This document shows, in pieces, positions 1-64,000 of a stretch of DNA of 64,000 nt. Source of the stretch: a bacterium. GTDB taxonomy: Bacteria; Sysuimicrobiota; Sysuimicrobiia; Sysuimicrobiales; Segetimicrobiaceae. The position numbers were made by a program, and so were the translations under genes. The notes beneath the pieces are model-generated. The model was given only the letters and a program-made list of their open reading frames with translations, was not told where the DNA came from and did not search any database. Every line of letters starts with the position of its first letter. Positions within the stretch are counted from its first letter, which is position 1. The DNA lies in assembly GCA_035307765.1 (NCBI GenBank), contig DATGHU010000013.1, forward strand, positions 1-64,000. The letters run 5' to 3'.

Positions 1-120
1 CAGGGCAACGGTGGTCAGGGCAACGGTGGTCAGGGCAACGGTGGTCAGGGCAACGGTGGTCAGGGCAACGGTGGTCAGGGCAACGGTGGTCAGGGCAACG
101 GTGGTCAGGGCAACGGTGGC
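1..120 (+). repeat. 15-bp tandem repeat, eight units
   Basis: Eight head-to-tail units of CAGGGCAACGGTGGT are identical at every base except the last base of unit eight. The array may extend beyond the left edge. It is in frame and encodes QGNGG. Identity at third codon positions points to recent expansion or slippage rather than protein-level conservation alone. Confidence 0.95.
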
Positions 121-438
121 CAGCAGGACAATCACGACGTAAATGGCGACATCCATAGCAACGACCACACGGGCGCCAGCGGCAACGGCGCGGGCGGCGA
201 CGATGGGAATCAGCAGATCGACCCTGGCGAACAGGTGAGTGATCCGGACATCACCGGAGACATTCACAGCAACAACCACACGGGCTCCAAAGGTAAGGGG
301 GCAGGTGGCGATGATGTTGTTCACCCAACTGGCTCTAGCGATCGTGGCAGCGATCCAGATACCACCGGAGACATCCATAGCAACAACCACACGGGTTCCG
401 AGGGGAGCGGCGGTGGGGATGGAACGCAGGGCCATTAA
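1..438 (+). CDS. Gly/Asn-rich repeat protein, C-terminal part
   Basis: An open frame runs from the window edge to TAA at 436-438, so the start lies upstream. The first 40 visible residues are eight copies of Q-G-N-G-G. The remainder contains three copies of a motif GDIHSN(D/N)HTG, each followed by a Gly/Ser/Asp-rich spacer, ending in GTQGH. There are no hydrophobic segments, cysteines or aromatic residues, so this end is probably disordered and hydrophilic, as in a surface or exported repeat protein. I do not recognise the family. A GTG at 235 could start a 67-residue product, but the unbroken upstream frame and the repeats crossing that point favour one longer gene. Confidence 0.6.
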   Translation, partial: QGNGGQGNGGQGNGGQGNGGQGNGGQGNGGQGNGGQGNGGQQDNHDVNGDIHSNDHTGASGNGAGGDDGNQQIDPGEQVSDPDITGDIHSNNHTGSKGKGAGGDDVVHPTGSSDRGSDPDTTGDIHSNNHTGSEGSGGGDGTQGH

Positions 439-577
439 GACCATCGGATAAGGGATGTGGGTGGGTCCATCGGTGTCCCGGCGTTCTGGGCGGTCGGAAG
501 CGCCTCTCCAGCATCAAACTCTTTCGGTTGAGACGGGAGGTCGCAGGCACGGGGGCGCCGGAGGGGAAGCGCGCGGG

Positions 578-1678
578 TTAGATCGATTCGATCAGCGTTT
601 GCAGGGAAGTGGTCGCCGCGACCATCCCGGCCACCGAGGCCGATTCGTTCGCCCGGTGCCCCTGACCCATCGACCCCGGCCCCAAGTTGCAGAAATCGTG
701 CGTGCGCTCTGCGAAGATCGAGAGATCCTGTCGGCCCTGCGAGAATTGCACCGGAGCCGCCCCCTGAGTCCTCTCCAGGGCCTCTTTCGCCACGGCTAGT
801 GTGTGTCCGCGCCGATCGGCCAGCGTGGGGAGGCAGAGCCGACTGATCTCCAGCTCATGCTCTACCCCCCGTACCGCTTCGCGGAGTTCGCGCTCAAAAG
901 TGCCGAAGTCCTCTCCCACGGACAGCCGTCGGTCGACCGTGAGCCGGAGGCGGTCGGGGATAATGTTGTCCGCCACCCCGGCCTGGGCCGCAACGACGGA
1001 GAGCGACGGCACGCTCTGGATCCCGGGTGCCACCTCGACCGGGCGAAGGCTCTCCGCGATCCCCTTCACGCGCGCGATGACCTCGACCCCATGGTAGATC
1101 GCGTTGTCCGCTCGACGCCAGTCCGAGGAGTGCCCACTGCGACCGAGCACGGTGAGGTGCCCGATGGCCCGCCCCTGGCACCCGATCCCGATCGAGAGGC
1201 GGCCGGTGGCATCATCGTACGACGGCTCGGTCGTGATCGCAAAATCCGGGCGCACCCGCCCGATGAGCCGGCGGACGCCATTGCGGGGGGTGATTGATCC
1301 GCCTTCTTCGTGGTTGGTGAACGCAAACCACGTGCGGACCTTGGGCCGGACGTGCTGGGTAAGCCACATCATGCAGGCCAGTCCCGCCTTCATGTCGGAG
1401 GCGCCGAGCCCGTGCACTCGGCCGTTCTCTACGCGCGGACGAAACGGATCAGTCTTCCACCCGTCGACGGGAGGAACGGTGTCCATGTGCCCGTTTACTA
1501 CGAGCAACTGGTCACCCCTCCCGATCTCCGCCGTGACGTTCCCCTCCTCGTCCCGTTCGACGGAGACCCCCGCCCGGCTGAGATGCTCGAAGATATGCGC
1601 GGAGAGCGCCGCTTCTTCGCCGGTGACGCTGCGGACGCTCACGAGGTCGCAGAGCGTTCGCTCCAGGTACGTTGCCAT
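578..1678 (-). CDS. M20 family metallopeptidase (ArgE/DapE-like)
   Basis: This 366-residue product matches the ArgE/DapE/ACY1/CPG2 family of zinc amidohydrolases that remove acyl groups from amino acids. Metal-ligand motifs are visible: NGHMDTVPP (H64, D66), GASDMKAG (D95), the catalytic and ligand pair NHEEGG (E124, E125), and a late His in GQGHRANES. The frame is open further upstream, but homology begins here; a GTG at 1687 has better spacing from a GAGGTG ribosome site and is an alternative start. It follows the RibD-like gene by about 40 nt on the same strand. An LL-diaminopimelate aminotransferase gene elsewhere in the window would bypass DapE, so a peptide or acyl-amino-acid substrate is equally likely. 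Confidence 0.85.
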   Translation of the reverse strand: MATYLERTLCDLVSVRSVTGEEAALSAHIFEHLSRAGVSVERDEEGNVTAEIGRGDQLLVVNGHMDTVPPVDGWKTDPFRPRVENGRVHGLGASDMKAGLACMMWLTQHVRPKVRTWFAFTNHEEGGSITPRNGVRRLIGRVRPDFAITTEPSYDDATGRLSIGIGCQGRAIGHLTVLGRSGHSSDWRRADNAIYHGVEVIARVKGIAESLRPVEVAPGIQSVPSLSVVAAQAGVADNIIPDRLRLTVDRRLSVGEDFGTFERELREAVRGVEHELEISRLCLPTLADRRGHTLAVAKEALERTQGAAPVQFSQGRQDLSIFAERTHDFCNLGPGSMGQGHRANESASVAGMVAATTSLQTLIESI

Positions 1679-1721
1679 ATCCGACACGCCGGCCACCTCT
1701 TTCCCTACGAACTCGTGCGGA

Positions 1722-2648
1722 TCAGCGCTCCCCTTCGCCCGGGGAAACGGCCTTCCCTCCGCCCTCCCCACGAGCCGGGGATCCCGTTCCGGGACTTCCC
1801 AAGTACACGACCCGAAACCGATCGAAGGCTTCAATTAAACGTGCCGCGGTCTCGGGATCTTGAAAGTCGTGCTCGTAGCGGCTGATCCTCGACAGCAGGA
1901 CTCGCGCGCCCATGAGCCCGTGGATCGGCCGGGGAACTTGAGGGTCCCCAGTTGCCATCGGGCTGGTGGTCAGAAAATATTCCCGGATCACTCCGGCGGC
2001 GAGCAGGCTCGGGAGGAAACGCGGGCCGCCCTCGCATACCGCCGTATGCACGCCATGGCTCGTCAGGACGTCGAGGACACCCTCGATCCGCGGACGACCG
2101 TCCGATCCCGACGGCACGCGGGCGACGGCAACCCCTCTGGCCTCAACGGCGCGGATCTCGTCGCCGGTCGCCAGGAGCCCGGTCAGCACGAGTTTGTCGA
2201 ACCCAGCCGCTGAGAAGAACCGCTTGTCGAAAACCGTTGCGTCCCAGGCCAGCGTGGTCGTCACCACCACCGCCAGGAGGCGCGGAGGGCAACCGCGGGC
2301 AATTCGCCGGGCAACTTCACCGTCGGGGAGCGCCGCGGTGACGTCGTCGCTGATCAGGGTCCCCGATCCCACGACGACCGCATCGACCGCACTGCGTACT
2401 CGGGTCAACGCCACCCCATCGACGGAGGTACCGATCGATGCCGCCTTCCCCTCAACGACCGCCTCGCCGTTCTGCGTCATCACCATGTGTGCGACCAGAT
2501 AGGGAACCGGGGTGGGGAGCGATGGAAACGCAAGCGACGCGTAGAACTGCGCCAGGGGGATCTCGCGCGGGTGGGGTTCGACCTCGTTCCAGGCCAACCG
2601 GACGGTCGCCGGGAGGGGGACCGTCCGCTTCCAGTCCGAAGGCCTCAC
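1722..2648 (-). CDS. RibD C-terminal domain (dihydrofolate reductase-like) protein
   Basis: A 308-residue protein with the RibD_C/DHFR-like fold: a substrate-side strand VAHMVMTQNG near residue 53, the nucleotide-binding VVVGSGT at 91-97, and the diagnostic CEGGP at 205-209. Family members are NAD(P)H-dependent reductases of riboflavin or pterin-like compounds. There is no N-terminal deaminase domain, so it is a stand-alone reductase and not full RibD; the first 45 residues are unusual. The start is GTG with only a weak ribosome site. It is the upstream partner of the M20 peptidase and diverges from the gene at 2826. No other riboflavin gene is present, so the substrate is unknown. Confidence 0.75.
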   Translation of the reverse strand: MRPSDWKRTVPLPATVRLAWNEVEPHPREIPLAQFYASLAFPSLPTPVPYLVAHMVMTQNGEAVVEGKAASIGTSVDGVALTRVRSAVDAVVVGSGTLISDDVTAALPDGEVARRIARGCPPRLLAVVVTTTLAWDATVFDKRFFSAAGFDKLVLTGLLATGDEIRAVEARGVAVARVPSGSDGRPRIEGVLDVLTSHGVHTAVCEGGPRFLPSLLAAGVIREYFLTTSPMATGDPQVPRPIHGLMGARVLLSRISRYEHDFQDPETAARLIEAFDRFRVVYLGSPGTGSPARGEGGGKAVSPGEGER

Positions 2649-2692
2649 CGCGCGCCGCCTGAAGGACGGGGGCCGCCGCTCATGGTTGCCCC

Positions 2693-2704
2693 CATGATAT
2701 CATG
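2693..2704. promoter_or_regulatory. Perfect 12-bp palindrome in a divergent intergenic region
   Basis: CATGATATCATG lies between the divergent RibD-like gene (minus, starts 2648) and the hypothetical gene starting at 2826. Its position fits a dimeric repressor site, but no regulator is adjacent and no second copy was noticed. Confidence 0.25.
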
Positions 2705-2825
2705 CGTTCGCCGCTGTCCTGCGTTGCCCGCCAGCTTCGCTTGCCTCAACGGTCCCGCGTCACCTTGGGAGGCCGGGCGCCGGCCCGTAGGGAATAGTGT
2801 GGCAGACATACCCGAAAGGGGCTTG

Positions 2826-3323
2826 ATGTCGGAGACCGCAGCGGCCCAGTGGGGCCAACTTTGGCAGAACCTCGAGGCTCTTCAAGACCAAGCGACCCGG
2901 CTCCGGCACCTCTCGCAGCGCGAGCCCCTGGTGCAGTGGCGCCGAGGGTACCCCCGCGCCGGCACCAGCCGGTCCCACGAGGGGGAAGTGCGGGATGTGC
3001 TGGACGGGCTGCAGCAGCGCCTGGGAAATGTCCGGGCGCTGGCCCCCATCATCCTCGCGCAGGATCCGAAGCCTGGCCTGGCCGCCGACGAGCGTGCCGA
3101 AGCGGTGGGCGCACGCCTGGAAGCCCTCATTCGGCTGACGGTAGGTCTGAAGGAACAAGCGTTCCTCCCGGGACCAGAACTCCCGCCGCACGCGCCGCCC
3201 TACGTCGTGGAGCCTCCGGGGCACGACCTGGCGGGAACGAAAGCGGTGCTGCTCGCCCTCGGCATCGAAGAGGTGGTCCTCGCAATCCGCAACGCCATGC
3301 TCGCGGTGGTCAACGGGGCGTAG
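2826..3323 (+). CDS. Hypothetical helical protein
   Basis: A 165-residue protein starting at ATG with AAAGGGG a few bases upstream. Much of it looks alpha-helical and charged (LQDQATRLRHL, VRDVLDGLQQRLGNVRAL, ERAEAVGARLEALIRL), with a proline-rich stretch around residues 118-135. There is no signal peptide, no cysteine and no recognisable catalytic motif. It stands alone between a divergent reductase gene and the convergent DUF1501 gene. The function is unknown to me. It is judged real because of the start site, length and the weak alternatives on the other strand. Confidence 0.6.
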   Translation: MSETAAAQWGQLWQNLEALQDQATRLRHLSQREPLVQWRRGYPRAGTSRSHEGEVRDVLDGLQQRLGNVRALAPIILAQDPKPGLAADERAEAVGARLEALIRLTVGLKEQAFLPGPELPPHAPPYVVEPPGHDLAGTKAVLLALGIEEVVLAIRNAMLAVVNGA

Positions 3324-3410
3324 CCTGCGATCCAGCTCCGGCTGGGGCCCCTAAGGGACCCCGGCCGGTCTGAAGTGCCGGTTTCCCGGGGGAGGGTTCA
3401 CCGACACGAG

Positions 3411-4694
3411 TTACCCTGCTTTGGGGAGGCCGGCGCGCGGTTTGAGGACATCGACCAGGGGGAACCGGTCGCCGAGAATCTGCTGGCTGGAGACCCCCAA
3501 CCACTGCTCGAGCACGGTGGCGTAGACGCTTCGGAAGTCGACGTTGTACTTCAGATCCCCCTGGTCGAGATCGGTCAGGCTGGGATGAGGGCCGCCCAGG
3601 CCGGGGGCAACGGACCCGCCGATCAAGAACATCGGCGCGGCCGCCCCGTGGTCGGTCCCGGCGGACGCGTTCTCGGCCACCCGCCGGCCAAACTCCGAGA
3701 ACGTCATGACCAGAACCCGATCCAAGAGTCCCTTCTGCATCAGGTCTTTCACGAACGCGTCGAGCCCCCCCGCCATCTGCTCGAGCAGACGGTCGTGGCG
3801 CCCCGCCTGGGCGGCGTGGGTGTCGAACCCGCCCAAGCCGACGTAATACACCCGGGTTGGCGAGCCGGCCGAAATCAACTCCGAAACCAATCGCAGCTTC
3901 ATCCCGAACGGGTCGCGCGGATAGCTGCCGCTGTCCGATAGATGCCCCGCGACCTTCCGGATGTCGTCTGAGGCAAGGACGGCGTCCATCGCGGTGTGGG
4001 TGAGGAAGTCGACCATCGGCTCCTCCCCGGGCACCGGCTGCAGCAGCTGGCGGTAGGCCTCGGCCTCCGCCGAACCCGCCCCCTGCAACGGATGGAACGC
4101 AAACGCCTGCGGACTCTCGAGCACCACGGCCCGCCCGGAGGTCCCCTGCATCGCCAACGGCATCTCGGCCCCAAGCATCGCCACCCCCGCCGTGGGCCCG
4201 CAGACCGGACACTCGCTGTCGAACAACCGCCCCAGCCACCCCGTGCGCGGACCATTTCCCGCCGGGTCCGCAGTCTGCCAGATTTCCATGGAGCGAAAGT
4301 GGCTGCGGTTGGGATTCGGGTAGCCGGCTCCCTGGATCACGGCCAGCCGGCCATCATCGTAAAGCGCCTTGAGCGGCTTCAGCCCGGGGTGGAATCCCAG
4401 CTCGTCGTTCACCTTGAGGACCGCCTCGCGCGGGACAGAAAGATGGGGGCGGGCCCGATAGTACTCGTCGTGCCCGTACGGGACGAGGGTGTTGAGGCCG
4501 TCGTTCCCTCCGCCCATCTGGACGACGACCAGGATCGGGCCACCCGACTGGCCCGCGGAAGCGGTCAGGGTGTGATCCCAGGGGTTGTTCAACGCGAGGG
4601 CGGTCCGCGTGAGGAACATCGGGGCGGTCGCCCCCGCGGCCACGATGGTCAGCCCTTTGTTCAAGAACTCTCGTCGCGTCATCATGTTGGGCAT
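3411..4694 (-). CDS. DUF1501 family Tat-exported protein
   Basis: A 427-residue protein with a twin-arginine signal (TRREFLNKG, residues 6-14, followed by an Ala-rich hydrophobic stretch) and DUF1501 features MGGGNDGLNTL, GAGYPNPNRSHF, GGFDTHAAQ and TFSEFGRRV, which place it in the alkaline phosphatase/sulfatase-like superfamily. The family is exported and is almost always encoded beside DUF1800, as here: the DUF1800 gene ends 11 nt upstream, so the two are surely cotranscribed. The start ATG has GGGGGAG close by; a second ATG nine bases downstream is possible. The substrate and role of the pair are not established. Confidence 0.9.
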   Translation of the reverse strand: MPNMMTRREFLNKGLTIVAAGATAPMFLTRTALALNNPWDHTLTASAGQSGGPILVVVQMGGGNDGLNTLVPYGHDEYYRARPHLSVPREAVLKVNDELGFHPGLKPLKALYDDGRLAVIQGAGYPNPNRSHFRSMEIWQTADPAGNGPRTGWLGRLFDSECPVCGPTAGVAMLGAEMPLAMQGTSGRAVVLESPQAFAFHPLQGAGSAEAEAYRQLLQPVPGEEPMVDFLTHTAMDAVLASDDIRKVAGHLSDSGSYPRDPFGMKLRLVSELISAGSPTRVYYVGLGGFDTHAAQAGRHDRLLEQMAGGLDAFVKDLMQKGLLDRVLVMTFSEFGRRVAENASAGTDHGAAAPMFLIGGSVAPGLGGPHPSLTDLDQGDLKYNVDFRSVYATVLEQWLGVSSQQILGDRFPLVDVLKPRAGLPKAG

Positions 4695-4705
4695 CGGGCT
4701 CCCCC

Positions 4706-6100
4706 TCAGGCGACCTGATAGTCGGGCAGGCTCATGATGAGATGAATGGCCGCGTCCCGGTTGTTCCGGGCGATATCTGCCAGGATCGCCCGACGGCCCG
4801 GCGGGAGGGACCGCTGCAGCAGGTACGCCGACATGGTCTCCACCGACGACAACCCCGTCGTATTTGGAGTCCCCAGCCGCCCGGCCAGCAGATCCCCGGC
4901 GAGGTTGGCCCGGGCGAACACCGTCGCGGCGTTGATCCAGGCTTTGCCTCCGTCCCATCCCTTGACCGTCGAAGGAAAGAACAGATGCTGGCCGGCCTCC
5001 GCGGTCAACTGCGAGAGCCGCACCCAGTCCGGGGTGGCGATCCCCAGATGCCGCACCGCGCCCACCACAAACTCGACCGGGCTCTTGATCTGGGCGTGAA
5101 TCACCGACGGGTGGTAGAAGGCCTGCGACCGGAACATCGCCCGGAGGACCGGCGCAAGTTCGTAGCCGGTGGCGATCAAGCGCTGCGCCATCCCCTCGAC
5201 CAGGACGGGGTCGGGGGTGGGGGAGACGAAGAACTTCGCCAGCTTGCCGGCAATATACCGCGGCGTCGCCGGGTTCGCCAGGATGATCCGCAGGATGTCC
5301 GTTCCATCGAACGCCCCCGACTGCCCGAAAAAGCTCTTCATCCCGTCATCGTGCAGTTGGGCCCGAAAGGCAAACGTGCGGCGGTCTTCGAAGGTGCGGT
5401 AGTCCCGCAGCGTCCACCCTGTCCAGGCGCGCGCCGACTCGCGAATGTCGGTCTCGGTGTAATGGCCGATCCCCATCGTGAACAACTCCATCAGTTCCCG
5501 CGCCCAATTCTCGTTGGGGTGGCCCTTGCGGTTCGCGTCGTTGTTGAGATAGCGGAGCATCGCTGGATCGCGCGCCACCCCCTCGAGCAGGCGGGCGAAG
5601 TTGCCGGCGGCGTGCTGGCGAAAGAGCTGGTTCTGGTTGTACATGGCGATGGCGTCCTGCACGTCCCCGAACGAACTGGTAAAGTGTCCGTGCCAAAACA
5701 ACGTCAGCTTCTCACGGAGCGGGGCCTGGGCCCTGGCCATCCGGTCGAGCCACCATGAGGTCAGGACAACGATCCCCCGTTGGTGCGCCCGGTTCACCTC
5801 GTTGTAGGCGGCACGCACCTGGGGGCTGTCCTTGGGCTTGATCCTGGACCGGAGGACATCCTGGACCATCGAGTCGGCCCGTACCTCCGCCGGGCGGATT
5901 CCGTCGAACGGCGGCGCCGTGTCCGAACCCGGCGGCGAATCAAAGAGGGCATCCACGGCTCCGTCGGGGCCGGCTTCGATGGCCAGGGCAACCTCGGAAG
6001 GGAGCGCACCAAATCCGGCACGGCGCAGCAGGTGCCCTGCTTTCGCCACATCCCAGCGGTCTTGGACAGATGGGGAGAAGGCATCAAGGCCCGACGGCAT
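4706..6100 (-). CDS. DUF1800 family protein
   Basis: A 464-residue protein with the full DUF1800 pattern: HLLRRAGFGALP near the N-terminus, the LREKLTLFWHGHF segment, NENWARELMELFTMG, the ESARAWTGW block, and a late HLIMSLPDYQ. There is no clear signal peptide; partners of DUF1501 are thought to act in the periplasm or at the cell surface, which leaves export unexplained here. The ATG has GGAG eight bases upstream. It is the first gene of the DUF1800-DUF1501 pair. Biochemical activity is unknown. Confidence 0.9.
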   Translation of the reverse strand: MPSGLDAFSPSVQDRWDVAKAGHLLRRAGFGALPSEVALAIEAGPDGAVDALFDSPPGSDTAPPFDGIRPAEVRADSMVQDVLRSRIKPKDSPQVRAAYNEVNRAHQRGIVVLTSWWLDRMARAQAPLREKLTLFWHGHFTSSFGDVQDAIAMYNQNQLFRQHAAGNFARLLEGVARDPAMLRYLNNDANRKGHPNENWARELMELFTMGIGHYTETDIRESARAWTGWTLRDYRTFEDRRTFAFRAQLHDDGMKSFFGQSGAFDGTDILRIILANPATPRYIAGKLAKFFVSPTPDPVLVEGMAQRLIATGYELAPVLRAMFRSQAFYHPSVIHAQIKSPVEFVVGAVRHLGIATPDWVRLSQLTAEAGQHLFFPSTVKGWDGGKAWINAATVFARANLAGDLLAGRLGTPNTTGLSSVETMSAYLLQRSLPPGRRAILADIARNNRDAAIHLIMSLPDYQVA

Positions 6101-6163
6101 GGCGCATCTCCTTCACGCATTCGACCTCTCGCCCCCCGAGCGGGGGAGGGGGGATGTTGCTTC

Positions 6164-7366
6164 TTAAGCGCGGGATCCTCCAGAAAAGTTCCCCGCGGCG
6201 AAGTCCCGCCGCGCGCGCGCCAGGACCTCCCCGTCGGCGAGCACGTCGATCGCCGTCATCGCCATGACCCTGGCGTCGTTGAGCATCCCGGCGAGCCCGA
6301 TCTCGGCCTTCCCGGCCTCGAGTGCCTCCCGGGTGTGCATCCCCACTCCGGGCGGGCAGGTGGGGAGGGTGTATTCAATCGTGGGAACGGCCTGGGTGAG
6401 GTTTCCGAGGTCCGTGGACGCTCCTGAGGGCTCCTCGGCCATTTCGAACCCTAGCGCATCGGCGTTCCGCTTCACCAGATCGGCAAGGGCGGGGTTGTAT
6501 CGAATGGCGTCGTGGAAGAGATCCAACTTCACTTCGAGGACCGTGGCGGTCGCTTGGGCAGCGCCGCGGGCGCAGCCCTTCACCCGCTCCACGAGCTCGC
6601 GGACGTACACTCCGTCCGGGGAGCGGACGCCCAAGGCCAACGCGGCGTGCTCCGGGATGATGTTGACCGCCTGACCGCCGTCGGTGACGATCCCGTGGAT
6701 CCGTGCGTCGGGGCGGATCTGTTGACGGAGCGCGCCCACCGCGTTGAACGTCAGGATCACGGCATCGAGGGCGTTGAGCCCGGACCACGGTGCCGCGGCC
6801 GCGTGCGAGGGCCGGCCGGTGAACGCGAAATCCACGCGCTGCACCGCCAGGCATCCCGTGGTCACGTGCGGCGTCGCGCCGGCGTGATAGGCCAGGGCGA
6901 CGTCCAGCCCCCTAAACGCCCCCCGCTCCAGCATCAGGATCTTGCCGCCCCCGCCCTCCTCGGCAGGGGTGCCGTAATAAATGACCTGTCCGGGCAGGTC
7001 CCCCAGCACGGCCCTCAGGGCCGAGGCGGCGGCCATCATGCCGGCCGCCATGAGGTTGTGGCCGCAGGCATGCCCCAACCCGGGGAGCGCGTCGTACTCT
7101 GCGATCAGTCCAACGGTCGGGCCGGGGGCGTTGCCGGCAGCCCGGGCAAGGATCGCGGTGGGAAGATCCGCCACCCCGCGCTCGACACGGTAGCCGTGGC
7201 GGCTAAGGGCGTCGCTGACCCACTCCACCGCCCGCACCTCCTGGAATCCGATCTCGGGGTTCGCGTGGATCCGGAGCGCGAGGTCGCGGGCCTCCTCCGC
7301 CACCGCATCCAGCGCGGCCATCGCCCGCGCTTTGAGTGCCTGGACGTCGTGTACGGTTGTGACCAC
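6164..7366 (-). CDS. M20D family amidohydrolase (AbgB-like)
   Basis: A 400-residue M20D metallohydrolase of the type that cleaves N-acyl or p-aminobenzoyl-glutamate-like amides. Visible motifs are IHANPEIGFQE, YDALPGLGHACGHN, TPAEEGGGGK, the FTGRPSHAAAAPW dimerisation-domain segment and a late CPPGVGMHT. It resembles the AbgB branch because of the HACGHNL spacing and the EEGGGGK loop. The start is chosen at the second of two consecutive GTG codons, seven bases after GAGGAGG; the first is four bases away. No AbgA or transporter partner is adjacent. Confidence 0.85.
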   Translation of the reverse strand: MVTTVHDVQALKARAMAALDAVAEEARDLALRIHANPEIGFQEVRAVEWVSDALSRHGYRVERGVADLPTAILARAAGNAPGPTVGLIAEYDALPGLGHACGHNLMAAGMMAAASALRAVLGDLPGQVIYYGTPAEEGGGGKILMLERGAFRGLDVALAYHAGATPHVTTGCLAVQRVDFAFTGRPSHAAAAPWSGLNALDAVILTFNAVGALRQQIRPDARIHGIVTDGGQAVNIIPEHAALALGVRSPDGVYVRELVERVKGCARGAAQATATVLEVKLDLFHDAIRYNPALADLVKRNADALGFEMAEEPSGASTDLGNLTQAVPTIEYTLPTCPPGVGMHTREALEAGKAEIGLAGMLNDARVMAMTAIDVLADGEVLARARRDFAAGNFSGGSRA

Positions 7367-7369
7367 CAC

Positions 7370-7753
7370 GTGGCCTCCTCGGTCTTGACGAATGACACGT
7401 GGTTCGCGGCGAGGCGTCCGTCCCTCCTGCCCCGCCCCTCCGATGCCACCGAAGCCGTCCCCGGCGGACCGCGACCATCGGGACGGCGCGCGCGAGGTGG
7501 CCATCCGATCGGTCTTGGATCGCGCCTTCCTAGGAAAAAGGGGAAGCGGGTGAGGCGGGCCGGTGGAGCCCGCCGGCGTTGGGGACCTCACCCGGCTACG
7601 CGACCGGCATCGCCAGCCTCGGATCGGCAGAGGGCAGCGCATCCGAATCCCACGGCGGGTCCGCCCGAGGGCCCGATGCGCCGCCATCCCGTCCCATCGT
7701 TTTCGGGACCGGGATGGCGGCGTGGTCGTCGAATCGACCGATGCTGAGCAGGC
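7370..7753. other. Non-coding gap of about 385 bp
   Basis: No supported gene. It lies between the DUF1059 gene (ending at 7754) and the start of the M20D gene, both on the minus strand. The only structure I see is the inverted repeat at 7680-7721. The plus-strand open frames here have no start signal or recognisable product. A promoter for the M20D gene should be near 7380-7450, but I cannot assign one. Confidence 0.5.
7680..7721 (-). terminator. Strong hairpin downstream of the DUF1059 gene
   Basis: Arms GCCGCCATCCC and GGGATGGCGGC pair perfectly, extended inside by GTCCC/GGGAC with a one-base bulge. It lies about 30 nt after the DUF1059 stop on the minus strand. There is no T-tract, so it would be a Rho-independent-like pause or 3-prime protecting hairpin rather than a classical terminator. 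Confidence 0.5.
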
Positions 7754-7978
7754 TTAGATCTCCACGGTCTCCAACATCGTGCTCAACTGCTTGCGCAGCT
7801 CAGGCGTATTCTGATGGCCGTGGCTCTTCGCGGCGTGTGTCGCCGCCGCCTCGACCAAATCTTCCCGTTGAGATTGCGGGGCCATGATCACCAGCTGGCA
7901 GTTCTTCTCGCTCGGAAACTTTCCACAGTTGGCCACCACCCACGTGCCCTTCGCCAGGCGCAGTTGCGTCGCGTCCAT
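7754..7978 (-). CDS. DUF1059 family small protein
   Basis: A 74-residue protein with the DUF1059 pattern: a first Cys in VVANCGKFPSEKNC (C18 and C27), the EDLVEAAATHAAKSHGH block, and NTPELRKQL near the end. The start ATG is chosen because GAGGGG lies eight bases upstream and homology begins here; longer upstream starts are possible. The function of the family is unknown; the conserved Cys/His residues suggest metal binding. It lies about 95 nt after the hydrolase::glycosyltransferase gene and may be the last gene of that transcript. Confidence 0.85.
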   Translation of the reverse strand: MDATQLRLAKGTWVVANCGKFPSEKNCQLVIMAPQSQREDLVEAAATHAAKSHGHQNTPELRKQLSTMLETVEI

Positions 7979-8072
7979 TTCCTTCACCCCTCTCAGTCTG
8001 GACTTCATCGCGATCCTTCGCTCCACCCAACGGCCGGTCACACCTCCCTTCTGATACACTTGCGGATCTGAG

Positions 8073-10226
8073 CTACCCCAAGACCCGAGCTACCAACTCT
8101 GCGGCCCGCGCCGCCCCCCCAGAAGGGACGGGTGAGTACTCGACGGACGCGGCGAGCGCGTGCCGCACCCCCTCCGCGAGCCCCTCGGAGCTTACCTCCT
8201 GGTAGTCCATCTGCGCAGCGTGCCCGTAGCGGCGCAGGCGCCTCGCCACGTGAAATCGCTGCTCGAAATGATTGCGCAGCGGGAACGACAGGAACGGCCG
8301 CCGAAGCGCGATCAACTCCATCCCGGTGGTCAGGCCGCCCTGGGCCACGGCCGCGTCACAACAGGCCAGATGCTGGTACAAGTCGGGAAGGTACCCTTGA
8401 ATGTCGACGTGCCCCCCGCCGTCCGTGGAAACCCTCGCCCGGGGGCCGGCGACCACCACCAGACGCAGGTTGGGGATCGCTCGGGCCAAAAAAGGCGCGG
8501 CCGCCACGACCTTGTCCAAGAGATGGCGGCCCACCGACGTGCCTCCCGCCGTCGCGATCACGAGCGTCGCGTCCTCCGGGTAGCCGAGCTGCCGCCTCAG
8601 CACCGGGGCCGGCGGCAGGGTCTCGGGATCGAACGGCAGGATATAGTCGCAGAACTCGAAATGCTCTCGCGCCCACCCCCGCATATTGGGGAGATCACGG
8701 CCGAACGGCTCGTCCAACACATCCTCGGGATCGCCGAGGAAAATCGCCATGTCCCGCAGGCGCGGGTAGCGCCCAACGTGCGCGACGTGCTCGGCGTTAG
8801 CATGCCAGCACAGGTGCCCTTCGTAGGAGTCCCAGCCGGTGATCGGCAGCATCCCGATATAGTCGGTCAGAAACACATAGGGGGCCGTTTTCAGCTCGGG
8901 GTTCTCGTGCATGAAGTAGTCGACGTCCCACGCTTCGTCGCCCACCCAGGCGTCGTAGCGTTCACTCTCCGTGACGTCGGCGAACGTCATGAAGTTGGAC
9001 GTCAGCACCTCGTCCATCTGCCAGAGCGCCAGGAACACGTTGACGTCGTGCTCGCCGGCCTGCGCCTCGATGTGGGCCGATTCGTTGAGCAGCCGATCGC
9101 TGGCCGGGTGAACGATCTCTCCCGCCTGTGCGACCACCGATCGTACGGGATCGACGGCCAACCAGTGGATCTCCAGCCCCGGTCGCAATCGGCGAAGCTC
9201 CCGCCCGATCGCCAGATCCCGCTGTACGTGGCCCAACCCGATGGGGGAACAGACCCAGAGGATCTTCCGCTTGGCGGTGAGCGCGTGCGCCACCCGGCGG
9301 GGGGCGGGAGGGATCCCCACAAAGTCGCGGATCAGCCGGTTGACCCGCACGCACTCGCGCAGAATGCCGGCGTGGCCGGTACCTTCCAGCGTCACCAGGG
9401 TTGAGCCGGCGATGGTCCGCTGCATGGATGGGGCGTTGAAGGCGTGGGCCGCCAACCGATCCTCGGTCCCGTGCACGAGCAGGGTGGGGGTCCGGATTCG
9501 CCCCATCAGGTCGGGAAACGGTGTTCGGCTCCACCACTCGTCGCGGGTGCGGATGAGGATCTCCGGGTCTCCGTCCAGGCCCCAACTCATCGCGTCGGCG
9601 AGCGCCTTCGTCGAATGCGGTTCGGGAAGCATCTGTGCGGCGAAAAACTCGACCCACCCCAGGTAATCGGCTCGGAAGTAGTTCGCGTTCAACTTGGCCC
9701 AGCCGGCGTATCGCTCGCGCACCTCGTGAAAGAGCCGAAGGACCTCCTCCCGGCGGCGCTCGCGCTCGGCCCCCACGGCCTGGCTCGGGGCGCCGCTGAT
9801 CAGCACCAGGTGGCTCACCCGGTCCGGATGGTCCGCGGCCAACATGATGGCATGGTTGGCGCCCCCCGACCAGCCGATCACGGCGGTGCGGTCGACCTCC
9901 GCCGCCTCCAAGACCGCGAGTGCGTCGGCGGTCAGCGTGTCGTGGTCGTAGCCGGTAGCCGGGCGATCGGAGCGGCCGCTGCCACGGGCGTCGAACGTCA
10001 CCAGCCGGAACCACCGGGCCAGGTAAGGGACTTGGAACTTCCAAACTCGACTGTGCGCCATCTGCCAGCCGGGTAGCAAGAACAGCGTGGGGGCGGCGTG
10101 CCCAAATACCTGGAAGGCGAGGCGGATCTCGCCGTGTCGAGCGAAGCCCTCGCTAACGGGGGTAGCGACGTCGCTGGCCCCGAATCGCCCGCAGAGACGG
10201 TCAAGAATCTCCGGTGGCGGCCTCAC
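8073..10226 (-). CDS. Alpha/beta hydrolase::glycosyltransferase fusion
   Basis: A 717-residue two-domain protein. Residues about 1-315 form an alpha/beta hydrolase: nucleophile elbow GWSGG (Ser120), acid in HGTED (Asp256) and His285 in GTGHAG. Residues about 325-717 resemble a GT-B glycosyltransferase of the MurG/UGT type: it opens with a nucleotide-fold strand and a Gly-rich loop (LWVCSPIGLGHVQRDLA) and ends with a donor-site-like region (VAQGGLTTGMELIALRRPFLSFP). The GTG start has GGGAGG seven bases upstream; ATG at 10247 is an alternative. The gene overlaps the end of the TetR gene by 26 nt, implying coupled translation. Both active centres look intact. It could glycosylate and deacylate or hydrolyse one small molecule, but the substrate is unknown. 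Confidence 0.8.
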   Translation of the reverse strand: MRPPPEILDRLCGRFGASDVATPVSEGFARHGEIRLAFQVFGHAAPTLFLLPGWQMAHSRVWKFQVPYLARWFRLVTFDARGSGRSDRPATGYDHDTLTADALAVLEAAEVDRTAVIGWSGGANHAIMLAADHPDRVSHLVLISGAPSQAVGAERERRREEVLRLFHEVRERYAGWAKLNANYFRADYLGWVEFFAAQMLPEPHSTKALADAMSWGLDGDPEILIRTRDEWWSRTPFPDLMGRIRTPTLLVHGTEDRLAAHAFNAPSMQRTIAGSTLVTLEGTGHAGILRECVRVNRLIRDFVGIPPAPRRVAHALTAKRKILWVCSPIGLGHVQRDLAIGRELRRLRPGLEIHWLAVDPVRSVVAQAGEIVHPASDRLLNESAHIEAQAGEHDVNVFLALWQMDEVLTSNFMTFADVTESERYDAWVGDEAWDVDYFMHENPELKTAPYVFLTDYIGMLPITGWDSYEGHLCWHANAEHVAHVGRYPRLRDMAIFLGDPEDVLDEPFGRDLPNMRGWAREHFEFCDYILPFDPETLPPAPVLRRQLGYPEDATLVIATAGGTSVGRHLLDKVVAAAPFLARAIPNLRLVVVAGPRARVSTDGGGHVDIQGYLPDLYQHLACCDAAVAQGGLTTGMELIALRRPFLSFPLRNHFEQRFHVARRLRRYGHAAQMDYQEVSSEGLAEGVRHALAASVEYSPVPSGGAARAAELVARVLG

Positions 10227-10992
10227 GTCGCTTCCTCCCTCGGGCATCCAGCGCCATCAAACGCGGGAGGTTCCCCATTAACCGGATCGCTTCCATATGC
10301 AGCTGCGGGTCCTCGCCGGCGAGGATCTCCACCTCCGCCCCAAAATAGAGATCGCCGAACAGCCGGCCCAACACCCGTGAGTCGACCGCGCCTTCGACCC
10401 CATGTTCTGCCAGGCCTTGACGCGCCAACTCGGAGACCAGGTCACGCCAGCGTCCGATCATCTGCGCCAGGCGCTTTCTGATGCGTACATTGCTGAGGCC
10501 CTGAGCCCATAGCTCCCAGAGGCCGCGGACGTACCCCGATTGCATATCCTCCTTGAAGTACTCGAGCGCCGTCGCCCAGATGGCTTCGAAAGACCGCACC
10601 TCCTGGTACATCTTCCGCTGCCGGGCGAGGAGTTGCTCGTTGACGTACTCAAGCACTTCCAACATCAAGTTCTCCTTGCTGCCGAAGTAGTAGTGGACGA
10701 GGCTCTGGTTGACTCGGGCCTCCTCGGCGATCCTGCGCATTGAAATCTGATTGTACCCCACATCGACGAGGGTACGAAAAGCGGCGCCGAGGATCTTGTC
10801 GCGCGTGGAGATGAGAACGGCGGGCGAGGAACGCTTCCTCCCGGGCCTCGGGCCCTGCGCCGCGGAGGTCAGCGGGTGAGTGCCACGCGAGCTTCGCTGA
10901 TCCGCTGTGTCTTCCCGGATGTGGCCGCGGGGGGAGAGACCGCCATTGCCCCCCGAAGCCGGGTGACGCAGGTGCCGCTTGCGGCCCGTCAC
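10201..10992 (-). CDS. TetR family transcriptional regulator
   Basis: A TetR-type repressor. The helix-turn-helix lies at about residues 62-110 of the longest frame: RDKILGAAFRTLVDVGY, then MRRIAEEARVNQSLVHYYFGSKENL. The C-terminal ligand domain is helical. The N-terminal 60 residues look unlike coding sequence of this family and the real start is unclear: no good ATG or GTG with a ribosome site is visible nearer the HTH, so GTG at 10992 is provisional. It sits third in the minus-strand cluster that begins at the promoter near 12690; the palindrome there is the obvious candidate operator. It overlaps the fusion gene downstream. Confidence 0.85.
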   Translation of the reverse strand: MTGRKRHLRHPASGGNGGLSPRGHIREDTADQRSSRGTHPLTSAAQGPRPGRKRSSPAVLISTRDKILGAAFRTLVDVGYNQISMRRIAEEARVNQSLVHYYFGSKENLMLEVLEYVNEQLLARQRKMYQEVRSFEAIWATALEYFKEDMQSGYVRGLWELWAQGLSNVRIRKRLAQMIGRWRDLVSELARQGLAEHGVEGAVDSRVLGRLFGDLYFGAEVEILAGEDPQLHMEAIRLMGNLPRLMALDARGRKRREAATGDS

Positions 10993-11151
10993 TTCGGCGA
11001 GATCCCCGGGGGGATCGTCGCGGGATGCGCGTCGTCAGGTGGCACCGCGGCACCGCCGACCATCGCCCCTCCTCGTCCGCTGCCGGCGCCTGGGGGGAGG
11101 ACACCCCGGCGTCGCGTCAACTCGGTGGTATTTCGCACGGCTCTCCTCTCT

Positions 11152-11931
11152 CTACGTGCTCGGAAACGGGGCGATGCCGGCCAGATGGAGCAGCGCCCAC
11201 ACGCCCAGCGCCACTCCCAGAGGACGGGTCAGATGGTGCCCCCACCGAGTCGTCCGCTCGGCCGCCATGACGGCACCCAACCCAAGCATCCAGCCCAAAT
11301 TCGCCCCGCCGATCGCAAACATCAGCAGCATCAGGGTCCAGCAACATCCGAGGCAGAACAGCCCGTGGCGGGCGCCCAACTGAAGGGCATCACGGGCCTC
11401 TCTCCCACGCCAGTGCTCCACGATGAACGAATAGGGTGACCGGCACTTCTCCAGGCACATCTGCTTGAGCGGGGTGAACTGGTAGATTCCGGCGGTGAGC
11501 AGGAGGACCGTCGCCACCCAGGGGGCCGCGGACGGAACCAGTTCGATCGCTTCGTGCACGAGGGCGTCCCCCCGGTAGGCCAGCGCGCCGAACCCCACCC
11601 AGACGCCGAGGTAGCCGAGGACGAGCCGGCGCAGCAGGGCGTTGCAATCCGACCGCCCCGCCACCATGCGCCGGAAGAGATGCACGAGGGGCAGGCTGCT
11701 CGGCAGCATCATCGCGATCGTCATCAGGGTCCACCCGACGACGAAAAGGCCCAGCCGGAAGACCGGGGGGAGGGAGAGGGTGCGGTCGCCGATGATCACC
11801 CGGTGGCTGAGCAGCCCCGCGAAGGGCGAGGCCCCCCACACCGCGAGCGCGACCCACGCCAAGGCCACGAGAGCCCCGACGGAAAGCCGGTACCAGCGCG
11901 TGTCATCCGGTGTCCGGATTGCTCCGATCAT
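11152..11931 (-). CDS. DUF2182 integral membrane protein
   Basis: A 259-residue polytopic membrane protein of the DUF2182 family, predicted to bind metal. Diagnostic segments are WTLMTIAMMLPSSLPL (residues about 67-82), IYQFTPLKQMCLEKCRSP, and GLFCLGCCWTLMLLMF with its Cys-Cys pair; about six membrane segments are visible. It follows the DUF1326 gene by 25 nt on the same strand. These two families are commonly adjacent, which supports a shared membrane complex. A role in metal or copper handling has been suggested for the families, but it is not proven. Confidence 0.9.
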   Translation of the reverse strand: MIGAIRTPDDTRWYRLSVGALVALAWVALAVWGASPFAGLLSHRVIIGDRTLSLPPVFRLGLFVVGWTLMTIAMMLPSSLPLVHLFRRMVAGRSDCNALLRRLVLGYLGVWVGFGALAYRGDALVHEAIELVPSAAPWVATVLLLTAGIYQFTPLKQMCLEKCRSPYSFIVEHWRGREARDALQLGARHGLFCLGCCWTLMLLMFAIGGANLGWMLGLGAVMAAERTTRWGHHLTRPLGVALGVWALLHLAGIAPFPST

Positions 11932-11956
11932 CTCTCCGTACTCCTCTCCCGACCCA

Positions 11957-12559
11957 TTATCCCTCGAACCGGAAGTTTCCCAGCACCGCGTTCCGGTTGG
12001 TGAACTCCCAGGCCATCTTGTGCTGGGGGATGTTCACCCGATGCGCCGTCGCCTTGCCGACGAACGCGGGGGAACCGGGGATCGTGCTGAAGACGGTGTC
12101 GACCAGCTTGGTCGGTCGCCCCTTGGCATCGGCATAGGGCTGCATATCCGCCGACACCGCATCCCCGACGCGAATCGTGCCCTTGCCCTCGACGAGGTTG
12201 AACTGAATGGGCGCGTCGTACGCCCCCACGACCTCACCCACCAGCTTCGCCAGGTCGGCAAGCGGCCCACCCAGTTTCCCGGTGTGCATCGCCAGGATCG
12301 CGTCCTTCTGCTTGGCCGACGCCTTGCTGTCAACGTATGCCGCAACCCTCCAGTTGCCCGCGAGCACGTTTCCGGGAATCTGGCAGACCAACGCCAGCGT
12401 CAACCCGCTGACATCGACGTCGTTGATGTGCCCCTTGTCGTAGTGGTAGGCCAAAAACGCATCACATGTGCCTCCGTCGGGGTCGTCTCCGACCCAGCAC
12501 GGACAGGGTCCCGCGCAGGAACAGGCTTCCAGCAACCGCCCTTCGACCGCATACCCCAT
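11957..12559 (-). CDS. DUF1326 domain protein
   Basis: A 200-residue DUF1326 protein. The N-terminus carries the family's Cys cluster, EACSCAGPCPCW with a further Cys (C13, C15, C19, C21, C32), consistent with metal binding. Later conserved parts are the ALVCQIPGNVLAGNW region and VNIPQHKMAWEFTNRNAVLGNF. The ATG has GGAGGT seven bases upstream and homology begins at MGYAVEG. It is the first gene of the minus-strand cluster, about 85 nt from the palindrome. It pairs with the DUF2182 membrane protein. Confidence 0.9.
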   Translation of the reverse strand: MGYAVEGRLLEACSCAGPCPCWVGDDPDGGTCDAFLAYHYDKGHINDVDVSGLTLALVCQIPGNVLAGNWRVAAYVDSKASAKQKDAILAMHTGKLGGPLADLAKLVGEVVGAYDAPIQFNLVEGKGTIRVGDAVSADMQPYADAKGRPTKLVDTVFSTIPGSPAFVGKATAHRVNIPQHKMAWEFTNRNAVLGNFRFEG

Positions 12560-12643
12560 GCTCTCCACCTCCCGATTGGATTCGTACCTTCCGATCGTGC
12601 CCCCGATCACGCCTCCGCTTGCTTGGATCGGGTCTTGCCTGTC

Positions 12644-12690
12644 AATTGATCGGTCGATCAATTAATACCCAAGACGCCTTCGCCTGTCAA
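12644..12690 (-). promoter_or_regulatory. Promoter overlapping a TetR-like operator
   Basis: On the minus strand, TTGACA (12690-12685) is followed by a 17-bp spacer and TATTAAT (12667-12661), a good sigma-70 promoter. The perfect inverted repeat AATTGATCGGTCGATCAATT (12644-12663) starts within the -10 element and covers the expected transcription start. Such a site would let a dimer block initiation of the DUF1326-DUF2182-tetR-fusion transcript. The TetR protein encoded at 10201-10992 is the natural candidate; autoregulation is inferred. Confidence 0.75.
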
Positions 12691-12777
12691 GTGGCAAACA
12701 CACGTCTGCCTAGTGCATCAAGCCCGGCGCGGAGCGGCTCCGGAAGGGACTCGGAAGCGGGGGTGGGGCTCCCGGCC

Positions 12778-13812
12778 TCAGGCGGGCCGGCGGTGCGGCG
12801 CCGAGGGGGGTTCGGGCCGTTCCCTCGGCGGCTGCCTCCGCCGCGAAAGGACGGCTGGCGTGTGCGGGGGCGGGGTGGGGGTCTGCGCGCGGCCCCGGTA
12901 CCGGAGGCGGTGGGCCGCGTTCCGGAGCCGGGCGTCGGTTACCTCGTAATACACCTGCGTGGTCGCCGGGTTGGCGTGCCCGAGGAGACGTTGAGCCTCC
13001 TCGATCCCGAGCCCCACCGTCGCCATCTGCTGCCCCGCGGTGTGGCGGAGGTGGTGGAAGGCGATCCCCTCGGGAATCGGGACACCGGCCACCCCAGCGT
13101 AGCGTTTGAAGATCTTCTCCACGCTGGCGTAATGGAGCCGGGCCCGGCGGGGCTGAAACGGCAGACGAAAGAACAGCGCGGTCGTGGGGGCGGTGGGACG
13201 CACGGCCAGCCAAGCGAGGAGAGCCGCCCGCGCATCGTCGGTAAGCGGCACCACCTGTTCTTTGTTGCCCTTGCGCAGCACCACGAGGGCCGCACGCTCC
13301 GCGTCGGCAAGGTTCACCACCCGCTCAATATCCAAGCGGGTCACTTCGCTCACCCGCAACCCCATCAGCCCCAATTCCGCCATCGCGCGATCCCGAAGCA
13401 CCCGCGGCGACCCCTCTCGGAACGCGGATCGAAACTGGGCCACCTGGTCCTCGGTCCACCAGCGATGGACTCGATAGGGCCGTCGCGGCGGGTGAATGTC
13501 TTGACCGATCGAGTACGGCCGGCCCTGGCGTTTGCGGAGCCACTCGTAGAATTGGCGGAGGGCCGTGATGCGCCGAGCGCGGGTCGCCACCGACAACCCC
13601 GCCTCGGTCATCCGGCGCGCGAATTGGACCAGGTCCTCGGTGCGCGCATCCTCAAGCTTGCCGTGGATGTACTCGGAGAAATCCTTGAGGTCGCGGATGT
13701 AGGCGAGACGGGTGTTGAGACCGCGGTCTGCCCCTTCAAGGTCCGTCCACCACTCGAGGAGCAGGGGGTCAACCGAAGGGATGGGAGATCGCAGGTGCCG
13801 CCGTCCGGGCAT
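12778..13812 (-). CDS. Tyrosine recombinase (XerC/D-like)
   Basis: A 344-residue site-specific recombinase. An N-terminal SAM-like DNA-binding domain (about 15-100) precedes the catalytic domain with the full set: Arg153 in GLRVSEV, Lys181 in LRKGNK, His253 and Arg256 in HHLRHTAG, His279 in LLGHANPATT, and Tyr288 in QVYYEV. After residue 300 a Pro/Arg-rich tail of about 40 residues is unusual for XerC/D. No att repeats, phage genes or second recombinase adjoin it. It may be a diverged Xer protein or a remnant of an integrated element. Confidence 0.85.
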   Translation of the reverse strand: MPGRRHLRSPIPSVDPLLLEWWTDLEGADRGLNTRLAYIRDLKDFSEYIHGKLEDARTEDLVQFARRMTEAGLSVATRARRITALRQFYEWLRKRQGRPYSIGQDIHPPRRPYRVHRWWTEDQVAQFRSAFREGSPRVLRDRAMAELGLMGLRVSEVTRLDIERVVNLADAERAALVVLRKGNKEQVVPLTDDARAALLAWLAVRPTAPTTALFFRLPFQPRRARLHYASVEKIFKRYAGVAGVPIPEGIAFHHLRHTAGQQMATVGLGIEEAQRLLGHANPATTQVYYEVTDARLRNAAHRLRYRGRAQTPTPPPHTPAVLSRRRQPPRERPEPPSAPHRRPA

Positions 13813-14121
13813 CGTAGGTTCCTCCGATGAAGGCTGCGACGTTTGGTTCGATTGAGCTGCGACAGCGACTCAGCAGGCTGTTCCACAGCGGGCGGGATTT
13901 TCCTCTCCCGCCGATATCGGCCCGGGCGAGCATCTCGCGAAGAAATTGGTGGCGGCAAACTCCAGGGCGACGGTCGACCGTAAGGTGGCCATCGGGCCCC
14001 CGCTGACCGCGAGACGACTCAACGGTCAGCGAGAACCCGGCAGCGCCGACATCGTCTGCCGACGATATCCTCGTGCAGCACTCCTGAGCCGGGGCGACCG
14101 AGCCCCGCGCGCGGTCGCGGC
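13813..14121. other. Non-coding gap of about 310 bp
   Basis: No supported gene between the recombinase start and the aminotransferase stop. A 12-bp palindrome GCCGATATCGGC is at 13910-13921. GC-rich complementary stretches near 14090-14120 (GGGGC around GACCGAGCCCC) could form a weak terminator for the aminotransferase transcript, but I cannot define one cleanly. I searched for tRNA-like ends because a recombinase is adjacent and saw none. Confidence 0.4.
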
Positions 14122-15471
14122 CTAGCGGGTCACCGCGACGAGCGAAGCGCGCAAGATCTCGACGATCTGGTCGAGCGTTTCCTGCGGGGTCATCAGCGGC
14201 GGCGCGATGCAGATCGTGTCCCCGATCGCCGGGTCCGCCGCTCCCCCCCGAAGACGCGCCAGCAGCCCCCGCTTCCGCGCCTCCTGGATCACTTTCCCTC
14301 CCAGCCCGAGCGCGGGGGCCTTCGACTTTTTGTCCGTGACGAGTTCGACCCCGCACATCATGCCGCACCCGCGGACGTCCCCCACGTTCGGGAGGTCGCG
14401 GAGGCCCTCCAGCCCGGCGAGCAACCGACGACCCATCGGCCCGGCACGCTCGACCAACCCTTCGTTTTCAAGAATGTCCAAGTTGCGGAGGGCTACGGCG
14501 CAGCAGGTCGGGTGGCCGGAATAGGTGGCAGCGTGCATGAACTTCTTGTCGGCAGGAGCCTCGAGCAATGCATCGTGGACCGCCTTCGAGGCCAGGACGC
14601 CGCCGAGGGGGAGGTAGGCGCTCGTGACCCCCTTCGCGAACGAGACCAGATCCGGCTGCACGCCCCAGTGCCCCAGCGCAAACCACTTGCCGGTCCGGCC
14701 GAACCCCGTGATGACCTCGTCGGCAATGAACAACACCCCGTGCCGGTCACAAATCTCGCGAACACGCGGGAAGTAGGTGGGGGGAGGCACGATCACCCCT
14801 CCGGCCCCCATCACCGGCTCGGCGATGAACGCCGCGACCGTATCCGGCCCTTCCCGGAGGATCGCCTGTTCGAGCGTATCCGCCGCCTGCACCCCGACGT
14901 CCCCCCCGGTGGGCCAGCGGTACGCGTAGGGAGCGGGAACCTGCAAGAATTCCGGCGCGAGCGGACCGAACATCTTGTGGTACGCCGCCATGCCCGTGGC
15001 GCTCATCGCCCCCAGCGTCAGCCCGTGGTAGGCGTGGACCCGAGAGATGATCTTTACCTTGGTCGGCCGACCCCGCACCTTCCAGTAATACCGCGCCATC
15101 TTGAAGGCCGATTCGTTCGACTCGGCCCCGCTGGTGGTGAGATAGACGCCGGACGTGTTGGGGTACGCGATCTTGACCAACCGCTCCGCGAGACGGATCG
15201 CCGGGATGTTCGATGTCCCCACGTAGGTCGAGACGAATGCGAGCTGTTCCATTTGCTCCGCGGCGGCCTGCGCCAGTTCCGCCCGTCCGTGCCCGGCGTT
15301 GACGTTCCACAAACACGACAACCCGTCGATGTACTCTGTGCCCTCGGCGTCCGTGAGGATCGCCCCGCGCCCTTTGACCATGACGATGGGGTGCTGGTGG
15401 TCCTGGGGGTGGTGGAGCGGGTGGATCAAGTGCTGCTGATCCTCTCGAACGAGCACATCCAGGGCTTCCAT
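14122..15471 (-). CDS. Class III PLP-dependent aminotransferase
   Basis: A 449-residue omega-amino acid:pyruvate-type aminotransferase. It shows the N-terminal HLIHPLHHP, the glycine-rich YLTTSGAESNESAFKMAR, PLP-contact DEVITGFGRTG and the Schiff-base lysine in SFAKGVTSAYLPLGG. The family transfers amino groups from beta-alanine, 4-aminobutyrate, taurine or polyamines to keto acids. The start at 15471 has AAGGATGGTG upstream; ATG at 15519 would add 16 residues. It is divergent from the glutamate dehydrogenase, which would recycle glutamate, so a joint role in amine-nitrogen metabolism is plausible but inferred. Confidence 0.85.
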   Translation of the reverse strand: MEALDVLVREDQQHLIHPLHHPQDHQHPIVMVKGRGAILTDAEGTEYIDGLSCLWNVNAGHGRAELAQAAAEQMEQLAFVSTYVGTSNIPAIRLAERLVKIAYPNTSGVYLTTSGAESNESAFKMARYYWKVRGRPTKVKIISRVHAYHGLTLGAMSATGMAAYHKMFGPLAPEFLQVPAPYAYRWPTGGDVGVQAADTLEQAILREGPDTVAAFIAEPVMGAGGVIVPPPTYFPRVREICDRHGVLFIADEVITGFGRTGKWFALGHWGVQPDLVSFAKGVTSAYLPLGGVLASKAVHDALLEAPADKKFMHAATYSGHPTCCAVALRNLDILENEGLVERAGPMGRRLLAGLEGLRDLPNVGDVRGCGMMCGVELVTDKKSKAPALGLGGKVIQEARKRGLLARLRGGAADPAIGDTICIAPPLMTPQETLDQIVEILRASLVAVTR

Positions 15472-15691
15472 CGTCGCACCATCCTTCGCTTTGCCGTCTC
15501 GCACAACCGGCGAGATCATCTTCGAACACTCTTCGGCCCCCCGACAGCATCATCCTGTCGGGCCGAAGGGAGTCCCGGGGACCGTAGGGAACACACCACC
15601 CGCAGCGCTCACGGGTTCCCGGAAAGTGGTCACCCTCTCGGCGAACCCAAAGTCGCTGGTCCGTACAGAAGGAGGATTCGCTCGACGTCCG

Positions 15692-16939
15692 ATGGTGCCA
15701 CAAGACCCCTGGGAGATGGCCCTTCAGCAGTTCGATCTCGCCGCCGGCCGTTTGTCGCTCAAACGCGGGATCCGCGACTATCTCGTGCACCCCCACCGTG
15801 AGCTCGTGGTTAACTTCCCCGTCGAAATGGACGACGGTTCGGTTCAGCTCTTCACCGGGTACCGCGTCCATCACAGCACCGTCCTCGGACCCACCAAAGG
15901 CGGGATCCGGTACAGCCCGGGGGTCCGCCTCAACGAGGTCAGGGCCCTGGCGATGTGGATGACCTGGAAATCCGCGTTGATGCATCTGCCGTACGGAGGA
16001 GCGAAGGGGGGGGTGGCCTGCGATCCTCGGTACCTTTCGCGCGGTGAGCTCCAGCGGCTCACCCGGCGGTACGCGACGGAGATCAGCGTGTTGATGGGCC
16101 CACAGAGCGACATCCCCGCACCCGACATCGGCACCAACGCCCAGGTGATGGCCTGGATTATGGATACCTACAGCATGCACCACGGGTTCTCGGTCCCGTC
16201 CGTGGTCACCGGCAAGCCCATCCCCATCGGCGGATCGGTCGGCCGCAGCGACGCCACCGGGCGGGGAGTTGCCATCGCAGCCCGCGAGGCGGCGCCCCTG
16301 CGGAAGATCTCCTTCGCCGGCAGCCGCGTGGCCATCCAGGGCTTCGGCAACGTCGGCGAGGCGACCGCGAGGCTGATGCACGCACAGGGGTGTCGGATCG
16401 TCGCCGTGAGCGACATCTACGGAGGCATCTACAACCCTGGAGGACTGGATCCCGTGGCCGTGACCCGGCACGCGCAAGGAACCGGCCGGGTAGCGAGGTT
16501 CCCGGGCTCGGAGGAGGTCTCCAATACCGATCTTCTCGCGCTGCCGTGTGACTTTCTGATCCCCGCCGCGATCGAAGGGCAGCTGACCAAGGAGACGGCC
16601 CCCCGGGTCACAGCCCGAATCATCGTCGAAGCCGCCAACGGGCCGACGACGCCGGAGGCGGATGCGATTTTGGCCGACCGGGACATCCTCGTCGTTCCGG
16701 ACATCCTCGCCAATGCCGGCGGCGTCACCGTTTCGTACTTCGAGTGGGTGCAGGACCTGCAGTCATGGTTCTGGAGCGAGGAGGAGATCACCCAGCACCT
16801 GGAACGCATCATGACCACGACCTTTCAGCGGGTCGCCGCGCTGGCGGCGGACCAAAAAATCAGTCTCCGCACCGCAGCGCTGGTCGTCGCGGTGCAGCGC
16901 GTGGCCGATGCCTTGCTAACCCGAGGCATCTATCCGTAA
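15692..16939 (+). CDS. gdhA: Glutamate dehydrogenase (Glu/Leu/Phe/Val family)
   Basis: A 415-residue hexameric-type glutamate dehydrogenase that interconverts glutamate and 2-oxoglutarate plus ammonia. Substrate-site GPTKGGIRY (Lys69), the catalytic GGAKGG (Lys105), PAPDIGTN, the Rossmann loop GFGNVG, and LANAGGVTVSYFEW near the end are all intact. The ATG matches the usual N-terminus (DPWEMALQQFD); the nearest ribosome site, GAAGGAGG, is 16 bases upstream, which is long. Coenzyme preference cannot be read with certainty. Leu-dehydrogenase-like specificity is less likely because of the length. Confidence 0.9.
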   Translation: MVPQDPWEMALQQFDLAAGRLSLKRGIRDYLVHPHRELVVNFPVEMDDGSVQLFTGYRVHHSTVLGPTKGGIRYSPGVRLNEVRALAMWMTWKSALMHLPYGGAKGGVACDPRYLSRGELQRLTRRYATEISVLMGPQSDIPAPDIGTNAQVMAWIMDTYSMHHGFSVPSVVTGKPIPIGGSVGRSDATGRGVAIAAREAAPLRKISFAGSRVAIQGFGNVGEATARLMHAQGCRIVAVSDIYGGIYNPGGLDPVAVTRHAQGTGRVARFPGSEEVSNTDLLALPCDFLIPAAIEGQLTKETAPRVTARIIVEAANGPTTPEADAILADRDILVVPDILANAGGVTVSYFEWVQDLQSWFWSEEEITQHLERIMTTTFQRVAALAADQKISLRTAALVVAVQRVADALLTRGIYP

Positions 16940-17104
16940 TCCTGCCATTCTGGTAGGAGCGGGGGGCTGATGACGGGGATAGGTGAAAGGGCAGGGGAGG
17001 GGAACCGGCCCATCCATCCCTGGAGTATACTAATGGTGCGTCAAATCGCGGACGGCTCAGGCCGTTTGCCCCCTCTGCACAACGTGCGGGACGGAGTGGC
17101 CTCA

Positions 17105-18103
17105 ATGAGTGCCGGGTATCTAGGGACGCTCGATCGCACCGACCCCCTCTATGACGTGCTGGCGATCCGGGTTTATCCCGAGATCTCCAATCCCGTGTTC
17201 CACGTCGAACGGCTCTCTGCGCATCGCCTCGTCTTTCGTTATCGGGAGGAGCACACGAACCGGGCGGTGGTCGCGAAGTTCTTTAACATGGATGATCCGA
17301 ATACGGCCAAGGTCAAGCGGATCAAGAGCGAATACCGCAACTTGATCCGGCTGCGATACTTAGGATTGAACTCGCATCCGCACTACGTCGTCAACCCTTT
17401 CTGCCGAGAGGAGCGGATCGGCCTCGCCGTCGCGGAAGAGTTCGTTCGAGGGCCGGACCTCGATCACTATCTCAAGCGCGCGGTCACGGATGATGCCGGG
17501 ACGGCCCTGCGGAACGTGCTCGAACGCCTCGCCACGTTTCTTTACCTGCTGCACAGTAAGACGATCGCGACCGCCTGTGCGCCCCTCGAGGGGGTGGGGA
17601 GCTACTACCTCCGGATCGCCGACAAGCTTCTGCGTCAGGAGGTCATCACCGTCGATCATGTCTGGGAGTTCCTGACTTTGCGGGATCGATGGCTGGCAGG
17701 CCCCCGCATGGTGGCGGAGGCTGTAACGGTCCACGGAGATGCGACCCCCACCAACTTTCTATTCCCGAATAGCGAAGACGTCGTCGGCATCGATCTCGAG
17801 CGGATGAAGCAAACCGACCGCGTCTACGACATCGGCATGGTCTGTGGGGAACTGAAGCACGCGTTCCTCTGGAGAACGGGAAGCACGTGGACGTCGGAGC
17901 CGTTCATCAAGCATTTTCTAAAGAACTACTGCCACCATTTTCCGTCTCCCAACACTGCATTCCGCGAGATCACGCGACGGCTGCCGTTCTACATGGGACT
18001 CACCGAACTCCGGATCGCCCGGAACCCGTGGCTGGACTGGGCCTACCGGAAGCGCCTGGTGTGGGAAGCCCACGAGTGCCTGGCCTGGGGACTTCAGAGG
18101 TGA
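17105..18103 (+). CDS. Aminoglycoside phosphotransferase-like kinase
   Basis: A 332-residue protein-kinase-like phosphotransferase. The catalytic loop VHGDATPTNFLF (HGD plus Asn) and the metal-binding Asp in VVGIDLERM are typical of the APH/choline kinase group, while VVAKFF supplies the ATP-binding lysine. Resistance enzymes are not implied; the group phosphorylates many small alcohols. The start is taken at ATG with GGAG eight bases upstream; ATG at 17033 with GGAG is an alternative. Its stop overlaps the start of the HAD hydrolase gene by four bases (GTGA), so the two are translationally coupled. A kinase-phosphatase pair on one metabolite is possible. Confidence 0.75.
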   Translation: MSAGYLGTLDRTDPLYDVLAIRVYPEISNPVFHVERLSAHRLVFRYREEHTNRAVVAKFFNMDDPNTAKVKRIKSEYRNLIRLRYLGLNSHPHYVVNPFCREERIGLAVAEEFVRGPDLDHYLKRAVTDDAGTALRNVLERLATFLYLLHSKTIATACAPLEGVGSYYLRIADKLLRQEVITVDHVWEFLTLRDRWLAGPRMVAEAVTVHGDATPTNFLFPNSEDVVGIDLERMKQTDRVYDIGMVCGELKHAFLWRTGSTWTSEPFIKHFLKNYCHHFPSPNTAFREITRRLPFYMGLTELRIARNPWLDWAYRKRLVWEAHECLAWGLQR

Positions 18104-18903
18104 CGTCGGGCTCGCCCCAGAGCGCCCCCGGGGTGCCGGACGGCAGGGGGGCGGTCTTCTTTGACCTCTACGGAACCCTCATCGACATTCGCACCGACGA
18201 GGAGGACCCTTCTGTCTACGCCGCGCTGGCCCAATATCTCAGCTACTTCCAAGTGGCGATCGGGGCGGAGGCGCTGCGCGAGGAATATCGGAAGAGGGTG
18301 CGAGCCCAACTGGAATGGGGCGCCGGGCAATTTCCCGAGGTCGACGTCTTCGAGATCTTCCGCAACATCCTCGCGACGTATGGAGAGAAGCAGGGGGTCC
18401 CCTCCCTCGCAGCGGGCGACGTCCCCGCGGATGTGACCACTCTGGTGCACACCACCGCCATTCTCTTCCGTTCGCTGACCCGCCGGCACTTTGCCGTCTT
18501 CCCCGACGTCCACCCCGTGCTCACGCGACTGCAGACAAGGTACCGTTTGGGGCTCATCTCGGACGCTCAGTGGGTGTTTACGGAACCGGAGCTTGAGATG
18601 TCGGGCCTCGACCGGTTCTTCCCCGTACGGATCCTGTCGTCACGAATCGGCGTGAGGAAACCCGACCCTCGGATCTTCACCGCCGCGACGCGCGCGCTCG
18701 GCGTGCCCACCCAAACGGCCGTCTACATCGGGGATAATCCGCCCCGCGATCTCGTTGGGGCGCACAATGCGGGGATGAAGTGCTTCCTCTTTCGCGGGGG
18801 GGAGGCGGAATATAACGGCCTCAAACCCGACGCCTCTTTCCAGAGTTACGGTGACCTCGAGGCTGCGCTTGACCGTCATTTCAACGATCACGCCTCCCCC
18901 TAG
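18100..18903 (+). CDS. HAD superfamily hydrolase
   Basis: A 267-residue haloacid dehalogenase-type phosphatase. Motif I is FFDLYGTLID with the nucleophile Asp, motif II is LISDAQ, motif III Lys is in RKPDPRIF, and motif IV is GDNPPRD. A helical cap lies between motifs I and II (about residues 30-110), giving a C1-cap subclass enzyme. GTG at 18100 overlaps the upstream kinase stop, forming GTGA. The substrate is unknown. The palindrome CCCCCTAGGGGG spans its stop codon. Confidence 0.85.
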   Translation: MTSGSPQSAPGVPDGRGAVFFDLYGTLIDIRTDEEDPSVYAALAQYLSYFQVAIGAEALREEYRKRVRAQLEWGAGQFPEVDVFEIFRNILATYGEKQGVPSLAAGDVPADVTTLVHTTAILFRSLTRRHFAVFPDVHPVLTRLQTRYRLGLISDAQWVFTEPELEMSGLDRFFPVRILSSRIGVRKPDPRIFTAATRALGVPTQTAVYIGDNPPRDLVGAHNAGMKCFLFRGGEAEYNGLKPDASFQSYGDLEAALDRHFNDHASP

Positions 18904-19021
18904 GGGGTGGGGGCTGCGGCGCCGGCGCACCATCGCCTGAGGCCGTACAGCGCCGGAAGCTAGCGGAACCCTCACCGGCGGCTCGCGAGACCCTTAGATC
19001 ACATAACGGGGCTTATGCAAA

Positions 19022-19044
19022 CAAAAATGGCCCGTTTGCGGGCC
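19022..19044 (-). terminator. Rho-independent terminator
   Basis: On the minus strand GGCCCG-CAAA-CGGGCC forms a 6-bp stem and is followed directly by ATTTTTGT. It would end transcription of the small exported protein gene, about 115 nt past its stop. Confidence 0.75.
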
Positions 19045-19109
19045 GCGACCAGATGGGTCATGGCGGTGGCGCGCCCGTTTGGAGCGCGCGCGGTGAGGAA
19101 ATGCGAGAA

Positions 19110-19129
19110 CCGCGGGGATGGCCCCGCGG
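19110..19129 (-). other. Perfect hairpin after a small exported protein gene
   Basis: CCGCGGGG and CCCCGCGG pair over eight bases around a four-base loop, about 30 nt beyond the stop at 19158. There is no T-tract, so a processing or stability hairpin is as likely as a terminator. Confidence 0.5.
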
Positions 19130-19157
19130 CTCCCGCTCCGATCTCAATATTCAGTAG

Positions 19158-19448
19158 CTAATGCGGGTGGGTCGCATCCCACTGAAGCGCCTGGTCCAGG
19201 TCGGCCTTTGCCTGCCGCATCTCCGCGATCGCCTTCACGCGGTACCCATCGTAGTCGTGCTGGTCCCCCTGGAGCTGGTCGATCAACCGGCTGAGCCCCG
19301 TATCGATCCGCTGGAGGTTGCGCGCGCTACCCACTTCCCCGCGTTGGTAGTTCGGAGGCGGAGTGGTTTGCGCGAACCCCCCTGACGCCGCGAGCATCAC
19401 GGCTACGCCGGCGGCCGCGGTGAAACCCAGGATCCGTTTTCCATTCAT
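19158..19448 (-). CDS. Small exported helical protein
   Basis: A 96-residue precursor. Residues 1-26 are a classical signal peptide (positive NGKR, a hydrophobic Ala/Val core, SGGFA cleavage region). The mature 70 residues are charged and helical (NLQRIDTGLSRLIDQL, then MRQAKADLDQAL), ending WDATHPH. I do not recognise a family. The ATG has GGGAGGAGG upstream. Its leader is duplicated about 1 kb away, next to a fragment of the anti-sigma-type ATPase gene, which suggests recombination in this area. Confidence 0.75.
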   Translation of the reverse strand: MNGKRILGFTAAAGVAVMLAASGGFAQTTPPPNYQRGEVGSARNLQRIDTGLSRLIDQLQGDQHDYDGYRVKAIAEMRQAKADLDQALQWDATHPH

Positions 19449-19564
19449 CGTTGGCCTCCTCCCATACTTGGGTGAGATGGTCCTGATAGCGCGTGGGTGG
19501 GCCGGGAAAGTTCCCGTGGCTGGGAAAGGTTGGCCAAAACTTTGATGGAGTTTCGCGAACCGAA
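19448..19564. repeat. Duplicated leader segment, copy A
   Basis: This stretch, the leader of the small exported protein, recurs at 20505-20606 with few substitutions and about 15 bp missing there. The shared core contains the 14-bp palindrome CGGGAAAGTTCCCG (minus strand GGGAACTTTCCC), followed by a well-conserved stretch and the ribosome site. The GGAACTT element resembles an ECF sigma -35 box, but the -10 is not convincing. Confidence 0.8.
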
Positions 19565-19668
19565 GTCAGACCCAGGCGGTGGTATCTACTGCAACGCTCG
19601 AGTTAAGGCGGCGGCCGATCACTATTCGCGGGGTTTCCGAGATCCTCGGATACAATCACCCTGAAATG

Positions 19669-19705
19669 TTCAGGCGGCCGGGATTTCGACTACCGGCCGC
19701 CTGAA
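19669..19705 (-). terminator. Strong hairpin downstream of the pilin gene
   Basis: TTCAGGCGGCCGG and its exact complement CCGGCCGCCTGAA (13-bp arms) flank an 11-base loop. It starts about 30 nt after the pilin stop on the minus strand. There is no T-run, so termination efficiency is uncertain. Confidence 0.6.
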
Positions 19706-19736
19706 GATTGTGTTCAAAAAGGCTGCACTAAATAAT

Positions 19737-20138
19737 TTAGAACGTGGATCCACCGCTCGACGATCCATCGCTCGACAACGTAATCCATACGCTGTCGGTG
19801 CCGCTCAGAGGACTCTGCAGTCCGGTCATCGTAATCGTCACGTTAGTCGCTGCGCCAGTGATCGCTGGGGTGTTCCAGTACGAACCACCCGGCATAGCGA
19901 GCCCAAGCGACCCCCCCGTGCTATCGAACGTATTGTATTGCTGATAGTAGGCCCATTCCAGTGTCTTCGTTTCCTGGAGAATATTGTCTGCCTCAGCCTT
20001 GTACGCCTTCTTCCTGGCGGCCAGGTAGCGGGGAACCGCAAGTGCAATTAAAATGCCCAAAATCGCCAACACCACCACAAGTTCGATAAGTGTGAAACCG
20101 GATTGGTCATGCATGGATCGCGAAAGCCACGAGAACAT
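19737..20138 (-). CDS. Type IV pilin-like protein
   Basis: A 133-residue prepilin. The peptidase cleavage and methylation motif SG-FTLIELVVVLAILG is intact with Glu at mature position 5, followed by the long hydrophobic N-terminal helix and the ARKKAYKAEADNILQETK helix. The C-terminal domain is short, Ser/Gly/Thr-rich and lacks the disulfide Cys pair of major pilins, so it could be a minor pilin, a type II secretion pseudopilin or a simple type IVa pilin. A start at 20114 would give a shorter leader. No assembly genes adjoin it. Base composition is visibly lower in GC than its surroundings. Confidence 0.85.
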   Translation of the reverse strand: MFSWLSRSMHDQSGFTLIELVVVLAILGILIALAVPRYLAARKKAYKAEADNILQETKTLEWAYYQQYNTFDSTGGSLGLAMPGGSYWNTPAITGAATNVTITMTGLQSPLSGTDSVWITLSSDGSSSGGSTF

Positions 20139-20417
20139 TTCCTAAAACACCCCCCTATTGTTATTATGGAGGCCACCGACATATATAGCGCCCCCGAAAT
20201 AGCTTCAAGATGTTAAATATGCCCCTGCGCTAGGAAAATTAGACGGAAGCGGGGTTCCAGAAGACCCCAGGCGGCAACCGACACGTCGGGGGGAAGAGAA
20301 AGGAGGGAATAATCCCCCCACAACCTTCCAGAAAAACATCCCACAGCTTCCCATACATCCCGCCGGCGATAACCAACATGGCAGATACGTGAGAAACCCG
20401 CAGATGGCGCCCGGGTC

Positions 20418-20500
20418 CTAATATTTGCGGCCAAGGTGATCGGCCGAGCCGTTCTCCAACGTGAGTGTGAGGCGAATCGTTGTCCCGGTGGCCGTTTCCG
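20418..20500 (-). pseudogene. Remnant of an anti-sigma-type ATPase gene (3-prime end)
   Basis: The minus-strand frame here reads GTTIRLTLTLENGSADHL and then GRKY and stop. It matches the last residues of the protein at 22854-23240 ([18 protein letters not shown]) at the DNA level as well. All upstream coding sequence, including the N, G1 and G2 boxes, is missing; it is replaced by copy B of the duplicated leader. It is therefore a truncated duplicate and not a gene. Confidence 0.75.
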
Positions 20501-20504
20501 TTCT

Positions 20505-20606
20505 TCGTTGGCCTCCTTCCCATACTTGGGTGAGATGGTCCTGATAGCGCGCGGGTGGGCCGGGAAAGTTCCCGCGGCCGAAACTCGATGGAGATTCTTG
20601 AACCGA
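20505..20606. repeat. Duplicated leader segment, copy B
   Basis: This is the second copy of the sequence at 19448-19564. In copy B the start-codon position has mutated (CAT to CGT on the plus strand) and the segment runs directly into the ATPase remnant. It retains the CGGGAAAGTTCCCG palindrome and a ribosome-site-like GGAAGGAGG on the minus strand. Confidence 0.8.
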
Positions 20607-20611
20607 GAGAA

Positions 20612-22692
<2,081 letters not shown>

Positions 22693-22853
22693 TGGGTCAC
22701 CGCCCAACCAGTCATTACCATTGTGTGGTTCCCATTTCTGAGTACCATAGGACCTCTTAATTCCTGGGGAAAAGGGTTGGGGAGGAATTTCCGCGCTGGG
22801 ATGAGCAGTCCGAGTTCTTTTGAAAACTTCGTTGATAACTGTCGTTCCAGTCC

Positions 22854-23240
22854 TTAGAGGTGATCAGACGAGGTGTGCTCAAGCGTGAGCATGAGGCGAA
22901 TTGTCGTCCCGTCGGCGGTGGTATCTACACTCATGTCGTCCATCAGCGTCCGCATCAACCGAAGACCGTACCCCTGCCGCCCAGGCCGCCGCGGTCGCCA
23001 GCGACCACGATCTTCTACCTCGACGACGAGCCGAGCATCATCGCACCTGACGCGCAGGTGGATCGTCCCGGGATCGGAGGCATAAGCATGTTCGATGGCA
23101 TTGCTCATCGCCTCTCCCACGGCCACCTGCAACTCCTCGGACTTGTCCGGATCGATCCCGAGATCGCGGGCGACCCCCCGCAACGATCGGCGAATCCCCT
23201 GCAGGACTGAGGGGTCGGCGGGAACCGTGAGGTCGAGCAT
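22854..23240 (-). CDS. Anti-sigma regulatory factor-type histidine-kinase-like ATPase
   Basis: A 128-residue GHKL ATPase of the RsbW/SpoIIAB type. The N box [11 protein letters not shown], the G1 box EDRGRWRP and the G2 box [13 protein letters not shown] are present, and no dimerisation domain for histidine phosphorylation exists. Such proteins bind and phosphorylate partner anti-anti-sigma factors and hold a sigma factor. No sigma or antagonist gene adjoins it. The ribosome site is weak and a GTG just before the ATG may be used. A fragment of a paralogous or copied gene lies at 20418-20500. Confidence 0.85.
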
Positions 23241-23499
23241 CACAGGGCTCAAGGTACGCCGACCAATCTGCGGAGCCCGATCGAGGACCACGTCAGAAGA
23301 CCACCGGCCGTAGGGTAAGCGCCGTCGACGACTCCGCAGGAAGCCCGCACACCATGTAGAAACACGCCCCAAGCGACGCTACCAACGCTTTCTTCGGTTT
23401 TCCCTATAGTTACCCAGGAACGGCGCTTCCCAAACGCTCAGGGACGCGGGGAGCGAGCCGTGGAGGTGGCGGAAAGCACCATGGGATTGGGACGGCACG

Positions 23500-24024
23500 G
23501 TGTTTGGATCATCCCGGCTGACGGAAGCCGACGCGGAGTACGAAGAGGCCAGACGGTTGGGCCGCCTCCTGGTTCAGGCGGGCTACACGGTGTGCTCGGG
23601 GGGGTACGGGGGGGCGATGGAGGCCACCAGCCGCGGCGCCGCTGAGGCCGGCGGGACGGCGATCGGCATCACGGTGACCCTTTGGGCCGAGCGGCTCAAG
23701 GCAAATCCTTGGCTGACCAAGGAGATCCCCGCCCCGCATCTCTTCGAGCGGCTGCAGTACCTGATGGAGAGCGACGCCTACGTCGCGCTACCCGGCGGGC
23801 CGGGGACGCTGGGAGAAGTGGCCCTGGCCTGGAATCTCTTCCAGACGGAGTCGATCCCCCTCCGCCCCCTGGTGCTCGTCGGCCCGAAGTGGCGCGATTT
23901 GGTCCGGTCCTTCGAGACGGGGCTTCGGGTGGAACCCCGCGATTTGGCCCTGCTCCGCTTTGCGGAAACCGTCGAGGACGTCCTCCCCCTGCTCCCCGGC
24001 CACCCGTCCGTCCTGCCCCGATGA
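23500..24024 (+). CDS. LOG family protein (TIGR00730-like)
   Basis: A 174-residue Rossmann-type protein with the two family motifs, SGGYGGAMEATSRGA (near residue 34) and PGGPGTLGEVALAW. LOG proteins include cytokinin-activating phosphoribohydrolases that release free base from nucleoside 5-monophosphates; many bacterial members act on other nucleotides. The N-terminus begins at FGSSR, which in the family normally follows four to six more residues. The upstream frame reads on without an ATG or good ribosome site, so GTG at 23500 is provisional, and a frameshift at the very start is possible. Confidence 0.75.
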   Translation: MFGSSRLTEADAEYEEARRLGRLLVQAGYTVCSGGYGGAMEATSRGAAEAGGTAIGITVTLWAERLKANPWLTKEIPAPHLFERLQYLMESDAYVALPGGPGTLGEVALAWNLFQTESIPLRPLVLVGPKWRDLVRSFETGLRVEPRDLALLRFAETVEDVLPLLPGHPSVLPR

Positions 24025-24084
24025 CTCTAGAGCGGTACGGGTCTCATCCCGATTGCGCGTGGGCAAGGGCAGTTGCACAACGTC

Positions 24085-24879
24085 TCACATGTTGACGGCA
24101 AAATCCAGCCGGTAGCGCTCCAGAGGCATCACCCCCGCCGCCTTGGCCCCATCAATCGGCAGCCCGATCCCCGTGATGAACGCGCTTTCGTCGGACGCCA
24201 GAAACAGCGCCGCGGACGCCACCTCGTCGGCAGAGGCGTACCGGGCGGCCGGGCATGTCGCCAGAACGGCGGGGAGCCTCTCCCGACGCTGCTCCGGCGT
24301 CTCGACCCCGAGCCATAACATCGGGGTATCAATCGGTCCCGGACAGAGGGCGTTGACGCGAATATTGAGGTGCGCATAACTGACCGCCAGCGCCTTGGTC
24401 AAGCCCATCACCGCATGCTTCGAGGCGCAGTACACGGGATCGCTCGCCCGTCCGATCAGCCCGCCGTTGGACGACATATTGATGATCGATCCGCCGCCGC
24501 GCTTCAGCAGGAACGGCAGGGCGGCCTTGCAGCCGAAATACAGGCCTTTGACGTTCACCGCGAACACGCGGTCAAACTCGCCCTCGGTCACTTCTGTGAT
24601 GGGCTTGGGCAGCCCCACCCCGGCGTTGTTGAACATGATATCAAGGCCGCCCCAGCGTTCGACCGCCGCGCGGATCAGCGCGTCCACGCGCCCGCCCGCG
24701 GTGACATCGATGACCATCGAGAACGCGTCGCCGCCGCCGATCTCCCTCACCGTTGAGGTGGCATCCGCGAGATCCCCGACCGCCACCTTCGCCCCCTCGC
24801 GCGCGAACAGGCGCGCCGCCGCCGCCCCGATCCCCGACGCCCCACCCGTGATCACCGCAACTTTGTTGCGCAAGCGCAT
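24085..24879 (-). CDS. SDR family oxidoreductase
   Basis: A 264-residue classical short-chain dehydrogenase: TGGASGIG cofactor loop, GDLAD (Asp favours NAD), NNAGVG, the catalytic Ser in INMSSNGG, and YCASK. It ends with the PLERYRLDFAVNM extension. The ATG has GGAGGGG four bases upstream. The aldo/keto reductase gene follows downstream on the same strand, starting about 100 nt from this gene's start side, so both may belong to one catabolic group. The substrate is unknown. Confidence 0.85.
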   Translation of the reverse strand: MRLRNKVAVITGGASGIGAAAARLFAREGAKVAVGDLADATSTVREIGGGDAFSMVIDVTAGGRVDALIRAAVERWGGLDIMFNNAGVGLPKPITEVTEGEFDRVFAVNVKGLYFGCKAALPFLLKRGGGSIINMSSNGGLIGRASDPVYCASKHAVMGLTKALAVSYAHLNIRVNALCPGPIDTPMLWLGVETPEQRRERLPAVLATCPAARYASADEVASAALFLASDESAFITGIGLPIDGAKAAGVMPLERYRLDFAVNM

Positions 24880-24980
24880 CTGTCCCCTCCTCTGCCTCTG
24901 TCGATGTCCACGCCACGCTGCGTCGTCGTTGGAGAAAGGGGCGCCCCGGCGAAGAAGCGGTGATCGCGCCGCCGGGCCGA

Positions 24981-25961
24981 TCAGTCCGCGGTGGACTCCA
25001 CCCGCCGCATCGCCGGCTCCGGATATCGCGCGCCGGCCGCCGCGCCCAACGGGAACAGCTCGTCGATCCTGGCTAATTCCTCGGATGTCAACCTGAGTTC
25101 AGCGGCCGCCAAGTTCTCCTCCACACGGGCCGACCGCCGGGTGCCGAACAACGGTACGATGTCGTCGCCGCGGTGCAAGAGCCAGGCCAGCGCGAGCTGG
25201 GCCGGGGTCACCCCCCGTGCGGCCGCCAGCCGCCGCAGATGTCCGGCGAGCGGCAGGTTGCGGTGGAAGTTCTCGGATTGAAAGCGCGGGTGATCGCGGC
25301 GCCGGTCTCCCTTCGCCAGATCTTCGGGTGCCCGGAGCGCTCCCCCCAGAAACCCACGTCCCAGCGGGCTGTAGGCGACGAACCCCATCTTGAGGGCGCG
25401 AACGGTGGGGAGGACGGTGGACTCCACGTCCCGGGTCCAGAGCGAATACTCGCTCTGCAGCACCGTGATCGGGTGGACGGCGTACGCTCGGCGGATGGTG
25501 GCGGGGGCGGCCTCGGAGAGACCGAGGAACCGCGCCTTTCCAGCGGCAACAAGCTCCGCCATCGCCCCGACGGTCTCTTCGATCGGCGTGGTGGGATCGA
25601 CCCGGTGGAGGTAATAGAGATCGATGGTCTCGACATTCAGGCGGCGAAGGCTGGCGTCGATCGCCCGACGAACGTAATCGACGCGGCCTCTGCCCACCTC
25701 GAGCCCGCCGCCAAACTTAGTCGCCAGGACCACCCGGTCCCGGCGACCGTGGATGGCCCGACCGACCAGCTTCTCGTTGTGACCGTCTGCACCGTAGGCC
25801 TCGGCGGTGTCGATCAGCGAGATGCCGAGATCGATCGCGCGCTGGATGGTCGCGACCGCCTCGGCCTCATCGACGGGCCCGTAGATGCCCGACATCGACA
25901 TCGTCCCGAGTCCCAACGCCGACACCTGTGGCCCACCGGCTCCAAGCGTGCGGGTACGCAT
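24981..25961 (-). CDS. Aldo/keto reductase
   Basis: A 326-residue NADPH-dependent (beta/alpha)8-barrel reductase. The catalytic tetrad is visible: Asp and Tyr in DTAEAYG, Lys in LATKFGG, and His in [18 protein letters not shown] near the end is the NADP phosphate-binding part. It resembles the AKR13/YajO-like group that reduces diverse aldehydes. The start is ATG after a G-rich ribosome site. It is followed downstream by the SDR gene on the same strand. Confidence 0.88.
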
Positions 25962-26013
25962 CAGCCCCCCCTTCCCTTCACGCGCGCACGTCCCTCCCCC
26001 TCGGCCCCCCGCC

Positions 26014-26586
26014 CTATCGGCCGCCCCACGCGGCGGGGGACCAGACACTGCGCGAGGTGGTCGGCAAGAACACGGTCATCACGTCCACGTGACCGTCGCG
26101 ATCCCCGCCTTCGCGGATGTAGAAGGCGATCCCCTGGGCGTCGTAGACGAAAATCGTAAATCTCGATGCGCGGAGGACACGATCGGGCTGGTACCCGAAC
26201 ACCCGCTTCACGTCCGCGCCCCCGTCGGCGAACCCTACTGCCTCCCCTCCCCTTCCCTGCACGGTGTAGCCCGATCCGGGGCAGGCCTTTCCGACGTCGA
26301 ACCATACATCCAGTGCCAGCAGATTGCCCTGGGGTGTATATCGGGCGCCCAGGCAGCGGTCTTCCCACCGTTGGATGTAAATCCGCGTGTTGGACGGATC
26401 CTTGAGCTCGTCGGCGGGTTGGCCCATGATCCGCTGAACCGTCTCCACGTTCGCGGTGATCGGCACGCCGCCGGCGGCGACCCCCGGCGTCATCCCGCCG
26501 GCGGCATGGGTTCGGCCCACCGCCACGACCAGCACCGCCGCGGCGATCGCCAGCACGGTTGCGGCTGAGCGGGCGACGCGCCTCAC
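26014..26586 (-). CDS. Exported protein of unknown function
   Basis: A 190-residue protein starting GTG, whose start overlaps the stop of the GlcD-like gene (GTGA), with GGAGG seven bases upstream. Residues about 1-28 form a signal peptide or anchor ([27 protein letters not shown]). The mature part is globular, with Trp/Tyr-rich strands ([31 protein letters not shown]) and two Cys. I do not recognise a family. It is translationally coupled to the oxidase gene, so it may act with it or simply share its transcript. Confidence 0.7.
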
Positions 26587-28055
26587 CGGCCGGCCTCCGG
26601 ACGCGGGGAATTTCCTCCACCCGCCATCAGGACCTCCGAGTAGGAGATCGGGGTCGGGAAGAGCTTCCACGGGTTCATGATCCCCTCGGGATCGCACACC
26701 GCCTTGATCCGCCGCATCGCCTCGAGATCCGCCGCGGCGAAGATCCAGTGCATATAGTTGGTCTTCTCGAAACCGATCCCGTGCTCTCCCGAGATCGTTC
26801 CTCCCGCCTCGACGCATAGGCGCAGCATCTCCTCCCCGGCGCGGATGACGCGCTCGGTCTCCCCCGGGATTCGCGCATCGAACACGATCAGCGGATGAAT
26901 ATTCCCGTCGCCGGCATGGAACATGTTGACGAGGGTCAGCTTGTCCCGTTCGGCGATCTCCTGCACTTGGCGCATGATCTGGGGGAGCCTCGAGCGGGGA
27001 ACGGCGGCATCGTGCAGATAGTAGTTGATCGCGATGCGGCCGAGCGTCCCGAACGCCGCCTTCCGCCCCAGCCACAAGGCCTGACGCTCTTCCTCCGAGC
27101 GCGCAAGGCGCACCTCCGACGCGCCGTGGCGGCGACAGACCTCGTCCACGATGCGCCCGAGCCTCGGCAGCGTCTCGCGAAGACCCTCCACCTCGACGAG
27201 GAGCACGGCCTCGGCGTCCAGCGGATACCCAGCGTGCACGAACGGCTCGATCACCTGGATGGCGTTGCGGTCCATCATTTCGAGTGCGACGGGTCCCACG
27301 CCCCGGCCGATGATCTCCGTCACCGCCTCGCTCGCCCGATCGAGATCCGCGAAGATCGCCAGGAGCGTCGTCAGCGCCTCCCGCTTACGGAGCAGCTGCA
27401 CCCAGATGCGGGTCACGATCCCGAGCGTTCCCTCCGACCCCACGATCAGCCCGGTCAGGTCAAGGCCGGCTCCGTCGGGGCCGCGCGCTCCCACCCGAAC
27501 CAGGTCCCCGGTCGGCAGCGCGACTTCCAGTCCCAGCACATGGTTCGTGGTCACCCCGTAGGCGATCGTGTGCGGCCCGCCGGAGTTGTGCCCGACGTTT
27601 CCCCCGATGCTGCTCGCGTACTGGCTGCTGGGATCCGGGGCATAGAAGTACCCCCGATCGGCCACCGCCCGCGTGATGTCGATGTTGGTGACGCCGGGTT
27701 CCACTACGGCGACCCGGTTATCGAGATCGATCTCCAGGATCCGGTTCATCCGGGTCATGACCACTACCACGCCGCCGATGATGGGGAGCGCCCCGGCCGC
27801 CACCCCCGTCCCGGCCCCCCGCGGGATCACGGGAACCCGATGCCGGGCCGCCACCCGAAGGACCCCAGCCACCTCCTCTGCGGATCCGGGCAGCACGGCG
27901 AGATCGGGCACCGCGGTGATGTTTGACGCGTCGTATTCGTAGGCCAGAAGATCCCCGAGCTCGGAGAACACGTTCGCCCCGCCGACGACCTCGCCCAGCT
28001 CACGCAGGAGGTCCGGCCGGGAGGCCAGGCGCACGCGGGCGCCGGCAAGGTCCAT
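26583..28055 (-). CDS. glcD: FAD-linked oxidase, GlcD-like
   Basis: A 490-residue flavoprotein of the glycolate oxidase subunit D / D-lactate dehydrogenase group. The PCMH-type FAD domain has VIPRGAGTGVAAGALP, PDPSSQYASSIGGNVGHNSGGPH and GLIVGSEGTLGIVT; the C-terminal domain has NMFHAGDGNIHP and ISGEHGIGFEK. It oxidises 2-hydroxy acids and passes electrons onward; no GlcE or GlcF gene adjoins it. The start ATG overlaps the stop of a possible small ORF upstream (TGATG). The coupled exported protein gene follows. Confidence 0.9.
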   Translation of the reverse strand: MDLAGARVRLASRPDLLRELGEVVGGANVFSELGDLLAYEYDASNITAVPDLAVLPGSAEEVAGVLRVAARHRVPVIPRGAGTGVAAGALPIIGGVVVVMTRMNRILEIDLDNRVAVVEPGVTNIDITRAVADRGYFYAPDPSSQYASSIGGNVGHNSGGPHTIAYGVTTNHVLGLEVALPTGDLVRVGARGPDGAGLDLTGLIVGSEGTLGIVTRIWVQLLRKREALTTLLAIFADLDRASEAVTEIIGRGVGPVALEMMDRNAIQVIEPFVHAGYPLDAEAVLLVEVEGLRETLPRLGRIVDEVCRRHGASEVRLARSEEERQALWLGRKAAFGTLGRIAINYYLHDAAVPRSRLPQIMRQVQEIAERDKLTLVNMFHAGDGNIHPLIVFDARIPGETERVIRAGEEMLRLCVEAGGTISGEHGIGFEKTNYMHWIFAAADLEAMRRIKAVCDPEGIMNPWKLFPTPISYSEVLMAGGGNSPRPEAGR

Positions 28056-28327
28056 CAGGCGATCTGCGGCAGGGAGGTGTTCCGCGCGGCGATCCCCCGA
28101 GCGAGATCGACCGCCTCGGTGACCCCGCCCCGCTGGAGAAGGCTCGCCGCGACCGCGGACCGGAACTCGGTGGCGCGGCGGACCGCGACCGACCGCGACC
28201 GGCGGGGCAGCTCGGCAGAGCGTTCCGCAAGGGACGGAAGCGAAACGGACGCGCTCCCGCGCATCCCCCCCGTCGCCCGCACCCCGTCCGGCAGGTGCCG
28301 ATCGATGCCGCGCTGGGGACCGATCAC
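28055..28327 (-). CDS. Possible small protein or gene remnant
   Basis: A 90-residue frame whose TGA overlaps the ATG of the GlcD-like gene. The C-terminal half looks like a plausible helix (TEFRSAVAASLLQRGGVTEAVDLARG) that loosely recalls the end of FAD-binding subunits of molybdenum hydroxylases; the N-terminal half is Arg-rich with no fold signature and no ribosome site. It may be a degraded 3-prime fragment kept for translational coupling, or chance. The gap of about 350 bp otherwise holds nothing I recognise. Confidence 0.3.
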   Translation of the reverse strand: MIGPQRGIDRHLPDGVRATGGMRGSASVSLPSLAERSAELPRRSRSVAVRRATEFRSAVAASLLQRGGVTEAVDLARGIAARNTSLPQIA

Positions 28328-28403
28328 GGCCGCGGTCCGCCTGGCTCACCGCCCAAAAGATGCGAGGCGTGGGCCACGCAGCGGAGATCGTGTGGGGGGA
28401 GGA

Positions 28404-29585
28404 TCACGCGGCCTCGACGACGGCCGCGATGCCCTGGCCTCCGCCGATGCAGAGGGTGGCCAGCCCGTACCGCTCTCCCCGGTGGCGGAGTTCGTAGAGC
28501 AGGGTCAGCAGCAGCCGGGCACCGCTGGCCCCAATCGGATGGCCGAGGGCGATCGCCCCGCCGTTTGGATTCACGCGTTCCCGATCCAGGCCCAGCTCCC
28601 TCTCGACCGCCAGGTACTGGGCAGCGAACGCCTCGTTGACCTCAATGACCCCGAGTTGGGCGAGGGTCAGTTCGGCGCGCGCCAACGCCTCTCGGGTGGC
28701 CGGGGCCGGGCCGATGCCCATGATCTCCGGCGGGACCCCGACCACCGCCCAGGACCGCAGCCGTCCGAGCGGCCGGAGTCCCTCGCGCGCCGCGAACCGA
28801 TCCGTGGTCAGGATCACCGCCGCCGCGCCATCGTTTATCCCACTGCTGTTGCCGGCCGTGACTGTCCCGCGCTCCCGAAACCGCGCGGAAAGATGCCGCA
28901 GCTGCTCGACCGTCGTTTCGGGGCGGATGTGCTCATCCTCCGCCACCGCGGAGGGACCCCGGCGCCCTGCGGGGATCTCTACCGGCACGATCTCCTCCGC
29001 GAACCTCCCGGCGGCGCGCGCACGGGCGGCGCGGGCGTGGCTCCGAGCGGCGAAGGCGTCCTGTTCATCGCGGGTCACCTGGTACTTTTCCGCCAAATTC
29101 TCCGCGGTCTCCGCCATCCCGAGCCCGCAGGCGGAATCGGTCAGGGCCGCCCACAGGGTGTCTTCAAGCACCCCCGGGCCCAGCGGCAGTCCCTCGCGCG
29201 CACCCCGGACGACGAACGGCGCCTGGCTCATGTTTTCACATCCGCCGGCGAGCACCGCTTCCGCTTCCCCCGCCTGGATCAGGCGGGCGCCGGTCACCGC
29301 GGCTTCGAGCCCCGACCCGCACAATCGATTGACCGTGATCGCGGGGCAGTCGATGCGCACGCCGACCCCCAGCCCCACGTGTCGAGCCAGGTAGACCGCG
29401 TCGGCGCTCGACTGCACGACGTTGCCGAACACCACGTGGTCAATCGCCTCCCGGGCGACCCGAGCGCGGGCGAGCGCCCCCCCCGCGGCCGCAACGCCCA
29501 ACTGCGTCGCGGTGACTCCGCGCAGGCCCCCCCCGAAACGCCCAAACGCGGTCCGCGCTCCATCAATGATCACGACGTCGCCCAT
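28404..29585 (-). CDS. Thiolase (acetyl-CoA acetyltransferase family)
   Basis: A 393-residue biosynthetic-type thiolase. The acyl-accepting Cys89 lies in NRLCGSG, the catalytic His in GHPIGASGAR, and the second Cys in CIGGGQG; GGCENMSQAPF and NEAFAAQ are also intact. It condenses two acetyl-CoA or cleaves 3-ketoacyl-CoA. The ATG has GGAGG seven bases upstream. It is divergent from the VOC gene. Together with nearby oxidoreductases it fits a CoA-dependent degradation group, though no hydratase or ligase is in the immediate area. Confidence 0.92.
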   Translation of the reverse strand: MGDVVIIDGARTAFGRFGGGLRGVTATQLGVAAAGGALARARVAREAIDHVVFGNVVQSSADAVYLARHVGLGVGVRIDCPAITVNRLCGSGLEAAVTGARLIQAGEAEAVLAGGCENMSQAPFVVRGAREGLPLGPGVLEDTLWAALTDSACGLGMAETAENLAEKYQVTRDEQDAFAARSHARAARARAAGRFAEEIVPVEIPAGRRGPSAVAEDEHIRPETTVEQLRHLSARFRERGTVTAGNSSGINDGAAAVILTTDRFAAREGLRPLGRLRSWAVVGVPPEIMGIGPAPATREALARAELTLAQLGVIEVNEAFAAQYLAVERELGLDRERVNPNGGAIALGHPIGASGARLLLTLLYELRHRGERYGLATLCIGGGQGIAAVVEAA

Positions 29586-29724
29586 CCACGTGCCTCCACC
29601 CAGGGCCGCCCGCAACTTCCCGGTTCTTCCGTAGGAGGCGGGGAACTCCTCCTGCGACCGAGAATCCATTGCCGGCCGACCGGACCGTCACGCCGCACCG
29701 GCATGCCCAGAGGGAGGCGGATCC

Positions 29725-30129
29725 ATGATCACGTTCGACCACGTCGCGGTTGCCGTCCACCGCATCGGCGACGCGATGGCGCTGTTTCGAGATCTGTTGG
29801 GGGGCGTCCCCGCCGAGCGGGGCATCGGCACGGGGTTCACCTTTCAGCAGTTGACCTTTCCCGCCGGGACCGTGGAACTGCTGGAACCCAGAGGCGCCGA
29901 CAGCTTCCTCCACCGATTCCTCCACACGCGCGGCGAAGGCTTGCACCACATCACCTTCAAGGTCCAGGATCTCCCGCGATGGGCGGAACGACTGCGGGAC
30001 GCCGGGTATCGGGTCGTGGGCGAGAACTATGACAACCCCGAATGGCGGGAGGCGTTCGTGCATCCGAAGAGCGGCCACGGGGTCCTCATCCAGTTGGCGG
30101 AGACGCTGCCGCCCGAGCGGGGACGATAG
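29725..30129 (+). CDS. VOC superfamily protein (methylmalonyl-CoA epimerase/glyoxalase-like)
   Basis: A 134-residue two-repeat vicinal-oxygen-chelate protein. Metal ligands are suggested by FDHVAVAVH (His6), the Glu in VELLEP, HHITFKV (His) and the late strand GVLIQLAE (Glu). The GEGLHHITFKV pattern is typical of methylmalonyl-CoA epimerase and its relatives, but key neighbours such as methylmalonyl-CoA mutase are absent. Start ATG has GGGAGG upstream. It is a lone plus-strand gene between minus-strand genes. Confidence 0.8.
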   Translation: MITFDHVAVAVHRIGDAMALFRDLLGGVPAERGIGTGFTFQQLTFPAGTVELLEPRGADSFLHRFLHTRGEGLHHITFKVQDLPRWAERLRDAGYRVVGENYDNPEWREAFVHPKSGHGVLIQLAETLPPERGR

Positions 30130-30143
30130 CGCCGGCCGGGGTG

Positions 30144-30686
30144 CTAGGGGGCTTTCGTCACCCCCGACTCCAGGGCGACGCCCACCGGTTCCAAGATGCG
30201 GACGATCATGTTGTAGTAGGCCACGACCTGCACGAGCTCCATGATCTGCCGGGTGGTGAGGAACTTGCGAAGCGCGTCGAACGTCTCCTCCCCCACCCGA
30301 ACGGCCCGGGTGGCCTCCTCGCTGTACCGGAGCACCGCCCGCTCCTCGGCGCTGAACTGCGGGTCGCGCGGATAGGCCTCCAGCGCTTCCAGCTTCTCCC
30401 GAGGGATGCCGAGACGCCGCGCGCTGTTCCAGTGGTGGGTGTATTCATAGCTCGCCCCGCAGATCCGCCCGACGGTGATGATCGCGAGTTCGCGGAGGGG
30501 CGCGCTCAGGCTGAGATCGTTGCGGAGGGCGCTGCTGTACCCCAGCAACCGCCTGAGGAGCAGCGGGGTATGAGCGAGGACCCGAAAGAGATTGAGCACC
30601 GACCCACGCGTCGCGACAAGGTCGTCGTAGATCTCCCGGTCCCCGGGCGGAAGGTCCTCTCGATCCAGGTACGGGACGCGCGCCAT
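30144..30686 (-). CDS. Carboxymuconolactone decarboxylase family protein
   Basis: A 180-residue all-helical protein of the CMD/AhpD family. The core helix ELAIITVGRICGASYEYTHHWNSA contains one Cys but Ser where AhpD-type enzymes carry the second Cys of CxxC, so peroxidase activity is unlikely; a non-redox decarboxylase or lactonase-like role is possible. The start ATG follows GGAGGT by seven bases. The upstream SDR gene ends at 30707, about 20 nt before this start, so they form a transcription unit. Confidence 0.82.
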   Translation of the reverse strand: MARVPYLDREDLPPGDREIYDDLVATRGSVLNLFRVLAHTPLLLRRLLGYSSALRNDLSLSAPLRELAIITVGRICGASYEYTHHWNSARRLGIPREKLEALEAYPRDPQFSAEERAVLRYSEEATRAVRVGEETFDALRKFLTTRQIMELVQVVAYYNMIVRILEPVGVALESGVTKAP

Positions 30687-30706
30687 CACTGCACCTCCAC
30701 CGGGAT

Positions 30707-31498
30707 TCACAACGGCGGGGTGAATCGGCCGTCCACGGCCGTCCACCCGCCGTCGACAAAGAGCAAGGATCCGGTCACATAGCTGCCGGCGTCCGACGCC
30801 AGGAAAACGACCGGGCCGGCCATCTCATCCGCCGACGCCCATCGCCCCAGCACGGATCGATCGGCGTACGCCTGGTACCAGTCCCGATTCTGGGTGATCT
30901 GCCGGGTGAGCGGCGTCTCCACGACGCCGGGGGCCACGGCGTTGACCCGGACGCCCTTGGGACCGAGTTCGGCGGCCAGCGTCCTGACGAGTTGCACGGT
31001 GCCGGCCTTGGTCGCGGAGTATACGCTCTGCCCGGGCTCGACCACCAGGGCGCGAATCGAAGCGAAGGCGATGATACTCCCGCGCCCCTGCCCGGCCATG
31101 AATCGCCCGGCTTCGCGCAGCACGAAGAACGTCCCCTTCAGATTGACCGTGAGCACGCGATCCAGGTCCTCGGCGGTGTAGTCGAGTATCGGTTTGCGCA
31201 CGTTGATCGACGGCGTGGATACGACGACGTCGAGCGATCCGTGGCGGGACCCGACCTCGGTCACCAGGGCACGAACTCGGGCTTCGTCCACGATGTCCAC
31301 GGCGCGGGGCTCCGCGCGGCCCCCGGCGGCGCCGATCAGGCCGACGGTCTCCCGCGCGCTCGCCTCGTTGAGGTCGGCGCAGACGACCAGCGCCCCGTGG
31401 GCCGCCAGCGCTCGAGCGGCGGACTGCCCGATCCCCGATCCCCCTCCGATCACGAGGGCCACCTTGCCGTCCAATCGAAACAGCCGGGCGTAGTCCAC
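30707..31498 (-). CDS. SDR family oxidoreductase lacking the NNAG motif
   Basis: A 263-residue short-chain dehydrogenase-like protein. The cofactor loop IGGGSGIG, the ADLNE Asp, the catalytic Ser in IAFASIRA and YSATK are present. In place of the usual NNAG after the fourth strand it reads STPSIN, an unusual change in a structurally important loop. GTG start with GGAGGGGAG just upstream. It is followed closely by the carboxymuconolactone decarboxylase-like gene. The substrate is unknown. Confidence 0.82.
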   Translation of the reverse strand: MDYARLFRLDGKVALVIGGGSGIGQSAARALAAHGALVVCADLNEASARETVGLIGAAGGRAEPRAVDIVDEARVRALVTEVGSRHGSLDVVVSTPSINVRKPILDYTAEDLDRVLTVNLKGTFFVLREAGRFMAGQGRGSIIAFASIRALVVEPGQSVYSATKAGTVQLVRTLAAELGPKGVRVNAVAPGVVETPLTRQITQNRDWYQAYADRSVLGRWASADEMAGPVVFLASDAGSYVTGSLLFVDGGWTAVDGRFTPPL

Positions 31499-31563
31499 GG
31501 CTCCCCTCCCCTATCCTCATCCGGGCCCCGCCCCGGACATCCGGGGGCGGCGCTGCCCTCACC

Positions 31564-32613
31564 TCAACGCCGAGGCCCGGGATCTCCCGCGGAGCCGTCG
31601 GTCGGTGCCCCCGAGAAGTCCAGGACCGCCGCCCCCTGCAGCTCGCCTCGCTTCAGAGCACCAAGAGCGCGGTTCGCCCCCTGCGGCGCCACCCGCGTCA
31701 CGGTGACGTGCAACGACAGTTCCGCGGCGATCGCGAGGAACTCCTCCGCGTCCGCCCGGGTGGCATTGGCCACGCTGCGCACGGTCCGCTCCCAGTAGAG
31801 GCGGGCGTACGGAAACTCCGGGATCCGGTCGAGGTGGATAGCGTTGACCGCAAGCGTCCCCCCTCGGCGCAGGTGCCTGAGCGCCCCCACGACCACTTCC
31901 CCGGAAGGGGCGAAGACGACGCCGCGATCGACCTCGGCGGGCGCCGCCTCATCGAGCCCCCCGGCCCAGGCGGCCCCGAGTGCTCGGGCGAGCGTGCGGT
32001 GCGCGGCGCTTCTGGTAAACACGTGAACCTCGCACCCCCAGTGGCGCGCCACCTGGATGGCAAGGTGAGCGGAGGCGCCGAACCCGAACAGTCCCACGCG
32101 CTCCCCCCCGCGGACGTCGGCCAGCCGGAGCGACCGGTATCCGATGATCCCCGCGCAGAGGAGCGGAGCGGCCTCCAGATCGTCGTAGGCCGCCGGCAGC
32201 GGGTAGGCGAACCGGGCGTCGGCGACCATCGCCTCGGCGTAGCCGCCCGGAACATCGTAACCGGTGAAGCGGGCCTGCTCGCAGAGGTTCTCCCGACCCT
32301 CTCGACAGCGGGCGCAGGTCCCGCACGCTCCGGCGAGCCAGGCGATCCCCACCCGGTCCCCCACACGCCACCGCTCCACCCCCCGCGTCACCGCGTCGAC
32401 CGTGCCGACCACCTGGTGGCCGACGACGACCGGCAGCACCGGAGGGGTGATGTCGCCTTCGACGATGTGGAGGTCGGTGTGGCAGACGCCGCAGGCCCGC
32501 ACCCGGACGCGGATCTGCCCGGGACCGGGCACCGGTGTGGGTACCTCGGTCAGTTCGAGCGGCGACGGCTTCGCCGCGAGAGGCGCCGGCGATCGCAAGA
32601 GGAGGGCCTCCAT
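31564..32613 (-). CDS. Zinc-dependent alcohol dehydrogenase
   Basis: A 349-residue medium-chain dehydrogenase. The catalytic zinc site is CGVCHTDLH plus VGHQVVG, and the structural zinc motif has its four Cys in GACGTCARCREGRENLC; the Rossmann loop is GLFGFGASAH (variant of GxGxxG). It resembles the AdhP-like alcohol dehydrogenases with GVCHTD and GYAEAM. The start is ATG with GGAG seven bases upstream; the frame extends upstream as non-coding. It is divergent from the aminomutase-like gene, about 90 nt away. Confidence 0.9.
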   Translation of the reverse strand: MEALLLRSPAPLAAKPSPLELTEVPTPVPGPGQIRVRVRACGVCHTDLHIVEGDITPPVLPVVVGHQVVGTVDAVTRGVERWRVGDRVGIAWLAGACGTCARCREGRENLCEQARFTGYDVPGGYAEAMVADARFAYPLPAAYDDLEAAPLLCAGIIGYRSLRLADVRGGERVGLFGFGASAHLAIQVARHWGCEVHVFTRSAAHRTLARALGAAWAGGLDEAAPAEVDRGVVFAPSGEVVVGALRHLRRGGTLAVNAIHLDRIPEFPYARLYWERTVRSVANATRADAEEFLAIAAELSLHVTVTRVAPQGANRALGALKRGELQGAAVLDFSGAPTDGSAGDPGPRR

Positions 32614-32702
32614 CGAACACTCCGTGGCGACACAGGATTTCCTGTTCTTGGGATGCAAGTACTCCCCCGCGCACCCCAACGCCTTCCCAGAGGAGAGCAG
32701 CC

Positions 32703-34058
32703 GTGCCCGACACCCAAACGGTCGAAGCCGCGCTCGTCGAGACCTACACCAAGGCCAACCCGCTGTCCAGGGCCGCGCACGAACGCGCCGACGGCTTGTT
32801 GCCGGGCGCCGTGACCCACGACAGCCGGTCGTTTCTTCCGTTCCTCCCGTACATCGCGCGCGCCAGCGGCGCCCATAAATGGGACCTGGACGGGCACGAT
32901 TACGTCGACTACGCGATGGGGCACGGCGCGCTGATCCTGGGGCACGCCCATCCCACATTGGTGGAGGCCGTTCACCGGCAGATCACCCTCGGAACGCACC
33001 CGGGGGCCAATCACCTGGGGGAGATCGAGTGGGCGGAGCGCGTCCGCGCGCTGGTTCCGGGCGCCGAAATGGTGCGCTTCACAAGTTCCGGCACCGAGGC
33101 CACCCTGCTCGCCCTGCGGCTGGCCCGCGCGGCGACGGGAAGGAGGAAGCTCGTGAAGTTCCAGGGGCACTTTCACGGATGGCACGATGCCGTGAGCCCC
33201 GGCCAAGCGCCCCCCTTCACCGACCGGCCGCCCGGGATCACCCCGGCCACCGCGAGCGAAACGGTCGTCCTGCCGGTCGATCTGGACGCCGTCGGGAAAA
33301 CCTTGGCTGCGGATCCCGATATCGCCGCCGTGATCATCGAGCCGAGCGGCGCGTCCGCGGGAGCGGTGCCCCTCCCTCGCGGTTTCCTCCAGAACCTCCG
33401 CGCGCTCACCACCGCGCGGGGGGTGTGCCTGGTCATGGATGAGGTGATCACCGGATTCCGCTGGTCTCCGGGAGGCGCCCAACGGGCGTACGGCGTCACG
33501 GCGGACCTGGTAACGCTGGCCAAGATCCTCGCCGGCGGCCTCCCCGGAGGAGCCGTGGCCGGACGGCGCGATCTGCTTGCGGCGATCGGCGCCGCTCCAT
33601 CAACCGGCCGCCGGGTCCGTCATCCCGGCACGTTCAACGCCAACCCGCTGTCGGCCGCCTCCGGCATCGCCTGCCTCGATGTGATCCGCGACGGACGGGT
33701 CCACACCCAGGTCGACGCGATGACGGCCCGCCTCCTCCGCGAGCTGAACGCGCGCCTGGCCAAGCGCGGGGTGCGGGGCGTGGCCTACGGAGAGGCCTCA
33801 AGGTTCCACCTGGCGTTTGATCAGCGGCTGACCCCCGGGGATCCAGCATCGCTTCGACATATCCCGGCCGACGACCTCAAGCAGCAACGGCAGACCCCCA
33901 TGACGACCAGCCTGGCATTGGCCCTGCTCCTCCACGGGGTGCATTTCATGGGCACCGGGGGCTTCGTGAGTGTCGCGCACACGGATGCGGACATCGATCG
34001 GACCGTGGACGGTTTGGACGCCGCGCTTGAGCAGGTGGAGGCGATCGCCCCCCGGTAG
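32703..34058 (+). CDS. Glutamate-1-semialdehyde aminomutase-like PLP enzyme
   Basis: A 451-residue class III aminotransferase-fold protein. It has the N-terminal LPGAVTHDSR, the TSSGTEATLLALRLARAATG cofactor loop, DEVITGFRWSPGG, and the Schiff-base lysine in LAKILAGGLPGGAVAG. These match HemL-type proteins, but the length (about 20 residues more than HemL), the HDSRSFLPF N-terminus and the lack of other heme genes point to a HemL-like aminotransferase used in catabolism or secondary metabolism. GTG start with GAGGAG about eight bases upstream. Confidence 0.82.
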   Translation: MPDTQTVEAALVETYTKANPLSRAAHERADGLLPGAVTHDSRSFLPFLPYIARASGAHKWDLDGHDYVDYAMGHGALILGHAHPTLVEAVHRQITLGTHPGANHLGEIEWAERVRALVPGAEMVRFTSSGTEATLLALRLARAATGRRKLVKFQGHFHGWHDAVSPGQAPPFTDRPPGITPATASETVVLPVDLDAVGKTLAADPDIAAVIIEPSGASAGAVPLPRGFLQNLRALTTARGVCLVMDEVITGFRWSPGGAQRAYGVTADLVTLAKILAGGLPGGAVAGRRDLLAAIGAAPSTGRRVRHPGTFNANPLSAASGIACLDVIRDGRVHTQVDAMTARLLRELNARLAKRGVRGVAYGEASRFHLAFDQRLTPGDPASLRHIPADDLKQQRQTPMTTSLALALLLHGVHFMGTGGFVSVAHTDADIDRTVDGLDAALEQVEAIAPR

Positions 34059-34063
34059 GGAGC

Positions 34064-34864
34064 CTATTGGCTGGGAAGGGGAAACCAGGACAGCCGGGTC
34101 CAGCGGAGGTAGCGGTCGGAGAGGAGCTCCAGCGACTTCCGCGCCAACGGAAACTCGTCGGCGAGCGTCGCGAGCACCCGCCCCTCCGGCCGTCCCTCCG
34201 GTTTCGCCGCCAGTCGATAGAACCGCCGTCCGTGTTCTTCGTAGGTTTCCACGGTGCGGGGAATGGCCTGCCCGCGATGGAGCGCCGGGCCGCCGTGGCG
34301 CGGCGATCGGAGGTAGTCGGGGAACATCCCGCTCGTAAACAACGCGATGTCTGCGACCCGCTTGAAGATCGGGCGGGCCTCGTCCTGGCCGACCAGCGCC
34401 GCCAACGCGATCATGTCATCGATGTTCAGGGTGTTGAAGCGGCGGCGGCGGTACCCCTCCCCCTGTTTGACAAAAACGGTCACCGTCTCGGCCCGGATGA
34501 ACGACGTGAGCATGCCGACGAGGTACCCCCAGATCCCCGGCTCGGCGATGAAGCGACGGACGCGGGGAGCGTCGAACACCGCCACGGTTTCCGCCGGCGT
34601 GCGCTCCAGCGTGTACGGATGCTGCTCCAGGTCTCGGATCACGCGGCGCAGGAGGACGGAGAAGACAAACGCGGGGGACACCCGCAACAGCGCCTGTTCA
34701 TCGCCGAGCAGGCGGCGCACCAGCCGGTCGTCCTCGAGCATCACATCCACGAGGTCATCACGGGCGCGGAGCACGTCAAGCGACGGCATCGCCCCGTGGC
34801 GGTCGTCGCCGATGGTCTCGGCGACAAACCGAAGGTCGTTATCCGTGAGGACCGGGACGTCCAT
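34064..34864 (-). CDS. Unknown protein coupled to the MEMO gene
   Basis: A 266-residue protein I do not recognise. It is soluble and Arg-rich, with several helical blocks: VLRARDDLVDVMLEDDRLVRRLLGD, FVFSVLLRRVIRDLEQHPYTLE, and later FIRAETVTVFVKQGEGYRRRRF and TLNIDDMIALAALVGQDEARPIFKRVADIALFTSGMFPDYL. There is no signal peptide or membrane helix, and no clear catalytic motif. The start ATG is chosen because GAGGTGA lies nine bases upstream; ATG at 34873 is only two bases from it. The start lies inside the 3-prime end of the MEMO-family gene (26-nt overlap), so the two are translationally coupled. Confidence 0.7.
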   Translation of the reverse strand: MDVPVLTDNDLRFVAETIGDDRHGAMPSLDVLRARDDLVDVMLEDDRLVRRLLGDEQALLRVSPAFVFSVLLRRVIRDLEQHPYTLERTPAETVAVFDAPRVRRFIAEPGIWGYLVGMLTSFIRAETVTVFVKQGEGYRRRRFNTLNIDDMIALAALVGQDEARPIFKRVADIALFTSGMFPDYLRSPRHGGPALHRGQAIPRTVETYEEHGRRFYRLAAKPEGRPEGRVLATLADEFPLARKSLELLSDRYLRWTRLSWFPLPSQ

Positions 34865-36095
34865 TGCCCACATTCACCTCGCCGAGCACCGCGGCGGCGA
34901 TCCCAACCAGCCCGCCCGCGGGATCCTCGCCTTGACTGTATGCCAATAGGTGACCGCGGCTAGACGCCAGCACCCTTAGCACCGTGTAGATCGCCGACAA
35001 TCCGCAGACGCGCCGGCGGTTGCCGTCGGCCATCACCGTTCGCCAAAACCCTTCGGCATCGCCCTCGACGACCCGGTCGAGCGCGGCAAGATCTCCCTGG
35101 CGGGCCATCGCCGCCAGCGAGTCGGCCGCCTCCGCGTCACCAAACCGCGGCCCGACGTGGCTGAGATCGACCCCGCCCACAACGATCACCGGACGCCCCA
35201 GCGCCGCGATCGCGGCCCGGAGGGCCGCGATGAACGATTCGATCTCCGGGACTCCGGCGGGACTGCCCGTCCCGCACCACCGCTCAAACCCCGAGCACAA
35301 CACCGGCAGGATGGTGAATGGTCGCCCCCGGGCCACATGGTCGAGAAAGACCACCTGGAATTCGATCGAGTGCTCGGTCCGGTGCACCGGCTCATCCGCA
35401 AGCGGGTCGAACGAACACCGGGACACCACCGCGTCCAGCAGCGGCCGATCGACCTCGATCACGCGGCCCGGCGTCGCGTACCCCTTCGTCGTCAGCACGA
35501 AGGGACTGGGCGGGCCGGCGTGGGCCACCCCCAACACCACCACGCAGGCTCCGGGGGGAATCTCCCGCAGGGCGGCGTAGGCGCGACCGTACGTGGGGCC
35601 CCCGCGGTGGAAATCGATGTGCGGGGCGAGAATCCCCCGTGGGGGCCGCCCGCCGATCCCGTCGGCGGGGCCCGCTCCCCCTGCGGTCGCCCCCAGGAAC
35701 TCTTCCAGGGTTGCGGCGAGGGCCCGGGGTTCGGTCGGGTAGGAGACGCCGGCGTGCGCCGGGGGGCGGTGGGGGGCCGCCCGATAGGCCCGCGCGATCT
35801 CCCCCCGTCGCTGCTCCAGGCGAGGCGTTTCCAGGAGGTAGTGGGCATCCAGGTCGCCGATGATGCGATCAAGGTCACCACGGGGGAGGATCACCCCGCC
35901 GGTCACCTGCGCGTACCCGGCCTGGACATCGATCGCTTCGCGCTGCCCATCGAGGAGAATCGCGACGAGGAAGACCGGCAGGGGGAGGAGGACGGAAGAT
36001 TCCAGCAGGCCCTCGGAGTCGCGAGCGTGCACCGCCTGCCGCCCATGCCACTCACCGGCCGTAAGATCTAGGGGTCGCAACTTCGGAACCGGCAT
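34839..36095 (-). CDS. amrB: MEMO1 family protein (AmmeMemoRadiSam system protein B)
   Basis: A 418-residue protein. Residues from about 112 form a MEMO domain: YPTEPRALAATLEEFL, LAPHIDFHRGG (His), VVLGVAHAG, TEHSIEFQVVFL, VVGGVDLSHVGPRFGD. MEMO proteins have a nonheme-iron-dioxygenase-like fold. An extra N-terminal domain of about 110 residues (LRPLDLTAGEWHGRQAVHARD, LLDGQREAID) is shared with some bacterial AmmeMemoRadiSam B proteins. Neither the AMMECR1 nor the radical SAM partner is visible in the window. The coupled unknown gene follows. Confidence 0.85.
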   Translation of the reverse strand: MPVPKLRPLDLTAGEWHGRQAVHARDSEGLLESSVLLPLPVFLVAILLDGQREAIDVQAGYAQVTGGVILPRGDLDRIIGDLDAHYLLETPRLEQRRGEIARAYRAAPHRPPAHAGVSYPTEPRALAATLEEFLGATAGGAGPADGIGGRPPRGILAPHIDFHRGGPTYGRAYAALREIPPGACVVVLGVAHAGPPSPFVLTTKGYATPGRVIEVDRPLLDAVVSRCSFDPLADEPVHRTEHSIEFQVVFLDHVARGRPFTILPVLCSGFERWCGTGSPAGVPEIESFIAALRAAIAALGRPVIVVGGVDLSHVGPRFGDAEAADSLAAMARQGDLAALDRVVEGDAEGFWRTVMADGNRRRVCGLSAIYTVLRVLASSRGHLLAYSQGEDPAGGLVGIAAAVLGEVNVGNGRPGPHG

Positions 36096-36158
36096 CGACC
36101 GCGGATCACCGCCTCGGAGATGATTATATCAGGGTCCGAACGGCGAGAGGAGCCCCGG

Positions 36159-36923
36159 GTGACGGCGCCGTATAGCGTGGGCATGGACGCTCCGCTTGCC
36201 CACCGCGTGGCCTTGGTGACCGGAGGCGGCACCGGGATTGGTCGGGCGATCGCGCTCCGCCTTGCCGACGACGGCGCGAACGTCGCGGTGAATTACAACC
36301 GGTCCCGGGAGGATGCGGAGACGACCGCCGGCGAGATCCGCGAGCGCCGCCGCGGGGGAATCGCCGTGCAGGCGGACGTCTCGCGCGACCAGGAAGTCCG
36401 GGCGATGATCGAGCGGGTGGTCCGCGAGTGGGGACGGCTGGACATCTTGGTCAACAATGCCGGGACCACCGTGTTTGTCGAGCACAAGAACCTCGATGGG
36501 CTGACCGCGGACGTCTGGGACCGCATCTTCGACCTCAACGTGAAAGGGACGTTCTACTGCATCCGTGCGGGGGCCAAGGTCATGACCGAGGGGCGGATCA
36601 TCAATATCGGATCCGTCGCCGGGGTGAGCGGAGCGGGAAGTTCGATCGCCTACGCCGCCAGCAAGGGAGCCATCCACACGATGACGAAGTCCCTCGCCCG
36701 GGTGCTGGCGCCGAAGATCACCGTGAATACGATCGCCCCGGGTCTGATCGAGACCCGATGGCACGCCGGCAGGGAACCCGAAATTGCCAGAGCTGCCGAG
36801 CGGTTCCCTGCCGGGCGGATCGGTGCCCCAGCCGACATCGCACACATCACAGCCGCGCTCGCCGCATCGGACAATTTTCTCACCGGACAAATCATCGTCG
36901 TCGACGGCGGGGCCCTGCTCTAA
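36159..36923 (+). CDS. SDR family oxidoreductase (FabG-like)
   Basis: A 254-residue classical SDR: TGGGTGIG, NYNRS after the second strand (favours NADP), NNAGTT, IINIGSVAG with the catalytic Ser, YAASKGA, and VVDGGALL at the end. It looks like the 3-oxoacyl-ACP reductase/glucose dehydrogenase group. The GTG start is chosen because GGAG lies six bases upstream; ATG at 36183 has no ribosome site. It precedes lexA by about 115 nt but probably has a separate promoter. It is divergent from the MEMO gene. Confidence 0.85.
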   Translation: MTAPYSVGMDAPLAHRVALVTGGGTGIGRAIALRLADDGANVAVNYNRSREDAETTAGEIRERRRGGIAVQADVSRDQEVRAMIERVVREWGRLDILVNNAGTTVFVEHKNLDGLTADVWDRIFDLNVKGTFYCIRAGAKVMTEGRIINIGSVAGVSGAGSSIAYAASKGAIHTMTKSLARVLAPKITVNTIAPGLIETRWHAGREPEIARAAERFPAGRIGAPADIAHITAALAASDNFLTGQIIVVDGGALL

Positions 36924-36949
36924 TCGCCAGGAAGATGACGCCGGAGTAG

Positions 36950-36989
36950 CGAACACCTGTTTGCGCCCCGGTGATTGTTGTGTTATAAT
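36950..36989 (+). promoter_or_regulatory. lexA promoter with SOS box
   Basis: CGAACACCTGTTTG (36950-36963) matches the Gram-positive-type SOS box CGAAC-N4-GTTCG with one mismatch in the core (GTTT for GTTC). It overlaps a -35-like TTGCGC (36961-36966); 17 bp later is a perfect TATAAT (36984-36989). The spacing and the gene downstream support autoregulation of lexA. Confidence 0.8.
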
Positions 36990-37037
36990 CCGGGAACGTT
37001 CGCAGGCGACTGACGGGGAGTGTGGGGGGGCTGGAGT

Positions 37038-37652
37038 GTGGGCAAAGGGCTGACGAAGCGCCAGCGCGAGATTCTGAACTACGTCATGGATAATATGCAA
37101 TTGCGCGGATACCCGCCCTCGGTCCGCGAGATCGGAGCGGCATTGGGGCTGACGAGCAGCTCGACCGTCCACAGCCACCTCACTGCCCTGGAGAAAAAGG
37201 GATTCATTCACCGCGACCCAAGCAAGCCGCGCGCGATTGAGATCTTGAAGGACGGCGCCAGCCAACCTCCCAAGCGGGTCGTTAACGTCCCCGTGTTGGG
37301 GCGCATCGCCGCGGGGCATCCGCTGTTCGCCGAAGAGAACGTTGAGGATGTCTTTCCCCTCCCCCGCGACCTCGTCCGGGAAGACGCCTCGTTCATCCTC
37401 CGCGTGCGCGGGGACAGCATGATCGAAGCGGGCATCTACGACGGCGATTACATCGTCGTGCGACAGCAGGCGACGGCCAACAACGGGGAGATCGTCGCCG
37501 CGCTCCTCGGCGAGGAGGCGACGGTCAAGCGCTTCTATCGGGAGCGCGACCACATCCGTCTCCAACCCGAGAACCACACCATGGCACCCATCCTCACCCG
37601 CGATGTCACGATCCTCGGAAAGGTCGTGGTCCTGATCCGCCGACTCCCCTAG
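37038..37652 (+). CDS. lexA: LexA repressor
   Basis: A 204-residue SOS repressor and self-cleaving serine protease. The winged-helix DNA-binding domain is [11 protein letters not shown] through [17 protein letters not shown]; the cleavage site is Ala-Gly 92-93 in GRIAAGHPL; the catalytic Ser127 is in [14 protein letters not shown] and Lys164 in [11 protein letters not shown] is used as start (homology begins at LTKRQ); an upstream GTG at 37020 is possible. The SOS box lies about 75 bp upstream. On DNA damage RecA filaments would trigger cleavage. It is convergent with hflX. Confidence 0.95.
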
Positions 37653-37690
37653 CCGGTCGCTGACGACGGGGGCCGGCGCGCCCGCCGCGG

Positions 37691-38917
37691 CTACCCGCGC
37701 CCTTCCGCCAGGTACGGTCGGAACCGGTCGAGGCCGCTCGCCGGAATCTCAGCTTCCACGGCCACCCCGTCATCCCGATCGTCGCGTCGGAGCACGCGGC
37801 CGTGCGCGTAGATCTGCGCCAGCACCCGGCCGTCGGCGTACGGAATCAGGAGACTGACCCGCCGGGCGGGATCGGGCAGCCGCTGGGAGATCCGCCGCAG
37901 CAGGTTCACCAGCCCCACTCGGTGGAGCGCGGAGATCGGCACGGCATCGGGGATCTCGGCCTGGATGTCCCGCAGCACCTCGCGCGTGATGCGGTCCTGT
38001 TTGTTAATGGCGTTCACCCGCGGGGTCTCCGCGGCCCCCAACTGCACCAGGACGTCTTCCACCGCCGCCATCTGCTCCGCCCAGCGCGGATGGGCCCCGT
38101 CGATGACGTGGACGAGGAGATCGGCGTCCGCCACCTCTTCCAGCGTTGCCCGAAAGGCGGCGACGAGATCGTGCGGCAACTTCTGAATGAACCCGACGGT
38201 GTCGACCAACAGCACTGGACGGTGGTTGGGGAGCCGCGCCTTCCGCACGGTGGGGTCCAGCGTGGCGAAGAGTTTGTCCGCGGTCATCACGCCGGCCTCG
38301 GTCAGGCTGTTGAGAAGTGAGGACTTCCCGGCGTTCGTGTACCCGATCAGCGCGACCAACGGGAGCGCGGCGTCGTGGCGCACCTGCCGTTGCAAACGCC
38401 GGTGCTGCCGCATCGCCGCAATCTCGCGATTGAGATCCGTGATCCGTGCCCGGATCCGCCGCCGATCGGCCTCGAGCTTCGTCTCGCCCGGCCCCCGGGT
38501 GCCGATGCCGCCGCCCAATCGCGACAGCACCACCCCGCGCCCCGCCAGCCTGGGCAGCAGGTACGTCATCTGGGCGAGCTCGACCTGAAGCCGTCCCTCT
38601 CGGGTGCGCGCACGCTGCGCGAAGATGTCGAGCACGAGCGCCGTGCGGTCGAGGACCTTGGTATCAATCCGCCGCTCGAGATTCCGCTGTTGGGCAGGGG
38701 TCAGTTCCTCGTCAAAGATCGCCAGGTCCGCGCCCATCTCGAGGACGCGCGCCCGAATCTCCTCGACCTTCCCGCGCCCCACGAACGTCGTGGGATCGGG
38801 ACGGGCCCGCCGCTGGACGATGATCCCCACCACGGACGCTCCGGCGGTCTCCGCCAGCCGCGTGAGCTCCTCGAGTGTCCCGCCGTCGTCGTCTGAAGAC
38901 GTGAGCCCGACCAGCAC
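37691..38917 (-). CDS. hflX: GTPase HflX
   Basis: A 408-residue ribosome-associated GTPase that splits stalled or hibernating 70S ribosomes. The N-terminal HflX domain has [13 protein letters not shown]; then comes [24 protein letters not shown]; the G domain has GYTNAGKSS (G1), DTVGF (G3), NKQD (G4) and SALH (G5). The start is chosen as GTG with GGAG six bases upstream; no ATG exists nearby, and the long open frame upstream overlaps the aminotransferase gene in another frame and is not coding. Length then matches the family. Confidence 0.9.
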
Positions 38918-39039
38918 CGCGCGCTCCGACCGCCCGTCCGCGACTTGAAAGAGAGAGGAACGCTCGCGGTCCGCTGGATGAAGCCCCCGACGAAGCTTGC
39001 GGCCTTGAGGGGTCCCCGTGGTCCGGATCGTCCTTCCCC

Positions 39040-40224
39040 CTACCGGATCGTCGGGGGGGCGGCCACCCTCAACCGGTCCCGGATCCGCCGGATCGCCTCC
39101 GCGAACCGGTCGTCGGACGCCGTCAGGGAGACGCGGATATAGTCGGTTCCCCGTTCGCCGTACCCCACGCCGGGTGCCACCGCGACCCCAGCATCCTCGA
39201 GCAGGTGCGCGGCGAAAGACACCGAGGTGTAGCCGGCGGGCACCGGAACCCAGAGATAGAAGGTCGCCCGCGGCATCGGCACGTCCAACCCGGCTTCGCG
39301 CAGACCCTTCACGACCGCGTTTCGCCGGGCCTCCCAGATCGCCACGCGCTCGCGGACCGGCTCTTGGGGACCGGTGAGGGCCGCCACGCCCGCGGCCTGA
39401 ATCGCCGCGAACTGCCCGCTGTCGATGTTGGTCTTGAGCGTGCCCAAGGCCCCGAGCGCGTCGGCGTTCCCGACGGCAAACCCCAAGCGCCATCCCGTCA
39501 TGCAGTACGTCTTGCTCAGCGAGTGGAGCTCGATTCCGACCTCCATCGCCCCCCGGGCCTGCAGGAAGCTCGGCGGTCGGTATCCCTCATACGCGATCTC
39601 CGAGTAGGTGTTGTCGTGAACGATCAGGATGCCGTGCCGGCGCGCGAAATCGGCGACGTCGTTGAAAAAAGACAGATCGGCGGTGGCGGCGGTGGGATTG
39701 TTTGGGTAGTTCAAGAAGAACACCTTCGCCCGGCGGGCGACCGCGTCGGGAATCGCCCCCAGGTCGGGCAGCCATCCCTGATCGCGGCGCAGTGGCACCG
39801 GATAGGGTTCCCCCTCCGCCATGATCGTGGCGGTCGCGTACACCGGGTACCCTGGGTCGCTCACCAGCGCAACGTCGCCGGGATTCACGAACACCCAGGG
39901 AATATGCGCCAGCCCTTCCTTCGAACCGATCAGCACCAGCGTCTCGCGGTCTGGGTCGAGGGAGACGCCGAAGCGGCGCGCGTACCATCCCACGATCGCG
40001 CGCCTGAGGTCGGCGGTGCCCTGGTAGGGCGGATAGGTATGCGTCGCCGGGTTGCGCGCGGCGTCGGTGAGCGCTGCGATGATGTGCGGGGGGGTGGGGA
40101 GATCGGGATCCCCAATCGAGAGGTTGATCACATCGACCCCCGTCGCCCGAAGCGCAGCCCGCTTCCGATCCAGGTCGGCAAACAGGTACGGCGGTATGCT
40201 CTGCATCCGGCGTGCGAGCTCCAT
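39040..40224 (-). CDS. dapL: LL-diaminopimelate aminotransferase-like enzyme
   Basis: A 394-residue fold-type I aminotransferase. [13 protein letters not shown], the [14 protein letters not shown] block, [20 protein letters not shown]-type [10 protein letters not shown] and the Schiff-base Lys238 in [15 protein letters not shown] match DapL (the branch found in Firmicutes, Chloroflexi and archaea), which makes LL-diaminopimelate directly from tetrahydrodipicolinate. Aspartate or other aminotransferases of the same branch cannot be excluded. It starts with ATG. It lies between miaA and hflX on the same strand, in the usual position for housekeeping genes here. Confidence 0.82.
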
Positions 40225-40268
40225 TCAGGCCCTCCCCCACTCGGTGATGCCTTCCGACTCCCGAGTGG

Positions 40269-41210
40269 TTACATCGTGATCATAACACGGATTTGCTCGG
40301 CCACCGCCTCGGGGGGGGCTTCGCCAACGTCCAGCCACCGGTAGCGCCGGTCGGCGCGAAACCAGGTCGATTGCCGCTTTGCGTACCGCCGGGTGTTGCG
40401 CCGGAGAATCTCACCGGCCTCCTCCAGCGACACGCTGCCGTCTAGGTGCGCGGCGATCTCCTTGTACCCCAGCCCTTGGAGCGCCGGGAGCGTTCTGGAG
40501 AATCCCGTCCGAAGCAGCGAGCGGACCTCCTCCACCAGGCCCGCCGCCAGATGCTGGTCGATCCGGCGGCGGATCCGCGCCTGCAGCAGACTTCCGTCCA
40601 TCGTCAGCGCGAACATGGCGACCCCCGGCACCGGCGCGCGGTCGACGGTCGCCGGGAGCAGCGCCTGCTGGAGCATCGAGATCGGCACCCCCGTGCCGGC
40701 GTGCACCTCGAGGGCGCGAATGATCCGCCGGACGTTGTGCGGATGCACCCGCATCGCCGCGGCGGGGTCCACCAGGAGAAGCCGCCGGTAGAGGGTTCCC
40801 GGACCGCCGGCGTGTTCTTCTGCTTCCAACTCCGCGCGCAGGGGCCAGTTCGGGGGGGCCGATGGGATCCGGAGATCGTCCACGACCGCCCGAATGTACA
40901 GCCCCGTCCCTCCCACCAGCAGCGCGACGCGGTGGCGCCCGCGGATCCCCTCAAGGGCGACCCGGGCGAGGCGCTGGTAGTCGGCGAGGGTGACGATTTC
41001 GTCTGGAGCCGCGACGTCGATCAGGTGGTGCGGCACGCGCCGCCGGTCCTCCGGGGTCGGCTTGGCCGTGCCGATGTCCATCCCCCGGTAGAGCGTCCTG
41101 GAGTCGGCAGAAACGATCTCGGCGTCGAGCCGTTCGGCGAGCGCGACCGCGATCGCGGTCTTTCCGATGGCGGTCGGTCCCCCGATGACGATCAGGGCGG
41201 GAGCGCTCAC
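40269..41210 (-). CDS. miaA: tRNA dimethylallyltransferase MiaA
   Basis: A 313-residue enzyme that adds dimethylallyl to A37 of tRNAs reading UNN codons. The P-loop GPTAIGKT, SADSRTLYRGMDIGTAKP, the GGTGLYIRAV loop and LGYKEIAAHL with the C-terminal RRNTRRYAKRQSTWFR are intact. It is upstream of dapL and hflX on the minus strand, and the MiaB enzyme that completes the same modification (ms2i6A37) is encoded at 46831-48165. The HEPN-like gene ends 9 nt upstream of its start. Confidence 0.95.
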   Translation of the reverse strand: MSAPALIVIGGPTAIGKTAIAVALAERLDAEIVSADSRTLYRGMDIGTAKPTPEDRRRVPHHLIDVAAPDEIVTLADYQRLARVALEGIRGRHRVALLVGGTGLYIRAVVDDLRIPSAPPNWPLRAELEAEEHAGGPGTLYRRLLLVDPAAAMRVHPHNVRRIIRALEVHAGTGVPISMLQQALLPATVDRAPVPGVAMFALTMDGSLLQARIRRRIDQHLAAGLVEEVRSLLRTGFSRTLPALQGLGYKEIAAHLDGSVSLEEAGEILRRNTRRYAKRQSTWFRADRRYRWLDVGEAPPEAVAEQIRVMITM

Positions 41211-41219
41211 CCCGCGGGC

Positions 41220-42236
41220 CTAGTGTCTCCGCCGGCGCCGGCGGCGCCGCGCGGGCGGGACGACGGAGGCGGGGGGTGCGACCACCGGGCCCCCCGCCGG
41301 AACGACGGGGGTGGGCGTCGGGGTCGCGTCGGCAGTTGAGGCGCGAGCGGTCACGGCCGGGGTGCCGGTCAGCCGCGAGCGGTGGGGACGGTCATCGAGC
41401 CAGACGAACTGGCGAGGGGCGGACCTCCGATCGAACGCGTAGAACCCCTGATAGAGCGAGCGGGCGATCTCCACCGCCTTCGCCGCGTTCTCGGCGGAGA
41501 GCAACGCCTCGATCCGCGTCTCCCCGCCCCGACCGGCGTGCTGCACGTCCTCGTACTCCCCCTTATAGTGGGTGAGCATGTTTCGCCAAGTTCGCAGCTC
41601 GGACATGGCGCGGAGCTCCTTGCCCTCCTCGCCGAAGGTCTTCCCCGTCTTGCTCACGAGACGCGTGACCTCCATCCACTTGCCCTCCGGCGACATCCGA
41701 TCGTAATGCCGATACCGGCCGCCCAGCCGATCCGCCCCGACCATGTTGATGAACGCCTCCAGGGCGAGGAACGACATCAGGAGCGCGACCAAGCTGTGAG
41801 TCTGCTCCCCCTCCCGGTTTGGCGGCGAGGCGTGCGCGCACCGCGCCGCGGCATCCGCATGCTCGCGGGCGAGGGCAAACATTGTCTGCTCGAGATGGGT
41901 TCGCTCCCATGCCTGCTCCCCCGTCCCCGCCTCCGCCGCCGCTCCCCCCACCGCAGCCGGGCTGGGAGGGACACCGGGAGATGCGGGGAGCGCGGCCGGA
42001 GATTTTCTGGTGGGACGGCGCCGCCGACGCCGGATCGGCTTGGCCGCGCCCCCGACCGCCGGCTGGTCCGAGGGCGTGACGCCCGGCGCCTGCCCGTCCG
42101 TGCTGGATTCGGTGGCAACGTCCCTGAACACGGGGGCGATCGGAGCCGGCGGGGGCGCCGGCAATGCGGAGGGCGCCTCCGGGAGGGGAGTGATCCCGGC
42201 GGGGCGGTGCCGCCGGCGCTGCCTCGGCCTGGTCAT
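41220..42236 (-). CDS. Putative HEPN-domain protein with basic disordered ends
   Basis: A 338-residue protein. Residues 1-115 are Pro/Ala/Arg-rich and disordered (a run of six Arg near 69-74). The central part (about 115-265) is helical: LVALLMSFLALEAFINMVGADRLGG, then RLVSKTGKTFGEEGKELRAMSELRTW, with Arg218-N-M-L-T-His223. An R-x4-H at the end of such a helix, with the LEAFINM helix before it, is the hallmark of HEPN nucleases. The C-terminus is Pro-rich and ends in eight Arg and His, suggesting RNA or DNA binding. The start ATG is chosen where homology-like composition begins; the frame stays open far upstream without being coding. It is divergent from mutS. Confidence 0.65.
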   Translation of the reverse strand: MTRPRQRRRHRPAGITPLPEAPSALPAPPPAPIAPVFRDVATESSTDGQAPGVTPSDQPAVGGAAKPIRRRRRRPTRKSPAALPASPGVPPSPAAVGGAAAEAGTGEQAWERTHLEQTMFALAREHADAAARCAHASPPNREGEQTHSLVALLMSFLALEAFINMVGADRLGGRYRHYDRMSPEGKWMEVTRLVSKTGKTFGEEGKELRAMSELRTWRNMLTHYKGEYEDVQHAGRGGETRIEALLSAENAAKAVEIARSLYQGFYAFDRRSAPRQFVWLDDRPHRSRLTGTPAVTARASTADATPTPTPVVPAGGPVVAPPASVVPPARRRRRRRRH

Positions 42237-42314
42237 ACATCTCAGTTCGGCGGCTCCGCTCGCGCCTCCCCCCAAGGGGGACCCCGACCGGGGGCGCCGA
42301 AGAAAGGGGTGGCC

Positions 42315-45020
42315 ATGAGCAGCCTTACCCCGATGATGCAGCAGTACCGCTCGCTGAAGGATCAACACCCCAACGCGGTTCTGCTCTTCCGCCTCGGTGA
42401 TTTCTTCGAAGCGTTCGACGAGGACGCGGCCATTGTGGCGCGCGAGCTCCAGCTCACCCTGACGAGCCGGCCGGTGGCCAAGGGCCGGCGAATCCCGATG
42501 TGTGGCATCCCCCATCACGCGCTGCACACCTACGTGCGACGGCTGATCGATCGGGGACACCGGGTCGCGATCTGCGACCAGGTCGAGGATCCGAAACACA
42601 CGCGGACGCTGGTTCGCCGGGAAGTCGTCCGCATCGTCACGCCGGGCACCGTGATCGAGGACGACCTCCTCACCCCCCGCGAGAACAACTTCCTTGCCGC
42701 GGTGATGCGGCGACCGCGGTCGACGCGAGGGGCCGAGGGGGCAGGTCGGGCCGACGGCTGGGGGATGGCTTGGGCCGACCTCTCCACCGGCGAGTTCTTC
42801 GCGATGGAGGGAGAGGCCGGGGTCGAGCTGTCCGACACGCTGGCGCTGTGGCACCCGCGAGAGGTTCTGGTTCCCGATGATCCCGAGATGATCGCGGTCA
42901 CCGTCGAGGGGATCACCACCACGCCATGCGACGCGCAATGGTTCGACCCCGAGGCCGCGGCTCGCATCCTGCGCGACCATTTGGGGGTGGCGACCCTCGA
43001 CGCCTTCGGGCTCGCGGAGGCCCCCCTCGCCACCGGCGCGGCAGGAGCGCTCATCCTGTACCTCCGCGAGACCCAAAAGGGCGCGCTGCCGCACCTCCGC
43101 AACCTCCGACTGATCCCCCGCGAATCCGCGCTGGTCTTCGATGAGGCCACCCAGCGGGCGCTCGCCCTGTGGCCGGCGTCGAGGGACGGCAGGGGAGGCG
43201 AGACGCTCCTCGATGTGCTCGATCTGTCGGAGACCCCGATGGGCGGCCGACTCCTCAGGCGGTGGCTGCAGCACCCCTTGATCGATCTCGCCGCGCTCGA
43301 GGCGCGCTTGAATGGAGTGGAATCCTTCGTCGGCAACGCCTCCGCCCGCGAGGCGCTGCGCGCCCGCCTGCGGACCGTGGGGGACATCGAGCGGTTGGCC
43401 GGGCGGCTGGCCCACGAGGCGGGGTCCCCTCGCGACCTCGCCGCCCTCCGGAACTCCCTCCAGGCGCTGCCGCCCATTCCGCCGCTCCTCGCCGGGATGG
43501 CCGACGTCGGCATCCAGGGGTTCCTGCCGGCCCTTGCGGTCCCGCCGGAGGTCGGCGAGCTTCTGCAGCTTAGCCTGGTCGATGCCCCCCCGCTCTCTCC
43601 AAAGGACGGTGGGCTGATCCGGCCGGGGGTCGACCCCGAAATCGACCGCCTGCGTGCGGGGAGCCGGGAGGCCCGCGAGTGGATGGCGGCGTTGGAGGCG
43701 GCCGAACGCGCCCGAACCGGCATCCGCAGCCTCAAGGTCGGCTACAACCAGGTGATGGGCTACTACATCGAGGTAAGCAAGGCCAACGAACGCCTCGTCC
43801 CGCCCGACTACATCCGCAAAGGGACGCTGGTCGGCGCGGAGCGGTACATCACGGCGGAGATGAAGGACCGCGAGGCGCTGATCCTGACGGCGCAAGAGCG
43901 CATCGCGATGCGGGAATACGAGGTCTTCTGCGCGCTTCGCGACGCCGTCCGCGCCGACCTCGGCCCGCTCCAATCCGCCGCCCGCGCGCTCGCCGAGCTC
44001 GACGCCCTGTCCGCGCTCGCCGAGGTCGCGGTCCGCCACCGCTACGTCCGGCCGCGTCTCTCCCTCGACGGGGGCCTGCGAATCGTGGAAGGGCGGCACC
44101 CCGCGGTGGAGCGGGCGATCGGCCCCCAGCGGTTCGTCCCAAACGATCTCTCCCTGGGGGTCGACGGCCGCACCATCCTCATCGTCACCGGTCCGAACTT
44201 CGGCGGGAAGAGCACCTACATCCGCCAGGCCGCGCTCATCGTGATCATGGCCCAGATCGGCTCCTACGTTCCCGCGCGGGAGGCGGAGATCGGTCTGGTC
44301 GACCGGATCTTTACCCGGGTGGGGGCCACGGACGACCTCACCGCCGGACGCAGCACATTCCTGAACGAGATGATCGAGGTCGCCCGCATCCTCACCCAGG
44401 CCACGGCCCGCAGCTTGGTGATCTTAGACGAGGTCGGCCGGGGCACCAGCACGTACGATGGGATGAGCCTGGCCTGGGCCGTCGTCGAGGACCTGCACGA
44501 CCGGGTGGGGGCCCGCACCCTCTTCGCCACACACTACCACGAGCTCACGGAGCTGGCCCCCCAACTCGCCCGCGTGGGCAACATCCAGGTCCTCATCAAG
44601 GAGGCCGGCCGGGATATCGTGTTCCTCCACCGCGTCGCCGACGGAGCGGCGGCGTCGTCCTACGGGATCCATGTGGCTCGCCTGGCCGGGGTCCCCGAGC
44701 CGGTGATCGAGCGGGCACGCGAGGTGCTGGCGGGGTTGGAGGCAGCCTCCGGATCCGCGCGGCCCCCCCGCGGTCGACGGGGCCCGTCGCGCGGCCGGCA
44801 GCTGCCGCTGCTGCTCCCCTCCGCCGTCGAAGAGGCCCTCCGCCAAGCCGATCTCGCCCGGATGACCCCGCTCGATGCCTTGAACTTCCTGTCCACCCTG
44901 CGGGCGCAGCTCGAGCCGAAGACCGCCACGCCCGAGGCCCCCGAATCCGACCCCGGCGGGGGCGGGCGATCCGGCAGCACCGTGATCCCGTTCCCCCCGC
45001 GTCCCCAACGCGGATCATGA
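42315..45020 (+). CDS. mutS: DNA mismatch repair protein MutS
   Basis: A 901-residue MutS1. The N-terminal mismatch-recognition domain has the FxE motif (GDFFEAF; Phe rather than Tyr at the middle position). The ATPase domain has TGPNFGGKST (Walker A near residue 625-633; canonical Met is Phe here), the signature STFLNEM, DEVGRGTSTYDG (Walker B) and ATHYHEL. The C-terminal region holds a Pro/Arg-rich linker. The ATG has AAGGGG five bases upstream. It is coupled to mutL by a 4-nt ATGA overlap. Confidence 0.97.
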   Translation: MSSLTPMMQQYRSLKDQHPNAVLLFRLGDFFEAFDEDAAIVARELQLTLTSRPVAKGRRIPMCGIPHHALHTYVRRLIDRGHRVAICDQVEDPKHTRTLVRREVVRIVTPGTVIEDDLLTPRENNFLAAVMRRPRSTRGAEGAGRADGWGMAWADLSTGEFFAMEGEAGVELSDTLALWHPREVLVPDDPEMIAVTVEGITTTPCDAQWFDPEAAARILRDHLGVATLDAFGLAEAPLATGAAGALILYLRETQKGALPHLRNLRLIPRESALVFDEATQRALALWPASRDGRGGETLLDVLDLSETPMGGRLLRRWLQHPLIDLAALEARLNGVESFVGNASAREALRARLRTVGDIERLAGRLAHEAGSPRDLAALRNSLQALPPIPPLLAGMADVGIQGFLPALAVPPEVGELLQLSLVDAPPLSPKDGGLIRPGVDPEIDRLRAGSREAREWMAALEAAERARTGIRSLKVGYNQVMGYYIEVSKANERLVPPDYIRKGTLVGAERYITAEMKDREALILTAQERIAMREYEVFCALRDAVRADLGPLQSAARALAELDALSALAEVAVRHRYVRPRLSLDGGLRIVEGRHPAVERAIGPQRFVPNDLSLGVDGRTILIVTGPNFGGKSTYIRQAALIVIMAQIGSYVPAREAEIGLVDRIFTRVGATDDLTAGRSTFLNEMIEVARILTQATARSLVILDEVGRGTSTYDGMSLAWAVVEDLHDRVGARTLFATHYHELTELAPQLARVGNIQVLIKEAGRDIVFLHRVADGAAASSYGIHVARLAGVPEPVIERAREVLAGLEAASGSARPPRGRRGPSRGRQLPLLLPSAVEEALRQADLARMTPLDALNFLSTLRAQLEPKTATPEAPESDPGGGGRSGSTVIPFPPRPQRGS

Positions 45021-46750
45021 CGCAGAGCCCGATCCAAGTCCTTCCCCGAAGCGCCGCGGAACGCATCGCGGCCGGCGAGGTCGTAGAACGCCCGGCGTCG
45101 GTGGTGAAGGAGCTGGTCGAGAACAGCCTCGATGCGGAGGCCCGCCGCATCACCGTCGAGATCGCCGGGGCGGGCCGGCGGCTGATCCGGGTCAGCGACG
45201 ACGGCACGGGGATCCCGCAGGTGGAGCTCCGGGTCGCCTTCCAGCGGTTCGCGACCAACAAGATCCGCAGCGCGGAGGATCTGCAGCGGCTCCACACCTA
45301 TGGGTTCAGGGGCGAAGCGCTCCCCAGCATCGCCGCCGTCGCGCGGGTTCAGATGGTGACGCGCCCCGCCGGCGAGGAGGCGGCCCGCATTCTCGTCTCC
45401 GGGGGCACCGAGGAAGCCGTCGGCCCCGCCAGCGGCCCCTACGGGACCACCGTCGCCGTGGAGGACCTCTTCTTCAACACCCCGGCGCGGCGGCAATTCT
45501 TGAAGTCGCCCGCCCGCGAGGCCGCGGTGATCGTCGAGACGGTCGAGGCGCTGGCCCTGGCCGCGCCGGAGGTGGGCTTCCGGCTGGTCGATGACGGGCG
45601 CGAGGTGTTCTGGTATCCCCCGGAAGGGTTCTTCGAGCGGGCGCGGCGCGTGCTGGGGTCGCAGGCGGCCGAGCAGGCCATCGACCTGTCGGCCGGTGGT
45701 GGGATCGCGGCACTCGCCGGGGTGCTCGGCATGCCCCAGGTCGCGCAGCGGCGGCGGACGCACCAGTGGTTCCTCGTCAACGGCCGTCCGGTGCGGAGCC
45801 CTCTGCTGGCCCGCGCGCTCGCCCAAGCCTACCACACGCTGATCCCGGACGACCGGTACGCAGCGGCGGTGCTCGGCCTTCGCTTGCCCCCCGCCGAGGT
45901 CGACGCCAACATCCACCCCCGCAAGACCGAGGTCCGGTTCGTCCGCGAGCGGCAGATCTTCGACGAGGTCGTGCGCGAGGTCCGGCGCGCTCTGCACCGC
46001 GTGCCGCTGCTGCACGTCGTCCCGTCAGATGCGGCCGGAATGGCCCGCGAGGACCCGGCTCCGATCCCGGCCGCCCGCGGATCGTCTCCCGATCTGCGCG
46101 TTCCTCCGACCGCGCCCGCAACGGGAGGGACCCTCTGGGAAGCCGGGGCCCCGCTCACGGATCGACGGTGGCCGGCGATCAGGGTGATCGGGCAGCTGGC
46201 CCTCACGTATATCGTCGGCCAATCCGGCGGAGATCTCGTCTTGATCGACCAGCACGCGGCCCACGAGCGCGTCCTCTACGAGCAGTTGATCGCGCGCAAG
46301 ACTGGCGAAGGCGGGCGGGCCCAAGGCCTCGCGGTCCCGGAAGTCGTGGAGTTGACGCCGGGCGAAGCCGCGCTCCTGCCGGAGCTGGCGCCCGCGCTGG
46401 AGGAACTCGGATTCGGCATCGAGGACTTCGGGCGGGCAACGGTCCGGCTTTCGTCGGTGCCGGCGATCGCGGCCGCCCGGGCGCCGGGGGACGTGTTCCG
46501 CGCCTGCCTCACGGATCTCGCGGACGATCACGGCGCGCACGCCGGCCGGTCACTCGAAGAGCGGCTGGCGATTGCGACCGCCTGTCACACCGCCGTGCGG
46601 GCCGGCGATCCTCTGAACGCCGAGACGATGGCGGATCTCCTCACCGCCCTGGCGCGGGCGAAGGACCCGTTCTCGTGCTTCCACGGACGCCCGACACTGG
46701 TGAGGGTTCGAGGGGCCGAGATCGAGAAATGGTTCTACCGCCGGACGTAA
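45017..46750 (+). CDS. mutL: DNA mismatch repair protein MutL
   Basis: A 577-residue GHKL ATPase and mismatch-repair mediator. The N-terminal ATPase has VVERPASVVKELVENSLDA, SDDGTGI, and YGFRGEAL; the C-terminal domain has the metal-binding endonuclease motif DQHAAHERVLYE (DQHAx2Ex4E, about residues 411-422), ACHTAVRAG and CFHGRP. The intact endonuclease motif implies strand nicking without MutH, as in most bacteria outside the gamma-proteobacteria. The start overlaps the mutS stop (ATGA). It is convergent with miaB; a palindrome GGGGTCGACCCC lies just after it at 46760-46771. Confidence 0.97.
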   Translation: MTQSPIQVLPRSAAERIAAGEVVERPASVVKELVENSLDAEARRITVEIAGAGRRLIRVSDDGTGIPQVELRVAFQRFATNKIRSAEDLQRLHTYGFRGEALPSIAAVARVQMVTRPAGEEAARILVSGGTEEAVGPASGPYGTTVAVEDLFFNTPARRQFLKSPAREAAVIVETVEALALAAPEVGFRLVDDGREVFWYPPEGFFERARRVLGSQAAEQAIDLSAGGGIAALAGVLGMPQVAQRRRTHQWFLVNGRPVRSPLLARALAQAYHTLIPDDRYAAAVLGLRLPPAEVDANIHPRKTEVRFVRERQIFDEVVREVRRALHRVPLLHVVPSDAAGMAREDPAPIPAARGSSPDLRVPPTAPATGGTLWEAGAPLTDRRWPAIRVIGQLALTYIVGQSGGDLVLIDQHAAHERVLYEQLIARKTGEGGRAQGLAVPEVVELTPGEAALLPELAPALEELGFGIEDFGRATVRLSSVPAIAAARAPGDVFRACLTDLADDHGAHAGRSLEERLAIATACHTAVRAGDPLNAETMADLLTALARAKDPFSCFHGRPTLVRVRGAEIEKWFYRRT

Positions 46751-46830
46751 CCGCCGGACGGGGTCGACCCCCCGGGCGCCCGCCCTCCCTGGACGCCATC
46801 GACGGACGGCACTGAACCGCAGGTGCCCGC

Positions 46831-48165
46831 TCAGGTGCGGACGCCGGCGGTCTCACGCCCTCGGAGCACCCAGGAACCCGCCGCGGTGATCTCCACCACG
46901 ACCGTCGAGCCGACCAGGCGCTCGTCCCCCTCAAGGGTCACCACCTTGTTCGTCCGGGTGCGACCGACGACACCCCCCCGGGCGCCGGGGCTGTCCACGA
47001 GCACCTCTTGAGGGGTCCCCACGAGCCGCTGGTTGACCTCGCAGGCGACGCGCTCCACCACGCGGTTGAGATCGAGGAGGCGGCGCCGGGCGATTTCGTC
47101 GGGGACCTGGTCGGGGTATCCCGCAGCGGGGGTGCCCTGGCGGGCCGAGTAGATCGCCGTGTTCATCGCGTCGAACCGGACCTCGTTGACCAGCCGAACG
47201 GTCCCTTCGAACTCTTCCTCGGTCTCGCCGGGAAAACCGACGATGGCGTCGGTGGTCACGCTTGCGGCCGGCACCGCTTCGCGGATCGCGGCCACGGTGT
47301 CCCGGTACTGCGCGGTCGAGTAGGCGCGGTGCATGCGCCGGAGCACCCCGTCGTCCCCCGATTGCACGGGGAGATGGATGTGCTCGCAGACCTTCGGCAG
47401 ATCCGCCACCGTGCGGATCAAGGCGCGGGTCATGTCCCGGGGGTGGCTGGTGGTGAACCGGATCCGTTCGATCCCATCCACTTCGTGCACGAGCCGCAGC
47501 AGATCCGCCAAATTGCACCGCGGGGCCAGGTCGTGCCCGTAGCTGTCCACGTTTTGGCCGAGCAGCGTGACCTCCCGATACCCCCGCGCCGCGAGGCCGG
47601 CGACCTCGGCGACGACCGTCGCTGGAGGCACGCTGCGCTCGCGCCCGCGCACGTAGGGCACGACGCAGAAGGTACAAAACTTGTTGCAGCCGTGGATGAT
47701 GTTCACGAAACCGCGGACCGCGCTCCCCCGATGCGCCGGCAGGATGGGCAACGGATGGGCTCGATCGGATCGATCCCAGACCTCGTACACGGGCTGGCAC
47801 CCGTCGCGGACCTGGCGAAGCAATTCCGGGAGCCGGTGGATGTTGTGGACGCCGAAGACCAAGTCCAGGTACGGGGCTCGGGCGCGAACCCGCTCGCGGT
47901 CCTTTTGCACCAGGCACCCGGCCAGCCCGAGGATCAGGCCGGGCCGGTGCCGCTTGAGGTCGCGCAGCTCCCCCAGCCGGCCATACGCCCGGTCATCCGC
48001 TCCCTCGCGGATGGTGCACGTGTTGATGAGGATCACATCGGCATCGGCGGGGCTGTCCGTCGGCTGGTACCCGAGCTCCAGCAGCAACCCCGCCATCGCC
48101 TCGGAGTCGCGGACGTTCATCTGGCAGCCTTGGGTGATGATATGAAAACGCGATCCCGTTGACAT
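46831..48165 (-). CDS. miaB: tRNA methylthiotransferase MiaB
   Basis: A 444-residue radical SAM enzyme that adds the 2-methylthio group to i6A37 in tRNA. It has the UPF0004 domain with three Fe-S Cys (TQGCQMN, INTCTIRE, AGCLVQ), the radical SAM motif CNKFCTFC, and a C-terminal TRAM domain. GGGGGG ends seven bases upstream of the ATG. The start region lies near a divergent zinc-ribbon gene. Its substrate is made by MiaA, encoded about 6 kb away on the same strand. Confidence 0.95.
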   Translation of the reverse strand: MSTGSRFHIITQGCQMNVRDSEAMAGLLLELGYQPTDSPADADVILINTCTIREGADDRAYGRLGELRDLKRHRPGLILGLAGCLVQKDRERVRARAPYLDLVFGVHNIHRLPELLRQVRDGCQPVYEVWDRSDRAHPLPILPAHRGSAVRGFVNIIHGCNKFCTFCVVPYVRGRERSVPPATVVAEVAGLAARGYREVTLLGQNVDSYGHDLAPRCNLADLLRLVHEVDGIERIRFTTSHPRDMTRALIRTVADLPKVCEHIHLPVQSGDDGVLRRMHRAYSTAQYRDTVAAIREAVPAASVTTDAIVGFPGETEEEFEGTVRLVNEVRFDAMNTAIYSARQGTPAAGYPDQVPDEIARRRLLDLNRVVERVACEVNQRLVGTPQEVLVDSPGARGGVVGRTRTNKVVTLEGDERLVGSTVVVEITAAGSWVLRGRETAGVRT

Positions 48166-48287
48166 CGGCGTTCCCCCCGGGGAGTCTACGCCCCGCCCCC
48201 CGAATGGTCCTCCCGGGACGCCCCGCCCGCTCCCAAACAGGAGATTGCGGCGGCGCCTCGAAGAAGGGGCCAAAGGAGGGACCGATT

Positions 48288-48719
48288 ATGCCGGCGGTCC
48301 TGATCGCGATCTGCTCGAATCCCGAGTGCACCCGGCACGCTGCCTCGGCGCGGGCGAGCGACCTCCCCGTGGACTGCCCCTCCTGCGGGGCGGTGATGCT
48401 CGCGCGATGCTGGAAGTGCGAGCGGCTGCTGACCAACCCGTTCACGTCCTACTGCGTCGACTGCGGGGTGCCGCTCAAGCGCATCCTCCCCCAGGTAACC
48501 CGGCCGGAACCCCTGCTCGCCATCTGCGCCAACCCCGAATGCAGCGGCGGGATCGAAACCCGCCACACGGTGACGTTTCCCTCCCGCTGCCCGCAGTGCC
48601 ACTCGCCGCTCGTCTCACACTGCTGGAAGTGTGGCGCCCGGATCGTCTCGCTGGATCAGCACTACTGCCAGGGGTGCGGCGTCCCGCTCAAGCGGCTGCG
48701 CGCGATCTCCAACACCTAA
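48288..48719 (+). CDS. Double zinc-ribbon protein with an internal duplication
   Basis: A 143-residue protein made of two tandem repeats of about 70 residues. Each repeat carries CxNPEC, CPxC, CWKC and a final CxxCGVPLKR; the matching cysteines total sixteen. This would bind up to four zinc ions. Repeat 2 is clearly a copy of repeat 1 (CWKC and GVPLKR identical). There is no membrane helix or other domain. The ATG has AAAGGAGG upstream. The function is unknown; zinc ribbons of this kind often bind nucleic acids or protein partners. It is divergent from miaB. Confidence 0.85.
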   Translation: MPAVLIAICSNPECTRHAASARASDLPVDCPSCGAVMLARCWKCERLLTNPFTSYCVDCGVPLKRILPQVTRPEPLLAICANPECSGGIETRHTVTFPSRCPQCHSPLVSHCWKCGARIVSLDQHYCQGCGVPLKRLRAISNT

Positions 48720-48732
48720 CCGCCCGGACCGG

Positions 48733-49203
48733 CTAGAGCTGAAAATCCACCAGCGCCGTCACGCCGACGCCCTGGATCCGGTGAATGTTACCGGGAAGGG
48801 GGTTGAGGCTGTCGACCGGGATCAGCGCCTTGATCCGCACCACGCTGAGGAACGATCCCTCGACCTGGGCCACGGCCTGCACCTTGTTCACCGCGGACGC
48901 CGGCCCCTGCACCTGGGCGGCTCCAATGTACGACCCGGGGTTGCTCGAGACGATGCCGATCCCCACGCTCAGAATCGGCACTACCTTGGTCATCTGCGTG
49001 TTCTGCGCCTTGTTGTTCAGCATCAACTTGTTGATCGCGTCGTTGATCTGGGGGCCGTAGAGCTTGACGACGTAGCCGATGCCGAACAACTTGATGCCTT
49101 GAATGATCAGGTTCCCCTGGCCCATCACCGGCTGAATCGCTCCGCCGATCAGCACCCCCGCGAGAAGGGCCGTGACGACCCACACTGCAAAGACCCTACG
49201 CAT
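48733..49203 (-). CDS. Exported protein of unknown function
   Basis: A 156-residue precursor with a signal peptide (RRVFAVWVVTALLAGVLIGGAIQPVMG, about 28 residues). The mature part begins GNLIIQGIKLFGIGYVV and has many Ile/Val/Gly/Asn residues, consistent with a beta-rich or membrane-associated fold, ending ALVDFQL. I do not recognise a family. The start ATG overlaps the end of the MOSC gene by eight bases and has TAGGAGG before it, so the pair is cotranscribed. Confidence 0.75.
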   Translation of the reverse strand: MRRVFAVWVVTALLAGVLIGGAIQPVMGQGNLIIQGIKLFGIGYVVKLYGPQINDAINKLMLNNKAQNTQMTKVVPILSVGIGIVSSNPGSYIGAAQVQGPASAVNKVQAVAQVEGSFLSVVRIKALIPVDSLNPLPGNIHRIQGVGVTALVDFQL

Positions 49204-49672
49204 TGTCGCCTCCTATCCACTCGATCGTCTCCCCGACGGCGATCGTTCCCGTCGCCAGGACCCGCGCGTAGACACGAGCATCGCCGGGGTGATGCTGGTG
49301 GTGGATCCGATCGAACGCACCGTCGCGGAACGACCCGCGTATCGTCCGGCACGGAGTCGTGTATCGGGTGACCTCGAGCACGACGTCCCCGCACCGAAAG
49401 CGCGCCCCCGGTGCGGCCAGCGACCAATCCAACCCCTCGACGGTGAGGTTTTCGCCCGCGGTGCCGGGCGCGATTGGATGCCCCTCCGCCGCCACGCGCT
49501 GGATCGCCTCGAACGAGTACAGGCAGATCGCGGCGTCCAGTCCGCCATGGCGGGGATCGTCGTGTCCGTCCCCCTCGACCCCCGCCGAGCCGATGTGCGC
49601 CGAGGGGACGGGACGCTTGGGAACTCCGCCGTGTGAGATGTTGATCTGTCTGACGATCCCGCGAGTGTTCAT
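49196..49672 (-). CDS. MOSC domain protein
   Basis: A 158-residue MOSC (MOCO sulfurase C-terminal) protein. The conserved pattern includes NISHGGVPKRPV, the loop DGHDDPRHGGLDAAICLYS with its GG-D signature, PGTAGENLTVEG, and TRYTTPCR near the Cys expected in the family. MOSC proteins bind molybdenum cofactor or transfer sulfur; YiiM-like members reduce N-hydroxylated purines. Start ambiguity: ATG at 49687 sits immediately after GGAGG (too close), so the ATG at 49672 is preferred. It overlaps the exported protein gene downstream. Confidence 0.85.
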   Translation of the reverse strand: MNTRGIVRQINISHGGVPKRPVPSAHIGSAGVEGDGHDDPRHGGLDAAICLYSFEAIQRVAAEGHPIAPGTAGENLTVEGLDWSLAAPGARFRCGDVVLEVTRYTTPCRTIRGSFRDGAFDRIHHQHHPGDARVYARVLATGTIAVGETIEWIGGDNA

Positions 49673-49793
49673 CGGACGGAAACTCATCCTCCTTCGTGAT
49701 GCTGCCGGCGCTTGTGGGGGCGCGGCGCCCGGGGACCGCCGTTATGGGCGGGAGCCAACCCCGACACGATGGTAATACCCGCGGCCGGATGGT

Positions 49794-51113
49794 TCAAGCG
49801 ACGCCGGCCGTCTCCTCGAGCGACCTCCCGGCGGTCTCCTCTCCCAAAAAGAGGATGATCAGGGCGGCGACGACAAGGGTGAAGGCGAAAATGCTCAAGG
49901 CGGGCCCGCGCCCGGTCGTCCACGACCGCATCACGATCCCCAGCATCGCGGGCGCCAGGATCGCGCCCGTGCGGCCCGCCGCTGACGCCCACCCCATCGC
50001 CGTCGCCCGAATCCGGGTCGGGTACAGCTCCGCGGCGTAGCTCAGGATCACCGGCCAGGATGCCAGCACCCCGCCGGCGAGGGTCATCGCCGCCGCGAGA
50101 ATCCCGGCCTCGGTGCGTGCCGCGGCGACCCCCACAGCCCCCGCCGCGCCCAGGACCAGGCCGCAGATGATCACGGGCTTGCGTCCCACCCGGTCGATGA
50201 GCAGTGTCGCCGCGACCACCGGCAGGCCCATCACGATCGCGACCAGGAGCGAGGCTTGATCGGGGTTGGGGAAGCCTTGAGCCGACAGGAGCGCCGGAAG
50301 CAGGATGATCGGGCCGTTGTAGGCCCCGATCATCACGAACCAAACGGCCCAGATCAAGAAACTGTGCCGCCGGAACCGCGGGCTCCACAGCTCGGCGAGG
50401 TGCGCGAAGATCGAGGCGCGTCCGGCTTGCTCCTGGTCTGGGAGTTCGAGGGCCACCCCATAGCGCTCGGAGAGGGTTCGGGCCAGCGCCTCTGCCTCGC
50501 GGCGCCGGCCGTGGGCCAGCAGGTACCGGGGCGACTCGGGGACGAGCCATGGGCCGATCACGGCCAGGACGACGGGCAGCAGCCCGACCAGGAAGACCGC
50601 GCGCCACCCCAGCCCGTGCCCCGCGACCACGCCGCCGACCGCCGCCAGGATCCACCCGAGAATCCAGACGACCTGCGTCCACCCGATCAGCGCGCCGCGG
50701 GACCTGCGGGGGGCGAACTCCCCCACCAGGCTTGTCGCCACCGGGGCCACCCCGCCGAAGCCGATCCCGGCGAGGAAGAGGGCGAGCACGATCCAGGAGA
50801 GCGACGGCGCCAGCGCCGCGGCGCCGGTGCCCAGGCTGCTGAGCGCGACCGTCGCGCCGAAGCCGACCCGGCGCCCCACCCAGTCCGCCACAAATCCCAT
50901 AAGGAGGCCGCCCGCGAGCTGCCCCGCCCCCGCGGCCATGATCAGCAGCCCGGCTTGCCCCGGCGTCAGCCCCCAGGACGCTTTGAGCCCCAGCAGCGCA
51001 AAGCTGAGCACCCCCAGGTTCATCCCGTTGCTGCCGAATGCCAGGCCGGCGAGGATGGTGACCCGGACGGGGAGCCTTCCCATCCCGGACCGGACCTGCG
51101 CGACCGCCTGCAT
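49794..51113 (-). CDS. MFS transporter
   Basis: A 439-residue major facilitator with about 12 membrane helices. Motif A appears in the loop GFVADWVGRRVGF, the central cytoplasmic loop is charged (LLAHGRRREAEALARTLSERYG), and a late copy is DRVGRKPVII. PESPRYLLAHGR matches the sugar/aromatic-acid porter group. The ATG overlaps the stop of the acyl-CoA dehydrogenase gene (TGATG). Its likely job is uptake of the substrate of that gene and of the CoA-transferase; a dicarboxylate such as glutarate is suggested by context only. Confidence 0.82.
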   Translation of the reverse strand: MQAVAQVRSGMGRLPVRVTILAGLAFGSNGMNLGVLSFALLGLKASWGLTPGQAGLLIMAAGAGQLAGGLLMGFVADWVGRRVGFGATVALSSLGTGAAALAPSLSWIVLALFLAGIGFGGVAPVATSLVGEFAPRRSRGALIGWTQVVWILGWILAAVGGVVAGHGLGWRAVFLVGLLPVVLAVIGPWLVPESPRYLLAHGRRREAEALARTLSERYGVALELPDQEQAGRASIFAHLAELWSPRFRRHSFLIWAVWFVMIGAYNGPIILLPALLSAQGFPNPDQASLLVAIVMGLPVVAATLLIDRVGRKPVIICGLVLGAAGAVGVAAARTEAGILAAAMTLAGGVLASWPVILSYAAELYPTRIRATAMGWASAAGRTGAILAPAMLGIVMRSWTTGRGPALSIFAFTLVVAALIILFLGEETAGRSLEETAGVA

Positions 51114-52300
51114 CACGACGGGACGGCGCCAAACGCGTCGATCCCCGTGATATCGCGCCCGAGGATCAACGTGTGGACGTCGTAGGTACCCTCATAGGTG
51201 TCGACGGATTCGAGGTTGGCGGCGTGCCGCATCGCGTGATATTCCAGGGTGATCCCGTACCCGCCGAGAATGGTCCGCGCCTCCCGAGCGACGCGCAGCG
51301 CCATCCGGACATTGTTCCGTTTCGCCATGCTCACGTGGGTGTACCGCATCGTGCCGGCATCCTTGAGCCGACCGAGCTGGTACGCAAGCAGCTGGGCGGT
51401 GGTGATCTCGGTCAGCATGTTCACCAACCGCTCCTGAATGATCTGCGTCGCCGCGATCGGCCGGCCGAACGCGATCCGACCGCGCGCATACGCCAAGGCT
51501 TCCTCGTAACAGGCCATCGCCGCGCCCACCGCCCCCCAAGCGATCCCGTACCGAGCCTGCGTCAGGCAGCCCAGCGCCTTCCCCAGCCCGGTGGCCCCGG
51601 GGAGTGCGTCCTCGTCTCGGATTCGGACGTCCTCCAGCACCAGCTCGCTCGTCACCGAGGCGCGCATCGAGGCCTTGGTATGGATGTCGTGCGCGGAGAA
51701 CCCCGGCGTGTGGGGATCGACCAGGAACCCTCGGATCTGCCCATCCTCCGTCTTGGCCCAGATCAGCGCGACATCGGCGAGCGACCCATTGGTGATCCAC
51801 ATCTTCGTTCCGTCGAGCACCCACCCGCCGTCCGTGCGGCGCGCGCGGGTCTGCATCGCCGCCGGATCGCTGCCGGCGTTGGGCTCGGTGAGTCCGAAAC
51901 AGCCGATCTTTTCGCCCGCCGCCATCGGGGGCAGCCACCGTCTGCGCTGCGCCTCGCTCCCGTACGCAAAGATCGGGTACATGACGAGCGCGCCCTGCAC
52001 CGAGGCGAACGACCGCACGCCGCTGTCCCCCCGCTCCAGCTCCTGCATGATCAGCCCGTAGGCAACGTTGGTGATGCCCGCGCACCCGTACTCCTGGGGC
52101 AGGGTGGCGCCAAACAGCCGGAGGGCGCCGAGCGTCTGGACCAGGTCGCGCGGAAATTCGCCCGCGAGCCAGGCTCGGCCGATGCGAGGGATCACCTCGC
52201 GGTCGACCAACCGCGCCACGGTCTCCCGGGTCAGCCGCTCTTCCTCGGTGAGCAGTGGATCGATGTTGAAGTAATCGAGCATGCCCGTCCCTGTCGTCAT
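51113..52300 (-). CDS. gcdH: Glutaryl-CoA dehydrogenase
   Basis: A 395-residue flavoenzyme that oxidises and decarboxylates glutaryl-CoA to crotonyl-CoA. Diagnostic features are FASVQGALVMYPIFAYGSEAQ, CFGLTEPNAGSDP, and the end motif VDTYEGTYDVHTLILGRDITGIDAF, including the catalytic Glu. Nearly all these positions match the glutaryl-CoA branch and not other acyl-CoA dehydrogenases. The start is ATG; an in-frame ATG six codons later is possible. It follows the CoA-transferase gene by about 55 nt and is coupled to the MFS gene. Confidence 0.92.
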   Translation of the reverse strand: MTTGTGMLDYFNIDPLLTEEERLTRETVARLVDREVIPRIGRAWLAGEFPRDLVQTLGALRLFGATLPQEYGCAGITNVAYGLIMQELERGDSGVRSFASVQGALVMYPIFAYGSEAQRRRWLPPMAAGEKIGCFGLTEPNAGSDPAAMQTRARRTDGGWVLDGTKMWITNGSLADVALIWAKTEDGQIRGFLVDPHTPGFSAHDIHTKASMRASVTSELVLEDVRIRDEDALPGATGLGKALGCLTQARYGIAWGAVGAAMACYEEALAYARGRIAFGRPIAATQIIQERLVNMLTEITTAQLLAYQLGRLKDAGTMRYTHVSMAKRNNVRMALRVAREARTILGGYGITLEYHAMRHAANLESVDTYEGTYDVHTLILGRDITGIDAFGAVPS

Positions 52301-52354
52301 GGGCCAACCATTCGCGGACGATCGGGGGTCTCCTGTGCTCCGCCGCGCCCGGGA

Positions 52355-53572
52355 CTACACCACCCCCTCGCGCCGGAGGCGGGCGATCTCCTCCGCCGCC
52401 AGGCCGAGCTCGGCGAGCACGTCGTCCGTGTGCTCCCCCAGAAGGGGGGGCGGCCGCCGGATCGACCCCGGCGTGGCGGAGCATTTCACCGGCAGTCCCG
52501 GGATGGCGATGCGCCCGGCGGTCGGGTGGTCGATCTCGACGAGCATCTCGCGCGCGCGGACCTGTGGGTCGCGGACGATTTCATCGACCGTGGAGATCGG
52601 CCCGCAGGGCACGCCCGCCGCGGTCAGCGCCTCGAGCCATTCCGCCGCGCGGCGGGTTCGGAACAGAACCTCGAGCAGCGGGATCAACTCGTGCCGGTTG
52701 CGGATCCGGTCCGGGTTGGTGCGGAACCGCAGGTCGTCGGCGAGCCCGAGGCCGGCCAATTCGCAGAACCGGCGGAAGAGGCGGTCGTTGCCCGTCCCGA
52801 GCGTGATGTAGCGGCCATCGGCGCAGAGAAACGCCTGGTACGGAACAACCGTGGCGTGCGCGGATCCCCGGCGGGGAGGGATCTCCCCCGAGGCCAGGTA
52901 GATTCCCGTGTAGTAGGACAGCCAGGAAATTTGTGCGTCCAGCATGGACACATCCAGCGACTGACCGACGCCCGTGCGGTCGCGGGCGAAGAGCGCCAGC
53001 GTGATCGCGTACGCCGCGTACATACCGCCGGCGATGTCGGTGATCGGCACGCCGACCCGCACCGGCCCCCCTCCCTCTTCCCCCGTCGTCCCCATCACGC
53101 CGCCCATCCCCTGGAGGATGAGGTCGAACGCGGAACGGTCGCGGTAGGGACCGGTCTGCCCAAATCCCGAGATCGCGCAGTAGATCACCCGCGGGTTCCG
53201 TCGACGCAAGACCTCCTCGCCGATCCCGAGCCGGCTCATCGTGCCGGGGGTGAAATTCTCGACCACGACGTCGGCCCGGTCCACCAGTCGGAGGAAGATC
53301 GCGGTCGCTTCAGGATGCCGGAGGTTGAGGGTCAGACTCCGCTTGTTGCGGTTCACGCTGAGGAAATAGATGCTCTCCCCCCCCGCGAACGGTGGACCCC
53401 AGGCTCGGGCGCCGTCGCCCTCGCCGGGCGATTCGATCTTCAGCACCTCCGCTCCGTAGTCCGCCAGCATCGCGGTACCGAACGGGCCGGCCATGAACCG
53501 GGTCAGATCGACGACCCGGACCCCTTCGAGCGGGGACGTCGGTGCGACTGCTCCTGGTGATGTGCGCGCCAC
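52355..53572 (-). CDS. CaiB/BaiF family CoA-transferase
   Basis: A 405-residue class III CoA-transferase. It shows LEGVRVVDLTRFMAGPFGTAMLADYGAEVLKIE, VNRNKRSLTLNLR, the catalytic Asp in SAFDLILQGMGG, and GVPITDIAGGMYAA. Glutarate is activated by such enzymes in some organisms (SUGCT-type), and the gene is directly followed by glutaryl-CoA dehydrogenase, which makes that assignment the best guess. GTG start five to six bases after GGGAGGG; the frame runs upstream without coding features. It is divergent from the YbaK/EbsC gene. Confidence 0.88.
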   Translation of the reverse strand: MARTSPGAVAPTSPLEGVRVVDLTRFMAGPFGTAMLADYGAEVLKIESPGEGDGARAWGPPFAGGESIYFLSVNRNKRSLTLNLRHPEATAIFLRLVDRADVVVENFTPGTMSRLGIGEEVLRRRNPRVIYCAISGFGQTGPYRDRSAFDLILQGMGGVMGTTGEEGGGPVRVGVPITDIAGGMYAAYAITLALFARDRTGVGQSLDVSMLDAQISWLSYYTGIYLASGEIPPRRGSAHATVVPYQAFLCADGRYITLGTGNDRLFRRFCELAGLGLADDLRFRTNPDRIRNRHELIPLLEVLFRTRRAAEWLEALTAAGVPCGPISTVDEIVRDPQVRAREMLVEIDHPTAGRIAIPGLPVKCSATPGSIRRPPPLLGEHTDDVLAELGLAAEEIARLRREGVV

Positions 53573-53678
53573 AGTGCCCTCCCGTGAAGTGCCTGCATCT
53601 GCGCATTCGTCTCCGCGGATGACGCCATTGTACCCCGCCCCCCGGGGCGGCGGAAGGGGCGGCGAGGGGCAGCGCCAA

Positions 53679-54161
53679 ATGCCCATCCAACCCATGAAAA
53701 CCGAGGCCGTGCGCGCGCTCGACGATTTGGCCATCCCCTACACGCTCCGCCGATTCAAGGCGACGGCCCTCTCCGCCGAAGAAGCGGCCCTGGCGCTCGG
53801 GGCGCCCCTGGCTGCGATCGTCAAGACTCTCGTCCTGCGTGGTGACCGCACCGGGGTGCTGCGGGTGTGCGTGGGGGGAACCAAACGCCTCAGCCTGAAA
53901 AAGCTGGCCCAGGCCTCGGGGAACAAGCGGGTCGACCTGGTCCCGGTGGCCGATCTGCGTCGTCTCACCGGATACCTCCGCGGCGGGGTCTCCCCCCTCG
54001 GCGGCCGAACGAAGCATCCGGTGTACTGCGACGTCTCGGTGCTGGGCGTCGCTCGGGTGTTCGTCAACGGCGGGATGCGCGGACTCCAGCTCGAACTCGA
54101 AGCGGAAGCGCTGATCCGGGCGACCGGCGCGATCGTCGTCGAGGTCGGGGAGGACGTCTGA
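53679..54161 (+). CDS. ybaK: YbaK/EbsC-type aminoacyl-tRNA deacylase
   Basis: A 160-residue YbaK/ProX-fold protein. PYTLRRFKATALSAEEAALALG, IVKTLVLRG, KRLSLKKLAQASGNKRVDL and YLRGGVSPLGGRTKHPVYCD match YbaK, which clears misacylated Cys-tRNA(Pro) in trans. The GGVSPLG loop is the catalytic element. ATG at 53679 has AGGGG about nine bases upstream; an internal ATG five codons later is possible. It is convergent with the protein kinase gene. Confidence 0.9.
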   Translation: MPIQPMKTEAVRALDDLAIPYTLRRFKATALSAEEAALALGAPLAAIVKTLVLRGDRTGVLRVCVGGTKRLSLKKLAQASGNKRVDLVPVADLRRLTGYLRGGVSPLGGRTKHPVYCDVSVLGVARVFVNGGMRGLQLELEAEALIRATGAIVVEVGEDV

Positions 54162-54200
54162 CGCCGGGGCGGCCGGGCCCAGCGCGGGCCGAAGACGCGC

Positions 54201-55172
54201 TCAGCGCCGCGCCAGCAACTCCGCGATCAGCACCAGCGCCGCCGTCCCCAGCGCGACGAGCCCGAGGATGATGAACGGATGGCGGAGGAGACGGTCGCGG
54301 ATCGGGGCGCCTAGGGGGGGGTCTCGCCGGGCCAGCACATTCAGATCCACCGACTCGGGATGGCGGAGCGCCCGAGCGAACTCCTCCGCGTTCGGGTACC
54401 GCTCCTGCTTCCGGCGACGCATGGCCCGGGCGGCGACCGCGGCCACCGCCGGGGGAACGTCGCGCCGCCGCCGGGTGAGCGGCTCAGGATCCATGTTGAG
54501 ATGTTGGTACATCGTGCTGAGCGGGTTCGTGCTCCGGTACGGCGGGCGCCCGGCGAGCAGTTCGTACAGGATCACGCCAAGCGCGTAGACATCCGCCTCC
54601 GGGCCGCCGCGCTCCCCCTGGATCTGCTCGGGGGCCATGTACTCGGGGGTCCCGACGAGGCCGGAAAACCCGCGCCAGGTCACGCGCGGTGCGCCCTCGA
54701 GCAGCGCGATCCCGAAGTCGATGATCTTCACCCGATCGCCCTCACTCACCAGGACGTTCTCCGGCTTGAGATCGCGATGATAGACGCGGTGTTGGTGGCA
54801 GTAGGCGACGACCTCCGCCAGGTTGGCGCCGATGTCGACGGCACGCCCCACCGGGAGGGGGCGCGCGGGATCGATCAGCGTCCGCAACGAGTCCCCCTCG
54901 GTGTACTCGAGGGCGAGAAACGGGGGGTGGGCATCCTCCTGGGCGTCGAGGAGTCGGGGAACGCCGGGATGGTGGAGCAATCGGCCGATCGCTACCTCCC
55001 GCCGGAACCGCTCGTACGCGGCGACTTCGCCCAACCGGGTGGGCTCGAGAAACTTCAGCACCACCGCGGCTTGAGACCGAAGATCCTTCCCTTGAAATAC
55101 CGCCGCCTCTCCGCCCCTCCCCAGCGGGCGCTCGACGAGGTACGGGCCGACGCGGTCACCGGGGGTTGGCAT
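54201..55172 (-). CDS. Serine/threonine protein kinase with a C-terminal membrane anchor
   Basis: A 323-residue Hanks-type kinase. Glycine loop LGRGGEAAVF, Lys40 (VVLKFLEP), HRDLKPEN (132-139), DFG (152-154), APEQI and a late Arg are all intact, so it should be active. A single membrane helix (HPFIILGLVALGTAALVLIAELLARR, near 298-323) anchors it with the kinase domain in the cytoplasm and almost no extracytoplasmic part. No PASTA or sensor domain is present. It begins about 20 nt after the PP2C gene and ends the operon that starts with the ANTAR regulator. Confidence 0.92.
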   Translation of the reverse strand: MPTPGDRVGPYLVERPLGRGGEAAVFQGKDLRSQAAVVLKFLEPTRLGEVAAYERFRREVAIGRLLHHPGVPRLLDAQEDAHPPFLALEYTEGDSLRTLIDPARPLPVGRAVDIGANLAEVVAYCHQHRVYHRDLKPENVLVSEGDRVKIIDFGIALLEGAPRVTWRGFSGLVGTPEYMAPEQIQGERGGPEADVYALGVILYELLAGRPPYRSTNPLSTMYQHLNMDPEPLTRRRRDVPPAVAAVAARAMRRRKQERYPNAEEFARALRHPESVDLNVLARRDPPLGAPIRDRLLRHPFIILGLVALGTAALVLIAELLARR

Positions 55173-55193
55173 GCGAGGAGGGGCGGGACGGGT

Positions 55194-55973
55194 TCAGGTT
55201 GGGATCCGGGCGGCTACGACGGTCAGGTTGTCAAACCCGCCCCGCCGCTTGGCTTCGGCGACACACGCGGCGGCCGCGGCGGCCGCCGAAGAGCCCGCGA
55301 ACGTCGCGCGGATTTCCTCGGGCTCCAAGTGCTCGAAGAGCCCGTCCGTCGAGAGGACAAAACAGTCCCCGGGGCAGGCCTCGCCGCGTTGCAGGTCAAC
55401 CGCGACCAGGAGATCCCCCCCGATCGTACGGGTCAGCAGGTGCCGGTGCGGGTGGCGGGTCGCACGCCTCGCGGACACGAGCCCGAGGCGGCGCATCTCC
55501 TGCACCATCGTGTGGTCCCGTGTGAGTTGGCGCAGCGATCCGCCGCGCATCAGAAATGCTTTGGAATCTCCGACGTGCCCGATCCAATAGCGGCTGCCGC
55601 ATAGGACGAGCGCCGTCAGTGTGGTCTGCATCCCCGCCAATCCCGGGTGGCCCGCCCGGAGATGGCAGATGTGCAGGTTCGCGCGTTCGACCGCCCGGCG
55701 GAGCGCCCGCCCGGGATCGCCGCCCGGCCCGAGATAGTATTCCTGGATCACCGCGTGAGCGGCCTCGGCGCTGGCCACCGCTCCTCCCCCCGACCCGCCG
55801 ACCCCGTCCGCGACCAGGAACAGGCTACCGCGGCTGTCGAGCAACGCCCGATCCTCGGGGATCTCGCAGCGGTGATAGTCCTCATTCTTTGGCCGCACTC
55901 TGCCCGGATCTGTCGATGCGCCGAAATCGAGGGTAGCCGGGCGGGGGGGCGCGGGCCCCTTGTGAAGGCGCAT
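55194..55973 (-). CDS. PP2C-type protein phosphatase
   Basis: A 259-residue PPM phosphatase. Metal-binding Asp residues lie in RPKNEDYH (Asp32) and LVADGVGG (Asp56 with Gly57), then GMQTTLTALVL, GHVGDSKAFLMRGG, LTRDHTM, LSTDGLFEHL and GGFDNLTVVAARI. It should reverse the action of the neighbouring kinase. The ATG overlaps the response regulator stop as TGATG, so translation is coupled. The kinase gene follows 20 nt later. No membrane segment is seen. Confidence 0.92.
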   Translation of the reverse strand: MRLHKGPAPPRPATLDFGASTDPGRVRPKNEDYHRCEIPEDRALLDSRGSLFLVADGVGGSGGGAVASAEAAHAVIQEYYLGPGGDPGRALRRAVERANLHICHLRAGHPGLAGMQTTLTALVLCGSRYWIGHVGDSKAFLMRGGSLRQLTRDHTMVQEMRRLGLVSARRATRHPHRHLLTRTIGGDLLVAVDLQRGEACPGDCFVLSTDGLFEHLEPEEIRATFAGSSAAAAAAACVAEAKRRGGFDNLTVVAARIPT

Positions 55974-56602
55974 CACCCCACGTCTCCGGACGCTTCGCCC
56001 TCGAGCGCGATGACGGCCTCGGCGACCTCGGCCAGCGTTCTGCGGGAGGTCCGGGCCAGTCGGCGCAGGCGGGAGGTCGCTTGGGCCCCGGTGAGCTGAT
56101 ACCGATCCCGCAGAATGCGGGCGGCCGCCTCGAGGCGGAGCGCGACCCGGCCTTCCACCCCATCGTCGTCCCGGGCCTCGTCTCCCGACGCCGGCTCGCT
56201 CCCGCGACTCAACCACCACAGGTCCGCAAAGCGTGCGCGCGCCACCTCGATCGCCGGGGCGACGTCCGACTCCCGCACGGGTTTCATCAGGTAGGCCAGG
56301 ACTCCCGCGTCCGCCGCCTCCTCCACCAGACTGCGCTGGTTATACGCCGTGAGCACGATGATCGGCACGGGGTGAGTGGCCATGATCCGGCGGGTCGCTT
56401 CCAACCCGTTCATCCCCGGCATCTTGATGTCCATGAGCACGACGTCGGGGCGCAGCGCCGCGACTTTCTGCAGCGCCTCCCGGCCGTCGGCCGCTTCGCC
56501 CACCACCTCGTAGCCCAGATCCTTCAGGATCGCCCGCATCCCCATCCGGATCAGGGCCTCGTCGTCGACGAGGAGAATGCGCCCTTTCGACGGTTCCTCC
56601 AT
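55973..56602 (-). CDS. Response regulator with ANTAR RNA-binding output domain
   Basis: A 209-residue protein. The receiver domain has Asp13-Asp14, phospho-acceptor Asp58 (LMDIKMPG), Thr85 and Lys107 (LMKPV). After a linker, residues about 135-200 form the ANTAR coiled-coil and three-helix domain (RLEAAARILRDRYQLTGAQATSRLRRLARTSRRTLAEVAEAVI). ANTAR proteins bind leader RNA hairpins and stop intrinsic terminators from forming. No histidine kinase gene adjoins it; instead a PP2C and a Ser/Thr kinase follow in the same operon. GGGGGAAGG is just before the ATG. Confidence 0.92.
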   Translation of the reverse strand: MEEPSKGRILLVDDEALIRMGMRAILKDLGYEVVGEAADGREALQKVAALRPDVVLMDIKMPGMNGLEATRRIMATHPVPIIVLTAYNQRSLVEEAADAGVLAYLMKPVRESDVAPAIEVARARFADLWWLSRGSEPASGDEARDDDGVEGRVALRLEAAARILRDRYQLTGAQATSRLRRLARTSRRTLAEVAEAVIALEGEASGDVG

Positions 56603-56882
56603 CTGCCTTCCCCCCGCTGGAGCGCCCGATCCGGTGATCAAGAAAGCCGAGACGCCCCTCCGAAATGGCAGGGGCGTCTCGGCCCACGGCCATGCTATCA
56701 CATGTCTCCGGCAATCTTCAAGAAGATCTTGGCAACCCTCCTGGAGCCTCCTCGCTCGACACGCGACCAATCCTCCACTTGGGGGATTGTTGATGATCCG
56801 GTCCCGGGCCATCATAGATGCGAGCACCAGGGTCCTCCCCCTGGCACTTGCTCGGGAGTGACGCCGAGGGAGGGGTGAGCGC
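56603..56882. other. Divergent leader region of about 280 bp
   Basis: No gene. It separates the ANTAR operon (minus) from the PEP-CTERM protein gene (plus). It contains the terminator at 56647-56684 and a small hairpin, CCAGGG, six bases, CCCTGG, at 56826-56843. A promoter for either direction could not be assigned with confidence. Confidence 0.5.
56647..56684 (-). terminator. Intrinsic terminator in the leader of the ANTAR gene
   Basis: GCCGAGACGCCCCT and its exact complement (14-bp arms) enclose a 10-base loop. On the minus strand the stem is followed by TTTCTTG. It ends about 45 nt before the ANTAR regulator start, inside what should be its own leader, so it would block transcription of the operon unless read through. 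Since ANTAR proteins are antiterminators, self-control is the natural interpretation. Confidence 0.75.
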
Positions 56883-57131
56883 ATGATGGCGAAATTACAG
56901 CTGTTGTTGATCGGAGCCGCGTTCGTGACCCTGACGGCGTGTGTGGGGGGCGGCGGGGCCGATATCTCCACGACCGATCCGCTCGCCCTTGACGCCGTTT
57001 CACCGACGGGCGATCCGCCGGCGGATCCGCCGACGGTGCAGGTCCCGGAGCCCGGGAGCACGGTGCTCGCGGCGACCGCCCTGCTGGCGATGGGGGGGTT
57101 GGAGGGGATCCGTCGCCGCAAGCGTAAGTAG
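56883..57131 (+). CDS. Tiny lipobox plus PEP-CTERM protein
   Basis: An 82-residue protein. Residues 1-20 are a hydrophobic signal ending in LTAC, a lipobox. The C-terminus carries VPEPGS, a short hydrophobic segment (TVLAATALLAMGGLEGI) and RRRKRK, the complete PEP-CTERM sorting signal recognised by exosortase. Between them lie only about 35 residues rich in Asp, Pro and Thr. Carrying both a lipid anchor and a PEP-CTERM tail on so small a protein is odd. The ATG has AGGGGTGA upstream; the adjacent ATG one codon later may be used. No exosortase gene is in the window. Confidence 0.75.
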   Translation: MMAKLQLLLIGAAFVTLTACVGGGGADISTTDPLALDAVSPTGDPPADPPTVQVPEPGSTVLAATALLAMGGLEGIRRRKRK

Positions 57132-57173
57132 GCGGCGCAGCTCCCCGGAGGCGACCCGAGTCGCTTGAACAAT

Positions 57174-57263
57174 TTGACAGGTTGACGGTCTCTTTGCTAT
57201 AACCAAACCCAGCACCTCGATGTGCGTGAGGCCTCGACGCCAATCCGGTCTTCCGGATTGGCG
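57174..57263 (+). promoter_or_regulatory. Promoter and leader terminator of the permease gene
   Basis: TTGACA (57174-57179), an 18-bp spacer and TATAAC (57198-57203) form a good sigma-70 promoter. About 35 nt after the predicted transcription start comes CGCCAATCCGG (57238-57248), TCTT, CCGGATTGGCG (57253-57263), then TTGTGTTTC: an intrinsic terminator 60 nt before the permease start. Just before it GCAC, six bases (CTCGAT), GTGC could form a hairpin with a hexanucleotide loop, the general shape of ANTAR targets, although the first loop base is C where A is usual. Confidence 0.7.
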
Positions 57264-57326
57264 TTGTGTTTCGGCCGCGACCGTGACGCCGCGGACCACC
57301 CCCAAGCGGAGAGGGATGGATCGCGC

Positions 57327-58862
57327 ATGTCGACATCAACGGGTTTTCGAAAGAGCCTCACGCTCACGGGCGTGACGGTGAACGCGATGGCGCTCATCGC
57401 CCCCGGCGCCTTCTTGTGGATCACCTACCAGCTCCAGGCGGCTCAGGTCGATGCCGCCGGCACGTCCACGGCCTTGGACATCTGGCCGGGGCTCGCCCTG
57501 GCGCTCGTCATCGCTTTTCTCACGGCCATTTCCTACGCGATGCTGAGCGAGCGCTACCCGGATGCTGGGACCGGGTCGTCGTATTACTTCGCGGAAAAAG
57601 CGTTTCTCGACAAAGAGGAACACGAGTTCCACCGCTGGGCGCGGGTGGCGAAGTTCATTGTCGGGTGGATCTCCCACCTTTACTACTGGGTCTACCCGGG
57701 GGTGATGGTGGCGATGATGGCCACCATGATCGTCTACCTCGCCGGCCTGTTCAATCTCGCCGCTCCCCCGCTGGCGCAGGTCGCGATCGCCGTCGTGTTC
57801 TCGTTCCTGACCGGCTACGTAGCTTACCGCGGGATCAGCGGGTCGACCCTCGTCAGCCTGTTCATCAACGCCATCCAGATCGCCGCCCTGGTCGTGATCT
57901 CCGTCCTCGCCTTGAGTTACCGGTTCGGCAACCCCCACCACGTCGTGTTTCTGCACCCCACGCTGGCGAGCGTGCTCCTGCCGCACCGGTGGAGCCACGT
58001 GCTCTTTCAATCCACGATCGCCATTCTGCTGCTGGTGGGATTTGAGTCGGCCACCGCGTTCACGGCGGAGGCCCTCCACCCCAGCTTCGTCAGCCGGGGG
58101 GTGATCCTCTCCCTGATCCTGCAGGGGCTCGTCTGCTATCTCTTCGAGTACTTTGCGGCGGGCGCCTGGATCAACACGGCGTACACGGTCAAAGACGCCA
58201 GCGGGAAGCTCGTCGCCGGGTTCGCGGCCGCCGGTGCGTCCCAGGCGCCGATCGGGGACATGGTCCGGGTTCTCGGCGACACGCTGCTCGGCGGGATCGG
58301 CTTTTTCCTCCTCCTCATCGTCGCGGTCACGGTCGCGATCGCGGTGTTCGGCACCACGCTCGCCTGCATGAACACCGGGGTGCGGCTCAGCTATGCGATG
58401 GGGAGGGATGAGGAGATCCCCGCCATCCTCGGCCTGCTGCACGGGCGGTTCGCCACGCCGCACTTCGGGGTGCTGCTGATGGCCGCCGTATCCGCGGTGA
58501 TCGGGGGGTTCGGCGTCCTCTCGGTGACGAATCTCACGGCCATGACCTTCCTCTCGAACATCGGGACGTTCCTCCTCTACGGGCTCACGAACGTCGTGGC
58601 GTTGGTTGCCTTCCGCCGGGACCCCGGGGCTCGCACCACCACCCACATCCTGATCCCGGCCCTTGGGATCCTCGCCAACGCGGCCATGCTTTTGGCCGTC
58701 CTCTACCTCGGGGTGCTGGGGGGCGGGGACACGCGGGTCGCGGCGCTGATCTCGATCGTGGCCACCGCTGGGTGGTGCCTCTTGGGGGTGGCGTACTTCA
58801 TCGCCAACACTCGGGCGCGCGGCAGCCGGACCTGGGCACAGCGGCCGGTCGATCCCGCGTAG
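57327..58862 (+). CDS. APC superfamily amino acid permease
   Basis: A 511-residue membrane transporter with 12-14 helices. TLTGVTVNAMALIAPGAFLWITY is the typical first helix of the family, FTAEALHPSFVSRGVI recalls the conserved helix-6/7 region, and SYAMGRDEEIPAILGLLHGRFATPH is the conserved loop before the last helices. There is no SBP or ATPase component. It likely imports an amino acid or amine. Its expression is probably controlled at the leader terminator, and the nearby ANTAR gene is the first candidate controller. GAGAGGGATGG precedes the ATG. Confidence 0.88.
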   Translation: MSTSTGFRKSLTLTGVTVNAMALIAPGAFLWITYQLQAAQVDAAGTSTALDIWPGLALALVIAFLTAISYAMLSERYPDAGTGSSYYFAEKAFLDKEEHEFHRWARVAKFIVGWISHLYYWVYPGVMVAMMATMIVYLAGLFNLAAPPLAQVAIAVVFSFLTGYVAYRGISGSTLVSLFINAIQIAALVVISVLALSYRFGNPHHVVFLHPTLASVLLPHRWSHVLFQSTIAILLLVGFESATAFTAEALHPSFVSRGVILSLILQGLVCYLFEYFAAGAWINTAYTVKDASGKLVAGFAAAGASQAPIGDMVRVLGDTLLGGIGFFLLLIVAVTVAIAVFGTTLACMNTGVRLSYAMGRDEEIPAILGLLHGRFATPHFGVLLMAAVSAVIGGFGVLSVTNLTAMTFLSNIGTFLLYGLTNVVALVAFRRDPGARTTTHILIPALGILANAAMLLAVLYLGVLGGGDTRVAALISIVATAGWCLLGVAYFIANTRARGSRTWAQRPVDPA

Positions 58863-58977
58863 CGGGCCCCCGGGCATCGCCCCGCCCAGCGAACCTGCGG
58901 ATCCTCGGAGACGGGCGTCGCAGGACCGCCCGTTCCCGGTGCGAGGACTTTCGCCCCCCTCCCCGGAAGAATCCCGT

Positions 58978-59922
58978 GTGGCCCAGGTCGACCTCGCCGC
59001 ACCCAGGGCCGGCACGGTGCCCGCGATTGGCCCTTCAGCCCCGCCCCTTCGGCGGCGCCGTGAGATCCTCACCGCCTACCTCCTCCTCGCCCCGGCCCTC
59101 GTGTTGGTTCTGGGCTTCCTGGCCTATCCAATCGGCTGGGAGGTGTGGGCCAGCCTGACCGACCGCTCGGTGGAGCGACTCTCTACCAACTACGTCGGGC
59201 TCTACAACTACGTGCTGTTCCTCAATGATCCGGATTTCTGGACCGCCGCCCGCAACACGCTCGGCTACCTGGTCCTGACGGGCACGCTCAAACTGGCGGT
59301 GGGACTCGTCGTCGCGCTGTCGCTGGGCCGGACCCGCCGCGGCCGGTCGGTCGCCCTCCTGGCCGCGTTCCTCCCTTGGACGTATCCCGCCGGGGCCGCC
59401 ATGATCGGCTGGTCTCGGTTCTTGAGCCCCCCGGTGCACACCGCGTACAGCATCCCAATGGGAAACCTTGCCGCGGCGTTCGACAGATCGCTGGGTACCG
59501 GAACCTGGGGGTTCCTCACGCTGGTCGTCTTCAACATCTGGCGCGGGGGGTCGTTCACCGGCATCTTCCTGCTCGCGGCGCTGAAGGGCATCCCCCAGGA
59601 ACTGTTCGATTACGCCGCGCTCGAGGTACGCGACGCGTGGTCGCACTTCCGTCAGGTGACGCTTCCCCTGCTGCGGCCGTTCCTTGCGCTGGCGGCGTTC
59701 CTCTCCCTTACCACCGCCGTCACCGACCTCGGAAACGCGTGGCTCCAAACGGGCGGGCGCGACGTGTACCCGATCATCTGGACCCATTCGTTCCAGTACG
59801 CGCTCCTCGCCGGGCAATGGGGAAAGGCCTCTGCCCTCTCGCTGATCCTGGTCCCGCTCCTCGCCGTGTTCCTCTTCGCCTGTTACCGTCTCTTCGAGCC
59901 CCTCGAGGACGCCCGGGCATGA
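58978..59922 (+). CDS. ABC transporter permease (MalF/UgpA-like), first copy
   Basis: A 314-residue inner-membrane permease with six to seven helices: AYLLLAPALVLVLGFLAYPIGWEVWASL opens it, and the EAA loop area reads IPQELFDYAALEVRDAWSHFRQVTLPLLRP, where the ATPase docks. GTG start with GGAAGA about seven bases upstream; a GTG at 58939 is an alternative. Its stop overlaps the next permease ATG by four bases. The substrate-binding protein and ATPase are not in the window, so a sugar or amino-acid-derivative substrate cannot be named. Confidence 0.88.
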   Translation: MAQVDLAAPRAGTVPAIGPSAPPLRRRREILTAYLLLAPALVLVLGFLAYPIGWEVWASLTDRSVERLSTNYVGLYNYVLFLNDPDFWTAARNTLGYLVLTGTLKLAVGLVVALSLGRTRRGRSVALLAAFLPWTYPAGAAMIGWSRFLSPPVHTAYSIPMGNLAAAFDRSLGTGTWGFLTLVVFNIWRGGSFTGIFLLAALKGIPQELFDYAALEVRDAWSHFRQVTLPLLRPFLALAAFLSLTTAVTDLGNAWLQTGGRDVYPIIWTHSFQYALLAGQWGKASALSLILVPLLAVFLFACYRLFEPLEDARA

Positions 59923-60776
59923 CCACCCCACGGCGGGGGCGCGCACGGTGGATTGTGCCGGCGATCATCGGCCTGGGAAGCCTCTTCCCCATCTACATGA
60001 TCGGGGTGGAATCCCTGAAATCCGTCCGCGAGGACGTCACCGGCAATCCTCTGATTGTGCTTCAGCCAACGCTGAAGTGGTACCTCGGCCTCTTCGATCC
60101 GGTGACGTGGCTGCGGGGTGAGGTCGCCGTACGTCGGATCCCGTTCCTGGTCTGGCTGGGAAACACCGCGATCGTCACCGCGACCGCCCTCGCCGTCACG
60201 CTCGTCACCAGCGTGATGGCCGCGTACGCCCTGGGTCGGCTCCGCCCTCCCGGCTGGCGTGTCTGGCGGCGCGTCCTGTTCGCCACTTACCTGATCCCGC
60301 AGACGCTCTTGTTCCTTCCGATCTACAATCTCGTCTTCCGGCTCCACCTGGATGATCACGTGATGGCCCTGGTCCTGGTGTACCCGGTGCTGGCGGTGCC
60401 ATTTTGCGTCTGGCTGTTGTCCGCGTATTACCAGCGGCTGGCGCCCGAGGTCGAGGAGTCCGCGTACATCGAGGGGGCCAGCCGGTTGACCGCGTTTCTC
60501 AGGATCATCCTCCCGATGAGCTGGCCCGCGGTGGTCGCCGCGGGGATTTTCGCCTTGGGAGTGATCACCAGCGACTCGATCTTCGCGTCGCTCTTTCTGC
60601 CAAATCAGTTCCATCAAACCCTCGCCGCCGGCCTGGGGGCGATGGGCCCGAGCATGGATAACCTCTCGGTGATCGCCGCGGTGAACCTCGCGGCGTTGTC
60701 CGTGATGCCCCTCGCCGCCGCGTTTGCCGGAGTGTACATCCGTGGGCTGACCGCCGCCATGGTCGAAGGGGCCTAA
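59919..60776 (+). CDS. ABC transporter permease (MalG/UgpE-like), first copy
   Basis: A 285-residue partner permease. The N-terminus IGLGSLFPIYMIGVESLKSVREDVTG is the typical MalG-type opening, and the EAA motif EESAYIEGASRLTAFLRIILPMSWP lies near residues 180-205. The ATG overlaps the previous stop (ATGA). This pair is very similar in order and sequence to the following pair (SLK(S/T), EESAYIEGA, LILVPxL), indicating a tandem duplication that has since diverged. Confidence 0.88.
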   Translation: MTTPRRGRARWIVPAIIGLGSLFPIYMIGVESLKSVREDVTGNPLIVLQPTLKWYLGLFDPVTWLRGEVAVRRIPFLVWLGNTAIVTATALAVTLVTSVMAAYALGRLRPPGWRVWRRVLFATYLIPQTLLFLPIYNLVFRLHLDDHVMALVLVYPVLAVPFCVWLLSAYYQRLAPEVEESAYIEGASRLTAFLRIILPMSWPAVVAAGIFALGVITSDSIFASLFLPNQFHQTLAAGLGAMGPSMDNLSVIAAVNLAALSVMPLAAAFAGVYIRGLTAAMVEGA

Positions 60777-60857
60777 CGGGACGGGCGCCCCGCCGCTGGG
60801 AACCGGGTCTGGCCGCGATGCGTAGGATCACCGGGAGTCTTCGCGAAGAGGGATGAC

Positions 60858-61799
60858 ATGGCTCAGCAGATGACGGCGCCGTTGGCGACGCACAGCGGGG
60901 GGACCTCGGGCCGGCGGGATCTGACCCGGCGGCGGCGCGAGATCCTCGGCGCCTACCTCCTGCTGGCCCCGGCGGTGCTGCTGGTGATGGGTGTACTCGC
61001 CTACCCCCTCGGCTGGGAGTTCGTCGTCAGCCTCACCAATGACTCCGTGCTTAACCTGTCGACCCGCTTCGTGGGGTTCAGCAACTACGCGGGATTCCTC
61101 TCCGACCCGGGGTTCTGGCGCGCCACGGCCAACACGCTCGCCTATCTCGTGATCACCTCCGTCCTCAAGATGGCCGTGGGCATTGCGATCGCGCTCCTAT
61201 TGGCCCGGCCTTTCCCCGGGAGGCCGCTGGTGTTCATCGCGGCGTTTCTCCCGTGGGCGTACCCCGGTGGGCTGGGGGCGGTCGGCTGGTATTGGCTGAT
61301 GCTCCCGCCGCTACACTCCGCATTCTCCGGGGCGATGTCGGACCTCCGGCTGTTCTTCGACAACCTGTTGGGCCTGGGCACCTGGGGGTTCATCAGCCTT
61401 GTCACCTTCAACGTCTGGCGCGGCGGCTCGTTCGTAGGCATCTTCTTGCTCGCCGCCCTCAACGGCATCCCGCAGGATCTGTTTGATTACGCCGACCTCG
61501 AGGTCAAAAACGCTTGGCGGAAGTTCTGGATGGTCATTGTGCCGCTGCTCCGGCCGTTTCTGGCCCTGGCGACGTTCCTCTCGTTCGTCGGTGCGGTCGT
61601 CGACCTGGGCAACGTCTTCGATTTGTCGGGGTTCCGGAATGTGTACCCGATCGTCTGGACCCAGGCGTTTCACCTCGCCATCATCGGGGGGGAATGGGGA
61701 CAGGCGGCCGCCCTGTCGCTGATCCTGATGCCGGTGCTGGTGCTGATCCTGCTCGCCTGTTACCGCGTGTTTGAACCGCTGGAAGAGGACGCGGCGTGA
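60858..61799 (+). CDS. ABC transporter permease (MalF/UgpA-like), second copy
   Basis: A 313-residue paralogue of the gene at 58978. It shares AYLLLAPAVLLVMGVLAYPLGWEF, the FLPWAYPGG block, NVWRGGSF(V/T)GIFLLAAL and the EAA-type loop LFDYADLEVKNAWRKFWMVIVPLLRP. The changes are spread evenly, so it is an old duplicate and not an assembly error. It starts with ATG about 80 nt after the first pair, which suggests one long operon. Overlaps the next gene by four bases. Confidence 0.88.
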   Translation: MAQQMTAPLATHSGGTSGRRDLTRRRREILGAYLLLAPAVLLVMGVLAYPLGWEFVVSLTNDSVLNLSTRFVGFSNYAGFLSDPGFWRATANTLAYLVITSVLKMAVGIAIALLLARPFPGRPLVFIAAFLPWAYPGGLGAVGWYWLMLPPLHSAFSGAMSDLRLFFDNLLGLGTWGFISLVTFNVWRGGSFVGIFLLAALNGIPQDLFDYADLEVKNAWRKFWMVIVPLLRPFLALATFLSFVGAVVDLGNVFDLSGFRNVYPIVWTQAFHLAIIGGEWGQAAALSLILMPVLVLILLACYRVFEPLEEDAA

Positions 61800-62662
61800 A
61801 CGCGCCAAAGCGCTTCGGCCGGCTGGTCCACGGGAGCCTCCTCGTGCTCCTCGCCGTGTTCAGCGTCCTCCCGATCTACTTCGTGACGCTCGAATCGCTG
61901 AAAACGACGAAGGAGGACGTCTTCGGGAACCCCTTCTACGTCCTTCACCCCACCCTGGATTGGTATCAGGATCTGTTCGCCCCCGTCGGCTACCTCCACT
62001 ACGGCCAGATCATCCAGCCCGCGGTGCCCTTCCTGGTCTGGGCAGGAAACACCGCGATCGTGTTCAGCGTCGCCCTCGCCGTGATCCTCACCGCGAGCCT
62101 CGCCGCCGGGTATGCACTCGGCCGCATGCGGCCGCCGGGGTGGCGTTGGTGGCGGCGGGGGTTGTTGGCGACCTTCCTCATCCCGCAGACGATCCTGTTT
62201 CTTCCGCTGTACCAGATGGTGTTCCGCCTCCATCTCGACGACAATCTCATGGCGCTGGTGCTGACCTACCCGATGCTGGCGATCCCGTTCTGTGCCTGGC
62301 TGTTCTCGATCTACTTCCAGAAGCTCAGCCCGGAGATCGAGGAATCGGCGTATATCGAGGGGGCCAACCGCTTCACGGCGTTCCTGAAGATCATCCTGCC
62401 GATGAGCCGCCCGGTGGTCATCGCAGCGGGGCTGTTTGCGCTCGGGGTGATCAGCAGCGACTTCATGTTCGCCGGCGTCTTCCTCCCCAACGAGTGGCAC
62501 CAGACCATCGCCGCCGGGATGGCGACGATGGACGTCAGCCTGGAAGACCTGACGGTGGTGTCCGGGGTGAGCCTGGGGGGCCTGCCCGTGCTCGTGATCG
62601 CCGCGCTGTTTGCCGGCTCCTACGTCCGCGGGCTGACCGCGGCGATGATCGAAGGCGCGTAG
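61796..62662 (+). CDS. ABC transporter permease (MalG/UgpE-like), second copy
   Basis: A 288-residue paralogue of the gene at 59919, starting GTG within the previous stop (GTGA). It has SVLPIYFVTLESLKTTKEDVFG, the helix LIPQTILFLPLYQMVFRLHLDDN, the EAA loop EESAYIEGANRFTAFLKIILPMSRP and the end AGSYVRGLTAAMIEGA, the last shared with the first copy. The two pairs may form one heterotetrameric or two alternative transporters. The enzyme gene at 62680 begins 17 nt later and probably acts on the transported substrate. Confidence 0.88.
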   Translation: MNAPKRFGRLVHGSLLVLLAVFSVLPIYFVTLESLKTTKEDVFGNPFYVLHPTLDWYQDLFAPVGYLHYGQIIQPAVPFLVWAGNTAIVFSVALAVILTASLAAGYALGRMRPPGWRWWRRGLLATFLIPQTILFLPLYQMVFRLHLDDNLMALVLTYPMLAIPFCAWLFSIYFQKLSPEIEESAYIEGANRFTAFLKIILPMSRPVVIAAGLFALGVISSDFMFAGVFLPNEWHQTIAAGMATMDVSLEDLTVVSGVSLGGLPVLVIAALFAGSYVRGLTAAMIEGA

Positions 62663-62679
62663 GTCGGAGGAACGGACCC

Positions 62680-63408
62680 GTGCGGCCGCGGCCGAGGCGC
62701 ATCGGGATGATCACGCCGTCCTCGAACACCGTGGTGGAGCCACTGACCACGCGGATCCTGGCCTCATTGACGGATGCCGTAACCGTCCACTTCACGCGGG
62801 TCAGGGTGACGCACATCTCGCTCCAGGATGCGTCGCTGGAACAGTTCACGACCGACGCGATGCTGGCGGCGGCGCGGCTGCTCGCCGATGCGTCCGTGGA
62901 CGTCATCGCCTGGAACGGCACCTCGGGGTCCTGGAAAGGGCTTGAGGCCGACCGCACGCTCGTCGCCGCCATCGAAGATGAGACCGGGGTGCCCGCAACG
63001 ACCTCGACCCTGGATCTGCTCGAGGCCTGCCGCCGCCTCGAGGTCAGGCGGTACGGCCTGGCCACCCCCTATCTTCGCGACGTGCACGAGGCGATTCGCC
63101 GTACCTACGCGGCGGCGGGGCTCGAAGCCGTCGCCTCGGCGCACCTCGGGATCACGGTCAATCGCGAGTTTGCCGACGTCCCTCTGCCGCGGATCGACTC
63201 GCTGCTCCGCGAGGTCGCGGTGCCGGAGGCGCACGCCGTGGCGGTGGTCTGTACCAATTTCCCCGCGGCCGCGGTGGCGGCCCGGGTCGAAGAAGCCACG
63301 GGGCGGCCGGTCATCGACACGCTCGCCGCGACGGCCTGGCGCACGCTCCGGCTCGCGGGCCTCCGCCGCCCGATTGGGGGATTCGGACAACTTCTCGCCC
63401 GCCTCTAA
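62680..63408 (+). CDS. Arylmalonate decarboxylase-like protein (Asp/Glu racemase superfamily)
   Basis: A 242-residue protein of the aspartate/glutamate racemase superfamily (RIGMITPSSNTVVEP at the start). The position of the first catalytic Cys reads WNGTSGSW with Gly80, while the second is kept in VVCTNFPA (Cys191). Racemases and maleate isomerases need two Cys; arylmalonate decarboxylases keep one (Gly74/Cys188 in the well-studied enzyme), so decarboxylation of a malonate derivative is the best prediction. GTG start with GGAGG eight to nine bases upstream. Probably cotranscribed with the permeases. Confidence 0.75.
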   Translation: MRPRPRRIGMITPSSNTVVEPLTTRILASLTDAVTVHFTRVRVTHISLQDASLEQFTTDAMLAAARLLADASVDVIAWNGTSGSWKGLEADRTLVAAIEDETGVPATTSTLDLLEACRRLEVRRYGLATPYLRDVHEAIRRTYAAAGLEAVASAHLGITVNREFADVPLPRIDSLLREVAVPEAHAVAVVCTNFPAAAVAARVEEATGRPVIDTLAATAWRTLRLAGLRRPIGGFGQLLARL

Positions 63409-63441
63409 GGCCCGCCGGACGGCAGGTCGGCCCTCGGCGGT

Positions 63442-64000
63442 CTACCCGCCGATCTGTCGGGTCAGCTCCTGGATCATCTGCGCGGCGAGCGGCAGGAGCC
63501 TCGCGGGGACGCCGCTGTCTCGGGCGAAGTCGAGGGCGAGGCCGGTGTCCTTGACCAGGATGTCCAACGTCGCCTTCCCGGTCTGGTCGCTCTCGATCCA
63601 GGTCCGAGCCGTCGACCAGTGCTCGACGACCCAGGTGGTGCCCGTGCAGGTCTTGAGCACCTCCCAAAGCCGCTCGATCGGCACCCCCGTGGTCTCGGCC
63701 ATCGCCGCGACCTCGCGCGCCGCGAGAAAGCTCACCGTCAGCAACACCTGATTCGCCATCTTGACCGCGGTGCCGGCGCCGACGTCGCCGACGTGCTCGA
63801 TCTGTGAGCCCATCGCCTCAAGTACCGGCAGCGCCGGCGCCAGGTCCTTGGGGGCCGCGCCGACGATGATCGTCAGCGTCCCGTCCTCCGCCCGGGCCCG
63901 ACCGCCGCTGACCGGAGCGTCAAGGAACGGGAACTCGCGTTCCCGCGCGGCGGTTCCGAGCCGACGCATCGGCCCGACGCCGATGGTGCTCATGACGATG
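63442..64000 (-). CDS. 3-hydroxyisobutyrate dehydrogenase family protein, C-terminal part
   Basis: An open minus-strand frame continues off the right edge, so the N-terminal Rossmann domain is largely outside the window. The visible part starts in the IVMSTIG strand (the DMST motif region of the family), then DAPVSGG, the catalytic Lys in GAGTAVKMANQ, and KATLDILVKDTGLALDFA in the helical C-terminal domain. This matches 3-hydroxyisobutyrate/tartronate semialdehyde-type beta-hydroxyacid dehydrogenases. The family oxidises or reduces short hydroxy acids; the exact substrate is unknown. Confidence 0.85.
   Translation of the reverse strand, partial: IVMSTIGVGPMRRLGTAAREREFPFLDAPVSGGRARAEDGTLTIIVGAAPKDLAPALPVLEAMGSQIEHVGDVGAGTAVKMANQVLLTVSFLAAREVAAMAETTGVPIERLWEVLKTCTGTTWVVEHWSTARTWIESDQTGKATLDILVKDTGLALDFARDSGVPARLLPLAAQMIQELTRQIGG

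Follow-up and report, generated by a model that had tools for sequence, protein, structure and literature searches.

A predicted TetR-controlled operon encoding a hydrolase-glycosyltransferase fusion and a conserved DUF1326-PpoB2 pair

Introduction

Do a DUF1326 protein, a DUF2182 membrane protein, a TetR-family regulator, a hydrolase fused to a glycosyltransferase (GT) and a small DUF1059 protein, encoded side by side in a bacterial genome, form one regulated system, and what would such a system do? The genes lie in the window, the whole 64,000-nucleotide stretch of contig DATGHU010000013.1 (Sysuimicrobiota) that was analysed here. An earlier note on this DNA had proposed a five-gene module under a single promoter that detoxifies or inactivates a small molecule. 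Its recurrence, regulation and conservation, as compared across genomes, support well the conclusion that this is a real operon. The reading preferred here, to which a probability of roughly 0.4 is given, is that of an autorepressed operon in which a ligand-released TetR would control a bifunctional hydrolase-GT together with a pair of proteins passing Cu(I) for the same chemistry. A regulated enzyme operon is a known kind of arrangement; the metal-type pair within it is undescribed.

Gene content and organization

All five open reading frames of the proposed module were found where the note had placed them, on the minus strand from 12559 to 7754. The features are as follows:

12662-12690, minus strand: promoter-like sequence, TTGACA-17-TATTAA, from direct reading, with similar boxes in relatives (L029, L027)
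12644-12663, no strand assigned: predicted TetR operator, AATTGATCG-AC-CGATCAATT, overlapping the -10 box and the start region
11957-12559, minus strand: DUF1326 protein, 200 aa (Pfam 185.5 bits, cut-off 25)
11152-11931, minus strand: DUF2182 (PpoB2) membrane protein, 259 aa (Pfam 205.3 bits, cut-off 28.7)
10201-10992, minus strand: TetR-family regulator (TetR_N 50.9 bits, cut-off 24), start codon uncertain
8073-10247, minus strand: alpha/beta-hydrolase::GT-B fusion (Pfam/NCBIfam, alignment A6, PDB profile search, motifs)
7754-8008, minus strand: DUF1059 small protein, CGKFPSEKNC...HAAKSHGH (PF06348, a marginal Pfam match at 22.0 bits, cut-off 21.1)

The DUF1326 gene starts at the ATG at 12559, preceded by GGAGG, and is separated from the PpoB2 gene by only 25 bases; a scan between PpoB2 and TetR found no terminator-like site, and the fusion gene (10247-8073) overlaps the end of tetR. 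The open frame of tetR reaches back to a GTG at 10992, with the helix-turn-helix (HTH) beginning near 10806 and no clear start close to it. Homologs of the DUF1059 protein occur at the same module in relatives (75-78% identity; L027, L028, L053) and close to the DUF1326-PpoB2 pair in other loci (58-67% identity; L058, L063, L068). Within 5 kb, the module is flanked by XerD-like, aminotransferase, M20 and DUF1800 genes.

Conservation among close relatives

Neighbor conservation was tested in the 61 genomes making up the close-relative comparison around the window. Two of these, G007 (locus L027) and G002 (loci L029 and L028), encode DUF1326, PpoB2, TetR, DUF1059 and the fusion in the window order at 60-87% identity, with the fusion itself at 72% in both, although in G002 it is divided between two contigs. 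A third genome, G001 (L053), keeps DUF1326, PpoB2 and a TetR joined to DUF1059 in one frame by a short linker; no fusion gene was found in that genome, and the arrangement resembles what a deletion of the enzyme gene would leave behind. The neighbors are thus conserved in close relatives, in G001 minus the enzyme. Between the promoter and DUF1326, G002 also carries genes for a cupin and a berberine-bridge-type (BBE) FAD oxidase. By eye, the cupin at that place in G007 is seemingly just a decayed remnant.

Recurrence across phyla

The DUF1326 profile was scanned against 84,980 species genomes and the best 80 loci were kept, which include Cyanobacteria, Actinobacteria, Chloroflexi, Acidobacteria, Betaproteobacteria, Dadabacteria, Rokubacteria and Eremiobacterota. 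PpoB2 lies immediately downstream of DUF1326 in all 80 of these best loci (directly after it by automatic coordinates in 76, the other four overlapping only through an early start called by the ORF finder). The four-gene order of the window is also present in two Actinomycetota (L156, L219), and two Chloroflexota (L201, L207) encode DUF1326-PpoB2-TetR-hydrolase-hydrolase-GT, with the enzyme as separate genes, so that the fusion joins proteins otherwise made from neighboring genes. Rearranged or partial modules were seen in L097, L134, L111/L250, L210, L222 and L227. The pair is accompanied by a TetR-fusion in Ktedonobacteria (L097), by the fusion in Actinobacteria (L111, and L156 with TetR), and by the fusion without any TetR on the contig in Rokubacteria (L134). 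Recurrence in unrelated genomes, which the earlier note had proposed as a check, was therefore found in Actinomycetota and Chloroflexota, and in part in Ktedonobacteria and Rokubacteria.

A search starting from the GT half matched 17/400 Chloroflexota, 30/396 Actinomycetota and 9/95 Rokubacteria-phylum genomes, from which 55 enzyme (fusion or GT) loci were fetched. DUF1326 and/or PpoB2 lie within ~5 kb in eight of these loci, seven found independently of the pair and one (L250) known beforehand, against a chance expectation of a few hundredths per set; for Actinomycetota, three such adjacencies were seen where 0.05 were expected (P ~3e-5). Enzyme-bearing Actinomycetota also encode PpoB2 more often than the others (11/28 versus 56/366 genomes; Fisher P = 0.003, leaving out two genomes found via the pair). 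The enzyme is mostly found without the pair (47 of the 55 loci). The pair in turn is far more widespread than the enzyme, spanning many phyla and usually lacking it as a neighbor.

Promoter, operator and regulator

The promoter boxes (TTGACA at 12690-12685 and TATTAA at 12667-12662, with a 17-nt spacer) have counterparts at the equivalent place in two relatives, a complete TTGACA with TATTAA in L029 and a TTGAC(A) box in L027. An automatic promoter scan did not report the window promoter because it accepts only -10 hexamers whose sixth base is T, and TATTAA ends in A. The 'perfect palindrome' that had been described over this promoter does overlap it; its arms match perfectly over 9 bp, while the two bases at its center are unpaired. 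Arms of at least 9 bp arose in 0.7% of shuffles of the window's upstream stretch, and the 3.8-Mb genome contains a single match to TTGATCGnnCGATCAA at a tolerance of one mismatch, the one in the window. Sites of the ATTGGTC...GACCAAT type, akin to the window operator, lie at the equivalent place in L029 and L027. The regulator has the N-terminal HTH and the palindromic site at the promoter of its own operon that are typical of the TetR family, and binding is predicted.

The palindromes upstream of these operons in different genomes fall into classes, and each class pairs with its own clade in the TetR protein tree, with a single outlier (L212). Regulators of clade A (recognition helix NHGLVHYYFGS) go with TTAGTCA sites, those of clade B (PLSQIHYHFG) with CGGTCGA sites, and those of clade W, which contains the window regulator (NQSLLHYYYGS), with TTGATCG/ATTGGTC sites. 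With up to two mismatches, TTAGTCAnnTGACTAA was found at 16 sites in 1.75 Mb, all in the vicinity of a tetR, fusion or DUF1326 gene, compared with 0-2 in simulated sequence; exact matches to CGGTCGATCGACCG number nine, all in enzyme loci, compared with 0-1. The window's own motif was rejected as a general site, the clade W relatives having the longer ATTGGTC type and clades A and B other sequences.

In 22 of the 55 enzyme loci, a tetR gene in the same orientation immediately precedes the enzyme. In operons that begin with DUF1326 (the window, L156, L219, L201, L207), a site of the operator class lies upstream of DUF1326, and the same TetR is therefore predicted to control both the pair and the enzyme. 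In genome G065, a TTAGTCA-class site precedes tetR-DUF1326-PpoB2 (L095, two mismatches) and another precedes the enzyme on a different contig (L199, perfect). The covariation of operator and regulator is comparative evidence for TetR control of the whole operon.

These patterns bear on whether the pair belongs with the enzyme at all. The pair might be a cassette of general use in handling metals or thiols, captured repeatedly by many regulated operons and sharing a promoter here while its chemistry stays separate from that of the enzyme. Its 80 best loci place it under very different regulators and beside very different neighbors (LuxR/BTAD-TPR regulators, ECF sigma factors with anti-sigma factor and methyltransferase, MFS transporters and, in cyanobacteria, SfnB-like and luciferase-like monooxygenases), and G001 retains it without the enzyme. 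Three observations speak against independent chemistry: in two phyla, pair and enzyme are neighbors much more often than chance predicts, unrelated groups have one and the same gene order, and the unlinked pair and enzyme of G065 have operators in common. We hold a general cassette to be possible but rather unlikely.

The hydrolase-glycosyltransferase

The earlier note had suggested an enzyme able to both hydrolyse and glycosylate. Its sequence shows an intact catalytic triad and a GT-B half of the nucleotide-sugar type, from which both activities are predicted. The hydrolase (residues ~36-310; Abhydrolase_1, 89.7 bits) has Ser127 (GWSGG), Asp263 and His292 as its triad, and its nucleophile is Ser or Cys in relatives (alignment A6). 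The GT-B half (~325-724) is of the MJ1255/YjiC type; Glyco_trans_1_3 and Glyco_tran_28_C are barely above their cut-offs. The half contains the motifs SPIGLGH, DEAW, QGGLTTGMEL and HFEQ, of which SPIGLGH, QGGLTTGMEL and HFEQ are nearly invariant in relatives (A6), in agreement with the N-terminal GxGHxxR and C-terminal acceptor/donor motifs expected of a nucleotide-sugar GT-B enzyme. Its closest solved relatives in a PDB profile search are YjiC, oleandomycin GTs (OleD) and MurG.

TetR-controlled enzymes that modify antibiotics or xenobiotics, such as YjiC/OleD-type macrolide GTs and EstT/EstX-type macrolide esterases, resemble the window operon in enzyme folds, linked TetR and palindromic operator. 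They differ in that the window enzyme combines both predicted activities in one chain and shares its operon with a metal-type pair. Identity as a macrolide esterase of the EstT/EstX kind was rejected, the window hydrolase scoring 60-62 bits, far under the curated NCBIfam cut-offs of at least 420.

The hydrolase-GT could instead make or remodel an envelope glycolipid, a polysaccharide or a secondary metabolite rather than inactivate an incoming compound. A polysaccharide deacetylase precedes the enzyme in two genomes (G027, G018), the window's own genome has a split copy with the GT beside the hydrolase between PMT-like membrane proteins (C23), and the GT half is related to MurG and MJ1255. TetR control and neighbors such as OsmC, NTF2-like proteins and BBE/FAD oxidases better fit inducible small-molecule metabolism, and the closest solved GT relatives are of the YjiC and OleD type, which makes a biosynthetic role very doubtful.

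The DUF1326-PpoB2 pair

The DUF1326 protein (PF07040) combines its profile match with five N-terminal cysteines (13, 15, 19, 21 and 32; CxCx3CPCx10C) that are invariant in 56 sequences, and the cysteines are invariant or nearly so across alignments A1, A2 and A4; no signal peptide was seen in it. DUF2182 is now the Pfam family PpoB2, 'Copper chaperone' (PF09948), named after the tyrosinase copper chaperone. In the window protein, a helical membrane protein by its model, W67, M70, M74, M75, P77, Q151, C159, C163, C193, C196, C197 and E225 are invariant, and the candidate Cu(I) ligands among them (M70/74/75, C159/163, C193/196/197) are so in 46 sequences, with Cys and Met conservation invariant or nearly so in alignments A3 and A5. 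AlphaFold models reached a pLDDT of 93 for DUF1326 and 90 for PpoB2, the latter all-helical, and Foldseek searches of both models against the PDB returned nothing at E <= 0.001. Acetoacetate decarboxylase 3c8w, the top fold match of DUF1326, was rejected as too weak (TM 0.40, rmsd 12.4).

In Marinomonas mediterranea, PpoB2 transfers copper to the tyrosinase PpoB1 (PMC2855505). The window DUF2182 protein is a strong member of the same family (COG5486/PF09948) and resembles Marinomonas PpoB2 in its membrane location, invariant Met and Cys, and operon with other genes. It differs in having no adjacent tyrosinase, in its DUF1326 partner and in its TetR control, and copper delivery is predicted for it. 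No tyrosinase or other copper enzyme was found within 5 kb of the window module, and tyrosinase was seen near the pair only in Caballeronia. In a literature search PpoB2/COG5486 was described, while none of the papers found named DUF1326, DUF2182, PF09948 or PF07040. The suggestion of a metal-linked membrane pair, made from the cysteine clusters, thus holds as regards the conserved Cys and Met sets and the PpoB2 family name, and the metal itself we infer. DUF1326 and PpoB2 probably handle copper, given the family name, the type of ligands and a few copper-enzyme neighbors (the tyrosinase in Caballeronia; SBP56).

Organosulfur genes in related loci

SBP56, a copper-dependent methanethiol oxidase (PMC5739008), is encoded ~100 bp downstream of the enzyme in three loci (L204, L239, L249) and adjoins PpoB2 in a fourth (L213). 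DMSP demethylase genes lie beside the pair in L227, L251 and L253; that of L227 scores above NCBI's cut-off and is accompanied by pair, TetR and enzyme. Two roseobacters have the demethylase beside the pair, and in one of them SBP56 follows slightly further along. Of the 55 enzyme loci, 12 have an OsmC gene next to the enzyme. These genes suggest thiol or organosulfur chemistry for some members of the family but not for the window in particular, and the recurrent OsmC, SBP56 and methyltransferase neighbors of the enzyme fit no single substrate.

The setting recalls the mtoX-SCO1/senC-mauG operons, in which a copper helper is likewise encoded with the oxidase (SBP56); the resemblance extends to the SBP56 genes adjoining the enzyme or PpoB2 in four loci and to the DMSP genes next to the roseobacter pairs. 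Unlike these operons, the window has no SBP56 nearby, and SCO1 and MauG are unrelated to PpoB2 and DUF1326. The operon or its ancestor might serve organosulfur or thiol breakdown, with the pair supplying copper to an SBP56-type oxidase and the hydrolase-GT handling a sulfur metabolite, as the SBP56, DMSP demethylase and OsmC genes and the SfnB-like and luciferase-like monooxygenases of the cyanobacterial loci would suggest. Such a role is quite improbable, since no SBP56 or similar gene is near the window module and SBP56 accompanies only 4/55 enzyme loci and 0/80 DUF1326 loci, with matches scoring under the NCBI methanethiol-oxidase cut-off.

Proposed function

In the preferred reading, an autorepressed operon, TetR would sit on the palindrome over the promoter and block transcription until released by a small-molecule ligand. 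The hydrolase half of a cytoplasmic enzyme would then open or cleave a bond such as an ester or lactone in a compound, and the GT half would add a sugar from a nucleotide donor to one of that compound's hydroxyls or thiols. DUF1326 and PpoB2 may bind Cu(I) through their conserved Cys and Met and hand it to a copper enzyme that this chemistry either employs or puts under stress, with the small Cys/His protein DUF1059 as a putative accessory. The role of the pair cannot depend on the enzyme because, across many phyla, the pair is usually found where the enzyme is absent. The regulated system of the earlier note stands as a single regulated module, conserved, recurring and with an operator that tracks TetR clade, and detoxification becomes one among several possible roles. 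A bolder version, which we consider unlikely, would make DUF1326-PpoB2 a widespread two-protein machine for copper delivery, structurally of a new type, coupled here to a TetR-controlled enzyme for inducible processing of thiol, organosulfur or redox-active compounds via a copper enzyme.

Two large uncharacterised families that co-occur in many phyla, with no solved fold relative, thereby gain a testable joint Cu(I) hypothesis. The hydrolase-GT family, present in ~4-10% of the genomes sampled from three phyla, gains predicted regulators and three specific operator sequences, and with these the inducer and substrate of the enzyme should be findable. The window's own genome encodes a second, divergent DUF1326-PpoB2 pair on another contig (C17).

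Genes adjoining DUF1326 and PpoB2

Because the adjacent DUF1326 and PpoB2 genes of cyanobacterial loci (L098-L108) are flanked by genes for SfnB/DszC-like flavoproteins and luciferase-like monooxygenases, these neighbours suggest organosulfur use. In Roseobacter plasmid loci a DMSP demethylase gene lies directly downstream of PpoB2-DUF1326, both of which are annotated in the Marinovum record as having a part in DMSP breakdown:

L251 4209-5600
L253 5190-6600

Genes for SBP56, a copper methanethiol oxidase family, are located directly 3' of the hydrolase::GT gene or adjoining PpoB2:

L204 7151-8278
L239 2336-1218
L249 5503-4619
L213 1558-2976

DUF899 (thioredoxin-like) genes adjoin the PpoB2 copies that lack DUF1326 in L075, L077, L078, and L079.

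Operator region and operon rearrangements

Two genes are inserted in the close relative L029, with the TetR operator on one side and DUF1326 on the other:

4149-4574 (-), cupin with a signal-like stretch at its N-terminus
2648-4033 (-), berberine-bridge-type FAD oxidase

Another relative, L027, seems to have kept only a decayed cupin remnant at this position. Directly 5' of the window operon is the following gene:

12778-13812 (-), XerC/XerD-like tyrosine recombinase

Its counterpart in genome G002 (86% identity) is syntenic, and the synteny takes in aminotransferase and Glu dehydrogenase genes. The -35 region of the operon promoter, TTGACAGGC (window 12690-12682), recurs 45 bases downstream, across the operator (12645-12637).

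TetR and DUF1059, separated by the hydrolase::GT gene in relatives, share one frame with a linker of a few residues in L053 (2636-3496, -), the same stretch as L092 (1490-2350, +); the enzyme gene is missing from this junction, either because it was deleted in nature or because the sequence was misassembled.
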